Both the position numbers and the translations under genes were made by a program. Below the pieces are notes generated by a model, which was not told the DNA's origin, did not search any database, and worked only from the letters and a program-made list of their open reading frames with translations. Positions 1 to 64,000 of a stretch of DNA of 64,000 nt are shown piece by piece (positions within the stretch are counted from its first letter, which is position 1; every line of letters begins with the position of its first letter). Location: positions 186,001-250,000 of the forward strand of contig NZ_JALLPK010000002.1 of assembly GCF_023276375.1 (NCBI RefSeq), given 5' to 3'. This DNA is from Halocatena marina (GTDB taxonomy: Archaea; Halobacteriota; Halobacteria; Halobacteriales; Haloarculaceae).

Positions 1-2172
<2,172 letters not shown>

Positions 2173-2653
2173 GCTGAACGACACGCTTCCGGACAGCGGT
2201 CAGAACAGTGTAGCAACGTTTTACGCGATTGTGTTGTCGGGTCGTTTGGAACGTCTCGAAATACTCCTCTCTACCGAGTTTCGACTGCCACGAGTGTCTG
2301 AATGACGACTCTGAATGTGACAGCTGACTATCTGATAACCGTCACCAGGAGGAATCAGCTCGAAGAAGCAAGGAATAGACTCAGCAAAGAGGGCCGGACT
2401 GTTATTGCAGAAGGGGATCGAACCACAGATCCACGAGTTCGTGTAATAACTGGGATAATAGTGGTAATCAATGGATGGAATATGAATATTTGCTAACAAC
2501 CGAGGCCCTCTGCGTTCGTTTGAGAATACTTTGGCACCGTTACTAAGGGCCGCTGAGTGATTAATCCATCACGCAATCTACCCTGATTACACCCAGCAAG
2601 ATGGTGGTTGCCCGTCACCCATGATTCATATACTGTCCGGTGAAACTAGTACT
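2173..2653. other. Intergenic stretch, no supported gene
   Basis: About 480 bases between katG and the lipoprotein gene. A 64-codon frame at 2302-2496 on the plus strand has no recognisable motif or upstream signal. Nothing else stands out. Confidence 0.5.
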
Positions 2654-3391
2654 ATGGACCGACGGCAGGTCTTGGCAGGGTTCGTTGCCACCCTTACTCT
2701 CGGCTCCGGTTGTCTTGGCATATTTGAGAACGAAAGCACAGAGGATTCCTCTACAGAGACAGCAGGGGGTGAATCTCCAACGGCCATCGCAACGCCGATG
2801 TCATCAGAACCGACCGAGACCGAGACGGACCAGCCACCGACCAACACACCATCGTCCCACACAACGAAATCGACTGGAACGTCAACTGGATCGACGCTCA
2901 TTGATCCAACAAATCTCACGACGTACACCAGTGATAGCGCTTCGTACAGCATCAAGTATCCCGCCAACTGGCGAAACACCAGCTCTGGTGAAGACACTGT
3001 CAGCTTTACTGCTCCAGACAATCCGGCTCGCATGCTAGTGCGGACGGAACACGGCGTTCCGAATACTGTGCCTCGCGAGACGATTATCGAGACCGCAATC
3101 CAGCAAGCTAAACAGATATACTCCCTCGATCAAGCTACTCGTATAGACCAGAAGGAGGTAACGCTGCCCAACGACATCCCAGCCACGGTAGTCAATATGC
3201 GGGTACGCCGATCGTCCTCTGAGCTACTACGAGGAACATTCCTCGTTGCACACGTCGATGACACCGTCTATATCGTAGGAGTCATCGTTCCAAAGCGTGA
3301 TCTCACACCCTCCGTCAAGCAGGCGATGCATACGATCGTCACGTCACTCACAATTCAGGGTAGTCAATCAGCTATCAGCTCACCGCGATGA
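2654..3391 (+). CDS. Threonine-rich lipoprotein with PsbP/Mog1-like domain
   Basis: Secreted, lipid-anchored protein of unknown role, 245 residues. I chose the ATG at 2654 because it gives a signal peptide that starts MDRRQVLAG (twin-arginine-like) and ends in the lipobox LGSGC; the longer frame from 2621 would bury it. Residues about 30-90 form a Ser/Thr/Pro/Glu-rich stalk typical of haloarchaeal surface proteins. The rest starts with an SASYSIKYPANW segment and resembles the PsbP/Mog1-like fold found in many small lipoproteins; that fold call is from the look of the sequence. No operon partner is visible. Confidence 0.75.
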   Translation: MDRRQVLAGFVATLTLGSGCLGIFENESTEDSSTETAGGESPTAIATPMSSEPTETETDQPPTNTPSSHTTKSTGTSTGSTLIDPTNLTTYTSDSASYSIKYPANWRNTSSGEDTVSFTAPDNPARMLVRTEHGVPNTVPRETIIETAIQQAKQIYSLDQATRIDQKEVTLPNDIPATVVNMRVRRSSSELLRGTFLVAHVDDTVYIVGVIVPKRDLTPSVKQAMHTIVTSLTIQGSQSAISSPR

Positions 3392-3729
3392 GACCGATCA
3401 CATCCTACGACATCGAACCACCATATCACTTCACTAACTTCTTTTCGGAGTTCGAACTTCGACAGCGAGAGAAGACGTCGTGGTATCGAATAGTGTAGGG
3501 TGCAGCAGGCTGATAGTGCCACTCGCTGTTCACGGTTTGTCACAATAGATTACGCGAAGTGGGGAGAGCCGACACCGCTCAGCAAGAACCCGTGGTGATA
3601 CACTCGGATGGCTACTCACACGATCAGCCGATGCCAGAGAGGGGGCCGTGTGATCGTGGGTTGCTCAGCGTGGGCAGCTCGGGCATCACCAATTACATCG
3701 ACGTGGAGTAGTCCATTCAAGTTTATCCC
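3392..3729. other. Intergenic stretch, nothing recognised
   Basis: About 340 bases between converging genes. I see no open frame with protein character and no strong repeat. Confidence 0.5.
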
Positions 3730-4035
3730 CTAACTCAGCTTTCTATCGATAGTATCGTAACTATCTCGGCTAACAGCATTGAGCCCATTGTCGCCGCTGG
3801 ACGGTTCGTAGACCTGTACCCAGCCATCGCTACTGCTGGTGACGGTATACGCGTTGTACTCGATCGCCTTCGTTCCCGGATCGAATGTGATGACATCCAA
3901 CTCGACTAATGTCGGGATGTTGCTGTCGTCGTTCGTTTCATAGTTGTGGAGAAACGTGAAACCGGACGACCGAAGCGTTCGAAGGGGCTGGGACAATCCT
4001 GTTTGCCAACGTTCAATCGTGATATGAGAATCCAT
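3730..4035 (-). CDS. Small hypothetical protein
   Basis: A 101-residue frame, divergent from the methyltransferase gene that begins 50 bases away. The ATG at 4035 (MDSHITIERW) is preferred over the longer start at 4050. The protein is soluble, with no signal peptide or membrane segment, and has a segment LDVITFDPGTKAIEYNAYTV that looks like beta structure. I do not recognise a family. The composition is protein-like, but the gene could be a remnant. Confidence 0.45.
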   Translation of the reverse strand: MDSHITIERWQTGLSQPLRTLRSSGFTFLHNYETNDDSNIPTLVELDVITFDPGTKAIEYNAYTVTSSSDGWVQVYEPSSGDNGLNAVSRDSYDTIDRKLS

Positions 4036-4085
4036 CACAAATCCGCACAATCGTTATCATCATTCATCGAGATTCTTAGACAAGA

Positions 4086-4784
4086 ATGACACGTGATTGG
4101 GTGATTGATGAGCACCAGCATGCAGGTGAGGAACATCTTGATCCAGAACAGGTAGCTCGGTACGACAAAAAACTTCCATTCGATCCAATCCCGGAACTTG
4201 AGCGTCTCGTAGATTACGGGCTTACTGAAGATGAGACGATTATCGATTTCGGCACCGGAACGGGCGTCTTCCCGCTCGCTGCTGCAGAATACTGTGATCA
4301 GGTTATAGCAATTGACATCTCTGAATCGATGTTAGATGTGGCCCGAGAGAAAGCCGACGATGAGGGCGTCCGCAACGTCGAATTCGTCCACGACGGGCTC
4401 GTGAGTTACGAACACGAGGGAGATCCTGCCTCATTTGCGTTCTCGAAGAACGTATTCCATCACCTACCTGACTTTTGGAAAGTTGAGGCTCTCAAAACCG
4501 TTGGAGACACTCTCGAACCGGGTGGTATCTTCCGATTGCACGACCTCGTCTATTCGTTTGATCTGAGAGACAGTACTGAGGAGATCAAGGCCTGGCTCGA
4601 AGCGAGAAAGTCAACTGCGTTTACCGAGGAAGAGCTCTACAACCACTTCCGCGAGGAGTTCAGTACGTACGACTTCCTGTTCGAATCGATGCTACGAGAG
4701 ACGGGCTTCAAGATACTCGACTCGACGTATCAGGAGAGTTTCTATGCAGCATATACCTGTGAGTGGCGAGGAGATTCTCACTAG
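4086..4784 (+). CDS. Class I SAM-dependent methyltransferase
   Basis: A 232-residue Rossmann-fold methyltransferase. The SAM-binding motif I is IIDFGTGTGVFPLAAA (about residues 53-68), the acidic ribose-binding residue follows in VIAIDISESML, and a motif IV-like segment is FAFSKNVFHHLPDFWK. A C-terminal helical part after residue 160 probably forms the substrate cap. It resembles the UbiE/COQ5-like and small-molecule methyltransferases common in haloarchaea. The substrate is unknown. It is monocistronic as far as can be seen. Confidence 0.85.
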   Translation: MTRDWVIDEHQHAGEEHLDPEQVARYDKKLPFDPIPELERLVDYGLTEDETIIDFGTGTGVFPLAAAEYCDQVIAIDISESMLDVAREKADDEGVRNVEFVHDGLVSYEHEGDPASFAFSKNVFHHLPDFWKVEALKTVGDTLEPGGIFRLHDLVYSFDLRDSTEEIKAWLEARKSTAFTEEELYNHFREEFSTYDFLFESMLRETGFKILDSTYQESFYAAYTCEWRGDSH

Positions 4785-5034
4785 CAATTCCGTCATGGCA
4801 AAATTGCTCGGCTTGTATTTAATTCCACAATTATTACTGGGATGGAAGAGGCAGCCATGTACCCGGCAAAATGCACCGAGTGTATTGGAAAGACAGCAAC
4901 AGACCTATTTTTCGAAGTTGTGATACACGCTCGATATCAGGTGGCTGTGATCATCGGGCCAGATATGCGTGTTCATTTACTGATGCTCTCAACACGTTCA
5001 GCAATTTATCGTTCTGTTTTATGATCCGGCTTCA
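4785..5034. other. Intergenic stretch before duplicated 5' block
   Basis: Short frames at 4842-5074 lack any recognisable protein character. The region leads into the duplicated promoter block that begins near 5035. Confidence 0.4.
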
Positions 5035-5188
5035 GTTGTATCGAGAGATGAGTTTAGCAAATAGCCCAGAATAGTGAACTTCTGAGACGGTGGCGTCGGT
5101 GAATCCCCGTGAAAACGCTCGCACGACGATTACAATCGATACACCCGGCCAGAAAACCTATTATGTGCTTGTTGAATTGGTGCTTATG
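5035..5188 (+). repeat. Duplicated 5' flank, copy 1 (pairs with 7817-7969)
   Basis: About 150 bases upstream of the first PGF-CTERM gene, similar to the same stretch upstream of the second one. Shared blocks include GAGACGGT, CGAAAACGC-like and AAAACCTATTATG stretches. The similarity stops at the ATG at 5186, so the leader and promoter were copied but the reading frame was not. This is read by eye; percent identity was not computed. Confidence 0.8.
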
Positions 5189-6796
5189 AAACAACAAGAT
5201 CCGTCAGCCAGACGTGGCAAATGTATTGGCCGGCGGATATTTCTCGCAGGAATGACTGCCGGAGTAGTTGGTCTCGGTTCACTTCATTCACCCTCGATTA
5301 AAGATGCCCTCGCACAGTCGACTTCATCTCAGACCGTTGGTTGGCCGCAGTATCGGGCCAACAGCAGTCGATCGGGTGTCGTTGCGGATCGACACGTCCC
5401 GACATCGAACGTCACGCCGAAATGGCCGCTGAAGAAGCAGAACGTTGGGCAACCAGTCGCTGATGAGGACACGATTTATCTGACGAGCGAAACGCTCACC
5501 CGCGAAAATCCACAGCTACAGGCTATTTCTCGTGCGGATGGTTCAGTTCGCTGGCAAACAGGTCTTACCGATGATACCCTGGCGAGTAGCCGATCCATCC
5601 CTCCGGCCGTTATCGATGGGACGGTTTATTTTAGTAATGGAACACGAACCCGTGCGTTCGACGCCGAAACCGGAACGGAGCAATGGAACAGTCCTCATGG
5701 CGGGACCTGGCTCGTGGTTTCGAACGGTCGGCTCTATCTCCAAGGCGCCAACAATGCATTCGTTACACTGGATAGTTCCGATGGGTCAGTCGTATGGGAG
5801 GGTCTCAGCGGTGTGAACGATAAGTTTCTCACGTGGAAACACGCAGTTGCTGACGAGACTCTCTACGTAGGGCTAATAGAGCGATCCGGGGATGCACCAT
5901 CGGAAGTCCGAGCGCTCGACAGTACGACGGGCGATTCCCAGTGGAAAACCACAATCGATGCTGATTATCCGGAGATAGCTGCAACGAAGCAGGGAGTGAT
6001 CGTTGCCACTAATACTGTCTTGTATTCATTGGATCCAGCCTCTGGCACGGTTCGTTGGCAGCAACAGGGCGGCCCACTCGATCGAGGAGAGGCTCGTTAC
6101 GTATCCACGCCTGTGATTCACGAGGATATGGTGTATGCAGCGGTCGACGGCACATTCTTCGCGTTTAATATTGAGACAGGAACGAAGCAATGGACAACAG
6201 ATGGGGTCTCTGAGACAACCCTTGTCGGGGATCGTCTCTATGGCTTGCGTGGATCGACTCTTGTCGGTCTTGACGTCACGACTGGCCAGCAACAGACCGA
6301 GTATCGGTATTCTGGTGATGGACGAATCGATACGTTCGTTCCACTGGACGGGATGCTCCTCGCCAGATTGTATCGGAAATTCGATGGTTATCGAGAGTTT
6401 CCCATCCCAGGGTGGCCCCTCCTCGTTTTGTCGGAAGATGAGTCTAGGTCCACCGAGGACGACGATTCGGATGCTACTGACGAAGCGACCGAAACACAGA
6501 CACAAACGCCCACGAGCACGCCCTCCGAGCCGACACTACACATCAGAACGGAGACGGCAACGCAAACGACGCCAACTTCGACCCGCACGGATCCTCATAC
6601 ACAGACAACCACGTCATCCCAGACGACATCTACTTTGACCCAATCGACCTCGACTGAAGCAGCGACCACAACGGCATCCGCAGAGCGTACACCATCAGCC
6701 GAGAACCCGACCACGACTGACGGCCCCGGCTTCGGTGTGTTGTCCACTCTTGCAGCTGCCGGTGTCGGGCTGTGGGGCTATCGCCGCCGCGAGTAA
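5186..6796 (+). CDS. Tat-exported PQQ-like beta-propeller protein with PGF-CTERM
   Basis: Cell-surface protein of 536 residues. The ATG at 5186 is chosen because it gives a twin-arginine signal (GRRIFLAGMTAGVVGL). Residues about 50-410 hold repeated blades of the form DGSVRW, TGTEQW, SGTVRWQ and TGTKQW, the signature of a PQQ-binding-like (quinoprotein-type) eight-bladed propeller; whether it binds PQQ is unknown. A Thr/Ser/Gln-rich stalk, likely glycosylated, runs from about 425 to 510. The tail TDGPGFGVLSTLAAAGVGLW then RRR is a PGF-CTERM signal, processed by archaeosortase A with lipid attachment in haloarchaea. The stalk, tail and 3' flank are shared with the gene at 8032. Confidence 0.9.
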   Translation: MKQQDPSARRGKCIGRRIFLAGMTAGVVGLGSLHSPSIKDALAQSTSSQTVGWPQYRANSSRSGVVADRHVPTSNVTPKWPLKKQNVGQPVADEDTIYLTSETLTRENPQLQAISRADGSVRWQTGLTDDTLASSRSIPPAVIDGTVYFSNGTRTRAFDAETGTEQWNSPHGGTWLVVSNGRLYLQGANNAFVTLDSSDGSVVWEGLSGVNDKFLTWKHAVADETLYVGLIERSGDAPSEVRALDSTTGDSQWKTTIDADYPEIAATKQGVIVATNTVLYSLDPASGTVRWQQQGGPLDRGEARYVSTPVIHEDMVYAAVDGTFFAFNIETGTKQWTTDGVSETTLVGDRLYGLRGSTLVGLDVTTGQQQTEYRYSGDGRIDTFVPLDGMLLARLYRKFDGYREFPIPGWPLLVLSEDESRSTEDDDSDATDEATETQTQTPTSTPSEPTLHIRTETATQTTPTSTRTDPHTQTTTSSQTTSTLTQSTSTEAATTTASAERTPSAENPTTTDGPGFGVLSTLAAAGVGLWGYRRRE

Positions 6797-6978
6797 CATC
6801 ACTCGGCGGAATTGCTGTTCGAGATTACCAACGTTCCCGTGCGCAAATTAGCAGAAACGAGCAGAACCTCGTCTATATCCCCACTGTATTGCCAGAATCA
6901 CGTACAAGACTACCAGTACTCAGTGTCGTTCCTATCAGAATACAGACAATCTCTGACTCAGTCTCCGTTCTGCTTCAC
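6446..6978 (+). repeat. Duplicated stalk/PGF-CTERM/3' flank, copy 1 (pairs with 8905-9419)
   Basis: Runs from the STEDD start of the stalk through the stop codon and about 180 bases beyond it. The identical-looking parts include the last 20 codons and the downstream CGGAATTGCTGTTCGAGATT stretch. Because the noncoding 3' flank is also shared, the similarity reflects DNA duplication and not only protein constraint. Confidence 0.85.
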
Positions 6979-7106
6979 ACCCAATTTCACATTCGTATAG
7001 AATCATGTGATAGTTGGCCAACCGTCACACGAGCACTCAGTACGTGGGTCATGATATGACACCTCTCGGAACACCTATACAGGTGTGGCCACAAGCTTTG
7101 ATCGTA

Positions 7107-7301
7107 ATGTCGAAAGGTACGGTTGATTTCTTCAACGACACAGGCGGTTACGGGTTTATTTCCACTGAGGACGCGGACGATGATGTCTTCTTTCACATGG
7201 AGGATATTGGCGGCGCGGATCTCGAAGAAGGAACGGACGTCGAATTTGAGATCGAGCAGGCCCCCAAAGGGCCACGGGCGACCAATCTCACCCGCCAGTA
7301 G
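7107..7301 (+). CDS. cspA: Cold-shock domain protein
   Basis: A 64-residue OB-fold nucleic-acid-binding protein, the full length of the CspA family. The RNP1-like motif is GYGFIS and the RNP2-like motif is VFFHM; the ending ATNLTRQ is typical of haloarchaeal copies. It probably binds RNA or single-stranded DNA as a chaperone. The start at 7107 (MSKGTVDFF) is the normal family start; the longer frame is discarded. The gene sits between the two copies of the PGF-CTERM cassette and may have been caught there by the duplication. Confidence 0.95.
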   Translation: MSKGTVDFFNDTGGYGFISTEDADDDVFFHMEDIGGADLEEGTDVEFEIEQAPKGPRATNLTRQ

Positions 7302-7755
7302 AATCCCTTTCTGCTGAGCTCCCTAGTTGCACGAATTACTAGCTTCATACGATTTTTATGAACGACCACAGCTCACCGAGAGTGGCGACCACGTAATCGT
7401 GTTTAATTCCAGTGTGGGTTCCTCCCGCGTCAGGATTTTCCTGCTGACCAGCGAGCACGCTGAGAGATTATGGCAGGGTAGCGTTCGCAACTTAGTATGT
7501 TTGGAGCGCGGAAAGATTCAAATACTGGCCAGTCGCAGTAATATCATCAATCCAAACACTTCGTTAATCGACTTGCGGATAAGAATTTCTGCTTTTGCTG
7601 CGGTCTACTGCATGTTTTGCTCACTCATACCCATTGTACTCTACAACGAAGGAAGTCGATAATTTTGTTATTAGTTTTTTAGTGAGGTGAACGTAAGATG
7701 TAGCTTAACCCGTGAATAGTCGTTTCTCTACCAGTAGGAGAGTGTAGTTGACGTT
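7302..7755. other. Intergenic stretch, no supported gene
   Basis: A 111-codon frame at 7327-7662 shows no domain and its C-terminal residues look like random translation, so I do not call it. Confidence 0.4.
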
Positions 7756-7822
7756 GGTCAATGTCGTGCGTATGTGTAGAAACACCAATTAGCCAATAGT
7801 GGTGGTGAGTATCACGGTTGTA
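7756..7822 (+). repeat. Short repeat, copy 1 (pairs with 9948-10013)
   Basis: About 66 bases containing AATTAGCCAATAGTGG and GAGTATCACGGTTGTA, matched at 9948-10013 by AATTAGCCATCAGCGG and GAGTTTCACGGTTGTA. It lies just ahead of the second 5' flank and may mark the edge of the duplication unit. Confidence 0.7.
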
Positions 7823-7969
7823 CAGAAATATGAAACCAGTTCATAGAATAGGAGATTTCCGAGACGGTAGCGAGCGTCGGTGACCAACCCGCGAAAACGC
7901 CCACACGACGCGTGCAATCGACACAACCGGCCACAAAACCTATTATGCACTTGTCGAGTTATCGATATG
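7817..7969 (+). repeat. Duplicated 5' flank, copy 2 (pairs with 5035-5188)
   Basis: Counterpart of the leader before the gene at 5186. It even retains an ATG at 7967 at the homologous place, but that frame closes after about 22 codons. The real start of the second gene is 65 bases further on. Confidence 0.75.
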
Positions 7970-8031
7970 CTTCCGAGAGCCTCCCGTCATCTCATGGTCT
8001 GCGGGAGTTCTCGCAATAGAAATATACTACT

Positions 8032-9237
8032 ATGATTGGAAAACGACTGGTTGTTTGGATGGTGTCAGCCCTCCTCGTCGTCTCCGTTATCGGAGCGAGT
8101 GGCGTTCCCGCCAGCGTGCTGGCTACTGATGGCTCGGATGGCAATGACAGTCGGACGACCGCCACAGCCATCGATGTCGGGAAGACCGCGACTGGAACGA
8201 TCGAACCGGATGATGTCGATTGGCACGCCGTTGAGGTTGAATCTGGGAAGAGTATCTTCGCCAATCTCACCCTCACGACGGAGAATGAGGAAGACCTCAA
8301 ATTCGAACTCTACAACCCGGACGGTGAGCGGATCGGCGAAGGTCCTGCTGACCTGATGGTCCCTGGCTATCATACCATGCGAATGGTCACGGGTGGGACT
8401 GCGACGGGTGGTGACATCGCCGAGCTGTCTGGGACCTACTACGTCCGGGTACAACCCGTCGGTAATGAGTTCAGCGAACCGACCGATTATGAGTTAGCCG
8501 TCGAGACGACGGAGCTCGATGGAAACGACCCGAACGAGCAACCGAACACGGCCACTCAGATCGACCAGGACGCGACGATCGCCGGCGTGCTGAGCGGCTC
8601 TGACCGAGATACGTACGCGATCGACCTCGAAAAAGGGGAGACGATCACCGTCTCTGCTGAGTACGACGGGAGATTTAGCCCGTACACATACCTCGTCGGG
8701 CCGAACGCGAGCGACGTAATGCTTGATTCATACTCCGATACGGACTACGCTATCGCACGTCAAACGATTGGGGGAGACCACGAGTTCACCTACACGGCGA
8801 TGACGACCGGGACGCACTTCCTCCGCGTCAATCCGAACATAGAGAGTTCGACGATCAACACGTTCAACGAGAAGGCGTCGTACGAGGTCTCCGTTAACGT
8901 CTCTGGATCCACCGAGGACGACAATTCGGATTCCACTGACGAAGCCACCGAAACACCGGCACAAACCACCACGCCCTCTGAGACGACACTTCAAACCCGA
9001 ACAGACACGACACCGCAAACGACACCGACTACAACCTTTACGGACTCTCATTCACAGACGACATCTACTTTGACCCAATCGACCTCGACCGAAGCAACGA
9101 CCACAACGGCATCCGCAGAGCGCTCCCCACCATCCAAGGACAAGGAGTCAACCGCAACAGATGGTCCTGGCTTTGGTGTGTTGTCCACTCTTGCAGCTGC
9201 CGGTGTCGGGCTGTGGGGCTATCGCCGCCGCGAGTAA
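8032..9237 (+). CDS. PPC-domain surface protein with PGF-CTERM
   Basis: A 401-residue exported protein. A Sec-type signal peptide occupies residues 1-30 (hydrophobic VVWMVSALLVVSVIGASG). Two beta-sandwich pre-peptidase C-terminal (PPC) type domains follow, at about 40-155 and 165-295, each with the DDVDWHAVEVESG or SDRDTYAIDLEKG pattern. A Thr-rich stalk (about 297-375) and the PGF-CTERM tail PGFGVLSTLAAAGVGLW-RRR complete it, so it should be anchored in the membrane by archaeosortase processing. No protease domain is present, so it may act in binding or cell-surface structure. Its stalk, tail and both DNA flanks are shared with the gene at 5186, while the ectodomain is unrelated. Confidence 0.9.
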   Translation: MIGKRLVVWMVSALLVVSVIGASGVPASVLATDGSDGNDSRTTATAIDVGKTATGTIEPDDVDWHAVEVESGKSIFANLTLTTENEEDLKFELYNPDGERIGEGPADLMVPGYHTMRMVTGGTATGGDIAELSGTYYVRVQPVGNEFSEPTDYELAVETTELDGNDPNEQPNTATQIDQDATIAGVLSGSDRDTYAIDLEKGETITVSAEYDGRFSPYTYLVGPNASDVMLDSYSDTDYAIARQTIGGDHEFTYTAMTTGTHFLRVNPNIESSTINTFNEKASYEVSVNVSGSTEDDNSDSTDEATETPAQTTTPSETTLQTRTDTTPQTTPTTTFTDSHSQTTSTLTQSTSTEATTTTASAERSPPSKDKESTATDGPGFGVLSTLAAAGVGLWGYRRRE

Positions 9238-9419
9238 CATCACTCAGCGGAATTGCTGTTCGAGATTACCAACGTTCCCGTGCGCAAAATAGTAGCAGCG
9301 AGCAGAACCTCGTCTACGTCTTCACCGTATCGCCAGAATCACGTACAGGACCACCAGCACCCAGTATCGTTCATATCAAAATGTGGACAATCTCTGACTC
9401 AGTCTCTGTTCTGCTTCAC
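8905..9419 (+). repeat. Duplicated stalk/PGF-CTERM/3' flank, copy 2 (pairs with 6446-6978)
   Basis: Matches copy 1 from the start of the stalk to about 180 bases past the stop. The stalk differs by small in-frame indels, the tail and downstream flank by point changes. Confidence 0.85.
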
Positions 9420-9690
9420 TACTAAAATCAGTATTACGAAACAACAGAAATTCTGGCCTACCTTCGACTGATACACAGACAGCAGAGGAGTGTCTTTCTA
9501 CAGTGGCCTGTGCTAGTAGAAGATACGGTGAAATACAGTGTCGCAGTCGATACCAGACGGTGATTTCGTTCTGTTCATCTCGACGTTCAAAGACCTGTAT
9601 TGTCCGTTTCCCACATCCATCGATCACCGTTGCAGACGATTTTTCTGACATCCAATGACTATTTGTATATTGAGATATGATGACTGAAGT
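9420..9690. other. Intergenic stretch
   Basis: Nothing firm. A minus-strand frame at 9376-9651 overlaps the duplicated 3' flank and carries no motif. Confidence 0.4.
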
Positions 9691-9900
9691 ATGAAAATAA
9701 CATCTACGGTCTGGATAATCTGGGGTCTCGAATTGATGATATTATTACTCGGTACTGTGGTGTGTTATGCAGCAAACGTTGAAGGAATAATTACATTCAC
9801 CAATTCTCTTCTACTCTACATCATCATTATGTTGATGATTATTGTACTAGATGCAAATTTACTCGGACGAGAAGGACTCATACACAAGTTTTCAGAATGA
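9691..9900 (+). CDS. Small two-helix membrane protein
   Basis: A 69-residue frame almost entirely hydrophobic, with helices at about residues 6-28 and 38-56, then a short charged tail ending HKFSE. ATG start, TATA-like A/T-rich sequence just upstream. No family recognised. The composition argues for a real membrane peptide, but such frames also arise in AT-rich DNA. Confidence 0.4.
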   Translation: MKITSTVWIIWGLELMILLLGTVVCYAANVEGIITFTNSLLLYIIIMLMIIVLDANLLGREGLIHKFSE

Positions 9901-9947
9901 GCTCGACTACCTAACAGATTGCCTGAATGGTATGCTGAAATCATCCA

Positions 9948-10013
9948 GGTCAATTTGTTATGCATAGATAAACACGTAATTAGCCATCAGCGGCGGTGAG
10001 TTTCACGGTTGTA
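9948..10013 (+). repeat. Short repeat, copy 2 (pairs with 7756-7822)
   Basis: See the copy at 7756. Here it is not followed by a PGF-CTERM gene, as if a third unit had been lost or the duplication ended here. Confidence 0.65.
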
Positions 10014-10166
10014 AGGGTACGTAAGATCATGTCTTCATTGCTCTATCTGTCGTTGGTTGATTAATCTTTCACCGCTTCGTTGTCCGTGCTCCTATCGTTC
10101 ATCTACAGACTAACACTGATACCAATGACTTCTGAGAGTTCACCTTTCCGCATACTCATGAGACGG

Positions 10167-10934
10167 CTACGCGAGTGATTCACAGGCCTGACCGTCACCA
10201 TCTCCATCAAGACGATACGGATCTTCGCTTGGAGTGTGGGCTTCGAAAAACGCCTGCGCTTCTTGTTGGGTGTTGAAATCTGAACAGCTGACGTCAGCAG
10301 GGGTAGCAGGCTCCTGCATAGCGGTGGACTGGTTCGTCTGTTCAAAACTCCAAACGCCGCGATTCGCTGCTCGTGCCTCCTGCTCGGCCTGTCCAAACGC
10401 TCCACGAAAGGAAAAAGATGAATCGTAGCGACGAGCATAGCCCTGACTGATAAGCTTGTAGTTGAAATTCGTCTCACCAACGTAGATATATGCCAAGAGC
10501 CGCCCGAAGCTCCCGCGTTGGTCCGCTTCCGGATCAGTGACAATCTGAACCTGCTGCTCGGCCAATTCATCTTCGGCAAACGATTTCGCTCTCTCACCCC
10601 AGTTCAGCAACCAGTCCCGTCCACGAATCGTGTCTGGAATTCCCGCGTATTCTGTTGGATTCTCATTCGAGGCTATCGTCTCGGGCGTGTCAACCCCGAG
10701 TAATCGAATCGTATCCTGTTCACCGTTTGTAAACGTCACCTCCATCGTATCGCCATCGACGACACGTGTGACAGTCGCTGTTCGCGTGGTTCCACCGTCG
10801 GGAGGCGGGAGAGACGATTCTCCAGTCGCCGCCGGCGTTGCTGTCCCTCCGCCTCCCGGTGCAGTGTCTCCAGCACAGCCACTGAGTAGTGAAATGATAA
10901 CCAAAACGAGAAGAGCCCATTTACGTTCACCCAT
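10167..10934 (-). CDS. Lipoprotein thermonuclease with Excalibur domain
   Basis: Extracellular, lipid-anchored nuclease of 255 residues. The signal peptide ends in lipobox LLSGC (Cys20). Residues about 50-195 are a staphylococcal-nuclease domain: TRVVDGDTMEV, IRLLGVDTPET, a GSFGRLLAYIY strand carrying the usual Arg, and ANRGVW near the end. Residues about 212-255 (CSDFNTQQEAQAFF then DGDGDGQACE) are an Excalibur calcium-binding domain, a pairing well known in bacteria and haloarchaea. It probably degrades environmental DNA or RNA for nutrition. Its upstream region (10935-11214) is AT-rich and holds the promoter. Confidence 0.93.
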   Translation of the reverse strand: MGERKWALLVLVIISLLSGCAGDTAPGGGGTATPAATGESSLPPPDGGTTRTATVTRVVDGDTMEVTFTNGEQDTIRLLGVDTPETIASNENPTEYAGIPDTIRGRDWLLNWGERAKSFAEDELAEQQVQIVTDPEADQRGSFGRLLAYIYVGETNFNYKLISQGYARRYDSSFSFRGAFGQAEQEARAANRGVWSFEQTNQSTAMQEPATPADVSCSDFNTQQEAQAFFEAHTPSEDPYRLDGDGDGQACESLA

Positions 10935-11214
10935 ATAGAGAGTATAATATACATTTGACCTCAGGGTGCTAAAATCATTTCCATATACCTCAACTCAATT
11001 TTCTGTTTGAGAATTTCAATATTATGAGTTATCAAATCAGTTTGTGAAGATGTTATGTGTTTTATGTCATAGCAACCAGACGAAGCATCGTCTCCGAATT
11101 AACGTTCAGTCAGAAGAAATTCGCCTGATGACGTTGTTTTCATATACACTGTATGGTATAGAATGGTGGTGTGGATTACCAATGACTTAACCGTGCTTGC
11201 CTCGTAGATGAGTC

Positions 11215-11496
11215 GTGAGTGAGGAAACAGGGCGTCGGAATCTCCGTATGCCCAGTGATAATGAGGTATTCGCGGTCGTGACCGAACATCTCGGTGGCAA
11301 CCACGTCCGTCTGCGTTGCGAGGATAGCAAAATGCGATTGGGACGGATTCCCGGTCGGATGAAGTACCGCATCTGGATCGACAAGGACGATGTCGTCCTC
11401 GCCGAACCCTGGGACTGGCAAGACGAGAAAGCCACTATTGAGTGGCGATATACGGATCAAGACGCAGATCAACTCCGAAATGAGGGTCACATCTAG
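11215..11496 (+). CDS. eif1a: Translation initiation factor aIF1A
   Basis: A 93-residue S1/OB-fold factor that binds the small ribosomal subunit and helps place the initiator tRNA. The sequence is conserved end to end: [40 protein letters not shown], and [11 protein letters not shown]. Translation begins at a GTG at 11215 (M-SEETGRR), the family start. Haloarchaea often carry several aIF1A copies; the local substitution of K-M-R-L for the more usual D-G-K-E-R-L motif could mean this is a secondary copy. Confidence 0.95.
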
Positions 11497-11923
11497 TGAC
11501 ACATCGAACCGGTTGAGATTTCCCGTATGTTCTACATCCTGCCGATATCTACCGATATCCGTAGATAGCGTACTAGACGTTCGATAGATCAACCCCTTAC
11601 AACATAGGGTTCGGTGAATCACTGGATAGTGGTAAGTATCGGGGACTGTTCTCTTGATGGTGTGACCGAGTATGTCGACAGCAGTAGCGTTAGTAGAAAC
11701 CCTTTCGCTTTCGTGAGCTATTGTAAGGAGATCTAGTATAGTAGTAGACCCTGTATCCGTATCAATGGCTGTTCGTGTTCTCCACTACTCTGAGTCAGGG
11801 AATGCTACAACGGCCCTGATACATGGCTCAATTGATTTGCTTTGTTCAGACAGCGCCTGGTGTGAGTGGTGACCCATCTGATGAAAATGTTGATATTAAT
11901 TCAGTATCAATCAGAACAAAACT
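11497..11923. other. Intergenic stretch, nothing recognised
   Basis: About 430 bases without a protein-like frame. An AT-rich segment at 11890-11920 probably holds the promoter for the HD gene. Confidence 0.4.
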
Positions 11924-12499
11924 GTGAGTTTGATTGAGAACATAGAGAGGACTGTCGAAGAAGCGTATGCCGCCGAGAGTAACGTCTTTGGATACGGTAG
12001 CTGGAGTCACCACATCACGCAGGTCGTAGAAAATGCCCGCATGCTCGCTCCACATTTCGACGCTGACAGAGAGATCGTCGTTCTTGGTGCGTTGCTCCAC
12101 GATTATGCGAGTATCGTGGATGAATCACTCTACGAGGAGCATCACATCCACGGACCACGCGTGGCCGAACAACTTCTCAAACAACACGACTACCCAAGCG
12201 AACGAATCGAGCGAGTGAAGCGCTGTATCGCAGGGCATCGTGGGAGCATCGAGACTGCGCCTGACACCAAAGAGGGCGTCTGTCTCGCAAGTGCTGACGG
12301 AATAGCTCACATCCAACAGCCTCACTCACTACTCTATCTCGCCTACGTTCAACAGGAGATGGATATTGACGAAGGGGCCGACTGGGTACGCACAAAACTC
12401 GAACGAAGTTGGCAAAAAATCGATCCAACCGTTCAGAAGATGGTCGAAGACCAGTGCGAAGCCGCTCGTCTCTTTCTTGCTGTTGATACACCGCGTTGA
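11924..12499 (+). CDS. HD-domain phosphohydrolase
   Basis: A 191-residue metal-dependent phosphohydrolase of the HD superfamily. Candidate metal ligands are H30, H59-D60 (ALLHDYAS) and the HHIHG cluster near 73-77. The start is a GTG at 11924. Substrate unknown; close relatives are annotated only as HD-domain proteins. It is followed by another HD gene and a HAD gene on the same strand, which suggests a nucleotide or phosphate salvage cluster. Confidence 0.85.
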   Translation: MSLIENIERTVEEAYAAESNVFGYGSWSHHITQVVENARMLAPHFDADREIVVLGALLHDYASIVDESLYEEHHIHGPRVAEQLLKQHDYPSERIERVKRCIAGHRGSIETAPDTKEGVCLASADGIAHIQQPHSLLYLAYVQQEMDIDEGADWVRTKLERSWQKIDPTVQKMVEDQCEAARLFLAVDTPR

Positions 12500-12664
12500 A
12501 TATGAGCTGTTTCAGAGAGGCGGTCACGAACACAAGAAATCATCGGCAAATCTACGAGGACGGCCCAAAGGTGACTTCTCTTGTCTTCTACAAACTGAAT
12601 TTGGAATCACGGCAGTGTGGGTGTCAGTATCGTTTTATACGTCCCTCGTGATGCGTGTTCTACG

Positions 12665-13297
12665 ATGCGTGAGGACATCCGATCGATCGCCCACTCCTAC
12701 TTTCGAGCTGGGATGAGTCCCGCCCACGACTGGCAGCACGTACAGCGAGTTGAAACGACCGCCGACAGACTTGCGACCGACTATCCTGATGCAGATGCAC
12801 ACCGGATTCAGCTCTCGGCGTTGCTGCACGATATTGGGCGGGCAAAAGAGGATCGAGGCGATATCGAAGATCACGCTGCGTGGGGCGCAGACGAAAGCGC
12901 ACGAATCCTCCGCGAGTACAATGTATCTGAAGAAACGATTGGTGCCGTCAGCCACTGTATCCAGGCCCACCGCTATTCGAACCACGTCACACCCGAGACG
13001 ATCGAAGCGAAGATCATCAGTGATGCAGACAATCTCGACGCCTTAGGTGCCGTCGGGATCGCACGGTGCTTTGCTTATGGCGGTGAGCAGGGCTTGGCGA
13101 TCCATGACCCGTCACTTCCGCCCGAGGAAGACTCATCCTCGGCTGGGAAAACGCAATTCAATCATCTCCATAAGAAAATCCTCGATCTCCCGAATCGAAT
13201 GTACACTGATGTCGGAAGGGAGCTTGCTGAGGAACGGAGTGCGTTCGTCAAGGAGTTTACGCAGCGATTCGAACGAGAAGCGACTGGAACGATATAG
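12665..13297 (+). CDS. HD-superfamily hydrolase (YedJ-like)
   Basis: A 210-residue HD protein. The ATG at 12665 is chosen because MREDIRSIAHSYF is the usual beginning of this group. Metal-binding residues are visible at H25 (DWQHVQRV), H55-D56 (ALLHDIGRAK), the HAAWGADES helix and SDADNLDALG. The arrangement matches the YedJ/YpgQ type of nucleotide phosphohydrolases, but activity is not proven for archaea. It ends 15 bases before the HAD gene, so the two are probably co-transcribed. Confidence 0.88.
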   Translation: MREDIRSIAHSYFRAGMSPAHDWQHVQRVETTADRLATDYPDADAHRIQLSALLHDIGRAKEDRGDIEDHAAWGADESARILREYNVSEETIGAVSHCIQAHRYSNHVTPETIEAKIISDADNLDALGAVGIARCFAYGGEQGLAIHDPSLPPEEDSSSAGKTQFNHLHKKILDLPNRMYTDVGRELAEERSAFVKEFTQRFEREATGTI

Positions 13298-13312
13298 CGA
13301 GGATTTCAACTG

Positions 13313-13942
13313 ATGAATGCTGTGTTTTTCGATCTGGATGGAACGCTTATCGACTACAAGATCTCATTCGAGGAGCTCTACAACACGGCATTGCGTGAAC
13401 TCGATGTCGAGCCATCTGGCAAAGCGGCGTTTAGTGAGGCGTTCTTCGATGTTCTAGGAGAAGTTGACGATCCGTTTGCGGCAGCGATTACACAGACTGA
13501 AGTCGACGTTAACCCGACGGCGTTCAGCGACGCCCTCGTGAGGGCGGAGATCGAGCACACCCACGAGAAGGCTGGTGTACGATCACTTCTACAGGCGCTT
13601 GACGGGAGGTACTCTCTCGGGATCCTCACGAATGGAGTTGGGCGCGTCCAACGGACAAAACTCGACGCTGTGGATCTCACAGATTGGTTCGATGCGATTG
13701 TTATTTCGAGTGAGGTCGGAGCTCAAAAGCCAGAGCCAGGGATCTTCCGCGCTGCAGAAAACATTCTCCCAGCCGACGACTACGTGTTCATCGCTGATTC
13801 GTTGGACCGAGATGTTCGGCCGGCAGTCGAATACGGCTGGCACGGCATCTTCTTCGGAGATGAAAGCCCTGCTGATGTAGTGGATGTACAGCGGCTCGCA
13901 GACGTGAATGACGTACTGGATCGCAGAGAGTGGTCCTCTTGA
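13313..13942 (+). CDS. HAD-superfamily phosphatase
   Basis: A 209-residue hydrolase of the phosphoglycolate-phosphatase-like HAD group. Motif I is FFDLDGTLIDY with nucleophile D and acid D; motif II is ILTNG; motif III is the Lys in GAQKPEPGIF; motif IV is VFIADSLDRDV, where the usual Gly before the Asp is Ala. The helical cap lies between residues 15 and 80. It directly follows the HD gene, in line with a role in nucleotide or sugar-phosphate turnover. Confidence 0.92.
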   Translation: MNAVFFDLDGTLIDYKISFEELYNTALRELDVEPSGKAAFSEAFFDVLGEVDDPFAAAITQTEVDVNPTAFSDALVRAEIEHTHEKAGVRSLLQALDGRYSLGILTNGVGRVQRTKLDAVDLTDWFDAIVISSEVGAQKPEPGIFRAAENILPADDYVFIADSLDRDVRPAVEYGWHGIFFGDESPADVVDVQRLADVNDVLDRREWSS

Positions 13943-14053
13943 CTGTTGGGGGTGCTCTCGTGCTGCTTCTGGCTCCCTCTCAAGAGAACTGGCGTTGGAG
14001 AGGGTTCCTACTGTTTTACCACTTGAGCTACTCTCCCACACAGATCGACACGT

Positions 14054-14518
14054 ATGCCAACAGGTGAAATTCGTGAGGCCGTCACAGCCGATGCGAGTGA
14101 CCTCGCGACGGTCTATCAGAGCGCGTATCGCGAGAATCGTGAGCGTGGATTCCCTGCGAAGGCGGAATCCGTCAACGAATGTGCCGTCGCAGAGTGGATC
14201 GACGAGTATCGGGTGTACGTCACCACTGTCGCCGTCGACAGTGGCGGTGTTCGTCTCGAAGAGACTGCCGCAGAACGAGTGAAGCTCAGCCGTCTCGGCG
14301 TCCACGACCAGTGGAAGGGCAAAGGCGTCGGGAATCGATTAATCGAGCACGCCGAGAACGCGATGCGAGGTTCGGGATACGCTACGATCTGGCTGACGAC
14401 ACCCCAAGACCATCCGTACCTTCCCGAGGTGTATCGCCGGCGAGGATACGAGAAGACAGGGCTGTATCCACTAGAATATCGGAGGTACGACGAAATCGTT
14501 ATGGAAAAACAGCTGTGA
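14054..14518 (+). CDS. GNAT-family N-acetyltransferase
   Basis: A 154-residue acetyl-CoA-dependent acyltransferase. Motif A, which binds the CoA pyrophosphate, is QWKGKGVGNRLIEHAE; motif B is the VYRRRGYEKTG ending. The substrate is not predictable. It begins 111 bases after the HAD gene on the same strand. Confidence 0.9.
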   Translation: MPTGEIREAVTADASDLATVYQSAYRENRERGFPAKAESVNECAVAEWIDEYRVYVTTVAVDSGGVRLEETAAERVKLSRLGVHDQWKGKGVGNRLIEHAENAMRGSGYATIWLTTPQDHPYLPEVYRRRGYEKTGLYPLEYRRYDEIVMEKQL

Positions 14519-14594
14519 GCGCTATCTACGTGGCAGCGAGCGACAGACCATCTGGCACGGCTGTTTTGCTTCATTGTTGCCGTACGCTTGCACC

Positions 14595-15686
14595 TTACAA
14601 ATCGTCGTGTAACATCTTCGTAACGCGTTCTCGGAGGGTCGTTGCGGCCTCCTCACGCTGTTCGTTGGTCACGTCGAAGGCAGCACCAACCTGATTGAAC
14701 CAATCTTCGAAGTTGAGCATTGCGTTGAGAGCCACGAATATCGCATAGCACTCACGATTCTCGTGAAACTGTTCGACGATCCGGGAAGAGCCGGCTTCGA
14801 AATAGCCATCGAGCATAGCCGAGCGAATCGTCTCCTGACGATCTGGAACATCCGGAATAAACGTCCAGTGACCCCCCGCTAGGCTGTGTTCGACAAACGC
14901 GAGATCGTAGGCCGGCGTCGCAGCGACACAGAACTCCCAATCGAGTAAGCCAGTTACGGCACTCGTTTCCGGATCGAGGAGAACGTTGTCCAGTGACTGA
15001 TCGATACGAGCGATGACCGGTTCGAATTCACCGGACAGACTATCGATCTGTGCGTCAAGGACTGGTCGGACCACCGGAGCTAGGTCCCCAAACTGGGTCT
15101 CAGTTAGCCAGGTGCATTTCTGGTCACACTCGGCTGTTAGATACTCAGTCCAGGAATGGATGGGATTCTGGACGACGAGTTGCTCAATCGTGGTACGAGG
15201 GCATTCCCCGTCGAGCGTCTCGTCAGCGTCGATATCGACAAATCCGTACGCCTCGACCGCGTCGAGGGCGTGGAGCATCGCGAGGTGTCGTCCCGTCGAA
15301 TGGGCGAGTCGTTCGATGGCAGTCTCCGAGAACGTAGCCAGCATGGTTCGGTTGTAATTCGCTCCGGGAAGCGTTGTTGAGACGAACAATGGCGTCGACA
15401 GGTGCTCGTCGTCGTCGACGACTCCCAGAACTTCCGGAACTGGCAGTGACGTGTGAGCAGCAAGAATCGCGAGTGTCCGGGCCTCGTCGCCACAGGTTGG
15501 CGACTTCTCCGGTGGTGTTGCCTTGAGAACGCACTGCTGGCGTCCTGACTGCATCACGATGTCGAGGTGGTAGACAATGTGATGTCCGTCGACGGCGGGC
15601 GTTGCGTTCTGCACTTCCCATGAGGGGTCGATGCGTCGTACTATCTCCGTGATCGTCTTATCTTGAATCGTTCGGTCGTAGTTCAT
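14595..15686 (-). CDS. Aminoglycoside-phosphotransferase-like kinase
   Basis: A 363-residue protein of the APH/choline-kinase fold. The catalytic loop normally reads HxDxxxxN; here it is R-I-D-Q-S-L-D-N (near residues 226-233), so the Asp and Asn are kept but the His is replaced by Arg. The metal-binding Asp follows in GLLDWEF. The N-lobe has CVLKATPPEKSP with the ATP-binding Lys. Haloarchaea have many such kinases with unknown small-molecule substrates; antibiotic resistance should not be inferred. Converges with the GNAT gene. Confidence 0.88.
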   Translation of the reverse strand: MNYDRTIQDKTITEIVRRIDPSWEVQNATPAVDGHHIVYHLDIVMQSGRQQCVLKATPPEKSPTCGDEARTLAILAAHTSLPVPEVLGVVDDDEHLSTPLFVSTTLPGANYNRTMLATFSETAIERLAHSTGRHLAMLHALDAVEAYGFVDIDADETLDGECPRTTIEQLVVQNPIHSWTEYLTAECDQKCTWLTETQFGDLAPVVRPVLDAQIDSLSGEFEPVIARIDQSLDNVLLDPETSAVTGLLDWEFCVAATPAYDLAFVEHSLAGGHWTFIPDVPDRQETIRSAMLDGYFEAGSSRIVEQFHENRECYAIFVALNAMLNFEDWFNQVGAAFDVTNEQREEAATTLRERVTKMLHDDL

Positions 15687-15741
15687 AATGAAGTGCTGTT
15701 CGTATCACGGCGTCTCGCCAGTGCATGCGCGTTCAGCCGGA

Positions 15742-16146
15742 TCACAGTGTATGTCCATGAGTGGGTTGGGCGATGTGAGGTTGTGCGCGGACCGTCGGTC
15801 GAATGGTGAACAGCTCGCTGACTGTTCGAGTATGAGATCGAGAGAAGACCGCCGGAGACGACACTATTGAAGCCGGTATCCGACGGAAACCGGAGCCGAA
15901 GATTCGTCGATAACAGTATCGGTGACCGATTGACGCTCGGAATCTTCGGCCGGGTAAGAACCAGCCGTCTGTCCAGCTATTCTTCACGAGAGCGATGCGT
16001 CCAGTCGGGTCTTTCACCCGGGCTGAGGCCGTAATTGCAGTGCCATCGATCGCCCACTCCTGAAGTGATTCGAGTTTTGGTACTGGGAGTTGCAGTGTTT
16101 GCTGGATACGCGGGGCCTCGGGGGCAATGTGGCGCGGATAGGGCAT
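15742..16146 (-). pseudogene. Frameshifted Nudix hydrolase
   Basis: The first 65 or so codons are normal Nudix sequence: MPYPRHIAPEAP at the start, ARVKDPTGRIALVKNSWTD, then GWFLPG. The expected Nudix box should follow, but the frame switches near 15947: its remains, with an EDSERQSVTDTVIDES segment, are in the next frame, and a GFRRIPASIVSS piece is back in the first. No intact GX5EX7REUXEEXGU box can be assembled. The gene is therefore inactive unless the sequence has errors. Confidence 0.75.
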
Positions 16147-16421
16147 CTGACATTCATTAAGTGAACACAGCACTCTCCTAAATGGTTGTCCGCTCGGCGT
16201 GATGCTACGTCGCTCATTCGTCTATGAAGGCGTTTCGAACGTGACTTCCAATATACCTATTTCTGTCTCGATATATTGTATGAAGATATACAACATTGTT
16301 CGCTCCATTTCACCAACAGAATAGCCACCAGTATAGTCAGTGTCTCGTTGTTCGATTATATTAGATAGATCTCATGAAAGATGGGACAAAGCATATACCA
16401 TATTGATAAAATGTAGAGGAT

Positions 16422-17615
16422 ATGTACACCCGCCGCCGTTTTCTCACTGGAGCCGGTGCCGTTGGTCTCACGAGTGTGGCTGGCTGTCTCGGTGACTTTG
16501 AGATATACTATACTGGACAGGAGCAGCCACAGACGAAGTGGTGGCCACAACCTCAATTCGATGGACTCGCCACGAGCTACAATCCCAAGCAGGTTGGTCC
16601 TCGAACCGACGTGAGTGAGCGCTGGACGCTCGATATCTCCGGGCCGGCTGCACGTCCGGTGGTTGCTGATGGGCTTGCATTCCTTCCGACGATAGATGCC
16701 GTTCGTGCTGTCGATGCTCGGACGGGGAAGGAGCAGTGGCGAGAGAGCGGTGACGGTCCACCACTGTGGCTACAAGCGGTACTCTGGAACGACGGGCGCC
16801 TCTATGTTGCCCAGACCCAATCACCTGGCCTGATAGCACTCGATGCGGCGACTGGCAAGCGCCAGTGGCAGTTTGATGCTGACCAGTCGGGGATCTCTGC
16901 CCTCGTTATTGATTCGGAGAGCTCGGAACTGTTCGCTGGAGATGATAAGGGCAACATCTACAAGCTCGATCCGGTGACGGGCGAGCAACGATGGCATCAT
17001 CAGTTCTTTGGCCCGATCAGCACGTTCGCCATCGGGGCACGTCCTTTCCTCCTCGTCGGAACCGAAGGAGGTGAGGTGTATGCGGTATCCAGAATCGATG
17101 GCCGAGGATATTGGCGACGGAAATTCCCCGGCCAGATCAGTGCACTCGCAACAATGGATGGGAGTTACAACGGAGCGGGTGCGTTCGTTAGCGTTTTCGG
17201 TGGGCCAACGTTTGGTATCAATCCCGATCAGACAGGGACCTCTGTGTGGGAAACGGATGTGTCGGGGGTAGAGTCGTTTGTCGTTGCTGGCCGGCGGGTG
17301 TTCGCAGCTGGTCAACGGCTCGTCTCCCTTGATCTCGGCTCCGGAAAGCAGCAGTGGTCGGGTGGGAAAACGAGCCAGTGTGGGCCAGCTGCTGCGGGCG
17401 AGACAGTGTACGCAGCGTCTGAATCCAAGGTGTCGGCGTACAAATCCGGGGGCGGAACTGGCATTGGTAACGTTCGGTTGGCTACAAAACGCTGGTCGTA
17501 TTCTGTCGAGGGGCGGCCACAGCAAGGGCTCGCAGTCGCTGACGGTGCGGTCTTCGTTCTTACAGAAAAGAGTGAGAATACGACACCGAAAGCGTATGCA
17601 CTCGAAGAAGCGTAG
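16422..17615 (+). CDS. Tat lipoprotein with PQQ-like beta-propeller
   Basis: A 397-residue exported lipoprotein. The signal is RRRFLTGAGAVGLTSVAGC, combining a twin-arginine motif and a lipobox with Cys23. Propeller blades repeat every 40 residues or so with the W-docking pattern (TGKEQWRES, TGKRQWQFD, TGEQRWHHQ, SGKQQWSGG). It may be a scaffold or an electron-transfer protein; a bound cofactor is not shown. A TATA-like element lies around 16395-16410, close to the start. Not part of an operon; its neighbours on both sides are pseudogenes. Confidence 0.92.
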   Translation: MYTRRRFLTGAGAVGLTSVAGCLGDFEIYYTGQEQPQTKWWPQPQFDGLATSYNPKQVGPRTDVSERWTLDISGPAARPVVADGLAFLPTIDAVRAVDARTGKEQWRESGDGPPLWLQAVLWNDGRLYVAQTQSPGLIALDAATGKRQWQFDADQSGISALVIDSESSELFAGDDKGNIYKLDPVTGEQRWHHQFFGPISTFAIGARPFLLVGTEGGEVYAVSRIDGRGYWRRKFPGQISALATMDGSYNGAGAFVSVFGGPTFGINPDQTGTSVWETDVSGVESFVVAGRRVFAAGQRLVSLDLGSGKQQWSGGKTSQCGPAAAGETVYAASESKVSAYKSGGGTGIGNVRLATKRWSYSVEGRPQQGLAVADGAVFVLTEKSENTTPKAYALEEA

Positions 17616-17658
17616 TGTCTCCGCCGTCGTGCTGACTAACTCGCTTATAGCTTGTCGG

Positions 17659-18118
17659 TTAGTCTTTCATCGCTGCTGCAAACAACCGAAGGTTTGTGCC
17701 GAAGTTCCTCACAAGCGCTCGAGGAAACCCTTTCCGTGCGCCGGCGAGCGCATCATCAAGTGTTGTGCTCGCATCCTCGAACACGCCCGTCCCGTGGCCG
17801 AACAAAATTCTCTCGGGGTCAAACCTGTCGAACGTTTTGCGAGGTGGGAACAGACGGACTCCCAACTGTACCCTAATGCGTTCGTCGCCGACTGGATATG
17901 CCGAGCCAGACGAGAGCAAGTCAGGAACAATACGTGTGCCATCCGTCTCGCGGTACGCAATCGCCTCTTGGAGAGCGACAGTGGTTCAACACGAGTGATG
18001 TCAAATCCGAGGGGATCCAGAACCATCTCTTCACGCACCGGTGGGGCGTCAACGTGGTCCGGGATGTAGTCCATCCCACCGGAGAATGTGGACAGATTGT
18101 TTTGCGCCGAAGCACAGA
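17659..18118 (-). pseudogene. Truncated, frameshifted MBL-fold hydrolase
   Basis: C-terminal half of a metallo-beta-lactamase-fold protein. The front part reads LSTFSGGMDYIPDHVDAP through FDITRVEPLSL; the rest, QEAIAYRETDGTRIVPDLL to FGHGTGVFEDAS, continues in a different frame. The shift is explained by two extra bases in a CT-rich run near 17972. The metal-binding HxHxDH half is missing because the adjacent toxin gene begins where it should lie. ILFGHGTGV resembles the final motif of such proteins. Confidence 0.75.
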
Positions 18119-18146
18119 GCCCGTGTGGTTTCTTTGGTCGGAGGAA

Positions 18147-18764
18147 TCACGGCAGGAGATCATCCGGAAGGTATTGCGAGCAGTCAACCGGAATCGCATC
18201 CCATGCGGCCTGAATAGCTTGATATCCCGTCCATCCTTCTCCTCGGAGCATCTCAGCACTGGCCTGACAAAACTCCTCTACAGTACACGCTCCTGCATCG
18301 AGCAATAGATAGAGCAAAAACGTGGGAGCAACGGCCTTACCGCTCGTCTCGCCTGCGTCGTCGAACACCTTGTTGATAGACCGACGCCCGTGCTTGTCCA
18401 TCAAGATCGCAAACCTGTACAGCTCGATATTCTGTTCGACCTCGGTCAATACCGATGTTTCCCCGGCGTCCTTCCCGTGAGGTCGCGGAACACACGGAAC
18501 CGTCGTAAACGATCCGTTTTCATCATCGTCGAATGGTTCGAGCGCACTCTTACTCCCTTCATGAAGCCAGCGTTCTCTCGTCCCCTGAGGTGCATACTCA
18601 GACCTTTCCCGGCTATGGCGATTGAGTTCATGGTGACAGACGTTCGTCGTCGTCAGTTGTAGATTCTCTGTGACCTGAGGCCAAAGACTCGTGTTCGCTA
18701 CAGCGATCAAGGCATCTGTATCAACAACAACCGGATGGCGAACATCATCGTCCACCATCCTCAC
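18147..18764 (-). CDS. PIN-domain-like toxin
   Basis: A 205-residue protein with PIN-type acidic residues: VVVDTDALIAVAN at the start (D15/D17), an HHELNRH helix, KDAGETSVLTE, and a FAILMDKHG segment. PIN proteins are Mg-dependent ribonucleases, usually toxins of VapBC type. Its first four bases overlap the end of the gene upstream (18761-18764), the usual toxin/antitoxin arrangement. It is longer than a standard VapC (about 130) and has a C-terminal addition of about 60 residues. Confidence 0.75.
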   Translation of the reverse strand: MRMVDDDVRHPVVVDTDALIAVANTSLWPQVTENLQLTTTNVCHHELNRHSRERSEYAPQGTRERWLHEGSKSALEPFDDDENGSFTTVPCVPRPHGKDAGETSVLTEVEQNIELYRFAILMDKHGRRSINKVFDDAGETSGKAVAPTFLLYLLLDAGACTVEEFCQASAEMLRGEGWTGYQAIQAAWDAIPVDCSQYLPDDLLP

Positions 18765-19069
18765 TCCTGAAACACTCCGGTCGTATCAAGCTCCGCAGCC
18801 TCCTCAAAGGATTTCCGCTCGCGCTCAATTTCTTCCACGGCATCACCAAGGAGGATCTCTGCTACGTCTTCGGAAAGTTCTCTTTGCTTGTATCGCTGGT
18901 GGAGAGCGATTTTCTCCTCATCCGAAAGCGTTTCTCGAAGCTTCTCCTGAAGACCCCGGCGAGCAAGCTCACTGATATTGATTCCCCCGAGACGCATCTG
19001 ATCGACGACCTGTGACGCCTCCTTCTCGGCTTTCCCTCGGAACTGTATTTTGTCGTTGTCGACCGCCAT
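18761..19069 (-). CDS. Antitoxin-like partner of the PIN toxin
   Basis: A 102-residue, highly charged, helical protein. It begins MAVDNDKIQFRGKAEKEA, and the NISELARRGLQEKLRE part looks like a short DNA-binding module of ribbon-helix-helix size; the C-terminal half is an acidic helix, suited to covering a toxin. Translational overlap with the PIN gene supports the role. The family could not be named. Confidence 0.7.
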   Translation of the reverse strand: MAVDNDKIQFRGKAEKEASQVVDQMRLGGINISELARRGLQEKLRETLSDEEKIALHQRYKQRELSEDVAEILLGDAVEEIERERKSFEEAAELDTTGVFQE

Positions 19070-19071
19070 TC

Positions 19072-19257
19072 TTAGCTCCTCGTTCGCTCTCTACGGATAT
19101 AGTTGTTGTGACGTGCCATCCGTGTCATCACAACCTTTCTGCAGTGAATATCTGGATGCGTCACGGCTGCGCCTGTGTGGTCTAGATCGAATGTTTGCTC
19201 AAGCCAATCGTGGTTTTCAACGATTTGCGTTCCAGACGGGAGTCGATCACGTATCAT
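19072..19257 (-). CDS. Possible small protein upstream of the toxin-antitoxin pair
   Basis: A 61-residue frame whose stop lies only two bases before the antitoxin ATG. No motif beyond a basic C-terminus (MTRMARHNNYIRRERTRS). The tight spacing hints at a leader peptide or third cistron, but it may equally be the tail of a lost gene. Confidence 0.3.
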   Translation of the reverse strand: MIRDRLPSGTQIVENHDWLEQTFDLDHTGAAVTHPDIHCRKVVMTRMARHNNYIRRERTRS

Positions 19258-19757
19258 CTATCCACTCTCATACCTCTCCACTATGCCCACAGTGTTCCCT
19301 TGTACAACTCTTATCCACGTCGTAATACCGAAATGTTGTACGAGACCGTAGCGATCTGTGGGTTTCCGCCAGCCGAGCACAGGTCAGTGTTGGGGCCTCT
19401 CGCAATCTCTAACACGTGAGAACAGATGAAATCTGGTGTTCAGAGCGCAGCAGTGACGCACCGCTCTGGGACAGAAGCCCCTGTCCGATCATTCCCCAGA
19501 GATAATGTCCGCTCGATCGTCGTCTCAAAGATCTCCCATACCGTGAACAGGCTATTTACGTAACCAACCCTATATACGTGATTTGAGAGAAGTTCGCAGA
19601 CGACGGAGAAGACTCATGGTGTATTCCTGGATGCTCTTGTGAGCTTGAAGAGTTCGTCCGGAGGACGGAACTGACATGTTGTGGAGTCGGTGAGGACCCT
19701 TCTCTGGTATAGCATGCCTCACACAATCTTATACTCGCCGGTGCGCAACCTCGCGGC
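19258..19757. other. Intergenic stretch, no supported gene
   Basis: About 500 bases between the toxin locus and the APH remnant. Frames present are short and without motifs. Confidence 0.4.
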
Positions 19758-20345
19758 ATGAGCGACGACGGGTCGGACGTGGATACTGACCGCCTCAGAT
19801 CGTTCCTCACAGAGCAGCTCGATGAACGCGTTGTCGATACAGCAGTCTGAGAGGAAGGGTTGAATCGCGTGATTCGGGTTGTGACTGTCGACGACCCGCA
19901 GGCGTACGTGGTGCGCCAGCCCATTAAGGACCGAGACGACCACGGATTCACCGATATCACGACCGAACATGCAGTACTGGAACGGCTCGAACTCACCGAT
20001 GTGCGGCGCCACGGGCAGTGTATCTCTGCGAGGACGAATCGGTGCTCGGAGGACCCTTCTCAGTAATCGAGTATCTCACGGGTGAGAGCATCCACTGGGA
20101 CGACCCGCTACCGGACGGATATCGCGACACTCGATCCCGAACTCAAGTAGGAAATCAACTGATAGACACGCTTTCGGACTTACACTCCGTGGATACTGAG
20201 CGGTTCACGGGCGTCTGTGAGCGAGTACGACTGCGGGCGCAGATCGATCAGACTGTTGCCCAGTTGGAGGGAGCAACGAGCGCGACCGGGCACGATTTCG
20301 GAACGCTGTGGCAAGTTGCTGAGTGGTTGCAAGACAATATCCCGG
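19758..20345 (+). pseudogene. Decayed aminoglycoside-phosphotransferase-like kinase
   Basis: Begins with ATG at 19758 (MSDDGSDVDTDRLRSFL) but meets an in-frame TGA at codon 31 (19848). Reading through gives VIRVVTVDDPQAYVVRQP, the nucleotide-binding part of an APH-type kinase. A one-base loss near 20002 then moves the rest (AVYLCEDESVLGGPFSVIEY to TGHDFGTLWQVAEWL) into another frame. The similarity ends at about 20345, before the catalytic loop, so the C-terminal half is gone. At least three independent lesions show old decay. Confidence 0.8.
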
Positions 20346-20597
20346 ATCGGTCATTCAAATGTAGAATCTACCAGACACGCATCCCCTGTTCAGCACACAC
20401 TCGCTAAATTATCAGCAGCTGATGATTGTAGCAGAACCCTCCGAAATGTCGTCTCATCGTGTCTTGTACTACCACAATCAGAAGGTGACATAGAACGATT
20501 CTTACAGATAACGTACGTAAGATGATCTCTAAATCACCAGTACAATAGTTCTACGTACTGCAATCCACCACGAATTTCAGCAGAGATATCTGCACCG

Positions 20598-21284
20598 TTA
20601 GTTCGGAAGCGGCGGCCAGGTTGTTGCCACCGTTTCCTGAATGAGGTGGGTCTGAGCGCGACGTAGTCGCTCAGAGACCGAGGATGCAGAGATATCTAAC
20701 TCTGCGGCGATATCATTCAGGGAAGCTTGACGTGGAATCTCAAAATAGCCCAGTTCATAGGCCGTTCGGAGCGCTTCGTGTTGTCGATCAGTTAGCCCAT
20801 TGCCCGGTGGTTCAGGCTCACCATCACGGGTGAGACGGTGCAATCGAAAGGTGGCATTACGCTGCCAGAACGATGCGAACGTATTGAACGCTTCTCGGGT
20901 GGCGAACCATCCAGTCTGTCGCCACCCGTCTGGTTCCACCTCAATCCGTTCGATAGTGGCCTCAGCCGTAGCAAGCGCCTCAAGCCCTGCGAGATCATCG
21001 ATGTGATCACCGAGTTGTTCTTCGAAGCTGAGTGCGGGGAACACCTGATACCGACGAGTATCTCCGGCTTGTCCGATGAGAGTCCATTCCCCAACATCGA
21101 CGGCATCAGCAAGGGCGTTCTCAATTGCAGTCTGGGATTCTCCGGTCACGGTGGCGAGAAACAAAGGCCGATTGCCGTGATTAAACTGTAGATCAAGCAC
21201 AAGTGTCACCGCAGGCACTGCACCAGCAACCGTAACCAGCGGGAGACCATCGCAATGAATCCCAAATTCAGCGACAAGACCCAT
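20598..21284 (-). CDS. HTH_10 (bacterio-opsin-activator type) regulator
   Basis: A 228-residue haloarchaeal transcription regulator. The N-terminal 165 residues are the sensor-like domain of this group. The C-terminal HTH_10 domain is plain: GLTDRQHEALRTAYELGYFEIPR, then LNDIAAELDISASSVSERLRRA. The N-terminal opening differs from the commonest version (MGLVAEFGIHCDGLPL). Target genes are unknown; the alpha/beta hydrolase starts divergently 222 bases away and is one candidate. Confidence 0.93.
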   Translation of the reverse strand: MGLVAEFGIHCDGLPLVTVAGAVPAVTLVLDLQFNHGNRPLFLATVTGESQTAIENALADAVDVGEWTLIGQAGDTRRYQVFPALSFEEQLGDHIDDLAGLEALATAEATIERIEVEPDGWRQTGWFATREAFNTFASFWQRNATFRLHRLTRDGEPEPPGNGLTDRQHEALRTAYELGYFEIPRQASLNDIAAELDISASSVSERLRRAQTHLIQETVATTWPPLPN

Positions 21285-21506
21285 ACGTTAGCATCTTTAT
21301 CGATGGTAATGTGAACATCGAACGAATCGTTTACACTGATACAGTCTGTGTGAAATCTCTCCGTTCGACTTCGAGCTATCTGTCGGTATCAGCGTCATCT
21401 CACCCTATCCCGGCGAGTGGCGTCCAGTCTCCAGACACTGTCCCATTTAAATCACCCCATCACTGAGAGAATGGCTTAGCCCAGTCGTCCGCAAACACGG
21501 AAAGAC

Positions 21507-22298
21507 ATGCAGACGACACAGTCAGCAGATGGCATGGAAGTAGGCTACGAACGACACGGCGATGGCCGGCCTCTGATTCTCCTCCACGGAGGGATGGCTC
21601 CTCGGGAGTACTGGAATCCGATTATGCCTCACTTTGAAGAGTACACCACTATTGTCCCCCAGCGGCCGGGGTTCGGCACCTGCCTCGACAGTCCAATGGA
21701 GACAAGCGCTGCTGAGGTACTGGAACGTGAGACGGAATATGTACGAGCACTGGTTGATGATGTAGATGGCGTTCCTGTCCTGTTTGGCCATTCCTACGGC
21801 GCACTCACCGGAATTGAGGCTGCAACGGATGCAGAGATCGGAGCAGTTGTCGCCTACGAACCGGCGATCCTCCCTGACGAATTTCGTGAGGAGGCTGATC
21901 TTGCTGATCATATGGCAGCCCTCATCGAGGCAGGCGAACGCCATGAAGCGGTCAAGCGCTACATCGAGCAGGTTCTCCACCCGGAGGGAATTGACAACCT
22001 CGACGCATGGTTGGCAGAGTGGCCACTCTGGCCGGAGTGTGTGGATCTCGCCGACGAGGTTGTCCGGATGAATCGTGCGGTCGAGCGGTACCGACTTCCT
22101 GATCATCTCAGCGTTGCTGCTCCTGTGCTCGTACTGACCGGCACCAGCGGTCCTGACTTCCTCCGCGAAAGCGCCCACGCTGTCCACGAGGCACTTCCAC
22201 ACAGTCGCTTCGTTGAGTTCGATGGTCTCAGCCACAGTGGGCCCAGCGAAGCACCAGCACTGATTTCGTCGGAAGTCAAATCGTTCCTCTCTGAATAG
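21507..22298 (+). CDS. Alpha/beta-hydrolase
   Basis: A 263-residue hydrolase with the oxyanion-hole motif LLHGGM (residues 26-30), the nucleophile elbow GHSYG with Ser96, and a C-terminal His in GLSHSGPSEAP. The acid residue is probably the Asp in TGTSGPDFL. This is the esterase/epoxide hydrolase-like branch of the family; the substrate is not predictable. Confidence 0.92.
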   Translation: MQTTQSADGMEVGYERHGDGRPLILLHGGMAPREYWNPIMPHFEEYTTIVPQRPGFGTCLDSPMETSAAEVLERETEYVRALVDDVDGVPVLFGHSYGALTGIEAATDAEIGAVVAYEPAILPDEFREEADLADHMAALIEAGERHEAVKRYIEQVLHPEGIDNLDAWLAEWPLWPECVDLADEVVRMNRAVERYRLPDHLSVAAPVLVLTGTSGPDFLRESAHAVHEALPHSRFVEFDGLSHSGPSEAPALISSEVKSFLSE

Positions 22299-22600
22299 TC
22301 GGTAGCGGTCAGGAGCGTTTACGACTTGCGCGGACGAGTATCGTTGTGTCTGGGATATAATCTCCCATCCCCGACATTCCCAGTGGCGGAGCTGTCATTC
22401 CACATTTCGACTTGTTCGGTTGCTGGCGGTACAATTATATAACTGTTCACTGAACAATAACACAATACGAGGCCTCAGGATGACCGTTTCCACTCTCTTC
22501 TAAGTGAGAGCGATCCCGTTCAGGGACCGCGAATATCGCAGTGTAGTCCTCAGAGCGGTGTATGTACCGCTTGTTCCGATTATCAATCCATCAATAAACA
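22299..22600. other. Intergenic stretch with an operator-like palindrome
   Basis: About 300 bases. Apart from the palindrome at 22444-22456 and A/T-rich sequence just before it, nothing stands out. Confidence 0.4.
22444..22456. promoter_or_regulatory. Perfect 13-bp palindrome TGTTCACTGAACA
   Basis: Arms TGTTCA and TGAACA around a central C, directly after a TATA-like ATTATATAA. It could be a regulator-binding site overlapping a promoter for the oligopeptidase gene, which begins 145 bases downstream. That distance is long for a haloarchaeal leader. Confidence 0.35.
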
Positions 22601-24406
22601 ATGAGTCACTTTCAGACACGAGAACATATCGCCGATCAGCACAAGTGGAACCCCGAAGCGATCTTTCACGACGAGAAGACATGGGAGAGAGCTGCTGACC
22701 GCGTCCAGTCGCGGCTTACCGACCTGTGCACCGACGATATAACGCGAAATCCTGCGACTCTTGCAGAGACGCTTGACACGTTCTTCGATATCAAAGCTGA
22801 ATTCGAGCGTGTCGATGTCTATGCCACCTTACATTCGTTGATAGACACAACAGACGAGCGAGCCCAAGAACGCTCTGGGCGCGTTGACGATCTCCGGTCG
22901 ACGCTTGAAACCAATCGTTCGAGCATCGAGACGGCGATCCAGCGGACTAACGCGGAACGCATTGAAACGATGCTTGCAGAGTCGGAAGCTCTCTCACAGT
23001 ACGGCCAGTACCTCTGCAATCTCACTTGCCAAGCAGAGCATACTGCCGACGCTGCTGCTGAAGCGGTGATTTCGACGCTCACGCCCGTACTTGGTGGAAA
23101 TCAGACGTATGAGACGCTGCTGAACGCAGATCTCTCGTTTCCATCGCTGGAGAAACCGAACGGTGAACAGGTCGATATAACACTGAATAATCGCGAGACA
23201 CTGCTCCGTTCCCATGATAGACCGTTTCGCCAGACCGTTCACGAACAGTTCTACGACACATTGAATGAGTACCGCCACACGATCGCCGCAACCTTCGACA
23301 AACACGTCGAAACTGCAGTCCGAACGGCGGATATTCGGGGCTACGACTCTTCACTTGCGGCCGCGCTTGCCGCCGAAAACGTCCCTGCCGAGGTGTACAA
23401 GACGCTTATCGAGGTTATTTCGACCAATCTCGATCCACTGCACGAACACCTGCAGTACAAACGCAAACGACTGGGGGTTGACGTGCTTCGACCCTGGGAC
23501 CTCAACGTTCGATTAGTTGCTGAAGACGCGACCGTTCCGTATGAGCGGGCAAAGGAACTCGTTGTTGAAGCTGTTGCGCCGCTTGGTGAGGCGTATCAAT
23601 CGCGACTCGCTCGAGGATTTGAATCTGGGTGGGTCGATGTCTATGAGACATCCAGCAAAATCGCCGGTGCTGGAACCATTCCTGCATACAGCACGGAACC
23701 GTATATTTTCCTGAACTATCAGAACGACGTGAACTGGTTGTTTGGACTCGCACACGAAGCGGGCCACGCAATGCACGCCGCCCTCACGAGTGAGACACAG
23801 CCGATCGTGTACGGGGAGTTCGACTGGTTTATCTCGGAGGTGCCGAGCACGGTGATGGAGGCGTTACTCGTACACCACATCTTGGAAACCGTCGAGGACA
23901 CCGCACTCCACCGAACGGTGCTCGATATGTGGCTCGAACGCTTCCGTGATCTGCTCTACCGGCGAACGCGATACGCCATCTGTGAGCAACAGATGCACAG
24001 CCATGTCGGCGACGGTGGACAACTCACTCCCGACCGACTTGATCAGTTTATCACCGACGGTTGGGCGAGAATCAACGCACCCGTGAGTGTAGATGAGCGT
24101 ATCGCTGGAGAGTGGATGCAAGCGAAGTATCTCAACATGTGGATGCCGTTCTATGTCTATCAGTATGCGACGGGATTCAGTGCCGCCCTCTCACTGGTAA
24201 CTGCGATCCGCGAGGAATGGGACGGTGGATCATCCGGTGAGATGGCCAGCCGATATCTTCACTTTCTGCGCAGCGGTTCGAGCGAGTATCCGCTGGCGTT
24301 GCTTTCGGAGATAGGTGTCGATCTTCGTTCAAAGAAGCCATTCGAACAGGCTGTTAATGCGTATCACGACGCGCTTGCGGAGTACACAGTACTGGACCAG
24401 CCATAG
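22601..24406 (+). CDS. pepF: M3-family oligoendopeptidase F
   Basis: A 601-residue cytosolic zinc oligopeptidase, the usual length for PepF. The zinc site is LAHEAGHAMHAAL with H385, E386, H389; the third ligand, a Glu, lies in the following helix near FISEVPSTVMEALL. The N-terminal 190 residues form the helical lobe that encloses peptide substrates. ATG start at 22601 in MSHFQTREHIAD. It recycles short peptides from protein breakdown. Confidence 0.95.
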   Translation: MSHFQTREHIADQHKWNPEAIFHDEKTWERAADRVQSRLTDLCTDDITRNPATLAETLDTFFDIKAEFERVDVYATLHSLIDTTDERAQERSGRVDDLRSTLETNRSSIETAIQRTNAERIETMLAESEALSQYGQYLCNLTCQAEHTADAAAEAVISTLTPVLGGNQTYETLLNADLSFPSLEKPNGEQVDITLNNRETLLRSHDRPFRQTVHEQFYDTLNEYRHTIAATFDKHVETAVRTADIRGYDSSLAAALAAENVPAEVYKTLIEVISTNLDPLHEHLQYKRKRLGVDVLRPWDLNVRLVAEDATVPYERAKELVVEAVAPLGEAYQSRLARGFESGWVDVYETSSKIAGAGTIPAYSTEPYIFLNYQNDVNWLFGLAHEAGHAMHAALTSETQPIVYGEFDWFISEVPSTVMEALLVHHILETVEDTALHRTVLDMWLERFRDLLYRRTRYAICEQQMHSHVGDGGQLTPDRLDQFITDGWARINAPVSVDERIAGEWMQAKYLNMWMPFYVYQYATGFSAALSLVTAIREEWDGGSSGEMASRYLHFLRSGSSEYPLALLSEIGVDLRSKKPFEQAVNAYHDALAEYTVLDQP

Positions 24407-24826
24407 ATAGCTGCATCCATTGGAAAGATTTAGAATGTAGACATTTGGTGGACTATCACTTCATGGGCCACCGAGATCGATGCATGCAAACATAACGCCG
24501 CTTGGCTTGTTTCGTTAGTAGACTGTACCAGAAATAGCGAGGCTCGATCTTGAATATCGCCTCGCAGCTGGCGGCCTCGCCACGGTTGCCACGAGCCACT
24601 TCGATCGGGAGCCGACTCGCTTTGGTCGTCACCACGTCTAAGAGATTACTACGCTCGTCGACAATCTGTGATGTCAGTCCCCACGCACCGAGCAGGCCAT
24701 CATGAGCGACAGTACGCATGATACCGTCAATGACCACACTCAGTGTGGGTTCACCGTCGCTTCCGTAGCCATAAACCGAATATCGGCGTACCGTCTTTGA
24801 AACCGATCTACGTTTGGATGCGTCGT
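24407..24826. other. Intergenic stretch, possible remnant on the minus strand
   Basis: A minus-strand frame through this stretch yields sequence such as GEPTLSVVIDGIMRTVAHDG and SRLPIEVARGNRGEAASCEA that looks partly protein-like, but it has no proper start outside the overlapping glycosidase gene. It may be the tail of a lost gene. Not assigned. Confidence 0.3.
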
Positions 24827-25921
24827 TCACACCTCGATGGTAGCATTCTTGATAGCGGCTGTTTGTGTTTGATGCCACTCGACGTCGTTCCACATCCCGC
24901 GAAACTGCGGGCCACAGAAGTTGCTCGTTGAGATGGCCGCCCATCGTCCCGTTTCGGCTGCCTTCTGCGTGCCGACTGCACAGAGTTCCTTGATCCAGTC
25001 CCAGTTCAATCCAGGCCAATCCTTGTAGTGGATGAGCGCCCACGACTCAGTGGTCGTAAGTGGAAGCCCGATCGTTCGAGACCACTCGGCAACTGCGTCG
25101 ATTTCAGCTTCGAGCGTTGAGTGCCAGCGACTTGGATTCGCTTTGTAACGACGTTGCCCCTGCTTTTCGATCCACACGTAGTGCTCGGCGGAATCGATAT
25201 CGTGTGACCAATCGAAGAAGTCGCTGGTGTTCATCAGCCAGAGGTGCGTATCTATGAGGTCCATCTCCGGCTCTGGCTCGCGTCCCCACGACTTGCCTGG
25301 GCCGGCGGTTTCGGAGAAACAGTACGCTTGCTCGGGATAGGCACTCCGGACGGACGCGATCGACTCGGTGATCCAGCGACGAGCCGCAGGAGCGCGACGG
25401 CGTGTGTGGTGGTCGTCGTCGGGATTGTTGAAGTAGGGCGCCCACATGGAAAGTGGAAATTCGTTACAGAGATCGACCCAAGCGACGGTGTCGAGCAATC
25501 CTGTGTCTGCGATGCTATCCAGTGTCTCGATCCATACCGAGGCGAGATCCGCTGGCTGGTGGATTCCTCGCCGTACGTTCGTCGTATCTTCCCGAAACCA
25601 CGACGACAGTGCGACCGCGACATCTCGATCTGCGCATGCTGTGATGAATTCAGTGAGTGCCGGAAACACCTCGACGTGACAGGTTGTAGGCGCGCCCCAC
25701 TCGCTGGCTTCGAACGCTGGCGGGAGTGTCCACTCGTGGGTTGGGTCGGCTGACACTAGATGTGGGTAGGCATCGATGCGAACGGCGTCGTAGCCTCGTG
25801 TGATCAGTTCGTCAAGAGCGGTGTCCCAATCACTGTACCCGCCCCCCTCGTAGCGACGCTCAAGCCACGAAAAATCCCACATGGCAATCGCGTACGGTGT
25901 GTCCCGGTCGGTGACGTTCAT
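24827..25921 (-). CDS. GH5-like glycoside hydrolase (cellulase-like)
   Basis: A 364-residue TIM-barrel protein resembling the GH5/clan A glycosidases seen in haloarchaea. The acid/base Glu is E154 in WVDLCNEFPLS, and the nucleophile is probably E292 in TTTESWALIHY. Other barrel features are YAIAMWDFSWLERRYEGGG at the start and YDAVRIDAYPHL. The start at 25921 (MNVTDRDTPY) is preferred to the frame opening at 25999. No signal peptide, so it acts inside the cell, perhaps on an imported oligosaccharide. Confidence 0.82.
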   Translation of the reverse strand: MNVTDRDTPYAIAMWDFSWLERRYEGGGYSDWDTALDELITRGYDAVRIDAYPHLVSADPTHEWTLPPAFEASEWGAPTTCHVEVFPALTEFITACADRDVAVALSSWFREDTTNVRRGIHQPADLASVWIETLDSIADTGLLDTVAWVDLCNEFPLSMWAPYFNNPDDDHHTRRRAPAARRWITESIASVRSAYPEQAYCFSETAGPGKSWGREPEPEMDLIDTHLWLMNTSDFFDWSHDIDSAEHYVWIEKQGQRRYKANPSRWHSTLEAEIDAVAEWSRTIGLPLTTTESWALIHYKDWPGLNWDWIKELCAVGTQKAAETGRWAAISTSNFCGPQFRGMWNDVEWHQTQTAAIKNATIEV

Positions 25922-26141
25922 ACCGGAGTCGTCGGCCAGTTGGACCGTATTGATTTCCCTGCTGTGTGATAGTATAACAAGCGAGCCGATCGGTAGCATA
26001 CGGTGATCTCCGATTCTGATGGAGACCTGTTTTGCACGAATCTTCCTTTATTGCTGTTATGGGACTTTTTACGGGTTCCTCGCTCGCAGTGTTGTTGTCT
26101 CTATGAGACAGATATATGTCAGTCGAGAAACTCGCAATAGC

Positions 26142-26576
26142 ATGGACTCATCTCCGCTCACCGCCACTGATACGACACTTATCGAACACGCAAGCGAGAT
26201 CAACGAACGGGCGTTCGACCCGGACTTTTTCGATGGTGCCCATATCGTTGCTGCGGCTATCAGAACCACTAATGGAGATATGTTCAGCGGAGTGAGTCTC
26301 CCCGCCAATACCGGTCGAGCCTCTACCTGTGGAGAACCAGTCGCCATCGGGTCGGCGATCGCTGCTGGGAATCGGTACGACCAAATTGAAACATGCGTGG
26401 CTGTCGAGCATCCGATGCCGTACAAAGAGATCGATGAACCGAGCGTTATTCCTCCGTGTGGCACCTGCCGGGAATTACTCGCTGACTATGGGGAGGATAT
26501 CCGGATTATTGTCCCTGTTGATGGGGAAAACCGGGGTGCTCGTGCCATTGACCTCCTTCCGACGCGAACGTGGTAA
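26142..26576 (+). CDS. cdd: Cytidine deaminase-like zinc enzyme
   Basis: A 144-residue deaminase that converts cytidine-type nucleosides to uridine in pyrimidine salvage. Zinc and proton-shuttle residues are present: C63-x-E65 in STCGEPVAI, and C106 and C109 in PPCGTCREL. The start at 26142 (MDSSPLTATD) removes a 41-residue extension with no family match. Blasticidin-deaminase-like enzymes share the same motifs, so the exact nucleoside is not certain. Confidence 0.9.
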   Translation: MDSSPLTATDTTLIEHASEINERAFDPDFFDGAHIVAAAIRTTNGDMFSGVSLPANTGRASTCGEPVAIGSAIAAGNRYDQIETCVAVEHPMPYKEIDEPSVIPPCGTCRELLADYGEDIRIIVPVDGENRGARAIDLLPTRTW

Positions 26577-26904
26577 CCGCGGCAGACGGAGCAGTCTCTG
26601 AAACAGTATGAGTCAGATCACCGCTACTGCTGAAAAGCGATAGTTTACTACTCGTCTCTACTACGTCTCTGTATCCATCGCTGTAAGTGAGAGTTCCACT
26701 ACGATTTTAACAGGTACATCGATATATCGATGGCTACGACGACACCCTCGAAACGGGCTGTCTACCGGATAATCGCTGAGCACCCGAACTATCACTGGCC
26801 ATACTACCGCATTCCGAACACCGAGTGTACAGCCACCGATCTCGAGGCGCTCGGCGTGAGGCGATCCCAGAACAGTCAACGTTCTGGCTTCCGTCACAAT
26901 CGCA
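26577..26904. other. Intergenic stretch with unclear short frame
   Basis: A 77-codon frame starts at 26730 (MATTTPSKRAVYRI) behind an A/T-rich promoter-like stretch. No motif, and its second half reads like random translation. Confidence 0.3.
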
Positions 26905-27078
26905 CCACGACCTACGCACAGATCGGTCGAAGGGTCACGGAGGAAGTCCGCTGGTGCTTATGAGATTATGGAGCGCCAGTTCATGCTGAATCCACAGCGT
27001 GATCCGTACAACTTTGAGAAAGGAACTGTCATCCAATCCCGTATCGCCTTTGGCGATGATCTTGCTGAGGAGCGTTAA
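26905..27078 (+). pseudogene. Orphan C-terminal fragment of an unidentified gene
   Basis: An open frame without start codon that ends at TAA 27076-27078 and reads GAYEIMERQFMLNPQRDPY then FEKGTVIQSRIAFGDDLAEE. It is clearly protein-like and unlike the frames around it. I do not recognise the parent family. Confidence 0.3.
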
Positions 27079-27112
27079 TATCATACATCGATAGAAGATA
27101 ATTAGCACTGTT

Positions 27113-27556
27113 GTGGAGACACGAATTGATGAGTTAGAGACAGAAGACGAATGGATAGCTGCGTTTCCAGTACTGATGCAGCTCTGGAAAGATACCCCCC
27201 GTGAATTCACACAGAGTTCGTTTCTTGCGCTCCTTCACGAATTGCAGGAGACGGAGGGATATCGATTATTTGGTCTGTTCGTAGATGAGTCCCTTGTTGC
27301 TGTCGCTGGTGTTTCCATCCGAATGAGTGCATGGTACGGACGGTATCTGTGGGTATACGACCTCGTGACCGAGAGAGCTCATCGTTCGAACGGATACGGA
27401 AACGAGCTAGTATCGTTTCTGAAGCAGTGGGCGAAAGACCAGAGCTGTGAAACAATTGCTCTTGCATCTGCACTCGGAAGAGAGGATGCACACGAATTCT
27501 ACATGGATGGCAATATGGAACAATCAAGCTACGTCTTTCGACAAACACTCGACTGA
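27113..27556 (+). CDS. GNAT-family N-acetyltransferase
   Basis: A 147-residue acetyltransferase starting at a GTG (27113). Motif A is RAHRSNGYGNELVSFLKQWA, with the R-S-N-G-Y-G loop that binds CoA. The final part (HEFYMDGNMEQSSYVF) fits motif B. It is unrelated in detail to the GNAT gene at 14054. Substrate unknown. Converges with the CBS gene. Confidence 0.88.
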   Translation: METRIDELETEDEWIAAFPVLMQLWKDTPREFTQSSFLALLHELQETEGYRLFGLFVDESLVAVAGVSIRMSAWYGRYLWVYDLVTERAHRSNGYGNELVSFLKQWAKDQSCETIALASALGREDAHEFYMDGNMEQSSYVFRQTLD

Positions 27557-27598
27557 TGCGCAAAACAAAGCTGTGGATCGGTGTATCGTGGAGTCTCC

Positions 27599-28003
27599 TT
27601 ATGACGGACTCGGGGTTTGGACGTGAGAGAGGTAGGATGCGAGATCAGTCGACGAGAGCATCCCAATTACACCTTCGGTGTCGTCAACGACTGGCAGGTG
27701 GTGAAATCCGTGTTCGAGCATGACATCTGCAGCGTCACGGATAGAATCCTGCACTGTCGCCGTAATCACGTCTGTAGACATGTAGGTGTCGACAGGCGTC
27801 TCGTCTTTCGGTCGCCGTTCGGCGACGACTTTGACGAAATCAGTTGTCGTTAGTATCCCCTCGAGTTGATTATCGCCATCAACGACGAGAACTGAGCCAA
27901 CATCACTGGAGAGCATTTTTTGTGCTGCCTCTTCGACGAGCGTGTCCGGTGGGACTGTGTATAGAGTAGTGGACATGAGTCGCCCAACGAAAATATCGTC
28001 CAT
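27599..28003 (-). CDS. Tandem CBS-domain protein
   Basis: A 134-residue protein made only of two CBS domains (about 5-60 and 70-130), which form a nucleotide-sensing Bateman module. Typical phrases are VEEAAQKMLSSDVGSVLVVD, GILTTTDFVKV and HHLPVVDDTEGVIGMLSSTD. Stand-alone CBS pairs usually bind AMP, ATP or SAM and act on a partner protein; none is next to it. The ATG at 28003 is the family start, rather than the GTG at 28018. Confidence 0.93.
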   Translation of the reverse strand: MDDIFVGRLMSTTLYTVPPDTLVEEAAQKMLSSDVGSVLVVDGDNQLEGILTTTDFVKVVAERRPKDETPVDTYMSTDVITATVQDSIRDAADVMLEHGFHHLPVVDDTEGVIGMLSSTDLASYLSHVQTPSPS

Positions 28004-28237
28004 GATTGATGATATCACGCATCACATATAAGTATACCTGCTATCTGATCTTTCTCTGCTCACACCGAACAACGTCACGTGAAAATCAGTGTATATTACT
28101 GCGCTACATTCCCACTCAACACGATAGTAGTCTCGCCCTTGTTAGACTTCTGGCGAGCCATTCTCCGTCGTGAGTCTCCTGACTGTCACGAGGATACGTT
28201 TTCAGAAAAATTCCGGTAACCGTACGTGACTACCTCT

Positions 28238-28402
28238 TCAGAGATCGCGTGCTTGGACGGTTTTCCGGTTGTTCTCGTCCGCACGCCGTGCTGCATCCGC
28301 AAGAATCTCGTGGACCTCCTCATCGAGGGCGTCGTAGAAGTCGCCCGAGACGTTGCCGTCGATCGCGTCTTTGACCGCTGCTTTGACAATGAGATCTGCC
28401 AT
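28238..28402 (-). CDS. DUF1931 mini histone-fold protein
   Basis: A 54-residue protein beginning MADLIVKAAVKDAIDG and containing DFYDALDEEVHEILADAARR. It matches the small DUF1931 proteins of haloarchaea, thought to adopt a histone-like fold and perhaps bind DNA. The start at 28402 is chosen over the longer frame at 28465, whose extra residues are unrelated to the family. No partner is visible. Confidence 0.8.
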   Translation of the reverse strand: MADLIVKAAVKDAIDGNVSGDFYDALDEEVHEILADAARRADENNRKTVQARDL

Positions 28403-28465
28403 ATCTGTATGCCTCCAGGCACTGGGCGTTAAAACTGGTGGTTTCGTCGTCCAACAATGGATCAC

Positions 28466-29320
28466 GTCTGCTCCACGATGGCCTCGGCGACCGTGTCCTC
28501 CATCTCACTCACCGTCAGGGCTGGCACGGCGTTACCTGCTACTACGGGAATAGGAGATGACGATTGTCGGCGGTTTTAGTCAGTTCATGAGTTGTGTTCC
28601 CAAAGCCACAGTCACACTCGATCGTTTGTTCGTGCCCGTCGAGCGGGAGCGAATTTTTGAACCACTTCCCGCAGTTATACCACTGACCTTCTACAATCGT
28701 GTGATTACTTTTGATTGTATCATACATTGTTGTTGAGTCACGTGATTCTGTTTTGGTTGTGTAGTGTCATCCAGTTCGGCTTCGAACGCTTCGCTCAGTA
28801 TTCTCTCACAGATTTATTGCGTGTATGTCACTGCTTTGCCACTACACCCATATATATCTGTTAATAGAAATTTTGGGTTTATCTTTAACTATCCTAATTT
28901 ATTGATATAGAGATATTCAGAAAATCTGTTAGAACTGAGAATGGTCTCCCAGTTCCACGCGTTAGCTGATTCGGACGTTTGCGGAGCCACTGCGGTCTGT
29001 AAACCCATCCTCTTCGATGTTACCATGTGCGTAGCATCGACGCTGTACATCAAGGTCTGATCACCGTTCGTGCTGTCGTCGTTGTGTCGAGAGAGAAGGT
29101 ACGCGATGACTCCGATAGACGTGAGGACGAGCAGCCAGAACAGCGGCCACGGTATCCGAATCCCCTCCCAGTCTCCACCATTCTAAGAACCGCCTCCCTG
29201 TCTCATTGATTGAGCGCGTGCCAGTGACGTCATTCCTCTACTGTCATTTACGAATAATAGTTCTCTACATTAAGATTTATAATAATCGATAATAAACGCA
29301 CAGCGTAGTGATCAACAGGA
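28466..29320. other. Long gene-poor stretch with two possible remnants
   Basis: About 850 bases, becoming AT-rich after 28800. On the minus strand 28542-28727 is a 61-codon frame with three cysteines (YNCGKWF, ECDCGFG), perhaps a zinc protein. Also on the minus strand, near 29040-29170, a frame without start reads IRIPWPLFWLLVLTSIGVIA then YLLSRHNDDS, a single membrane helix and basic tail, probably a gene remnant. Confidence 0.35.
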
Positions 29321-29992
29321 ATGAGTTCGGTGGAAACTGAGAGAATCAATCCAGCATACCATAAACAAGACGGATACGATACCACGAACGATAAGTATCC
29401 ACCCGATTGGAATGCTCGCAGCAAGGCCGTGCGAAAACGCGATGACTACATCTGCCAGGATTGTGGTGTGAAAAGCGGATATCACACGCCGTATGGAGAA
29501 GGCGTTACGCTCGATGTCCATCACATCACGTTCCTCAGTGATGGGGGGTCAAATCGGTTTGACAACCTCACCACTCTGTGTGTTGATTGTCACAATGATC
29601 GCCACGAGCACGATATCACAGAGGGAAGAGATGTTACCACACAGACCCCCAGCGGCCCGCTGGTGTGGTTCCGGCAGTTGGTGCGGTATTCTCTCGGCAG
29701 TGTGGGCGTTCTCCTTCTCCACACGATTGCTCTCTCTCTTCTGGTGACGCAGCCGACAGGAGAGCCGCTGTATTTCGCTGGTGGTGGATATATCGTGCTC
29801 CTTACTGTCGCTGGGGTGCTTCGAACCAAGCAGACAGCCATACTGTATGCGCTCGCGGGGTGTATCGGAATGGCACTCATGCAGGTGCCGTTTGTGGTTG
29901 CGATCATCCCTGTGTCTCGGGTCATACTCGTCTGCTCTACATGGATTCCAGCGTTGCTTACTGGCATCTGGTGGTGGCATCAGCGCAAGTGA
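29321..29992 (+). CDS. Membrane-anchored HNH nuclease
   Basis: A 223-residue protein with an N-terminal HNH endonuclease domain and a C-terminal membrane domain. The nuclease part (about 28-97) has the zinc knuckle C45/C48 (ICQDCG) and C87/C90 (LCVDCH), the catalytic pair H67-H68 in LDVHHITFL, Asn82 in RFDNLTTL and His91/His95. Residues about 122-218 form four hydrophobic helices. Stand-alone HNH proteins are common, but linking one to a multi-helix membrane anchor is unusual and is found among defence effectors that act at the membrane; that role is inference. No defence partner gene is adjacent. An imperfect hairpin follows the stop. Confidence 0.88.
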   Translation: MSSVETERINPAYHKQDGYDTTNDKYPPDWNARSKAVRKRDDYICQDCGVKSGYHTPYGEGVTLDVHHITFLSDGGSNRFDNLTTLCVDCHNDRHEHDITEGRDVTTQTPSGPLVWFRQLVRYSLGSVGVLLLHTIALSLLVTQPTGEPLYFAGGGYIVLLTVAGVLRTKQTAILYALAGCIGMALMQVPFVVAIIPVSRVILVCSTWIPALLTGIWWWHQRK

Positions 29993-30000
29993 ATTGATAT

Positions 30001-30024
30001 CCTCCCCATCCTTGAGGGTGGAGG
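30001..30024. terminator. Hairpin between converging genes, IS605/IS1341-end-like
   Basis: The 24-base sequence begins CCTCCCCATCC, has a TTGA loop, and closes GGGTGGAGG: nine pairs with a two-base bulge. It sits between the HNH gene and the converging epimerase gene, so it may end both transcripts. Similar CCTCC...GGAGG hairpins mark the right end of haloarchaeal IS200/IS605-type tnpB elements, so it may be a leftover end. Confidence 0.45.
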
Positions 30025-30059
30025 TTCTCGAACGATTACCCGATATATTAGTTGTTAGA

Positions 30060-31331
30060 TCATTTCCTCAGCCGTTTGAGCGTATCGATACACTCGAGCA
30101 GGGCTCTTCCGTTATGATAGGCCCCTTTGTAGACCGCCCCTTTTCGTCCAACTGGTTCGAGGTCGTCAGTAATTCCGGAGTGCCACTCGCCGTGATCGTC
30201 GTCGATGTGGTACTGTCGAATGAACTCCCATGTCTGCTCAAAGACGTCGAAATACTGAGTGTCGCCTGTATGCTCGTACATTCGTAGCGCACTGGTCATA
30301 CACTCTGCTTGCACCCACCACGCCTTGATGCGGAAACTGGCCGGTTCGTCGAACCCACCGTAAAAGTAGAACCCACCGTAGTCCTCGTCGTAACCGTACT
30401 CCAACGAGTACTCCCACAGCGTCTCGAACAGTTCGGAGAAAATCGAAGTTGAGATGTTGAGTGCAGCTGCTGCTTCCATCACCAGCCACACCCCCTCCAG
30501 ATCATGTCCATAAGAGACGATACGGAACTCTTCGTCGTCCTGTAATGGTGTCCAATCGGGAGCATGTTTGTCTGTGCAGAAACGTCTCCCCGTTCTGTAA
30601 ACAGTATTAGTGACAATGGTCAGCAGTTCGTGGAGACGCTGTCGTCCCCTTTCGGTCTTGAATGCTTCGTAGTAGGTCGTGAATGCCTCCATGAGATGGA
30701 GATGTGTGTTCGTCAGTTTGAGGGTCGGATCGAGCACGGCGTCACCGGATTCTTTTGGCGACCAGTCTGGTTCGATGTTCTGGAGGTAGGTTCGTCCCTC
30801 TGTGATCGGTGTCCAATCCGGCGTGAAGTACTCCACATAGCCACCGAACGCCTCATCTTTCGCGTGCTCGTCCATCAGATCAACGAGTTCGTGAGCGTAC
30901 TTTGCGGCTCTGTCGTCGTCGAGCGACCGAGCGTACTCCGAGAGTGCGTACAGTCCGAACGATTGTCCGTAGAGGTGTTTGTTGGGCTTTGAAACCGTAC
31001 CGTTGCGTTCAACCTCCCAGTAAAATCCACCGTGTGCCTTGTCCCACATGTCTTCGAGCAAGAACTCAAGGCCATGTTCGGCGAGGTCAGCGTACTCTTG
31101 ACCGAACCCTTCACCAGCGAGCCGGGCATTCAGCCAGACCATCCGGGCTTGCGTGACTATCTGTTTGTTCCCGTTGCCTGCAAATTCGCCCGTCTTATCG
31201 TAACTGGTGATGAACCCACCATACTCGGTGTCGACCGACCGGGGAAACCAGAAATCGAGAACATTTTCGGTTAGGTCGTCTTTTAACTGTTCGAGATGTT
31301 GCTGGCTCTTGGCACGTGGCTCTGTTTGCAT
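30060..31331 (-). CDS. AGE-family sugar 2-epimerase/isomerase
   Basis: A 423-residue (alpha/alpha)6-barrel enzyme of the N-acylglucosamine 2-epimerase family, which also includes cellobiose 2-epimerases and mannose or sulfoquinovose isomerases. Landmarks are LDFWFPRSVDTEYGGFITSY at the start, KQIVTQARMVWLNARL, HLYGQSFGLYALSEY, a THLHLMEAF helix and SYGHDLEGVWLV with the conserved His. The start at 31331 (MQTEPRAKSQ) is used because residues before it overlap the upstream gene and are not family-like. It is the last gene of a probable unit with the LamG protein, 136 bases apart. Confidence 0.92.
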   Translation of the reverse strand: MQTEPRAKSQQHLEQLKDDLTENVLDFWFPRSVDTEYGGFITSYDKTGEFAGNGNKQIVTQARMVWLNARLAGEGFGQEYADLAEHGLEFLLEDMWDKAHGGFYWEVERNGTVSKPNKHLYGQSFGLYALSEYARSLDDDRAAKYAHELVDLMDEHAKDEAFGGYVEYFTPDWTPITEGRTYLQNIEPDWSPKESGDAVLDPTLKLTNTHLHLMEAFTTYYEAFKTERGRQRLHELLTIVTNTVYRTGRRFCTDKHAPDWTPLQDDEEFRIVSYGHDLEGVWLVMEAAAALNISTSIFSELFETLWEYSLEYGYDEDYGGFYFYGGFDEPASFRIKAWWVQAECMTSALRMYEHTGDTQYFDVFEQTWEFIRQYHIDDDHGEWHSGITDDLEPVGRKGAVYKGAYHNGRALLECIDTLKRLRK

Positions 31332-31467
31332 GTGCAGTGACGGTTTCAACGTCGGTAGTAATAAGACTGCTTCCGAGAGGACGTCGATGAGAGATATCGG
31401 AGAAGTTCTGTCGAGAACGAGAGATTTCTCCAGAGTGGCCGGGTCGTGGTATAGCTCGTAACTCCCG

Positions 31468-33150
31468 TCAGGAGTTGTCGAACAGCGCAATGCTGTTTGC
31501 ATCGTCCTGGTCGGTTAACTTTCGGTAGGCGATCTCCGTCTCTAGCCGAGGGCCTGCGACGTAGTAGATGTAGCAGCTTCCAGCGTCATCTTTGATAAAG
31601 AACGGACCAGCAACCCCTCCGTCGTCTTGCGAGACGGGAGACATGATTTCTCCTACGTAGTTCTCTTTGTCGATGTTCTGACCGCACTCCATCGCGTAAA
31701 TGTTGTCGGAGGTTGCGTGAAATGCGACGAGGTAATCCCCATTGTACTTGAAGAAAAAGGGATTCGAAACGTTCCCGTCGTGCTGAGGTTGTGGCGTCAC
31801 GACTTCGTTCTGATCGACGGTCCAATTCTTCGCATCGTCCGATGTTGCGAGGCGGATGTGGCGTGTGCCTCCCTGATTATCCATGAAGAACATTGTATAG
31901 CTATTGTTCCGGTCAGGAATCGAATAGTCATACACGCGTGCGTACGACGCCTCGGAAGAATTCGACATCATGGAGGTGTCGATGGCGACACCACCGTAGT
32001 CGAACGTAACACCATCACCACCGCTACAGTGCCACCAACGCGTCTTGTCGTTGTCACCGTGTGCATACAGTAGCACCTTACCGTACTCTTCGGCGTAGAG
32101 TGCGTATGGTGAGGAGATGTGCGAGGCGTTGTATTCAGAAACGTCGATAATCGGATTGTCTGCATACTCCGTCCACGAGTTGGTATCGAGCGTGTCCGAA
32201 TAGAAGAGTGCAACACCAACCGTGTCACCGTCCTTGGTTTGGCTATTCCCGTGCGGAGCGGTGTACAGATGGTATTTTCCTAGCGGATTGTCGATGTTCG
32301 ACGTTTCGATGATTGATGGGAAAATCCACTCATCACCAGGGGAGTAGCTAGGGGATGCGGGGTCGAACGCGAGTCCCAGGTAGTCGTACTGTATATCTGT
32401 TACGGAGCCTGTATCGACACCGAGGTCGGCAGACCCCGGGGTGGCGTATAGCTCACTAACCTCCGAGGAACTCAACCCTCTAGAGTAAATTCTGAGTTCG
32501 TCGATTCTCCCCTTCCAGTATCCATGGTTGTCGTTCGCATTCGCCTCGTCCGTTCCGACCTGAATTACGTTCTCCGAGTCAAAGCTTCCGCTCGTAGCGA
32601 CACTGTCAACCTCAGTACCGTCGACGTATAGTTTGAGGAAGCTTCCATCGTATGTCACCGCCAGATGAATCCAGCTCCCCGTCGTCGGTGAGCCGCCAGT
32701 GACTTTTTCTATCGTTCCACCGGTTCGTGCGGCAAAGGCCCAGACGTCGTCGCCAACGTCGTAGTAAAGCACGATACTTCCTCCGTCCCAGTCTCCTAAG
32801 ATAGCACGATCTTCAGTCAGACTATCGGCGTTCACCCACACGGAATACGACCCTGCCGAGAGTCTTGAGAGGACGTGTGGCACGTCGATGCTGTCATCAA
32901 TTCCGTCGAATAGAAAACAACTGTTCGAGACACCAGTGGCACCCGCCGATGCCCCATTCACGGTTCCGTCGTTTCCGTTCCCGGACGAGTCGACCGGCGA
33001 TGCATCGTCGAATTCGTAGAACGATTCAAGCGACGTACTGTACCCTGCCACCGTACCAGTGAACAAAGCATCTAGTCCAAAACTCGCGACGCCAACCGAA
33101 CCGATCGCTTTCATTGCTGTTCTTCTATCGAGCTTCCAATGTTCGTCCAT
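31468..33150 (-). CDS. Tat-exported LamG/beta-propeller carbohydrate-active protein
   Basis: A 560-residue secreted protein. The signal is DRRTAMKAIGSVGVASFGL, twin-arginine type. Residues about 35-225 form a LamG/concanavalin-like sandwich (YEFDDASPVDSSGNGNDG, WIHLAVTYDGSFLKLYVDG, GRIDELRIYSRGLSSSE), a sugar-binding fold. Residues about 240-555 look like a five-bladed beta-propeller of the GH43/GH32 kind, with WIFPSIIETS, HISSPYALYAEEYGKVLLYA, and NPFFFKYNGDYLVAFHA. Catalytic acids cannot be placed with certainty. It would bind or cut a polysaccharide outside the cell; the product could feed the epimerase and sulfatase nearby. Two ATGs are in frame (33156 and 33150). Confidence 0.8.
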   Translation of the reverse strand: MDEHWKLDRRTAMKAIGSVGVASFGLDALFTGTVAGYSTSLESFYEFDDASPVDSSGNGNDGTVNGASAGATGVSNSCFLFDGIDDSIDVPHVLSRLSAGSYSVWVNADSLTEDRAILGDWDGGSIVLYYDVGDDVWAFAARTGGTIEKVTGGSPTTGSWIHLAVTYDGSFLKLYVDGTEVDSVATSGSFDSENVIQVGTDEANANDNHGYWKGRIDELRIYSRGLSSSEVSELYATPGSADLGVDTGSVTDIQYDYLGLAFDPASPSYSPGDEWIFPSIIETSNIDNPLGKYHLYTAPHGNSQTKDGDTVGVALFYSDTLDTNSWTEYADNPIIDVSEYNASHISSPYALYAEEYGKVLLYAHGDNDKTRWWHCSGGDGVTFDYGGVAIDTSMMSNSSEASYARVYDYSIPDRNNSYTMFFMDNQGGTRHIRLATSDDAKNWTVDQNEVVTPQPQHDGNVSNPFFFKYNGDYLVAFHATSDNIYAMECGQNIDKENYVGEIMSPVSQDDGGVAGPFFIKDDAGSCYIYYVAGPRLETEIAYRKLTDQDDANSIALFDNS

Positions 33151-33156
33151 GTACAA

Positions 33157-33509
33157 TCTCTTGACTACTGCCGGTAGTCGTATTTAGGGTATTTGAGATT
33201 AACATATATAATTATCGTTTAAAACGTCTATTCCGCACATTCGAACGTCGAGAGTTGTCCATATCGGGATCGCCGTAGAGAACACAGTAGCTGTGAGCGC
33301 CTATTAACGTGGATTTCCAACAGACGACAGCTCATCGTTCGAATTCCATCATGTCGAATGAAACCAATCATATTCCTACAATTACAGTAATAAGCGTGTA
33401 ACGAATGGCGTAAGCGTTCTAATACGCGGAAGAGCTATCGATAACGTATCATAGGTGGGTGTCACACGAACCATTATCTATTTATTCCATCCGATAAAGT
33501 GTGCTATTG
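33157..33509. other. Divergent promoter region
   Basis: About 350 AT-rich bases between the LamG gene and the divergent sulfatase gene. Besides the element at 33203-33226, the sulfatase side has an A/T-rich CTATTTATTCC about 30 bases before its ATG. Confidence 0.5.
33203..33226 (-). promoter_or_regulatory. TATA element with adjacent palindrome upstream of the LamG gene
   Basis: On the plus strand an A/T-rich box (CATATATAATTA region) is followed by CGTTTAAAACG, arms CGTTT and AAACG around a central A. Read from the minus strand the palindrome lies just upstream of the TATA box. The block ATAATTATCGTT is shared with the hydantoinase promoter at 38651-38672. Confidence 0.5.
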
Positions 33510-34961
33510 ATGGACACAGGACCGAACATCCTCCTTGTGATGGCTGACCAGCATCGAGGCGACGCTGTGGGTGCTGATCCTCACTGCCCAACAGACACGC
33601 ATGGATACCCCTTCGTTCACACACCGCAACTGAACAACCTAGTTGAACGTGGTGCGCTCTTCTCACGTGCGTACGTTCCAGCACCGATCTGCGTCCCCGC
33701 CCGTCAATCGCTTTGGTCTGGACAGACGCCCGCAACGATTGGATCGACGAATTGGTACGGTCATCCGTGGGAGTTCGAACACACGCTCGCAGGAGAGTTG
33801 ACTGACGCGGGGTACCAGACACATCTGGTCGGCAAGACGCACTCTCAACCGCGGGGAAACCACGTCGGGTTCGAACGGATGGGCCCGACGCACGTCGGTG
33901 CCTCACTCCGTGACGACGACTATGCCGAATGGCTCCACAACAAGAGCGGTGGACAGTACGACAAACACACTGGTGGGCTTGAATCTAATACATGGACCGC
34001 AAGACCGTCACACGTTCCAGAGCACGAGCACCCGACAACGTGGACGACGTCTCAGGCACTGAACTTTCTTGAGAATCGCGACGAAGACCGTCCGTTCTTT
34101 CTGACTGTCTCGTATCAGCGCCCGCACCCACCGTTCGACCCTCCGTCAGCATTTTGGGAGATGTACATTGACCGAGACCTCCCCGAACCAGTGGTTGGAG
34201 AGTGGGTAGAGGAAATGTTTGGTGATGAGATACCCACATATCCGCCAACGGATGCGTGGATAGCCGATCTGTCCCCGCACGAAATCGATCGTGCACGCGC
34301 CGCATACTACGGTCTCATCACACAGATCGACTTTCAACTCACACGCTTGTTCGAATCGATGTGGCGCGAACACGGTGTCCTCGACGACACCCTCATACTA
34401 TACACGTCGGATCACGGAGAGATGCTCGGTGACCACCACCTTTGGCGGAAAGGATTCCCATTCGAGGGATCGACCCGAGTCCCGCTGTTGCTGCAGTTCC
34501 CAACCAGCATGGACTACCCGACAGAACAGATTATCGACAGACCGGTTGGTCTCGAAGATGTAATGCCGACCATCTTAGCGGCTGCCGGTATCGACATTCC
34601 CGAGACGGTCGAAGGCCGAAGTGTGCTGTCGCTCATCGAAGATCCAACCGCTGATTGGCGCCCCTACTACCACGGGGAACTCGGGCCTTCTTGGACGCCG
34701 AAGGACGCGACACAGTATCTCATCGATGAACAGTACAAATATGCGTGGAACCCCTACAACGGTGACGAGTTCCTCTTTGATATCGGATCTGACCGACAAG
34801 AGAGATGTAACCTCGCTGAATCCTCAGACCATACCGAGATAGTGAGCACGTATCGGTCGAAGATGGCACGTCATCTTGCGCATCGTCCAGAGGGGTTCAG
34901 TGACGGAGAGTCACTTCACCAAGTGGGACTCGATGCATGGGAGGGTATGGAAACACCGTAG
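33510..34961 (+). CDS. Sulfatase (formylglycine type)
   Basis: A 483-residue type I sulfatase that removes sulfate esters. The signature C-x-P-x-R is present as CVPARQSLWSG, with Cys61 the residue matured to formylglycine and Arg65. Calcium ligands come from the N-terminal NILLVMADQHRGDAVG and from YTSDHGEMLGDHHLWRKG. No signal peptide, so the enzyme is cytoplasmic. The start at 33510 (MDTGPNILLV) is three codons inside the longest frame. Position between a carbohydrate-binding protein and an IclR regulator points to a sulfated sugar; phosphonate hydrolases share the fold and are an alternative. Confidence 0.93.
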   Translation: MDTGPNILLVMADQHRGDAVGADPHCPTDTHGYPFVHTPQLNNLVERGALFSRAYVPAPICVPARQSLWSGQTPATIGSTNWYGHPWEFEHTLAGELTDAGYQTHLVGKTHSQPRGNHVGFERMGPTHVGASLRDDDYAEWLHNKSGGQYDKHTGGLESNTWTARPSHVPEHEHPTTWTTSQALNFLENRDEDRPFFLTVSYQRPHPPFDPPSAFWEMYIDRDLPEPVVGEWVEEMFGDEIPTYPPTDAWIADLSPHEIDRARAAYYGLITQIDFQLTRLFESMWREHGVLDDTLILYTSDHGEMLGDHHLWRKGFPFEGSTRVPLLLQFPTSMDYPTEQIIDRPVGLEDVMPTILAAAGIDIPETVEGRSVLSLIEDPTADWRPYYHGELGPSWTPKDATQYLIDEQYKYAWNPYNGDEFLFDIGSDRQERCNLAESSDHTEIVSTYRSKMARHLAHRPEGFSDGESLHQVGLDAWEGMETP

Positions 34962-34996
34962 TTGAACGCCTAAGCGGGTCGTTCAACCAAATACTA

Positions 34997-35770
34997 CTAT
35001 CGCCGCCAGTACTGTATATTGAGTGCAATCTCATCCGATGCTCGACGAGCGAGGTCAGGTATTTCTTTTGTGAATCTGTCCCCTTCGAGTCTCGTCGCTG
35101 GGCCTGCGATGTCGATAGCACCGATGACCTCATCAGAATGCTTATCGATGACTGGCGCAGCGACGCCGCGAACACCAGCTAATCGTTCCTGATCGTCGAA
35201 TGCGATTCCCTCTGTACGAATGTTTTGAAGCTCTGTCAGCAGTGTCTCGCGATCCGTGATTGTGTTGTTCGTCAGCGGTCTGATTCCTTCGTTGAGGACG
35301 GCTTCGATTTCTTCCTCGCTCATATGGGCAAGCAAAGCCTTGCCTCCGGACGTGCAGTAGAGATGCATCGAAAGACCGAGGTGAGCGTCGGTCGTTACCG
35401 ACCGATCACTCTCGGCGATGTAACATTTTACCGCACGACCTTGCTCGGCGACGACGAGTGAGACACGTTCTTCGATCTGCCTAGCGACCTCATCGACAGT
35501 CGAACGACCGATGTGAAACAGTGGGTTGCGCCCACGGTTGTACGACGCAAGGTCGAACAGGTGGAGACTGATGTGGAATTCGCCGTTTTCCTGTATGACG
35601 TATCCCTCCTGACGAAACGTCGAGAGATGGCGGTGGATCGTCGACTTCGCAAAGTCAAGTTTCTCGTCGAGTTCGACGAGCGTTGCACCTTCACACTCCC
35701 GTATCGCCTCGAGAATCGTCACACCCGTCTCAAGAGCCGACACGGGATTTGCTGCGATATGGCTTGTCAT
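34997..35770 (-). CDS. IclR-family transcription regulator
   Basis: A 257-residue regulator. The N-terminal winged helix runs to residue 65 (ILEAIRECEGATLVELDEKL, then AKSTIHRHLSTFRQEGYV). The effector-binding GAF-like domain follows, with YCTSGGKALLAH, GIAFDDQERLAGVRGVAAPV and EVIGAIDIAGPATRL. The start at 35770 (MTSHIAANPVSALETG) fits the family. Being inside the island, it is the best candidate for controlling the sulfatase, hydantoinase, permease and oxidoreductase promoters. Its own promoter has a TTTATATA box near 35780. Confidence 0.93.
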   Translation of the reverse strand: MTSHIAANPVSALETGVTILEAIRECEGATLVELDEKLDFAKSTIHRHLSTFRQEGYVIQENGEFHISLHLFDLASYNRGRNPLFHIGRSTVDEVARQIEERVSLVVAEQGRAVKCYIAESDRSVTTDAHLGLSMHLYCTSGGKALLAHMSEEEIEAVLNEGIRPLTNNTITDRETLLTELQNIRTEGIAFDDQERLAGVRGVAAPVIDKHSDEVIGAIDIAGPATRLEGDRFTKEIPDLARRASDEIALNIQYWRR

Positions 35771-35970
35771 ACACCCTATATAAATCCCATCCGTAATAAT
35801 CATTCCGCCATTTCGAACGCCAACGAGACATCTCGTCCTACGACGAGAAGGGGGTCTACAAAATGATGATTTCCGAGGATCAGCGAGAGATGCTACACCA
35901 CGCGGTGTCGAACTCGTAGAGTACTGCGTATTTCACTGTCTCTTTCGTGCCGGCTGAGAAAGCTCAGTGA

Positions 35971-36486
35971 CTAGTCCGAAGGAGAGCTCAGTATCTCGGG
36001 ACAGTCGAAGAGCGGAGACGTCTCAAATCGGCTCTCGAGTAGTGCGAAACAGAACCCGTTAGCGGCTGCTTCGTGAATGGCCTTTGGTCGGCTGTCGATG
36101 CCGAGGAACGATTCAGCGACATTGCGCCATCGTTGCGTTTGTGGTAAATCGATTTCAGACAGATCGACGAGACAGTGGCCGAGTTCGTGTGCAAGTGTCG
36201 CTTCGATGAGTTGGCACACTGGAACGTCGTTTGCAGTGGCGACATCCCGAATCTGTTCACGATAGAGGGTGATTGTCCCGTCACGATACGTGCCGAGGAG
36301 AACCAATGAATCCAGTCCATTCCAGTCGTCTTCGATCACGTCGATGTCACTCACGGTTGCGAGAACGTCCGGATTGGACGTTCCGTGTTCATCGGACACC
36401 GTAGTCGCGCAAGTTCGACCGCAGACCCAGGCCCGACGCTCGTGAGACGAATTGAATCCGGCTTGCGTCGCGCCCGATGCTCTCAT
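35971..36486 (-). CDS. HExxH metallopeptidase-like protein coupled to hydantoinase
   Basis: A 171-residue protein with a gluzincin-like zinc site, H100-E101-x-x-H104 in LAHELGHCLV, and a plausible third ligand E139 in KAIHEAAANGF. It is short for a peptidase and I know no named family. Its ATG overlaps the stop of the hydantoinase gene in an ATGA (36483-36486), so the two are translated together. It could be a maturation protease or a partner subunit. Confidence 0.6.
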   Translation of the reverse strand: MRASGATQAGFNSSHERRAWVCGRTCATTVSDEHGTSNPDVLATVSDIDVIEDDWNGLDSLVLLGTYRDGTITLYREQIRDVATANDVPVCQLIEATLAHELGHCLVDLSEIDLPQTQRWRNVAESFLGIDSRPKAIHEAAANGFCFALLESRFETSPLFDCPEILSSPSD

Positions 36487-38627
36487 GGGCGTTCGCCGAT
36501 GATGAGCAGCTCTTGATCAGACTGTACGTTCTTGAGTTCGATGTCGACGAGCGATTGAATCTGGTCACGTCCCGACATTCCGCTCACGTCGAGTATCTGA
36601 TTGCCGTGACAGATGTAGATATTGGGCAGCCGAGTCGTCGAGCCACTGTAGACAGATTCCTTGTCCAAGACGCGCTCAAGTGAGCGCTCTAACGACGCTT
36701 TCTTCGTCGAATACACCGACGCATCCTGAAGCTTGAGTTTGACGACGCCGGTGTCGTCAACCACCGAGAGGAGCGTTTTCTCTTTGGTGAGTAAGCCGAA
36801 AAACCTTGAACGCTCCTCGGAGGCCTGATATACGAACAATCCACCAGTCGTGGCGGCTTCTTCAACTGAATCATCGGGGACGTCGAGACTTGTTGCAGCG
36901 ACAGTTCGACGATCGCTCTCTTCTACGTCTGCTTGTCCCATTTCACGAGTCTGCAGTTCAGTCGATCCTTCTGCCTCGACTCGAAGCAGATTCTCCGAGT
37001 CGTCGTACTCGATTGTCGTCTCGATGGTATCCTGGTTGGCACCCATACCAACAACGGAGTCGATTGCTTCCTCGCGGATGCGTTCTATCTGCTCCTCGGA
37101 CGGGTTCATCACGTTCCGTTCAACGACATCGCGAACCATGGCGAGTCCGACTCCGACGGTACTCGCAATCTCGTGGTTCTCTGCGAGTCGTGTCCTGTAC
37201 TCAGTCGCCTCCCCAAGGTAGGGGATGAGTGCTCCGCACCCACCACCGCCTCCCACCACCTCAAGCAGGGCAGGATCGAGATCGTACTCTTCGATTACGT
37301 CTTCGATGACTGGTACGACTTTCGCGATACTCACGTCAAGGATTTCACGAGCAGCCGTCTCGACATCCACACCAAGTTCGTCTGCGAGGGGTTCGAACGC
37401 TTTGTTAGCGGCCTTCGGATTCCCTGCGGCGTAGTCGTCTTCGTCGATCAATCCCAAGAGATTCGACGCTCCGCTTGGAGTAAGCGCATACATCTTGCCG
37501 GTCGCGGTTTTGATTCCGACGTACTCTGGGTCGCCCTCCTTCGGCGTTATCCAGACCAGTTCTGGGTCTACTATGTCTTCAGGGTCGGCAAATGCAGCGT
37601 ACGGGAGATCGGCGATGTGTGCGCTCCGTGGCCCTGACTGAACCACCTCTCCGTCCTCGACGCGAATCATCGAACCCCCTGCCACACCCTCGGTTCGGAT
37701 GTCGAGTGTCCTCAGGAACGTGGAGTGACCGCCTATTTCGGCCGATTTCCACTTCGGTTGCCCTTTCTCGATAACACTGATGTCGCTGCTTGTCCCCCCG
37801 ACGTCGATAAAGATGCCATCGGTCACATTCTCGTACATGAGCGCACCCGCAACACCCGCTGCAGGTCCAGAGAGTATCGTCTGAATCGGGCGACTGCGCA
37901 TCTCGTCGATACCCATCACCCCACCGTCCGAGCGCATGATCATCGGAGGCGTGTCGATACCGAAGTTCTCGATACTCTCTCCAGTTGCCGTCGATGTCTC
38001 GACCATACGTGGAAGGATGCTCGCGTTGACAACTGCGGTTCGTGTTCGGATTTTGAGACCGTATCGCTTCGAAACGACGTTCGATCCGATGGCGGGGATC
38101 CCGGACTCTTGGGATATGGTCTGGGCCTGCTCTTCGATCCTCGGGTCGTCGACACTGAAGGCCTGGCTCGCTACTACTGCCCCAACATCGGTTTCTTCGA
38201 ACGAACCGAGCAAGTCTCGGATCTCTCGTTCGTCAACACCGTTCTTTATATTACAGAATCTGTGTTCGGTCGTGATTGCTTGCCCATCGTCGAGGTCGAT
38301 GTCGCCGACGTTTGTTTCAGTACGGGCGCGACGCCCTTGAATGCCTTTCCCAAGGCCGAGTATCCCGACTTTTGCGACGTCTCCTTCAAGGAGTGCGTTC
38401 GTCGCCTGCGTTGTGCCGTGTGCGATAAAGACGACATCGTCCGGAGACACTGAGAGCGACTCTAAGAGGCTCGACGTCGCTTCGACGATACCAGCAGCAA
38501 CGCCGATGTCAGCGTCGTGTGTGGTGGGAACTTTGACCTGCTCAAGGACGTCAAACGTCTCGCTATCTATCGCGACTGCGTCGGTGAACGTTCCGCCAAC
38601 GTCAATACCGACTCTGATCGAGGCCAT
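36483..38627 (-). CDS. hyuA: Hydantoinase/oxoprolinase family ATPase-fold protein
   Basis: A 714-residue protein of the HyuA/5-oxoprolinase/acetone carboxylase beta family, which use ATP to open cyclic amides or carboxylate ketones. The N-terminal sugar-kinase-like motif is IRVGIDVGGTFTDAVAIDSE; HGTTQATNALLEGD and GIFIDVGGTSSDIS follow, then VVGGGGGCGALIPYLGEAT. The usual HyuB partner is absent; instead an HExxH protein is coupled downstream. The C-terminal 100 residues (after LLSVVDDTGVVKLKLQDASV) are not standard HyuA. The ATG at 38627 is preceded by a TATA box about 25 bases upstream, so the message is nearly leaderless. Confidence 0.9.
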   Translation of the reverse strand: MASIRVGIDVGGTFTDAVAIDSETFDVLEQVKVPTTHDADIGVAAGIVEATSSLLESLSVSPDDVVFIAHGTTQATNALLEGDVAKVGILGLGKGIQGRRARTETNVGDIDLDDGQAITTEHRFCNIKNGVDEREIRDLLGSFEETDVGAVVASQAFSVDDPRIEEQAQTISQESGIPAIGSNVVSKRYGLKIRTRTAVVNASILPRMVETSTATGESIENFGIDTPPMIMRSDGGVMGIDEMRSRPIQTILSGPAAGVAGALMYENVTDGIFIDVGGTSSDISVIEKGQPKWKSAEIGGHSTFLRTLDIRTEGVAGGSMIRVEDGEVVQSGPRSAHIADLPYAAFADPEDIVDPELVWITPKEGDPEYVGIKTATGKMYALTPSGASNLLGLIDEDDYAAGNPKAANKAFEPLADELGVDVETAAREILDVSIAKVVPVIEDVIEEYDLDPALLEVVGGGGGCGALIPYLGEATEYRTRLAENHEIASTVGVGLAMVRDVVERNVMNPSEEQIERIREEAIDSVVGMGANQDTIETTIEYDDSENLLRVEAEGSTELQTREMGQADVEESDRRTVAATSLDVPDDSVEEAATTGGLFVYQASEERSRFFGLLTKEKTLLSVVDDTGVVKLKLQDASVYSTKKASLERSLERVLDKESVYSGSTTRLPNIYICHGNQILDVSGMSGRDQIQSLVDIELKNVQSDQELLIIGERP

Positions 38628-38650
38628 TACTATCACCTTGGAAAGAAAAT

Positions 38651-38672
38651 ATAAATAATTATCGTTCAAGAA
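38651..38672 (-). promoter_or_regulatory. Hydantoinase promoter with TATA box and TTCAAGAA element
   Basis: ATAAATAAT forms the TATA box, 25-30 bases from the ATG. Just upstream (on the minus strand) is ATCGTTCAAGAA. The run AATTATCGTT is also found before the LamG gene, and TCAAGAA before the FAD oxidoreductase gene. Confidence 0.5.
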
Positions 38673-38780
38673 ATCGCTATTCACACGAGCAGTGCACCCG
38701 CATCGCACGGGCAACTACACCAGCAGTTGGAGACCGACGAACAGGATCGACTGATGAAACGGCTCGATACGACCACGAAG

Positions 38781-40064
38781 TCACATACCGAAGAGGTAAA
38801 CAGACATTCCGACACCTGCCGCAGCGATCACCCAAATGTATGGGAGGATGTGCTTCGTGATGTCGTTGACATTTACTTCCAGTTCCTCGGCGGACCAAGC
38901 GTTGTGCGTGTTCGTCGGATCACCAGGCGCTTGTACTCGAAGTGCGCTAATCGCCGTCGTGGTGATGAGTTGCGGGTTGATACCGATTGCAGCCATCACA
39001 CCGATGATTCCACTTCCGAGACCCCAAATATTCAGTGGCCCACGGTACAATGCCAGCGGTGCCAGTAGCGAGAACATTCCTGCGTATAGAATCATGTTCT
39101 CGGGAACGATTTGCATGAGCAACGGCTCCATCGTCGACGAGATGGGATCCGCAAACACGGCTTTGAGCAGCCATCCGATAACCACCATCAGTGCAATTGC
39201 AGGGGCGACCTGCTTGATACCGTCGTGGAAGCTTTGCGTGATGAGTCGCAACGTATCGCCGAAGTTCTTTATCCCCTTCAATCCGGGCTGGCTGAAGACA
39301 GCAGCGTACACGATGCCGACGATAAATGCTGCATAGACGTTCATCACGTCACCGATGACGAGTGCAACTGGAATCAGTGGTGCGGCAAGTGCGTATTTCG
39401 GGGTCGATGAGGAGAAGTCATCCTGGTTGGATTGTGCGAGCGTCATGTTGAGCGCCGGTTTGCGAACCTGCATGAACACATAGATGATGCCCACTACGAA
39501 GGCGATGCCTGCGACGGGAAGTGCCCAGACGATGACGCTGTCCAGTGAGATGCCAGTGACTTCTTGATAGAACACCCAGTTGCTCGGGTTGAGCATCACA
39601 CCGTTTCCGTACGCGAGAAGCGTGATTGCGCCGGCGATTTTCTTCGGGAAGCCGACGCTGATGAGAATGGGGAAAATAATCGTGCCCATCAAGATGAACG
39701 CGCCGAGACCACTGATACTGGTTGAAGCGATAACGACCGCGGTGTACAGGGCGACGGCCATAACGAATGGACTGTCACCCCCAAGCTCTGCTGCGGATTT
39801 AACAATATCCTCAAGTATTCCCTGTTTCTCGGCCAGAACACCCAGTGTCCCTCCAAACGCGGCTGCGACCATCGCGGACGCGAGCCTCGTCGAGCCACCC
39901 TGGATGACATCTGTTAGTATCGTTTGCGGTGTTAGTCCGCCAGCTATACTTATTGCAATCGCCATTCCCCCGAGTGCGACGAATGTCGGCACCACCTCTA
40001 ACATCATCAGTCCACCGAAGATGATGAATGCGGCTATAATACCTAACGCGGCAATCTCTACCAT
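38781..40064 (-). CDS. Multi-spanning permease of the ion-transporter type
   Basis: A 427-residue integral membrane protein with about 11-12 helices. It starts at 40064 (MVEIAALGIIAAFIIFGGLM). Short re-entrant-like motifs, GGLTPQTILTDVIQGGS and YRGPLNIWGLGSGIIGV, occur in the two halves, in keeping with the GntP/DcuC/CitM-like ion-transporter superfamily that imports organic anions. Adjacent to the hydantoinase gene and in the same orientation, it probably imports that enzyme's substrate. The loop with NPSNWVFYQEVTG could line the substrate site. Confidence 0.82.
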   Translation of the reverse strand: MVEIAALGIIAAFIIFGGLMMLEVVPTFVALGGMAIAISIAGGLTPQTILTDVIQGGSTRLASAMVAAAFGGTLGVLAEKQGILEDIVKSAAELGGDSPFVMAVALYTAVVIASTSISGLGAFILMGTIIFPILISVGFPKKIAGAITLLAYGNGVMLNPSNWVFYQEVTGISLDSVIVWALPVAGIAFVVGIIYVFMQVRKPALNMTLAQSNQDDFSSSTPKYALAAPLIPVALVIGDVMNVYAAFIVGIVYAAVFSQPGLKGIKNFGDTLRLITQSFHDGIKQVAPAIALMVVIGWLLKAVFADPISSTMEPLLMQIVPENMILYAGMFSLLAPLALYRGPLNIWGLGSGIIGVMAAIGINPQLITTTAISALRVQAPGDPTNTHNAWSAEELEVNVNDITKHILPYIWVIAAAGVGMSVYLFGM

Positions 40065-40100
40065 GATTTTGAAACCTGACCACAAGTTACTGACAGGGGT

Positions 40101-40120
40101 ATAAATAAGTTTCTTAAGAA
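40101..40120 (-). promoter_or_regulatory. Permease promoter, TATA box plus TTCTTAAGAA palindrome
   Basis: ATAAATAAG at 40101 is the TATA box, 36 bases from the start at 40064. A perfect 10-bp palindrome, TTCTTAAGAA, lies next to it at 40111-40120 on the upstream side. Confidence 0.5.
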
Positions 40121-40150
40121 TGATCATGTTCACAGGTACTGTTTCGTTTT

Positions 40151-40160
40151 TTCTCAAGAA
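40151..40160 (+). promoter_or_regulatory. TTCTCAAGAA element before the FAD oxidoreductase
   Basis: Near-palindrome differing at one position from the TTCTTAAGAA of the permease promoter 40 bases away. A TATA-like AATTTAAAT follows at about 40187. The pair of elements would let one regulator control both divergent genes. Confidence 0.45.
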
Positions 40161-40269
40161 GTGATGTCACCTTCTCCCCGTGAAAAAATTTAAATCATGG
40201 TTGTTCGTAGAGTCAGTAACGCTGGTCTAAGAGTGCATAGCACACTGCCCAGCACGTAGCCACGAATAA

Positions 40270-42249
40270 ATGACTCGTACACACTCAGCCGTCGTTCTCG
40301 GCGGCACACCCGGCGGAATCGCATCTGCAATCAGGGCTGCTCGTGAAGGCCACGACACGTTGTTGCTCACGTACAATCAGCATCTCGGTGGAATGATGAC
40401 TGGAGGGTTGAGTTACACTGATACAATGATGAAAAAGCCGCGAGCACCGCTGTTTGCGGAGTTTCGTGCCGAGGTGAGGGAGCATTATCGCTCCGAGTTT
40501 GGGGTCGAATCTTCCGATTACGATGCCTGCGAAGATGGATACATCTCCGAACCGCACGTCGCCGAAACCATCTTCGAGGCACTCATTGAGGGAGAGTCGA
40601 ACCTCGAAGTCCGGCGAGGATACTACCCGACTCACGTCGAACGGAACGGAAGGACTATCAAATCGCTCACTGTCTCCTCATTCGACGACGACGAAACGCT
40701 GACCGTCGAGGCACCCGTCTTTATCGAGGCCACCTATGAAGGCGACCTGCTCGCAACCGCTGGCGTATCGTATCGTCTCGGGAGAGAGAGCCGGTCGGAG
40801 TACAACGAGCAGTTCGCCGGGGAGCTGTACACTCGTACCCGTGGTGACCGGTACTATCCACAGGAGGCTATCGGCGAAGGTGTCGACTCTACGGCTTCCG
40901 ATAAGAGACGTGGTCCCCTCGATACACCCACAGAGCAACAACAGGGCAAACTCGATCTCATTCCTCATCCTGCGGGAATTTCGGAACTGTATCCGAAAAG
41001 TACGGGAGTCGGTGATAATCGAATACAAGCATACAGCTATCGCCTCTGTCTGACCAACAACCCATCGAAGCGGGTCATGCCGAGTCAGCCCGAGGTGTAC
41101 GATCCCGATGATTTTCAAGACTCACTGGAAGAAGTCAAACGAGTAGGTCTTCGGGCGTTTCTCAGGCTCCGCCACCTTCCGAATGACAAAGCAGACATGA
41201 ATACCGCAGACCTGCCTGGAGAGAATTACGAATACCCAGAGGGTGACTGGGAGACTCGAGACGAGATTGCCGCCCGCCATCGGTCGCACGTCCTTGGACT
41301 CCTCTACTTCCTCCAGCACGACGATGCGGTCCCAGACGACATCCAAGCAGAAGCCAACGAGTGGGGACTCGCCGCAGATGAATTCGTTGATAACAATTAC
41401 TTCCCGTTCCAACTGTACATTCGAGAGGCACGGCGACTAGATGGCAGATACACCTTCACCGAAAACGACGCCAGATACGCACCCAACCTTGACCGCCCGC
41501 CGATCCATCACGACAGTATCGCGGTGGCCGAGTATCCACTGGACTCGCACGCGTGCAAACCCGAACGGCAAGCCGGTAGTCACCCAGAAGGTCACTTTTT
41601 CGCCTCACAGGTAACGCGACCCGCCCATGTGCCGTATCGAACCGTTCTTCCAAAAGAGGTTGATAACTTACTCGTCACAGTACCCTTGTCTGCCTCTCAC
41701 GTGGGCTACGGCTCTCTCAGACTCGAACCGACGTGGCTCCACATCGGCGAGTCGGTAGGCTTTGCGGCGGCAATCGCACTGAACACCGGAACGGCGCCAG
41801 CCGAGATCTCCGTCAACCAACTCCAGCAAACGCTGGCCGGAAATGAGGTCATGTTGTCGTTCTTCAACGACCACGACGTGACCGACGAGGAAGCATGGGC
41901 ACCTGCCCTCCAGTACCTCGGGACGCGTGGATTCTTCGAGTCGTTCGATGCTAAACCCACTGAACCGCTAACAAAAAATATCGCAGCGGAGTGGGCGAGG
42001 ACTACCGTGGCGCTGCTGGTTGACGAACTCGATGACCCAACTCGGCGGGCGAGGGCGCTGGCCGACCTCTCTGACTCGGCTCCGGTGACCAGCGGGGAAT
42101 TCGCAAACCAGCTGGAGTCAATGGTTGACTACGCTTGTACATCCGCTGACGTCCAGCGGGTCAGAGCAGAGTTTGAATTCGATCAAGATACTCCACTCCT
42201 CCGCGGTGAGGCGTGCAGATTCATATATCGGCTGTTGTCCGGTTCTTAG
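40270..42249 (+). CDS. FAD-dependent oxidoreductase (FAD_oxidored type)
   Basis: A 659-residue flavoenzyme. The dinucleotide-binding motif is VVLGGTPGGIASAIRAAREG near the N-terminus, followed by GGMMTGGLSYTD and VEAPVFIEATYEGDLLATAG, phrases typical of the FAD-dependent proteins that co-occur with sulfatases and glycosidases in bacteria. The C-terminal part (HVGYGSLRLEPTWLHIGESV, GFAAAIAL) completes the FAD site. Substrate unknown; oxidation of a sugar or hydroxy acid is plausible. Divergent from the permease gene, with shared promoter elements in between. Confidence 0.9.
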   Translation: MTRTHSAVVLGGTPGGIASAIRAAREGHDTLLLTYNQHLGGMMTGGLSYTDTMMKKPRAPLFAEFRAEVREHYRSEFGVESSDYDACEDGYISEPHVAETIFEALIEGESNLEVRRGYYPTHVERNGRTIKSLTVSSFDDDETLTVEAPVFIEATYEGDLLATAGVSYRLGRESRSEYNEQFAGELYTRTRGDRYYPQEAIGEGVDSTASDKRRGPLDTPTEQQQGKLDLIPHPAGISELYPKSTGVGDNRIQAYSYRLCLTNNPSKRVMPSQPEVYDPDDFQDSLEEVKRVGLRAFLRLRHLPNDKADMNTADLPGENYEYPEGDWETRDEIAARHRSHVLGLLYFLQHDDAVPDDIQAEANEWGLAADEFVDNNYFPFQLYIREARRLDGRYTFTENDARYAPNLDRPPIHHDSIAVAEYPLDSHACKPERQAGSHPEGHFFASQVTRPAHVPYRTVLPKEVDNLLVTVPLSASHVGYGSLRLEPTWLHIGESVGFAAAIALNTGTAPAEISVNQLQQTLAGNEVMLSFFNDHDVTDEEAWAPALQYLGTRGFFESFDAKPTEPLTKNIAAEWARTTVALLVDELDDPTRRARALADLSDSAPVTSGEFANQLESMVDYACTSADVQRVRAEFEFDQDTPLLRGEACRFIYRLLSGS

Positions 42250-44064
42250 ACACCTTCTTTTTATCAACAGTTGGTGCTCACCGCGAGCGGCGGTGCTGTC
42301 TCGTATCAGGGAGCATTCAACGGTGCGAAAGAGGATTCGATAATGCGGAATGTCATCAGTCGAAGATAGCCAATGACCGACTGTTGGCAGCAAGAGCGTT
42401 GGAAATGAATGATGTGATAGCACTCGGTATGGGGGATCCACAGCCTCTTTCCCCACATATTTATTCACCAACATTTTATATGTTCACCATATATTCCGTA
42501 TTATCGAATGAGAATGTGGATGCGAATGACCTGTCCAAAGATCATGGCTGTGAGTAGAGCTTTACAAAAGTACTATTGTAATTTCTGTCTACGCCTGGAT
42601 TTGAATTCCCTGCTTTTACTCTGTCTCGGCAGTATCTATTTGAGCATTTACTAACCAAACAATGCATTTTATAGCACGATAAATCAGTCCGATCTATCTG
42701 ATCCGAAGTTAATGGCTGTTGTTCTTTGCAGAAATCGTTTTAGATATGCCTATTCGTACTCTCATGTCCGAGTAAGTGAGCATATATCATAGTACCATAG
42801 GTGAAATTCCTGATTTCACATTTCTCCGAGACTAATTTCGTGATGCGGGATTTGCTAAGTCGAGCAGTTGCTGCGTAATCGGTTGTGTGTTATTGGTTCG
42901 CTTCGGAAAGGTAGGAATCCAATCCACAGTGATCGAACTGCCTCATCCTTGAACTGTAAGGCTAATTTGACAATCATAATCTTTGATCCGCTTCTTTCAT
43001 TGTGAGGTCTCTCGTGAGTAAGGTACAGACAGGGGGAGTAGAGAGAGGAATCGATCAGCGGGCTCCCCTGCGTTCGAAAGACAGTTTTTGCTCTCTGATC
43101 AAAATTGACGTGACTGGCCGGTGTGACTCTGCTTTCACCACAACGGTTTCGGTGTGGCCGCAACTCGAGATGTAAATCGACTTGAATCTGGTATCGCTCG
43201 ACTAAATCAGATCATTGGAGTATTGGTTCGACTTAGTGATTATCAAGGAGACCTCGTTTAGATGGATTCAAGAAGATCCCACATCCAATTTCTAACATCT
43301 ACTTACTTGAACGCCACAGCCCTTGCTCACTGTTGAGCTACAGAAAACCAGAATATCGTGGAAATATTCGCCTCATTGCTCGTCCTGATTCTTTTCCATC
43401 CTCACGATTTTATCTAAATGAAATATGATGCCGTAAGCCCGAAAACGAAGAATAGATCCTGTATCCAATCCAATTTCTAATCGAGGGTGCTATATCTTGT
43501 AGGTCACTAACCTGTAGCATCTGCATCAAAAATTTGATTTAACCAAAAAGGTATTAAACGCCATTATTTAAACATCCCAACGGTAGATCAGACAATACGA
43601 ACATATTTTATTGGATTATCAGTCAAACTGTTGTAGTGATATAGAACAAATATGGACATTCTGACGGCATATTCACCCCTCAGCATTGGTTTCAACGTTA
43701 ACAGTCTCGTTGTCTCCTCGGGTGTCTCTGGCACGATGGTGACTACGACCGTTGGTGCCGCGAGTTTGAGACAATATCGGGACGCAACAAGCTCAGAAAC
43801 GACAATACAAGCTCTGTTTCTGGGCAAAGTCGGTGGCCACAGCGGGTTGGATGAAGAGTAGACGATGCTACGGAGCGGCTGATCAATGTCTGATAGAATC
43901 ACCTGATCAGGCCGATATCACGATCCTCCGGCAAAACGTCTCATTGTGGCGATTCTCCGTATGGTTGAGATCGTGACCGCTGCGTGGTGTCTTGGAACCA
44001 CTCACAACGTCATTGTATCAAGAGCGTGATGTCGGAGTAGGTTGTACCGCTGTTCGATAAAAAC
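42250..44064. other. Long gene-free stretch, AT-rich
   Basis: About 1.8 kb between the catabolic island and the HalOD1 gene. Frames at 42855-43163 (minus), 43588-43902 (minus) and 43652-43861 (plus) have no recognisable motif. The minus-strand phrase LALQFKDEAVRSLWIGFLPF is faintly protein-like and might be a decayed transposase. Otherwise I see nothing. Confidence 0.4.
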
Positions 44065-44442
44065 TCACTCGTCGGCGTTATCAGGAACAGGTTCAGCCAC
44101 GACAACGTTGCCCTTACTCGTCACCGTCACGCGCATGCCGCGATAACGAAAACGCACTTGCCCGATACAGGCATGGCTGGTCTCCTCGACTGGCCGCCCG
44201 AAGAACAGGTCTTCGAGTGCCGAGACAGGGACAGCGTCAATCAGTGGCGGTGCGGTAATCGTCGTGACGTCAACATCCTCGGCAGCGGCGACGGTTTCGA
44301 TAATCGTCTCCACGAGTTCAGTGTTACCGTTCCACTCAAATGAGCGCTCTGCGACGGGCTGCCACTCGCTTGTCTTATTACCATCTGCGAGCGGGCGAGT
44401 ACTGTCGGATTCGTCAGCACGAATATCTCTCATCACGCTCAC
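44065..44442 (-). CDS. HalOD1-domain protein
   Basis: A 125-residue stand-alone Halobacterial Output Domain 1 protein, a module found at the ends of haloarchaeal signalling proteins. The core is ELVETIIETVAAAEDVDVTTITAPPLIDAVPVSALEDLF in two parts, then VRFRYRGMRVTVTSKGNVVV. Function unproven, probably an output or binding module. It is translationally coupled (ATGA at 44439-44442) to a small zinc-finger gene upstream. It resembles the HalOD1 protein at 53709. Confidence 0.88.
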   Translation of the reverse strand: MSVMRDIRADESDSTRPLADGNKTSEWQPVAERSFEWNGNTELVETIIETVAAAEDVDVTTITAPPLIDAVPVSALEDLFFGRPVEETSHACIGQVRFRYRGMRVTVTSKGNVVVAEPVPDNADE

Positions 44443-44612
44443 CGAGAGACGTTTCCGTGACCGATTGGGAGATTGGCAATGATCGTAGCGCTATCGACAT
44501 CGTGGTCGTTCGCGACTGCGTGCTCGATGGCTGCTGCACTTCGGTCGGCCACCGCGTCCTCTCGGGCGACCCAGTCGCACACTAAACATTGGCTGCTTAC
44601 CAACCTATTCAC
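44439..44612 (-). CDS. Small zinc-finger-like protein coupled to HalOD1
   Basis: A 57-residue protein read from a GTG at 44612 (start then NRLVSSQCLVCDWVARE). The pair C-x-x-C (CLVCDW) and two histidines in EHAVANDHDVDSATI fit the C2H2-type mini-proteins common in haloarchaea. It overlaps the HalOD1 ATG by four bases. The longer frame from 44684 adds residues unlike the family, so the GTG start is favoured. Confidence 0.6.
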   Translation of the reverse strand: MNRLVSSQCLVCDWVAREDAVADRSAAAIEHAVANDHDVDSATIIANLPIGHGNVSR

Positions 44613-45293
44613 GACTAAAGGGTGGGCAGGAACTGCAAAAAATATGTTGTGAGGATTAGAGTGAACGATTGAGCGAGCGAGCACGATTAATCGTCATTCT
44701 GACTTTTGAACAGTGTCACTGGCTGCATGACACAGCATCTCGCTGAGCGTGCGAGCGTTACCCTCACCGATCTAGAGAAGTACAACGTAACTTTTGGCTT
44801 CGTCTGGCTCATCCCGAGCTCTTAGAACAGTTTGATGTCGACCGACTGGGCCGCTCGCTCAACTGACATTGGTGCACCTCTGGCATCGGGCTTCCGGCAG
44901 TCCCACTGTCGTCTGGTCGCAGACCACTCGGTTCCAACCCTACATCTCGTAGTGTGTGAAGAGATAACGATAATCATTCATTCGAATGTGTATGGGAATC
45001 GGCTACTTGCTCTCTTTGTGGGGATCTGAATAAAACGGACCATCCCCCACACTTTCTTTTGACAGGACTGAATGAGGCGGCTCGTGAGGATCGGTGTGAC
45101 GCCGTTGTGTCCGAGTCTGAGCACCTTTACGACAGGAGTGCGAGGATGTTCGTGACAACCAGTGAATTGTCATCTGCAATTAATTGTCGCCTGGATCGTC
45201 GTTCGCCGTCACATCGTGTTGTTGGCAGGAGGATAACAATCGAGATGATCATATCTGCTTGCATCTTGAGTGAGTATCTCGCGAATGTGGGTG
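44613..45293. other. Intergenic stretch, no supported gene
   Basis: About 680 bases. A 32-codon frame at 44728 (MTQHLAERASVTLTD) and others end quickly. Probably debris left by the events that formed the chimeric pseudogene that follows. Confidence 0.4.
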
Positions 45294-45787
45294 AATGATG
45301 CCATCGAGCAACTCCAACGCGACGGATAGGTCGATATTCAGCGGTCGAAACCCCAGCAGTTTCGGACTGTCTCGACCACCGAGACGATCGCGCTGTTGCG
45401 TCAGCGCTTCGATACGCGCTTGACCCACCTACAGACCAGTCTCGACGCCTTAGAGCCGATCGATCCCGAGGCTCACATCCCCTCGATGAGCGTCTGGACG
45501 ACGACCGGGGACAAGACGATCACCCGCGCATGCTCGACTTTCTCAATCAAGCAGACGAAGCAATCATTCTGATGATAAACAGCGAACTCGTCATCATCGA
45601 CATTGCAGTGCCGGCAGACCAGTTCGCACTCGGGCAGTTGCTCGATGAGTATCCCGAGATCGTCATCGAACTCGAATGGCTCGTTTCGCTTCGTGAGGGG
45701 ATCATTCCCCGCATCTGGGTGGACGACGCGACGGCCGAGGAGATCGAAGCCACGATAAAAGAGGATACCTTCTGTAGCGGTTCATGA
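45294..45787 (+). pseudogene. Chimeric remnant: TrmB regulator joined to an HTH_10 regulator
   Basis: The first part is a TrmB-type sugar regulator fragment: AIEQLQRDG, then a TAG stop at 45327, then VDIQRSKPQQFRTVSTTETI and LDALEPIDPEAHIPSMSVW. A frame slip near 45525 leads to RMLDFLNQADEAIILMINSE, still TrmB-like. Without a break the frame then becomes the sensor domain of a bacterio-opsin-activator-type regulator (DIAVPADQFALGQLLDEYPE, IELEWLVSLREGIIPRIWVD) and ends after 30 more codons. Neither DNA-binding domain is whole. Confidence 0.7.
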
Positions 45788-45925
45788 CTGGATCGACGAT
45801 CGTCTGGTGGCCATCGAGATTGAATAAGCGTCTCATCGCCACTGTTTACTTCAAAGGACCAGTTCGAGTCACCGTGTAAGCGAGTACAGTGCCTGCTGAG
45901 ACGTTATTACTGGATGTTCAGACGT

Positions 45926-46864
45926 CTAGTGATCCCTATCAGTGCAGTATCGAGCAAGTGTCGTCAAGCGACGTCGTTGGGGTGAGTCAGGTAGCGTCGA
46001 TAGGACAGCTATTGCTTCAAAAGCAAGGCTGTGCATTTGCTGGCGAGCATATGTGAAACTTCCAGATTCTTCAAAGATGGTCTGGACAGTTCTGACATCT
46101 TCGTCGGTCGTATCCCGAGCTGGCTTGTCAAGGATATCATAGACCTGTGCATCATCAGCGTGTATGGCTAAGAGGGTACGCTTGCCTGCTCGTACATCTC
46201 CACCAATTGCTGAGCGGCCCTTTCCAGCTTCGAAATCGAGTAGATCATCACGAATCTGAAACGCAGGCCACAACGCTCCATAACCATCGATGCTCAAGTC
46301 AATCGCTGTCAGCGTTTGTGGTAGCTTTAGACAACAATCGAACAGTGCTCCTGTTTTCTTTCGAACCATCTCCATATATTCGCTCTCAGAGACTCCCCGT
46401 CGATCGGTCAACGCGAAATCAAGTTGCTGACCAACAGTCATCGTCCGAACCGACTCGGCAGCGATTGATCTTGCTCCGTCAGGGAACAGTGTAAGTGCGT
46501 GGGAAAGGAGCATATCGCCAATATTCACTGCTGCATCTGTTCCGTATTCGACCCAGAACGCGGGGGCGTTCCGACGTAGTTGATCCCCGTCGACGAGATC
46601 ATCATGAACGAGCGAGAAGGTATGGAGCAACTCGACTCCTGCTGCACAATCGAGCAAGCGACGGTCATCGCATTCACACAGCTTCCCAACGAGCATGACT
46701 AATCCGGGTCGAAGACGTTTGCCGCCCGACTGTATCTGATACCACAGTTGTTCGTAATGGCGCTGACTCTGGAGTGAACGCTCGATATGGTCATCGACCG
46801 CTGGTTGGACCTCCTGGGTGAGCCACGTGTTGAAGTCAGAGTGATCAGTTGAAGGAGTAGACAT
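45926..46864 (-). CDS. Short-chain trans-prenyl diphosphate synthase
   Basis: A 312-residue prenyltransferase that joins isopentenyl diphosphate to allylic diphosphates. SGGKRLRPG (46-54) binds the diphosphate; the first Asp-rich motif is DDLVD (88-92) and the second DDLLD (206-210). Five residues before the first motif stands Phe83, a bulky residue that in known enzymes limits the product to C15-C20. It lies six bases downstream of the terpene synthase gene in one operon, so its job is most likely to supply that enzyme with FPP, GGPP or a similar substrate and not general archaeal lipid synthesis. Confidence 0.93.
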   Translation of the reverse strand: MSTPSTDHSDFNTWLTQEVQPAVDDHIERSLQSQRHYEQLWYQIQSGGKRLRPGLVMLVGKLCECDDRRLLDCAAGVELLHTFSLVHDDLVDGDQLRRNAPAFWVEYGTDAAVNIGDMLLSHALTLFPDGARSIAAESVRTMTVGQQLDFALTDRRGVSESEYMEMVRKKTGALFDCCLKLPQTLTAIDLSIDGYGALWPAFQIRDDLLDFEAGKGRSAIGGDVRAGKRTLLAIHADDAQVYDILDKPARDTTDEDVRTVQTIFEESGSFTYARQQMHSLAFEAIAVLSTLPDSPQRRRLTTLARYCTDRDH

Positions 46865-46870
46865 GGATGA

Positions 46871-48310
46871 CTAAGCTGAGGGTGAATACCGTGACGATTC
46901 ATTGATCCATTTTAGCTGGCCCTGTGTCCATCGCTTAATCGCTGTTTGGTGGTTTGTGAGTGTGTTGTCTTCGCCGGAGCTAGCCGTAAGCCGCTCACCA
47001 AGTGCTTCAAGTCGATGCATTTCAGCGTCGATAAGCTCACGAACTTCGGTGATAGCTGCCTGAAGCGAACAACGTTGATCGTGTCGTACCACCACAACGA
47101 AGTTGTTCACCTCTTTGTGTTCTAATTCTCTCTGAAGTGAGTAGACATCGTTAGTCCATCCGACGACATTGGCTGCTGCCTCATGGAAGGCCATGACAGG
47201 ACCGTTCTGATAGTCTGCATGAGACAGGTACACATCGTTAGCAAGTTCAACTAAATCGAACGAAGGAAACATGCCACCAGTGAGCCGCCGTTTTTGAATA
47301 TAGGTAGAACGATCGGGAATTTGATTGGTGGCACGGTTATGTGCTTCCCACTGGTGTGCAGCAAGAGAATCGTGATGATGGTGGGCGAAGCGCTCTTGCC
47401 ACACCGATGGTGCTCGGGCTATTACTCGGTTCCAAATATCTGCGAATGCTCGTACCATCGGCTCGTCATGGGATTGTTGTTGGTCTTGTTCGAATACTTC
47501 GAGTAGCGGCTGCTGGAAATGATCCATATTCGAAGGATCTGCTCCTCGTTCAGTTGTATCGAAGTAGTCATCGAGATGAAATGCTAGACTATACCAATCA
47601 CTGCAGACGCAGAGTGCATCCTGTGAAGCGTGTGGATGAGAGAGACAGGCAAGACGTGGCAGGTCGGCAAGTCCTGATGACGGATCAGCTATCTCCGGTA
47701 TTCCCGCTTGTTGTGCCCAATCGCGGGTGTGCGACGTAACCGCCTCAAGATGCGGACTCATAGCGTTTGGAAACGAAGATGTTATCTCAGGAATATCGAC
47801 ACTAGCCATAGCTGCCGGCGGGGGCTGCTGTTCGCTGAGCGATTGTAAATCTGTAAGAATTGTGTTGAGTTGAGTTTTGATCATCGTCTCGATAGTCGAT
47901 GGTGACACAACGCCAGCTCCATCTGCTTCGATCCCGACCTCTGCAACGACAGCTTCGATAGATTGTGGCGGCAACGTTGAAGTGATTGTTACGGTGACTA
48001 GTGTGCTGCCGTCGCGAGGTTGGAGGCTCCACTCGGCCGACCCTTGGATCGTTCCACTGAAGACAATAGTTAGTGCCGTTGGCTTTTCCGTTTCCGTCAC
48101 CTGAAACTGGACATCAAACGAAACAGGTGGCTCGCTCTCTGCCCCCCCTGTGCAGGTAACCCGTGTCCCCTCCCCTGTTGTTACGACAGTTGTCTCAGGG
48201 TAGGTATCTAGTAGAGCATTCAGCTCTGTGAGAAGGGTGAAGATGTCGGCCGGAGAAGCGTCGATTGAGATTTCTTGACTGATTGTTGTTGTATCGATCT
48301 CTGGTGTCAT
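46871..48310 (-). CDS. SRPBCC-terpene synthase fusion
   Basis: A 479-residue protein of two parts. Residues about 8-155 resemble an SRPBCC/CoxG-like hydrophobic-ligand domain (ISIDASPADIFTLLTELNAL, then GSAEWSLQPRDGSTLVTVTI). Residues about 165-479 form a class I terpene synthase: Asp-rich metal motif DDYFD (247-251), NSE triad NDVYSLQRE (387-395), the diphosphate-sensing Arg341, 46 residues before the triad, and the C-terminal R474-Y475 pair. All residues needed for ionising a prenyl diphosphate are present. Terpene synthases are rare in archaea and I know of no described fusion of this sort. ATG at 48310; AT-rich promoter upstream. Confidence 0.9.
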   Translation of the reverse strand: MTPEIDTTTISQEISIDASPADIFTLLTELNALLDTYPETTVVTTGEGTRVTCTGGAESEPPVSFDVQFQVTETEKPTALTIVFSGTIQGSAEWSLQPRDGSTLVTVTITSTLPPQSIEAVVAEVGIEADGAGVVSPSTIETMIKTQLNTILTDLQSLSEQQPPPAAMASVDIPEITSSFPNAMSPHLEAVTSHTRDWAQQAGIPEIADPSSGLADLPRLACLSHPHASQDALCVCSDWYSLAFHLDDYFDTTERGADPSNMDHFQQPLLEVFEQDQQQSHDEPMVRAFADIWNRVIARAPSVWQERFAHHHHDSLAAHQWEAHNRATNQIPDRSTYIQKRRLTGGMFPSFDLVELANDVYLSHADYQNGPVMAFHEAAANVVGWTNDVYSLQRELEHKEVNNFVVVVRHDQRCSLQAAITEVRELIDAEMHRLEALGERLTASSGEDNTLTNHQTAIKRWTQGQLKWINESSRYSPSA

Positions 48311-48789
48311 GGGTGCTCTTTATAGATTATTCGATGATTTTGTTCATTAACTCAGTTTAATCTTTAAACATATAGAATTGGTATTTTTAAATCACATAAT
48401 TATCTATCTATTTTTTGTATATTTTAATCTTTACTAGATCAGAATTTAATGTATTATATTGATTAATTATTATATATTGTAAAAGGATATAATAGTATGT
48501 ATTGCGGTTGAAACGGTTGAGTACCGACAACATGGGTTGGTGATAGCTATTAATTTTCAGATCTCTCTACCTAGTGATATCCATCGAGTATCTCACAAAG
48601 GACTGAAGTAGGAACAATGCAGCAATTTCGTGCTTGTTTATAGCAGAATAGATGGACATTCACACTCTGACCAATTCACTCATAAGTTGATGATTTTAGT
48701 ATGTGAATACACTATCACTCATAGAATGGAACAAATCGTCATATGATGGTGCGAGATCATTAAGTGCAATACTATCATTGCCAAATAGT
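48311..48789. other. AT-rich divergent control region
   Basis: About 480 bases between the terpene operon and the PadR gene, strikingly A/T-rich at 48340-48500 against the surrounding DNA. Several TATA-like runs are present, including TTTAAAAATA (minus strand) some 85 bases before the terpene synthase ATG. It should hold both promoters and any PadR operator. Confidence 0.5.
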
Positions 48790-49149
48790 ATGTCGACAAC
48801 AGTGTCGGAGACAAGTGAATTCGGTATTGCACCAGAATTATCCGCGTTCCAACAGCAAATTCTCACAGTTCTCGCGGAGAAGCCCCGCTATGGGCTGGCG
48901 ATCAAGCGCGAACTAGACGCCTACTACGACGAGGACATTAATCACGGGCGGCTCTACCAGAATCTTAGTACTCTCGTTGAGTTGGGCCTCGTCGAAAAGA
49001 GCGCACGCGATCAACGGACGAACGAGTATACGCTAACCAAGGCGGGCCACGATACGATTGCCACCCAACTGTCGTGGGTCTTCTCACGGTTTGTCACCGA
49101 CGAGGATCGCGCGACGGAACTCGAAACCCTCGTCGATGATGCTCGCTGA
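48790..49149 (+). CDS. PadR-family transcription regulator
   Basis: A 119-residue winged-helix regulator: LSAFQQQILTVLAEKPRYGL, then YDEDINHGRLYQNLSTLVEL and GLVEKSARDQRTNEYTLTKA with the beta wing. The ATG at 48790 (MSTTVSETSEF) is chosen over the one at 48703, whose extra residues are not family-like. PadR proteins usually repress a neighbouring operon and respond to a small molecule. Divergent from the terpene operon, it is the obvious candidate regulator. Confidence 0.9.
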   Translation: MSTTVSETSEFGIAPELSAFQQQILTVLAEKPRYGLAIKRELDAYYDEDINHGRLYQNLSTLVELGLVEKSARDQRTNEYTLTKAGHDTIATQLSWVFSRFVTDEDRATELETLVDDAR

Positions 49150-50104
49150 GTAGACACAACGGCACCCATTCCCCATCAGACCCCAGCACGTCCGGAGTCG
49201 TGCTGTGCTTCTATTCGTTCAATTCGGTGAGAGTGGCTTTTATAGTAGGACTTTCATCATGTTGCCGTGCGCCACAACATAACCAGTCTCAGCTGTACAA
49301 GCAATCTAGCTGCGACACTGAGTTAGAATGTGCATGTTTGAGATAATGACCAACGTGAGCACAGTTAGAGAGGAGACACTCCGGACCGCGGGCATCGGTT
49401 GCTGTGCAACGTTGGATGGGAAACCCCCACGGACCAAGTGTACCTTTTGACACGCAACGGTTGGATGGTAGACACCCTCGATGTGAGCGTATCTGTTGAG
49501 CGACGGTCGGAGGGGTGTGTTCCATGGATGTGACAACCCGACAAGCTCACTCGTGACGAGATAGCCTTCTTCGTCAGTGTGTTCCACGAATGTGATGACC
49601 CGACCATCGCCAAATAAATGCAGAGTGGTTGAGATGATAGCTCTTGTGACAAACCCTTCCAATCCTCGTGTCTCTACCACTGTCGTACGGCTGTTACTAG
49701 CCGGACACCGACCCGTGATTACAGTATTAGCTCATTTCACGATGCATGAGGAGAAATGCAAGAACAAATTGCGGGCTGAAAGTCCTGTACAGAGAGGTGT
49801 AACCTCGCTCCGTGAGGACCCACCCATCAACTGATCAAAACAACGATTCGACACGAGCGGCGAGTGAAGAATATACCACCACCATATCCAATGTAAACAA
49901 CTCGTGTCGCACCTGTGGAATGGAGGCCGACGTGCTGGTTGAGGCAAACAAAAAGAGCTACGGTACTCCGCCACCGTAATACCGAATCATAAACATAACT
50001 TGACGCGATTTTACCGTATTGTCCCTCTCCGTTCCTCAACAAGTGGTCTTGGGATGCAATCGCAACCCGCACCCTTTTGCAGTTTCCCGCCCTTCATTTC
50101 AGTG
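49150..50104. other. Gene-poor stretch with imperfect repeats
   Basis: About 950 bases. Related phrases recur: GTTGGATGGGAAACCCCCAC near 49413, GTTGGATGGTAGACACCCTC near 49461, and GTGTTCCATGGATGTGACAA and GTGTTCCACGAATGTGATGA near 49519 and 49579. Frames on the minus strand across them have no motif. I see no complete gene. Confidence 0.35.
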
Positions 50105-51784
50105 ATGGAATATGGTCATCTCGTTGCAGTATATGACCGTCTCGATGAGACAGCTTCTACGATTGAGAAGACCGAGATCATAGCGGATACACTCAAAAAC
50201 GCTGGCGAATTACTACCGGTACTCGTCCTACTCGTCCGCGGCCGCCTATTCACCACGTGGGAGAACGACGACCTCGGCGTCTCGTCATCTCTGACGGTTC
50301 AAGCTATCGCGAACTCGACTGGGATAGACGACGAGCAGATTGAATCGTGGTGGCGCGAGACAGGCGATCTTGGGGATGTTGCTGCGAAGGCCGTCGAGAC
50401 TCGTTCCCAAACCATCCTCCTCTCGGATACTCTCGACATCCGCAGAGTCTACGATACCCTTCGGGGACTCACTAAATACGAGGGAGTCGGGAGTCAGGAC
50501 CGACGCGTCGACGATATCACTGAATTGCTTGCGGATGCTGACCCGAACGAGGCCCGGTATTTAGTTCGGACCATTGTTGGTGCGATGCGATTGGGTGTCG
50601 GTGAAGGAACAATTCGTGACGCTATCGCGACGGCATTTTTGGATGGTTCCACGGAGGCAGTCGAAGCGGTCGAGCGAGCCTACGAAGTCACGAACGACTT
50701 TCGCACAGTCAGCAAGACCGCCCGCAATCAGGGACGTGACGGACTCGACGATCTCAAAGTGGAGTTGTTTCGCCCGGTAAAAGCCATGCTCGCACAGAAG
50801 GCTGAAAACGTTGCCGACGCACTCGACGCAACAGAACGACCCCTTGTTGAGTACAAATACGATGGAATGCGAACGAAGATCCACGTTCGGGGTGATGACG
50901 TTCGCGTGTTCACCCGGCGGCTCGAAGATGTTACGACCCAATTTCCAGATATCGTCGCCGCCACGAACAAAGAACTCTCTCCCGGAGACTCGATCGTCGA
51001 GGCCGAGGTGGTGGCGTACGATCCTGAAACGAGCAGGCCGATCCCTTTTCAGGAATTCTCCAAACGTATCAAACGAAAAAACGACATCGAGAAGTTGGCC
51101 ACGAAGTTCCCTGTGACCGTTCACGTCTTCGACCTTCTCTATCACAATGGCGAGTCGCTCGTTAATAGGCCACTGTCCGAACGAATCGATCGTCTCGAAC
51201 AGCTTATCAACTCCGATGGAGAGACGATCCGGCGGGCGGAACATCTCCAGTCGGCGTCGGTGGACGAAGTGGAGTCGTTCTACGGCGAAGCACTGAAATC
51301 CGGTCAGGAGGGCCTGATCGTGAAAAACATGAACGCACGCTACCAGCCCGGATCACGCGTTGGCTACATGCTGAAAGTAAAGCCGACGATGGAGCCGCTT
51401 GATCTCGTCATTGTACGTGCGAAATGGAGCGAAGGTCGAAAAAGCGACTGGCTAGGGCGCTTGCGACTCGCTTGTTGGGATGACGAGCGTGAGAAACTGC
51501 GAGAGGTTGGGCGGATGTTCTCGGGACTAACCGACGACGAACTCCGCGAACTCACGGCAAAGCTCGAACCTCTGATTCAGTCGGTCGATGGCCGAACCGC
51601 GAAGCTTCGGCCGGAGATCGTCATCGAGGTTGAGTACGAAGAAATCCAGCAATCGACGACGTACGGATCGGGGTACGCACTTCGATTCCCGCGATTCAGT
51701 GGGTTCCGCGACGATCTCGGACCTAAAGATGCTGATCGGTTCGAGCGTATCGAACGCCTCTACGAAGAACAGCAGATACGATGA
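50105..51784 (+). CDS. lig: ATP-dependent DNA ligase
   Basis: A 559-residue replicative-type ligase that seals nicks with ATP. The adenylated Lys is K251 in VEYKYDGMRTKIH (motif I). Motif III follows as IVEAEVVAYDPE, motif IV as EGLIVKNMNARYQPG, and motif V as GYMLKVKPTMEPLDLVIV. The N-terminal 240 residues are the DNA-binding domain. The start at 50105 (MEYGHLVAVYDRL) is the family start. The exonuclease gene that follows 52 bases later is a known partner of ligases. Confidence 0.97.
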   Translation: MEYGHLVAVYDRLDETASTIEKTEIIADTLKNAGELLPVLVLLVRGRLFTTWENDDLGVSSSLTVQAIANSTGIDDEQIESWWRETGDLGDVAAKAVETRSQTILLSDTLDIRRVYDTLRGLTKYEGVGSQDRRVDDITELLADADPNEARYLVRTIVGAMRLGVGEGTIRDAIATAFLDGSTEAVEAVERAYEVTNDFRTVSKTARNQGRDGLDDLKVELFRPVKAMLAQKAENVADALDATERPLVEYKYDGMRTKIHVRGDDVRVFTRRLEDVTTQFPDIVAATNKELSPGDSIVEAEVVAYDPETSRPIPFQEFSKRIKRKNDIEKLATKFPVTVHVFDLLYHNGESLVNRPLSERIDRLEQLINSDGETIRRAEHLQSASVDEVESFYGEALKSGQEGLIVKNMNARYQPGSRVGYMLKVKPTMEPLDLVIVRAKWSEGRKSDWLGRLRLACWDDEREKLREVGRMFSGLTDDELRELTAKLEPLIQSVDGRTAKLRPEIVIEVEYEEIQQSTTYGSGYALRFPRFSGFRDDLGPKDADRFERIERLYEEQQIR

Positions 51785-51836
51785 CCTACACTATGATCGG
51801 CACGGTGTCATCGAACGGACGACGGGAGGCCCTTCG

Positions 51837-52850
51837 ATGGTAGGAAGAGGTTCGGTCAGCCTCCGCGATGGAGTACAGATCGACCTCGCGACTGGCGAGA
51901 CAGTTGTTGCAGATGCCACTGAACCGGCAGGCGACATCGTTGCCCTGAGTCACGCCCACGGCGATCACCTCTATGCGAAAGCACCCACCGAAGTGATCTG
52001 TTCAGACCTCACCGCCCGCCTCGCTACTGCTCGACGAGAGGATGAGGGGGTTCTTTCACGCATGATCCATCCAGCAGTCGACCAGGTATCAGCGGGTCAC
52101 ATCCCCGGGTCACGGGCCACTATCATAAAAGACTGCGATGAAACTACTTACCTCTATACTGGCGACTTTTCGACACGGGACCGATTTACTCTCGATGGGT
52201 TCGATGCCGAATCCGTCGCCGCTGAGTATGATATCGACGTACTCATCACAGAGACAACGTACGGAAAGCCAAAATACGTCTTCGAGGAGCAAGAAACACT
52301 TGAACGCAGAATTGTCGACTGGCTGAACGATACGCACGACACGCCTGTCATCCTCTTCGGATACACCATTGGACGTGCCCAAGAGCTCGAACTGCTTGTT
52401 GCTCGTTCCGAGCGTGAGCGATTATTCGTGACGGAAGCCATCGATCGGCTGAACAACATCATCGCAGAGGTCCACGACGTGGCGTTTAACGCCGAGCTCT
52501 ATGGCCGCGAGACAACGATAGAAACGGGCGACGTACTGGTCCTTCCGGCACAGACGAACAAGCTCTCATTTGTCGATCAAATCGTCAAAAACACTGGGGC
52601 GGTAAAGGCTGGCTTTTCAGGCTGGGCCATCGAAGACTCTTTCAAGTACCGCGGTGGATACGACGAAACATTCGTACTGTCCGATCACAGTGACTTCTCG
52701 GAACTCGTGACGACCGTCGAAGTAGTGAATCCAAATCTGGTGTACACTCAGCATGGTTTTGCCGACGAGTTCGCTACGTATCTTGACGCTGAATTAGATA
52801 TCGACGCGCGTTCGCTTAAGAAAAATCAGACATCACTCGATGAGTTTTGA
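51837..52850 (+). CDS. Ligase-associated MBL-fold exonuclease
   Basis: A 337-residue metallo-beta-lactamase/beta-CASP-like nuclease. The metal site is H39-x-H41-x-D43-H44 in LSHAHGDHLY; further ligands sit in AGHIPGSRATII and TGDFSTRDRF, and VLSDHSDFSELV is the last His motif. In bacteria and haloarchaea such genes sit beside DNA ligase and are thought to trim ends in DNA repair. The ATG at 51837 is preferred, as the longer frame overlaps the ligase gene. Other members of the repair set (helicase, phosphoesterase) are not in this window. Confidence 0.9.
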   Translation: MVGRGSVSLRDGVQIDLATGETVVADATEPAGDIVALSHAHGDHLYAKAPTEVICSDLTARLATARREDEGVLSRMIHPAVDQVSAGHIPGSRATIIKDCDETTYLYTGDFSTRDRFTLDGFDAESVAAEYDIDVLITETTYGKPKYVFEEQETLERRIVDWLNDTHDTPVILFGYTIGRAQELELLVARSERERLFVTEAIDRLNNIIAEVHDVAFNAELYGRETTIETGDVLVLPAQTNKLSFVDQIVKNTGAVKAGFSGWAIEDSFKYRGGYDETFVLSDHSDFSELVTTVEVVNPNLVYTQHGFADEFATYLDAELDIDARSLKKNQTSLDEF

Positions 52851-53708
52851 TGTGTACAGGACAGTTCGACGACACGGTCGGTGATTAGTTGGTGGACAAT
52901 GCCTAATGCAGCGTGAATCAGCTGTTCAGGAGAGATGTAAGTGTATTTCTCCTCGTTTTCATGCGACTAAAATTCGCTCACGCTCTCGTTGAGGAACTCA
53001 TTTGAACCTCCCGTTTTGTACAACACGCTTGTGGCGTATCGTGATAGAGAACACTAACTAGACAGCACTTAGAGTGACCCACGAGTGATGATTCAGAAGT
53101 CGTTCGAAATCCGCCGTGATCGGGTAGTTAATGAGAGCCGCTTTCGCAGGGAGACACTGACCTCATCATCATGTCCAAGCAGCGACACTAGATCTGTAGA
53201 TCATCGACAGTTGTCGGTTCTTTCGCGGGGAGTATTGCTCGCTACCGTATACCGTTCAGCCAGTCAAACTCGTCGAGAGACTACGCCGACAGCGGTCTAG
53301 CAACGCCAGAGCAAGCTTACTACAGCGTTAAAAATTAGCTTACCAGCACTGTTTTGAACGCCTCAAACGAGTGCAGCACAAACTCATCAGCGAGATACTG
53401 AAAACGCGTTCTGCGCGCTAAAACCACTGGAAAACGAGATTACGTAGACGTTACCTCTCTCTATCACTCGACGCACGACATTTACCCACATAATGACGAG
53501 AGTCTCTTAAGTGTGTAGATAGTACATTCACACGTGAATTGCACAGTGAAAAGCTTCTGCTTAGAGTGTAACTGGGCGGTCAGGGACGATCTGGTTGCTA
53601 ATCGAAGAGAGCCGATGATTGAGCACGCAGTCTCGACCGGCCACGATATCGATAGCGTTTGCATCTCATCGATGTAGACACACCAGACAAAACATACGCC
53701 AACCAACA
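52851..53708. other. Intergenic stretch, no supported gene
   Basis: About 860 bases. A frame at 53085-53300 has no motif, and I see neither repeats nor an RNA gene. Confidence 0.4.
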
Positions 53709-54077
53709 ATGAGTGATATTTCCACTGACAAGCACACCAGTAATCGCCAGCTCACAATCGATGCCGAGACGGTAGAGTGGCGCTCTGTTGTGAACCGCAC
53801 ATATGAACATAATGGGAGAGGTGATCTCTCGACAGAGATTACTGCGGCCATCGCCGACGCCGAAGGAGCCGAAATTGCGTCCGTCATGTCGCCACCGCTG
53901 TTCGAAGTCATTGATATCTTCGCCCTTGAGGAGTTATTCTCCGGACATCCGTGTAGTAATCGTAGTCGTGCCTGCACCGGACAGGTGCAGTTTCGCTATC
54001 GCGGTTTCCGCGTGACGGTATCGAGCGACGGTCGGATTGACGTCGCTAAACCCGTTGGTGACAGCTTCCCCGAGTGA
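53709..54077 (+). CDS. HalOD1-domain protein
   Basis: A 122-residue stand-alone HalOD1 protein. Core phrases are EWRSVVNRTYEHNGRGDLST, IASVMSPPLFEVIDIFALEE and VQFRYRGFRVTVSSDGRIDV, closely parallel to the protein at 44065, including the CTGQVQFRYRG and CIGQVRFRYRG strands. The ATG at 53709 is chosen; the longer frame from 53619 adds basic residues with no match. It is not next to a zinc-finger gene, unlike its paralog. Confidence 0.88.
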   Translation: MSDISTDKHTSNRQLTIDAETVEWRSVVNRTYEHNGRGDLSTEITAAIADAEGAEIASVMSPPLFEVIDIFALEELFSGHPCSNRSRACTGQVQFRYRGFRVTVSSDGRIDVAKPVGDSFPE

Positions 54078-54315
54078 GTTCCCTTGCCTCGTTCCGAAGG
54101 AACTTGATGGCATAGCTCACACCTTGGAGAAATTGATGACGATTGTATGGGGCTAGCGGTGACGATATTTGAGGACGACAGGCCTGTCTATCGATGTTGC
54201 TCATACTTCAATTTCCAAATTGCAATGTAGTTATACACCATATTGATTATTTTTCATAGATAGTCACTCGATTTGACCAATATACAATGAAATTGGTCTA
54301 TGATCTAAATGTATA

Positions 54316-54690
54316 TCAATCGCGCTTTTCGATCTGTGCTTCGAGAAGCTCAACATTTCGAATGTTTGCTTTCCAGACGGCATCAAACGCTGTGCCGAGC
54401 ACTGGAATCGAACCCGAGACGATGTCAACAGCGATATTGAGCACCATCAGAGCCAGAGTTCTGGGAGGCACCCCATATCGTGCTGCTTCAAATACGATAT
54501 AGAGCGAGAGGAGTGCTGCAGCGATATCCCCTGAAATAGGAAGAACACCTAAAACGGGATCGACTCCTATCCGGACGTTCGTCCCGGGAACGCGCATTGA
54601 CTCGTCGAGAATGTGTGCGACCGTTCGGGTACGCTGAAGCACGGCCCGTTGTGCCGACGAGCTATCCGTCGGATAATCAATACCCTCCAT
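54316..54690 (-). CDS. DUF4112 membrane protein
   Basis: A 124-residue protein of the DUF4112 family. It has a short N-terminal charged region, the conserved VRIGVDPVLGVLPISGDIAA, two hydrophobic helices (about 52-72 and 80-100), and the ending IPVLGTAFDAVWKANIRNVE. Function unknown. No operon partner. Confidence 0.92.
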   Translation of the reverse strand: MEGIDYPTDSSSAQRAVLQRTRTVAHILDESMRVPGTNVRIGVDPVLGVLPISGDIAAALLSLYIVFEAARYGVPPRTLALMVLNIAVDIVSGSIPVLGTAFDAVWKANIRNVELLEAQIEKRD

Positions 54691-54962
54691 ACCTCTATCG
54701 TTTAGTTGGGACTCATATATTCTCTGACCCTGCTACTACCAGCACGTCGAAATTGGTGATGATTGTATGCGCGCAAGTATCATTCTCCTCGGCTCAATCC
54801 TCGTGGCATGGGTTGGATGTTTGCTAGTCTACGACGTGACCGATTCTCTCGTGTGAAACATCCCGTTCTCGCGGTCGAACACGTATGTCGAGGGCTACAT
54901 CACACAGCTGTTATGCACAAAAAGGACCATCAGCGAATCAATAACTGTATAAAAGTAGATCA

Positions 54963-55979
54963 TCAGACAGTTTGAGCTTGCTTCTCTGCTTTGAGTAGCT
55001 CTTTGTATCGATTTCGGATAGTAACTTCACTGATGTCCGTGGCATCGCTGACCTCGCTCTGAGTAACTTTCTCATTGGTGAGGCGTGGAGCGGCATAGAC
55101 CGCAGCGGCAGCGAGGCCGACGGGGCTTTTTCCGCTCGTGACGTTATCGTGCTTGGCTGTTTCGAGCAGCTCACGGGCGCGGTGTTCGGCCTCGTCCGAG
55201 ATGTCGAGTTCCGAGGCGAAGCGGCCGACGTAGCTGACTGGATCGGCTGGTTTCATTTCGAGATGCAGCTCTCGGACGATATACCGATAGGTTCGATTGA
55301 ATTCCATCGCGCCGATCCGTGAAACGGCGGCGACTTCGTCGAGACTACGCGGCGTATCAGTCTGGCGCGCAGCGGCATAGAGGGCAGCTGTCGCAACACC
55401 CTCGATGCTCCGACCGGGCAAGAGATCCTCAGCGAGTGCCCGCCGGTAGATAACACTCGCAGTCTCGCGGACGGTTTTCGGTAACCCGAGCGCGCTGGCC
55501 ATGCGCTCGATCTCACCGAGTGCTTGTTTCAGGTTGCGTTCTTTGGAGTCGCGGGTGCGAAAGCGTTCATCCCACTTTCGAAGACGCTGCATCTGCTGGC
55601 GCTTGCGCGAACTCAAGGCATTACCGTAAGCATCCCTGTCTTGCCAACCGATGTTCGATGACAGTCCCTTGTCGTGCATCATCGTGGTGGTTGGCGCACC
55701 GACGCGGCTTTTTTCCTCTTTCTCGCTTGGATTGAACGCTCGCCACTCTGGTCCCAAATCAATCTCGTCGTCCTCGACAACGAGACCACACTCGGAACAT
55801 ACAGTTTCCCCGTGCTCGTCATCGGTGATGAGGCGTCCCTCACACTCAGGACATATCTGCGTGCCGCGTTCCGATGCTGCGTTCTCTGTTGTTGCAGGTG
55901 ACTCGTTCGGTGATGTTCTCTCTGCTGTGTCTACTGTGTCTGTTCGCTGTCGGTCAGGATCAGTTCTGATGCGTGTCAT
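54963..55979 (-). CDS. tfb: Transcription initiation factor TFB
   Basis: A 338-residue archaeal TFIIB homolog that bridges TBP on the promoter and RNA polymerase. The zinc ribbon is C43/C46 and C61/C64 (ICPECEG, VCSECGL). The B-reader follows (EWRAFNPSEKEEKSRVGAPT), then two cyclin repeats, about 140-225 and 235-325, ending in the helix-turn-helix SEVTIRNRYKELLKAE. The start at 55979 (MTRIRTDPDRQRT) is used. Haloarchaea carry many TFBs with different promoter preferences, so this one may serve special conditions. Confidence 0.97.
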   Translation of the reverse strand: MTRIRTDPDRQRTDTVDTAERTSPNESPATTENAASERGTQICPECEGRLITDDEHGETVCSECGLVVEDDEIDLGPEWRAFNPSEKEEKSRVGAPTTTMMHDKGLSSNIGWQDRDAYGNALSSRKRQQMQRLRKWDERFRTRDSKERNLKQALGEIERMASALGLPKTVRETASVIYRRALAEDLLPGRSIEGVATAALYAAARQTDTPRSLDEVAAVSRIGAMEFNRTYRYIVRELHLEMKPADPVSYVGRFASELDISDEAEHRARELLETAKHDNVTSGKSPVGLAAAAVYAAPRLTNEKVTQSEVSDATDISEVTIRNRYKELLKAEKQAQTV

Positions 55980-56309
55980 TGTCTTAGGAGGGGCGAAGCT
56001 CAACTCTTGAGTAGAAAGAATGTAGACAAAGTAGCTCTCCAACGTCAAGCTCCTCATCACTAGAAAGACCGAATACACGGGTAAACCTTCGGCCAGCGAC
56101 AGCAAACTCGTGTGTGCGTGTATTTGGATGTCGAGAAACTATTCAGACCCGAACAATGTGACGACATTTCGATACGTAGCCGACTGACGTTTAGTTGATC
56201 GTCACTGGGGTAGCTTGTTCATTGGACACTTTTACTCGTACGTTTTACCTCGTTATGGTGTGTCGATACGAACATGCTGCGTTACTGGCGACTGTAAACA
56301 GCGTGAGGG
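55980..56309. other. Intergenic stretch upstream of tfb
   Basis: About 330 bases. Probable tfb promoter sequences near 56000-56040; no gene seen. Confidence 0.4.
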
Positions 56310-57644
56310 TTATTTCGTCTGGTTGGGGAGGAGTTCCTCATAATCGGCAGGCGGGACTGGCCCATCGAGCAATGGATCGTCCGTTCTTTCCATCCACCGC
56401 ACTAATCGTCCCCGAAGCTGTTTACGGATATGCTCAAACTCAGGATCGGCGGCCACGTTGATCTGCTCGTACGGATCGGCGGTAAGGTCGTACAGCTCCT
56501 CGTAGGGACGGCGTTCTGCCTGAAGTTGTTCGCGAACGTCCCGGCCAGCTTTGCTCGCAAAGACATCGCCTGTCAGATAGGTCGATGGTAGATGCCAGAA
56601 GCTGCGAATGTATTTGTACTGATTTGTTCTGATCGCTCGGACAGGATTGTATCGGTCGTGCCATGTTATTTCAGCAAACAATTGGTCGCGAGGGTAGTAC
56701 TTCTCATCAGTTAACAACGGCAGGAAACTCTGTCCGTCGATTCGATCCGGAACGGATTTACCGAGGAGATCAAGCAACGTTGGTAAGACATCGACATTGC
56801 TCACGAGTTCATCACACCGTTGGCCTCCCTTGATCATGTCTGGCCACCGCAGTAATAGTGCAGCTTCGATTCCAGGATCATAACACGATCCCTTCGCTCG
56901 GGGAAAGGCTATCCCATGCTCAGTCGTGAAAATGAGAAGTGTTTCTTTGGCGTGGCCGGCCGCATCGAGCGCGGTTGTAATCGTTCCTACTGCGGCATCG
57001 AGCGCCTGAATCATTCCGTGCATCGCTGCTATGTCCTCTCTGATACCGGGTCCGTCGGGAAGATACGGTAGCGGTTCGATTTCGGTAGGATTGGCAGGTT
57101 CGTACGTCGTATCTGTGAACTCATGTAACCCATTATTCTGTCTGCGATGGACTTCGAAAACGCCAACCGAAGCAAAAAACGGAGGTTCAAATGTATCTTT
57201 TTCGAAAAAGACTTCCAGCGTCTCAGCAACATCACGTGCCCGATTGATCTCGTGGATTGCAGGAGAAACTGCCGGCGAAAGACTGCCGCTCGAATGAATG
57301 TGATCGAACCCAAGGCGGTCAAGGTCGTCGGTGACGTGCTGGAGACCGAACAGGTGTGTACTGTATCCACATTCGTTGAGATATTCCGGCATAAGGATCT
57401 CGTCAGAATGTAGCTCCCACGGCTCATGGGCCAGCCCCATCAGCCCGTTGACGTGAGGATACCGACCGGTAAGCAGACTCCCTCGGCTCGGTGAACACTG
57501 CGGCGCTGTCGTGTAGTGGTTATCGAAGCGAATGCCATCGTCGGCGAGGGCATCGATATGTGGAGTGTCGACAGTCTGCCCGTAGCAGCCGAGATATCGA
57601 CCAAGATCGTGGCAGTGGATGAGGAGAATATTTGGAGTGGCCAT
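56310..57644 (-). CDS. Second sulfatase (formylglycine type)
   Basis: A 444-residue type I sulfatase, distinct from the one at 33510. The signature is C50-S-P-S-R54 in QCSPSRGSLLTG. The N-terminus NILLIHCHDLGRYLGCYGQT and the FTTEHGIAFPRAKG segment provide metal ligands; the usual Asp before the His is Glu in TTEHG. It begins at 57644 (MATPNILLIH). No signal peptide. No carbohydrate gene is adjacent, and the substrate is unknown. Confidence 0.92.
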   Translation of the reverse strand: MATPNILLIHCHDLGRYLGCYGQTVDTPHIDALADDGIRFDNHYTTAPQCSPSRGSLLTGRYPHVNGLMGLAHEPWELHSDEILMPEYLNECGYSTHLFGLQHVTDDLDRLGFDHIHSSGSLSPAVSPAIHEINRARDVAETLEVFFEKDTFEPPFFASVGVFEVHRRQNNGLHEFTDTTYEPANPTEIEPLPYLPDGPGIREDIAAMHGMIQALDAAVGTITTALDAAGHAKETLLIFTTEHGIAFPRAKGSCYDPGIEAALLLRWPDMIKGGQRCDELVSNVDVLPTLLDLLGKSVPDRIDGQSFLPLLTDEKYYPRDQLFAEITWHDRYNPVRAIRTNQYKYIRSFWHLPSTYLTGDVFASKAGRDVREQLQAERRPYEELYDLTADPYEQINVAADPEFEHIRKQLRGRLVRWMERTDDPLLDGPVPPADYEELLPNQTK

Positions 57645-58008
57645 TACTCTAGACAAAGGTGTTGGACGGTTAACATCGCTGCTGGCCAATTCGTGGTGGG
57701 TATTATCATATCAGTCTCAATTCTGCCGTGTGCAAAGGGATTCTCGCCCAGAAGGACAAGAAGTATACCAAGTTATCATATAATAGATTCGATATTATTA
57801 TTTCGGTGGATGATGTATTACCTCCCAGCAACGATTCCTGAATGCCACGGCAGCGGTACGGTCGTTTGACGTTCACGTTCCCCGAAATAGAAATGTCGAA
57901 ATGCAATTGTGAATGTCGCTCTCGCTCAAACAAATCGGGCCACGGTGCCAGCGAGAACGACTAATGATAACCGGAGGCTGGTTCGCCGAACAGTTCTCTC
58001 GAAACAGC
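57645..58008. other. Intergenic stretch, AT-rich
   Basis: About 360 bases between the second sulfatase and the SDR gene. It probably holds the sulfatase promoter; no gene is seen. Confidence 0.4.
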
Positions 58009-58758
58009 TTAGTCTAACATCGCGCCACACGAGACGTTCACCTCCGTGCCGGTGATAGTACGCGCCCGATCCGAGGCCACGAAGGCTGCGACGTCGCCCA
58101 CATCAGCCAGCGTTGCCGTCCGATTCAGCATGGCATCTGCTTCGGTCTTGGCGACGATCTCGTCGCGTCCAGGGAGATCGTTCGGAATCGTCTCGAGGAC
58201 GCCCCCCGTCTTCAATGTGACCACACGAATGCCGTGCGGTCCGAGTTCGACTGTCCATTGTCGACGAAGACTTTCTAACGCGTCGAGTGAAACTTTGAGC
58301 CCCCCCAGTCCAGGGGGTGTCTGGGGACCCCCACCGCCGAACGTCAGAATTACTCCGGATTCTTGCGCAATCATGTGCCGCGCGGCTGCTTTGGTCGTCA
58401 GAAACTGTGTTCGAGTCGCAGTCGTGATCGGGTGAGTAAAGTCCTCAACCGATATGTCCATCAGCGGCTCTTGGACGTCCCCATATGAGATGAGGTTGAA
58501 CGAGACATCAATGCGTCCTGTCTCCTCGACCACTCTGTCGACAAACTCGTCGACAGCCTTCTCATCGAGGGCGTCCACGATGGCGGTGTCTGCTTCGCCG
58601 CCATGCAAACGAATGTCTTCGGCGACCTTCTCGATCGTTGCTCCGGTGCGTCCGGCGAGAAAGACCCTTGCTCCTTCCTGCGCAAAGGTGCGGGCAACAG
58701 CACCGCCGATCGACCCGCCTGCACCGTAGATCACGGCAACCTTTCCATCTAGCATCAT
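58009..58758 (-). CDS. Short-chain dehydrogenase/reductase lacking the catalytic Tyr
   Basis: A 249-residue Rossmann-fold SDR. The nucleotide motif is VIYGAGGSIGGAVARTFA. At the catalytic site the usual Y-x-x-x-K is replaced: the segment is PPGLGGLKVSLDALESL, with the Lys kept but Leu in place of Tyr. FGGGGPQ stands where the catalytic Ser strand normally is. It may be a reductase with another mechanism or a binding protein. Its ATG overlaps the stop of a small upstream frame, the last link in a chain of coupled genes. Confidence 0.88.
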   Translation of the reverse strand: MMLDGKVAVIYGAGGSIGGAVARTFAQEGARVFLAGRTGATIEKVAEDIRLHGGEADTAIVDALDEKAVDEFVDRVVEETGRIDVSFNLISYGDVQEPLMDISVEDFTHPITTATRTQFLTTKAAARHMIAQESGVILTFGGGGPQTPPGLGGLKVSLDALESLRRQWTVELGPHGIRVVTLKTGGVLETIPNDLPGRDEIVAKTEADAMLNRTATLADVGDVAAFVASDRARTITGTEVNVSCGAMLD

Positions 58759-58928
58759 GTCGATCCCCTCCCTTGATCTCGGGGGAACTCTGGTGACGCC
58801 TCGATTGTTCGTAGATTGATCAGGTTCATTTCGGTGGTCTCGATCTCAGCTTCATCGGTCGAGTCGGCCGTCATCGCTCTCCCCCACGGAAGTGGGGATT
58901 CAGCGTCGGCGTGTATCAACCGAGTCAT
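58755..58928 (-). CDS. Small linker frame between DHFR-like and SDR genes
   Basis: A 57-residue frame starting at an ATG that overlaps the DHFR-like gene's stop (ATGA at 58925-58928) and ending in a TGA that overlaps the SDR start. The sequence (MTRLIHADAESPLPWGRAM, acidic, then NLINLRTIEASPEFPRDQG) matches no family known to me. It may be the shrunken remains of a gene that keeps the translational chain intact. Confidence 0.45.
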   Translation of the reverse strand: MTRLIHADAESPLPWGRAMTADSTDEAEIETTEMNLINLRTIEASPEFPRDQGRGST

Positions 58929-59593
58929 GGTTCCTCCAGCGCGAACGATCCGTAGTCGATCTCGCCTGCCCGCTCGTAGCGGAGCAGTTGAACCCCTGTG
59001 CTCGACGTATCCGCGTACGTCAATTCGAGGCCCGTCGGGACGGTTCCGTCTCCGAACAGGCGCTTCCCTTCACCCAGTACCAGAGGTACGACCCAGATCC
59101 AAAATGCGTCGACCAGATCGTCGGCGAGCAGCGTCTGAATCAGATTCTGGCTTCCCTGCACCAGAATCACGTCCTCGTGATCCTCCTTGAGGTTCGCTAC
59201 GGCCTCGGCGACGTCTCCCGAGAGGAGCGACGAGTTGTTCCACTCCACCGCGTCGAGGGTTCTGGAGACGACGTGCTTTGGCATGCTGTTCAGTTTCGTC
59301 CCAACGGGATCATCCTCCGTATCGACGTTCGGCCAATGTGCAGCGAAAATCTCGTACGTCTTTCGACCAAGCAGCAGTGAGTCGACCTCGGCGAACTGGT
59401 CGTTCAACACCTCCTGCATCTGGTCATTCCAGTAGTTTACAACCCACCCACCGAATTCGAAACCACCGTCCCGATCCTCGTCGGGATCGCCCGGGGCCTG
59501 CATCACGCCATCGAGCGTGAGGAACGTTCCAACGACGAGTGTTCCCGGCGTCGTTTCCGTCTGGTCGTCGCTCGTTCGATTTCCTTCGGTCAT
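58925..59593 (-). CDS. DHFR/RibD-C-family reductase
   Basis: A 222-residue protein of the dihydrofolate-reductase-like family that includes RibD C-terminal domains. The N-terminal strand is GTLVVGTFLTLDGVMQAPGD; VDSLLLGRKTYEIFAAHWPN and VILVQGSQNLIQTLLADDLV bind the pyridine nucleotide. These YyaP-type proteins are not true folate enzymes; their substrates are unknown. One of three DHFR-like genes in the run 58.9-61.4 kb. Confidence 0.92.
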   Translation of the reverse strand: MTEGNRTSDDQTETTPGTLVVGTFLTLDGVMQAPGDPDEDRDGGFEFGGWVVNYWNDQMQEVLNDQFAEVDSLLLGRKTYEIFAAHWPNVDTEDDPVGTKLNSMPKHVVSRTLDAVEWNNSSLLSGDVAEAVANLKEDHEDVILVQGSQNLIQTLLADDLVDAFWIWVVPLVLGEGKRLFGDGTVPTGLELTYADTSSTGVQLLRYERAGEIDYGSFALEEP

Positions 59594-60042
59594 GGTTCCG
59601 CGAGCACCTCATCTAGAGTTCCGAGAGAGTTCTCCCAGCCCATCGCGGCACCTCCGACGGAATCGATGTTCGGGAGTTGCTCGTGAGTGAGAACAATCTC
59701 GGTGCCGTCCCCGGCGTCGGAGAACTCGACGCCGACGCGGCTGTCGACCTCAGTTTCCTGGAAGTTGGCCCACCGATCCGTGTAGACGATTCGTTCGTTC
59801 TCGACGATCTCCTCGAACGCACCGTCACTTCCGAACCATCCGTCGTCCGTGTGAAAGCGGATCGAGCGTTCACCGTCGGGTTCGGGAGCGAAGGTCTGGA
59901 TCTCGGTCCTCACGTCACCCGGTGCGGGAGCGAACCACTCCTCCAGTTCCCCGCGCTCCGTAAACGCCCGGAAGACGCGCTCGCGTGGCGCGTCGAACGT
60001 CCGGCGGATCGTGAGGCTCGTCTCGGTCGTTTCGATCATCAT
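59590..60042 (-). CDS. SRPBCC (AHSA1-type) protein
   Basis: A 150-residue START-like fold protein: LTIRRTFDAPRERVFRAFTE, then ELEEWFAPAPGDVRTEIQTF and RIVYTDRWANFQETEVDSRV, ending GWENSLGTLDEVLA. AHSA1-type proteins bind hydrophobic ligands or chaperones. The ATGA overlap with the DHFR-like gene downstream couples their translation. Confidence 0.93.
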   Translation of the reverse strand: MMIETTETSLTIRRTFDAPRERVFRAFTERGELEEWFAPAPGDVRTEIQTFAPEPDGERSIRFHTDDGWFGSDGAFEEIVENERIVYTDRWANFQETEVDSRVGVEFSDAGDGTEIVLTHEQLPNIDSVGGAAMGWENSLGTLDEVLAEP

Positions 60043-60296
60043 TGCGCTCCCTCAACTAGACCCGCGAGGTTTTCGAGGGGGGCGATCCATCCCTCGTTAG
60101 CGTCGATCGGGGGAGTGGCCTCTGGGACGTCTTCCTGTCGGACGGTGACCTCGGTCACGTCGGGAACTGCCTCGAAGGTGACCGTGGTCGTCATCTTGTC
60201 GGAGTTTGTGACCGCCTCGTAGGCCCGCTCGGGTGACACCTCGATGACTCGGCTCGCGGTCATGCTTCGCCCATCATTCGGCTCGCCGTCAGTCAT
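60039..60296 (-). CDS. AHSA1-type protein with large internal deletion
   Basis: An 85-residue version of the SRPBCC fold. It has the N-terminal strand (SRVIEVSPERAYEAVTNSDK) joined directly to the C-terminal strands and helix (MTTTVTFEAVPDVTEVTVRQ, then NEGWIAPLENLAGLVEGAQ). Compared with the gene at 61446, about 70 central residues are missing, but the frame and both ATGA overlaps are kept. The protein probably cannot fold as usual. Confidence 0.75.
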   Translation of the reverse strand: MTDGEPNDGRSMTASRVIEVSPERAYEAVTNSDKMTTTVTFEAVPDVTEVTVRQEDVPEATPPIDANEGWIAPLENLAGLVEGAQ

Positions 60297-60856
60297 TCGT
60301 TTTCCTCCGCCGGCTGGTAGGTGAGAACGACGACACCCGAGCCGGTCGTCTCCATCTCTACGAGTTTCAGACCAGTTGGCTCGCTTTCGTCTGTAAAGAG
60401 CTGCGTTCCACTTCCGTGAACGACGGGATGGACCCAGATCCGGTACTCATCGATGAGGCTGTGCTCCATGAGCGTCTGCAGCAGATCGCCACTCCCAACC
60501 AGTAAAATGTCCTCCCCAGACTGCTGTTTCAACGCGATGACTTCGTCGACGACATTCTCTGTGATTAGCTGTGCATTCCACGAAAGATCGTCTTCGTTCA
60601 GGGTCGTTGAGACGACGTGCTTGGGGATCCTATTTATCCAGTCTGCGTATCCGACGTCATCCGTCATGGATGGCCAGACAGCAGCCAGCCCTTGATAGGT
60701 CACGCGTCCCAGCAACAGCGCATCGAACGCAGTGATATGGTCTTTCGAATAACGCTCCATTTTATCAGGACCCTCCCAGAATTGCATTTGCCACTCCGCT
60801 TGCTCATCGAAGACGCCATCAAGTGTGACCTTGTTTTCGACAACGAGTTTTCTCAT
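60293..60856 (-). CDS. DHFR/RibD-C-family reductase
   Basis: A 187-residue YyaP-type DHFR-like protein: MRKLVVENKVTLDGVFDEQA, ITAFDALLLGRVTYQGLAAV, and EDILLVGSGDLLQTLMEHSL. ATGA overlaps both its neighbours. Substrate unknown. Confidence 0.92.
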   Translation of the reverse strand: MRKLVVENKVTLDGVFDEQAEWQMQFWEGPDKMERYSKDHITAFDALLLGRVTYQGLAAVWPSMTDDVGYADWINRIPKHVVSTTLNEDDLSWNAQLITENVVDEVIALKQQSGEDILLVGSGDLLQTLMEHSLIDEYRIWVHPVVHGSGTQLFTDESEPTGLKLVEMETTGSGVVVLTYQPAEENE

Positions 60857-61443
60857 GGTTCGTCCCCATTCAAGCTGACACGGAACCGGAGGTGGATTGC
60901 TGAGGCGGATTCGGTCACGTCAATGATTTCCAGTTGGATGTGCTCGTCACCCAGATTCTCAAACATCCGAGTACCGCTTCCGAAGAGAACCGGCACGAGG
61001 TGAATCTCGATCTCATCAACCAGCCCAGCCGCGATGTATTGCTGGCCAATACTCGCGCCTCCCATCACGCTGACAGTCTGATCGCCTGCGGCTGCTTTCG
61101 CCTGTTCGAGAGCGCTCTCAATGCCGTCGGTGACGAACGTGTAAACGCCGTCCGCAGGTACGTCTGAAGGCGCTTCGTGTGTGACGACGAACACTGGGCG
61201 GCGGGCAGGACCGGTTGGCCCATCCGATCCCCACCACGGGACGGAATCGTCGTACGTCTTGCGGCCCGCGATGACCGCTCCCAGGTTGGTGCCAGCTTCT
61301 TCGAGGATTTGACGACCAGTATCATCCTCCATCCATGCGTGCAACTGCTGTCCACCCTCACCCAACGGTTCCTCCTGACTCTGATTCGCTGCGGTGATGA
61401 ACCCGTCTAACGACATGCTGGTATCGAATACTACCTTGCTCAT
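60853..61443 (-). CDS. DHFR/RibD-C-family reductase
   Basis: A 196-residue DHFR-like protein: MSKVVFDTSMSLDGFITAAN, AVIAGRKTYDDSVPWWGSDG, VSVMGGASIGQQYIAAGLVD. Its end overlaps the next gene by ATGA. Its start follows the SRPBCC gene after only two bases. It differs more from the other two DHFR-like proteins than they do from each other, at least by eye. Confidence 0.92.
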   Translation of the reverse strand: MSKVVFDTSMSLDGFITAANQSQEEPLGEGGQQLHAWMEDDTGRQILEEAGTNLGAVIAGRKTYDDSVPWWGSDGPTGPARRPVFVVTHEAPSDVPADGVYTFVTDGIESALEQAKAAAGDQTVSVMGGASIGQQYIAAGLVDEIEIHLVPVLFGSGTRMFENLGDEHIQLEIIDVTESASAIHLRFRVSLNGDEP

Positions 61444-61445
61444 GG

Positions 61446-61949
61446 TTACGCCCCCTCGACCAGTTCAGCAAGGTTCCCGAGCGAGTCATCCCATCCTTCA
61501 CTGGCGTTTTCAGGTGGGATGTTCACGGGGATACCTGTTTGCTGAGCGGTGACTTTAGTCCCGTCGGGAACCGCCTCAAAGGTGATCGTGGTCGTCATTT
61601 CACCAGCCATTCCCGGATCGTCGCTCTCGAATTCCTCGGTGTAGACGATTCGCTCGCCGGGAGATAATTCCTGATATGTTCCGTGGAAGGTGCTAGCGTA
61701 CGATTCCAACGCTTCGGTGTCTGCGTTGAACGACATGCGGAAGGTTTCTCCTTCTGTGGCGTCAAATTCGTGGACTTCGGCGGAGAAGCCCTCCGGCGGG
61801 AGCCATGTGGCGAGTTCGTCGGGGTCGACGAAGGCTTCGTAGACTCTGCTTGGTGGGGCCTCAATCACGCGGGTTACGGTAATGCTTCGGTCGTCGTTAG
61901 CGGTGTCTTCGTCCATCGATTTTCTCCTGGTATCAGTGGTGTCTGTCAT
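61446..61949 (-). CDS. SRPBCC (AHSA1-type) protein
   Basis: A 167-residue AHSA1-type protein: ITVTRVIEAPPSRVYEAFVD, DELATWLPPEGFSAEVHEFD, SPGERIVYTEEFESDDPGMA, and the end EGWDDSLGNLAELVEGA. The start at 61949 (MTDTTDTRRKSMDED) overlaps the stop of the broken ArsR frame (ATGA at 61946-61949). It is the intact counterpart of the deleted gene at 60039. Confidence 0.92.
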   Translation of the reverse strand: MTDTTDTRRKSMDEDTANDDRSITVTRVIEAPPSRVYEAFVDPDELATWLPPEGFSAEVHEFDATEGETFRMSFNADTEALESYASTFHGTYQELSPGERIVYTEEFESDDPGMAGEMTTTITFEAVPDGTKVTAQQTGIPVNIPPENASEGWDDSLGNLAELVEGA

Positions 61950-62278
61950 TGGTTTTCTTGCTCCAGATGGTTGGCCAACGCATCGAATTGGTCCGCCCAA
62001 AAGAACCGGTACCCGGTCGACCATTCGAATGCCGCCGACAGTGGCACGGCGCCAAGGTGAGATCGTCGAACCGTCCATCCTTCTTCATCTCGGTGAAGCC
62101 GGCATCTTTCAGCACGTGCAGATGCTTCGACCCGCCGCAAATGAGACGTCATGGGGCTCGGCACGGCCGCCAACATTCTTGGGGCTGTTGGCTGCCTGAT
62201 CGGGGACAGCTCGACGGATTGGGTTGGCCAGCGCCCGAAATACCGTATCCAAATCGAGGTCGTCCGGTACTTGTTTAA
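61946..62278 (-). pseudogene. Frameshifted ArsR-type regulator
   Basis: Starts at an ATG (MVKQVPDDLDLDTVFRALAN, then PIRRAVPDQAANSPKNV) as an ArsR winged helix. A one-base loss moves the recognition helix and onward (SKHLHVLKDAGFTEMKKDGR) to a second frame, and a further change restores a third frame for RRSHLGAVPLSAAFEWSTGY and the end. ArsR genes normally head AHSA1 operons of this kind, so this run has lost its regulator. Confidence 0.75.
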
Positions 62279-62542
62279 CCATCCTGTTGAATAGACTGAC
62301 GCCGAGATATTAAACTTATCGGTTAAACAAATCCTTTTGCCGTTTCAGCCGAGGAGAGCGACTCTCGATAAGCACCTCCGTGCACCAAACTCGGGCTGTC
62401 TCCGCTGGTGCTACTGGTTCCGGCGCTCATCATCAAGATCAACAGTCGGAACGTATGCATTCCGCGCGTGCCTACAATGGCTCTCGCTTTTTGCATCAAC
62501 CGTGTTTGGATTTCTCAGCAGTGTCGTGAGAATGGCGATCAG
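62279..62542. other. Intergenic stretch
   Basis: About 260 bases holding the promoter of the ArsR/DHFR/SRPBCC run. No gene seen. Confidence 0.4.
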
Positions 62543-63394
62543 TTATGCAAGCCGATACAAGACTGGCATGGAGCCGGCCTGATTCGCTTCGAGATGGGTC
62601 TGCACATACTTTCGCAGGCCTGGATTCGTCATTTCTCGCCAGACGAAACGGAATCGGCTGATGTCCCATTGTGCGTTGTTGATCGCAACGAAGTCTGCTT
62701 TTTCCTCATCAAGGGGAACGAGTAACGTCGAGTTGTCGAGTCCTGTTTCGGCCACGTATCCCCCTGCCAAGTGATCGAATAGCTCCAGTAGTACCTCTGG
62801 ATCGTCAGCGACGAAGTGATTGAAGATGAATAGTCCATCACGTGCCTTGTTGACTGTATCGATGCGCTTTTTGTTACGTGCAGCCATGACGTGCATCTGT
62901 GTAGCCTCACTCTGGATTGTATCCACGAGCGTTTGGTAGGCTGTGGTGTCTCGTACATCGGGGACAACCGCAGGCGACTTCGTTTCAATGAGGATCGCAA
63001 TGTCGAATTGTGCTAAACGAAGCGAATCTATGTGATCTTTGATATATGGAAATCGGTGGAATGGTGGCATCGTAACGGCTTTGAAGACAGTAGCTGTCTC
63101 GACTGTTTCGAGTTCTTCGAGTTGCTGGGTCTGCTGTTTCAGCTTCTCTAGGAGGGTAGCCTTCTCGGCACTGGGAGGGAATAGCGTGATCGGCAGCGTC
63201 GAAGGCTGCACTTCTGCACCGATATGAATGTAGCCAAGCGTTGTTGGTTCGATAAACTGTGCTTTCGAGTACGTGGAATCAGCAATGACAGCAAGCGAAT
63301 CCGTAGACGATTCTGCTGAAGCGGAATCTGGCTCGGTTTCAGCCCGTCGGGAGTGCTGGTCGGTCTGTTCTGTGTCAGTCGTTGATGAATCCAT
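62543..63394 (-). CDS. Uncharacterised haloarchaeal protein
   Basis: A 283-residue soluble protein of no family known to me. The start at 63394 (MDSSTTDTEQTDQHSRRAET) gives an acidic, Ser/Thr-rich N-terminal 40 residues. The rest is mixed alpha/beta, with a helical stretch LEKLKQQTQQLEELETVETA, PPFHRFPYIKDHIDSLRLAQ and HLAGGYVAETGLDNSTLLVP. No signal peptide. It lies close to, and in line with, the ABC-2 permease gene, so it may be co-transcribed with it. Confidence 0.75.
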   Translation of the reverse strand: MDSSTTDTEQTDQHSRRAETEPDSASAESSTDSLAVIADSTYSKAQFIEPTTLGYIHIGAEVQPSTLPITLFPPSAEKATLLEKLKQQTQQLEELETVETATVFKAVTMPPFHRFPYIKDHIDSLRLAQFDIAILIETKSPAVVPDVRDTTAYQTLVDTIQSEATQMHVMAARNKKRIDTVNKARDGLFIFNHFVADDPEVLLELFDHLAGGYVAETGLDNSTLLVPLDEEKADFVAINNAQWDISRFRFVWREMTNPGLRKYVQTHLEANQAGSMPVLYRLA

Positions 63395-63523
63395 AGCGGA
63401 GAGACGGGTGCTTGTGTTGTAGTTGTGCGCTCGAACATGTTCGATCATTGCTGGCTGTCGACAAAGCGGTTCCAGACCGACCCCCGTGACCGATGACATG
63501 AACAAGTCACCGCAGTCAACAAT

Positions 63524-64000
63524 CTACCAGACAGCCGTACTCGATGCACGGGTGAGGACGTACACGGCGATCCCACCAAGCACGAGATCGAGCACGCCGA
63601 GGATGCCGAGTGACGGGCCAATGACACTCCAGTCCCAGCCGGATAGCATGATCGTCCGGGCAGCATTCACTCCGTACGTGATCGGATTTCCCGCGCTTAC
63701 AATCTGGAGCCAGCCCGGGAGCGCGTCCACCGGAACGAACGCTGTGCTTGCAAATAGTAATGGCAACTGCACGAGGTTTGTCACGATGCCTGTCACGCGG
63801 GTGCTACCAGTCACGACACCGAGGATGTTCGAGAACGACATGAACCAGACTGAGAACACGAGCGCCACGCCCAGAATGCCACCAATACCAAGGAGACCAG
63901 TCGTTACCGGTGTTCCAGCCACATATCCGAGACTCAACACGAATAGGGTGGGCACCATGATCAATAGGAGATCCGAGAGGACTTTTCCACAGAACACAGC
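63524..64000 (-). CDS. ABC-2 type transporter permease (partial)
   Basis: C-terminal 157 or more residues of an ABC-2 family membrane subunit; the gene continues past the right edge. It has five or so hydrophobic helices and the family phrase TNLVQLPLLFASTAFVPVDA, then LPGWLQIVSAGNPITYGVNA. It probably exports a drug, lipid or polysaccharide with an ATPase encoded beyond the window. Confidence 0.9.
   Translation of the reverse strand, partial: AVFCGKVLSDLLLIMVPTLFVLSLGYVAGTPVTTGLLGIGGILGVALVFSVWFMSFSNILGVVTGSTRVTGIVTNLVQLPLLFASTAFVPVDALPGWLQIVSAGNPITYGVNAARTIMLSGWDWSVIGPSLGILGVLDLVLGGIAVYVLTRASSTAVW

Follow-up and report, generated by a model that had tools for sequence, protein, structure and literature searches.

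An adjacent pair of haloarchaeal genes, one of which appears to encode a terpene synthase fused to a domain of a ligand-binding superfamily, raises the question of whether the archaeon possesses a terpenoid pathway of its own and what the additional domain does in it. The pair lies on the minus strand of the window (the whole stretch of 64,000 nucleotides that was analysed), to which all coordinates below refer unless otherwise noted. The first gene (46871..48310) encodes a 479-aa SRPBCC-terpene synthase fusion, which is defined by an open reading frame with both Pfam domains in one frame and by five further intact full-length homologues, and its first ATG agrees with the N-termini of these homologues. 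The downstream gene (45926..46864) encodes a 312-aa short-chain trans-polyprenyl diphosphate synthase, and adjacent orthologues in three other pairs are 66-70% identical to it. A gap of only six bases (46865..46870) separates the two genes, which suggests that they are carried on one transcript. A reading made earlier from the sequence alone (the sequence-only reading) had described two genes six bases apart for a prenyl diphosphate synthase and a class I terpene synthase, and the coordinates, strand, gap, and Pfam matches agree with it. We consider it probable that the pair constitutes a plasmid-borne, two-gene terpenoid pathway in which the SRPBCC domain holds the product.

The pair is located on a 456,686-base contig of a 5.3-Mb haloarchaeal genome, and the contig matches plasmids of Halocatena marina. 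Two complete H. marina plasmids (473 and 475 kb) share the pair, with protein identities of 99.4% for the synthase and 100% for the prenyltransferase, which rules out an assembly artefact or contamination (the contamination estimate of the genome is 9). Moreover, the fusion recurs in independent genomes with approximately 40-55% identity over the whole length and is thus neither a chance arrangement nor an assembly join. RefSeq labels the two products on the H. marina plasmids as "SRPBCC family protein" and "polyprenyl synthetase family protein," and nothing more specific. A viral origin was rejected because no relative was present in viral contigs. We also rejected the assignment of the proteins as Family 2 encapsulin cargo, as the NCBIfam scores were 165 bits (terpene cyclase) and 156 bits (polyprenyl transferase) against cut-offs of 1200 and 450, respectively, and no encapsulin shell gene was found among the annotated features within 20 kb in H. 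marina. A divergent gene on the plus strand (48790..49149 with the RefSeq start; the longest open reading frame begins at 48703) encodes a PadR-family protein (PF03551, E = 2e-16), which is also annotated as PadR in H. marina. It is a possible candidate regulator of the pair; a role as a conserved regulator was rejected because no PadR gene adjoins the fusion copies in other genomes.

The synthase half of the fusion spans residues 179-476 (46883..47776). A terpene synthase profile search, proposed in the sequence-only reading, matched Terpene_syn_C_2 (PF19086) at residues 238-433 with an E-value of 6.6e-46, and a PDB sequence search identified the bacterial enzymes 9m25 and 9hqd. The DDYFD metal-binding motif (residues 247-251; 47558..47572), whose DDxxD pattern is found in all six copies, is accompanied by the NSE triad NDVYSLQRE (residues 387-395; 47126..47152), which fits (N/D)Dxx(S/T)xxxE, by the diphosphate sensor Arg341 (47288..47290) exactly 46 residues ahead of N387, and by the C-terminal RY pair (residues 474-475; 46886..46891). 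Every one of these residues, as listed in the earlier reading, was found in the translation and the alignment. D247, D248, D251, R341, N387, S391, E395, and R474 are invariant across the six full-length homologues, and Y475 is replaced by F in one of them. In an AlphaFold2 model of the whole fusion built from the six homologues (mean pLDDT 72), the synthase half has values of mostly 80-94 and adopts the all-alpha class I fold; Foldseek aligned it to solved bacterial terpene synthases with TM-scores of 0.84-0.92, including 0.90, normalized to the target, for T-muurolol synthase. NCBIfam matches of the fusion were almost all sesquiterpene or other terpene cyclases, with scores far under the equivalog cut-offs. 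These comparisons support the assignment of this half as a bacterial-type class I terpene synthase that retains all catalytic motifs; the enzyme is predicted to be active.

By sequence, the synthase domain appears nearest to bacterial enzymes. It shares the fold, DDxxD, NSE, Arg sensor, and RY pair with T-muurolol synthase of Roseiflexus castenholzii (9hqd) and a Streptomyces type I diterpene synthase (9m25), but it is archaeal, is only approximately 30% identical to them, and carries the N-terminal SRPBCC domain. In a phylogenetic tree, the synthase domains of the fusions formed one fully supported clade (100/99), separate from the bacterial synthases included. The nearest Streptomyces cyclases, also approximately 30% identical to the window synthase, are encoded in plasmid operons of the order P450 - terpene cyclase - polyprenyl synthetase (S. 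durmitorensis, Streptomyces sp. NBC_00557, and WA1-19). The cyclase gene directly precedes the polyprenyl synthetase gene as in the window, whereas the Streptomyces cyclases have no SRPBCC domain, their operons include a P450 gene, and the prenyltransferases encoded there are only distantly related to the haloarchaeal enzyme.

The prenyltransferase matches polyprenyl_synt (PF00348, E = 8e-44) and has both aspartate-rich motifs, DDLVD (D88-D92; 46589..46603) and DDLLD (residues 206-210; 46235..46249). Phe83 (46616-46618), which the earlier reading had singled out, lies five residues before D88 of the first motif. Phe at this position is compatible with a C15 or C20 chain, although the residue alone is not decisive; the host's short-chain enzyme L001 also has Phe there, and the host's other two enzymes have Ala or Gly. 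The prenyltransferase tree placed the enzyme among haloarchaeal paralogues, one of which is on the chromosome of the same organism (52% identity), and apart from the Streptomyces enzymes encoded beside related cyclases. The partner therefore looks native, and its co-transfer with the cyclase from Streptomyces is unsupported.

Residues 1-159 (47834..48310) were assigned to an SRPBCC domain. The suggestion that the first 155 or so residues resemble this family held, as Polyketide_cyc2 (PF10604, SRPBCC family) matched residues 8-127 with E = 1.4e-8 and 35.5 bits, above the gathering score of 27.4, a cut-off that some of the fusion homologues do not reach. The AlphaFold2 model of residues 1-165 has a beta-alpha-beta6-alpha arrangement: a strand (7-16), a helix (20-29), six strands (40-112), and a long C-terminal helix (137-161). 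We read this as the helix-grip fold (beta-alpha2-beta6-alpha); the model confidence is modest (pLDDT 59) because just six sequences were available, and the structural matches are consistent with the fold. Foldseek returned 199 PDB matches at E<=1e-3 for these residues, and among the best 50, all recognisably named ones were SRPBCC, START, Bet v 1, CoxG, or PYL-type proteins. A prediction lacking the helix-grip fold had been named as evidence against the sequence-only reading, and it did not materialise. The domain has its architecture in common with the SRPBCC/START/Bet v 1 ligand-binding superfamily, e.g., Maqu_3174 (PDB 3p9v), CoxG, PYL abscisic-acid receptors, and ZhuI, and differs from these members in being joined to a terpene synthase. 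The joint is a linker (residues 160-178; 47777..47833) with a conserved EQxxPPA motif in the alignment and low pLDDT at residues 158-170.

Five further intact full-length fusions are encoded by Actinarchaeum halophilum YIM 93972 (two), Halobacteriales archaeon YIM A00010 (one, 55% identity), and Natrialba taiwanensis (two). Family-specific peptide patterns, which would overlook very distant fusions, retrieved four loci from 84,980 species genomes, all of them haloarchaeal. As the earlier reading had proposed looking for, both the fusion and the gene pair occur in other haloarchaea, namely A. halophilum and YIM A00010, and the fusion also occurs in N. taiwanensis. The pair is present once in YIM A00010 and twice on a plasmid of A. 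halophilum, where two divergently transcribed synthase-prenyltransferase pairs share one locus. In N. taiwanensis, one fusion gene is followed by a broken prenyltransferase gene, with insertion sequences as neighbours, and the other lies approximately 1.6 kb from a cytochrome P450 gene (L019:534-1688, minus strand), which encodes a candidate tailoring enzyme. Within the genus of the window, the protein was found in four of seven genomes, with one copy split, and the gene was absent from the other three; the full-length fusion was found in one of 386 other Halobacteria genomes, that of N. taiwanensis. The corresponding Fisher p-value, 1.8e-7 (8e-6 without the window's own genome), gauges restriction to a lineage and not a link to a trait, since members of a genus are not independent. 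The fusion is also missing from one genome of the same species. In the split version (L079:1489-2910, minus strand, genome G392), an in-frame TAG at the linker, with an ATG three codons later, separates SRPBCC and terpene synthase reading frames, and no prenyltransferase gene is adjacent. Either this copy is in decay or the fusion can be dispensed with in some genomes.

The pair is under purifying selection, judging from substitution patterns: dN was lower than dS in all between-species comparisons with estimable dS. Intact prenyltransferases are 66-77% identical, whereas the synthase domains are 39-56% identical, which indicates that the cyclase diversifies faster. A different pattern was found within the fusion gene, for which a sliding identity profile was also used. 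Between A. halophilum copy 1 and both N. taiwanensis copies, 70-80% of four-fold sites are kept in the SRPBCC segment (dS 0.42-0.57), in contrast to 35-48% in the synthase segment (dS of 1.3 or more, or saturated), with p = 5e-5 to 2e-3 for the contrast. No such contrast was observed in the control pair of H. marina and YIM A00010 (p = 0.56). Because selection at the protein level is not expected to produce a contrast at silent sites, the most likely history is one in which the synthase segments diverged first and exchange or homogenisation of the SRPBCC segment followed. Judged by silent sites, the SRPBCC half of three copies is much younger than the cyclase half, and the two halves have thus most likely recombined. 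High identity on either side of the cyclase in A. halophilum copy 1 versus N. taiwanensis copy 1 could be read as a swapped cassette, an alternative that was rejected because saturation at four-fold sites is as high in the intact prenyltransferases as in the cyclase; the recent exchange is seen in the SRPBCC segment only and not in the prenyltransferase. The contrast between the domains provides a specific example of how terpene synthases recombine as modules.

A prenyltransferase followed by a synthase is the standard order of a terpenoid pathway. In the pathway that we propose, the prenyltransferase would condense IPP and DMAPP into an all-trans prenyl diphosphate, probably C15 (FPP) or C20 (GGPP). 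Haloarchaea already make GGPP for their lipids, and a dedicated prenyltransferase may therefore mean FPP or simply extra flux. In the next step, DDYFD and NSE would bind the Mg2+ with which the synthase domain ionises the prenyl diphosphate before cyclising it. The fused SRPBCC domain would most likely receive and hold the hydrophobic product or a released intermediate and hand it to the membrane or to tailoring enzymes, and it probably has no second catalytic site. The invariant residues of this domain (SIDAxxAD..., P77, T78, and W94) appear structural, and no obvious conserved catalytic set is seen in the six sequences; this speaks, with little certainty, for a holding rather than a catalytic role.

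Three other explanations bear on this proposal. The SRPBCC domain may merely stabilise or oligomerise the synthase in high salt and leave the terpene untouched, as might be expected from the variable segment that joins its strands to the last helix and from the split, possibly still functional, version in G392. We regard this as unlikely, though the strongest of the three, because a pure stabiliser would hardly be expected to have a helix-grip fold with a ligand cavity and because genomes of two haloarchaeal families retain the domain, with silent-site signs of recent exchange. It is improbable that the domain is instead a second catalytic site that rearranges, hydrates, or further cyclises the product in the manner of the ZhuI aromatase/cyclase or norcoclaurine synthase. 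Both enzymes are among its Foldseek matches, the Pfam family is named Polyketide_cyc2, the fusion is kept in six intact proteins, and six sequences are too small a sample to argue conclusively against a catalytic pocket; most matches in the same Foldseek list, however, are binding proteins (PR-10, PYL, and CoxG), and the invariant positions are mostly fold-related, with no conserved polar catalytic set evident. It is likewise improbable that the locus is plasmid cargo in decay that now has little function: the patchy distribution, the absence from a same-species genome, and the insertion sequences, broken prenyltransferase, and split copy described above are outweighed by the two intact frames in the window, the invariant catalytic residues, silent divergence far above replacement divergence between species, and the near-identity of the pair in two further H. 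marina plasmids. We retain, as the most likely, the reading in which the SRPBCC domain holds the terpene.

The sequence-only reading had also stated that terpene cyclases are rare in archaea. This is true of the fused bacterial-type kind but not of class I-like enzymes in general, since the Terpene_syn_C_2 cut-off was passed in 51 of 391 Halobacteria genomes. Nearly all of these are accounted for by a second, unfused family of approximately 330 aa with DDxx(E/D/N) and NWxx(S/T)xxxE motifs and a weak Terpene_syn_C_2 match (L025-L051, L066:9853-10821, L067:9483-10793, and L017:8097-9212), whose wide occurrence indicates that class I-like enzymes are not rare in haloarchaea. Both motifs are kept in all 27 loci checked, with DDxxE and NWxxTWERE near-invariant, and an NCBIfam search of the family gave no match and no name. 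One member is encoded 0.8 kb upstream of the YIM A00010 fusion gene in a divergent orientation.

The claim that no fusion of a terpene synthase with this domain had been described stands within the open-access papers searched, in which we found neither "archaeal terpene synthase" or similar phrases nor a pairing of SRPBCC with terpene synthase. Automatic annotation gives haloarchaeal "terpene clusters" (PMC8600319), and according to a 2023 survey, only halocin and bacterioruberin clusters of archaea were confidently linked to a secondary metabolite (PMC10105419). YIM 93972 and YIM A00010 have been described as haloarchaea that form hyphae and spores (Tang et al. 2023, PMC10067837), and the main text of that report does not mention terpenes. 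One may hypothesise a developmental role for the terpene pair, with the caveats that three genomes of the genus have no such gene and that N. taiwanensis falls outside the clade. It is distinctly unlikely, in our estimation, that hypha- and spore-forming haloarchaea independently evolved actinomycete-like terpenoids by means of SRPBCC-equipped cyclases, diversified through SRPBCC-catalytic recombination, with products serving development or signalling. The locus nevertheless offers a compact, intact predicted pathway to a cyclic terpene, with a domain architecture for which we found no report, in a lineage that includes hypha- and spore-forming archaea, and the fusion points to unexplored archaeal natural-product chemistry that is directly testable.

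Several neighbouring observations were made in passing. Prenyltransferases of the same clade as that of the window (51-52% identical) occur in clusters of the order UbiA - prenyltransferase - MMPL - squalene-hopene-cyclase-like on the organism's own chromosome (L062:8251-15659; C1 at ~1.495 Mb, ~1,494,250-1,501,658; 52% to the window's enzyme) and on a Halorussus caseinilyticus plasmid (L052:7062-14230). Unlike the window pair, these clusters encode terpenoid enzymes of other kinds, among which no class I synthase was seen, and they look like another terpenoid pathway. In another genus, a same-clade prenyltransferase is adjoined by proteins of 432 aa (L065:8450-9748, no Pfam match) and 418 aa (L064:10891-12147) with an LDD(V/L)DDYADD stretch, possibly an unrecognised isoprenoid enzyme. 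Near the terpene pairs on the Actinarchaeum plasmid are a prenylcysteine-lyase-like flavoprotein gene (PF07156, E = 6e-57) and, beside it, the apparent remains of a third prenyltransferase (L014:5688-7037 and 4840-5665), and a LanM lanthipeptide synthetase is encoded on the other side of the pairs.
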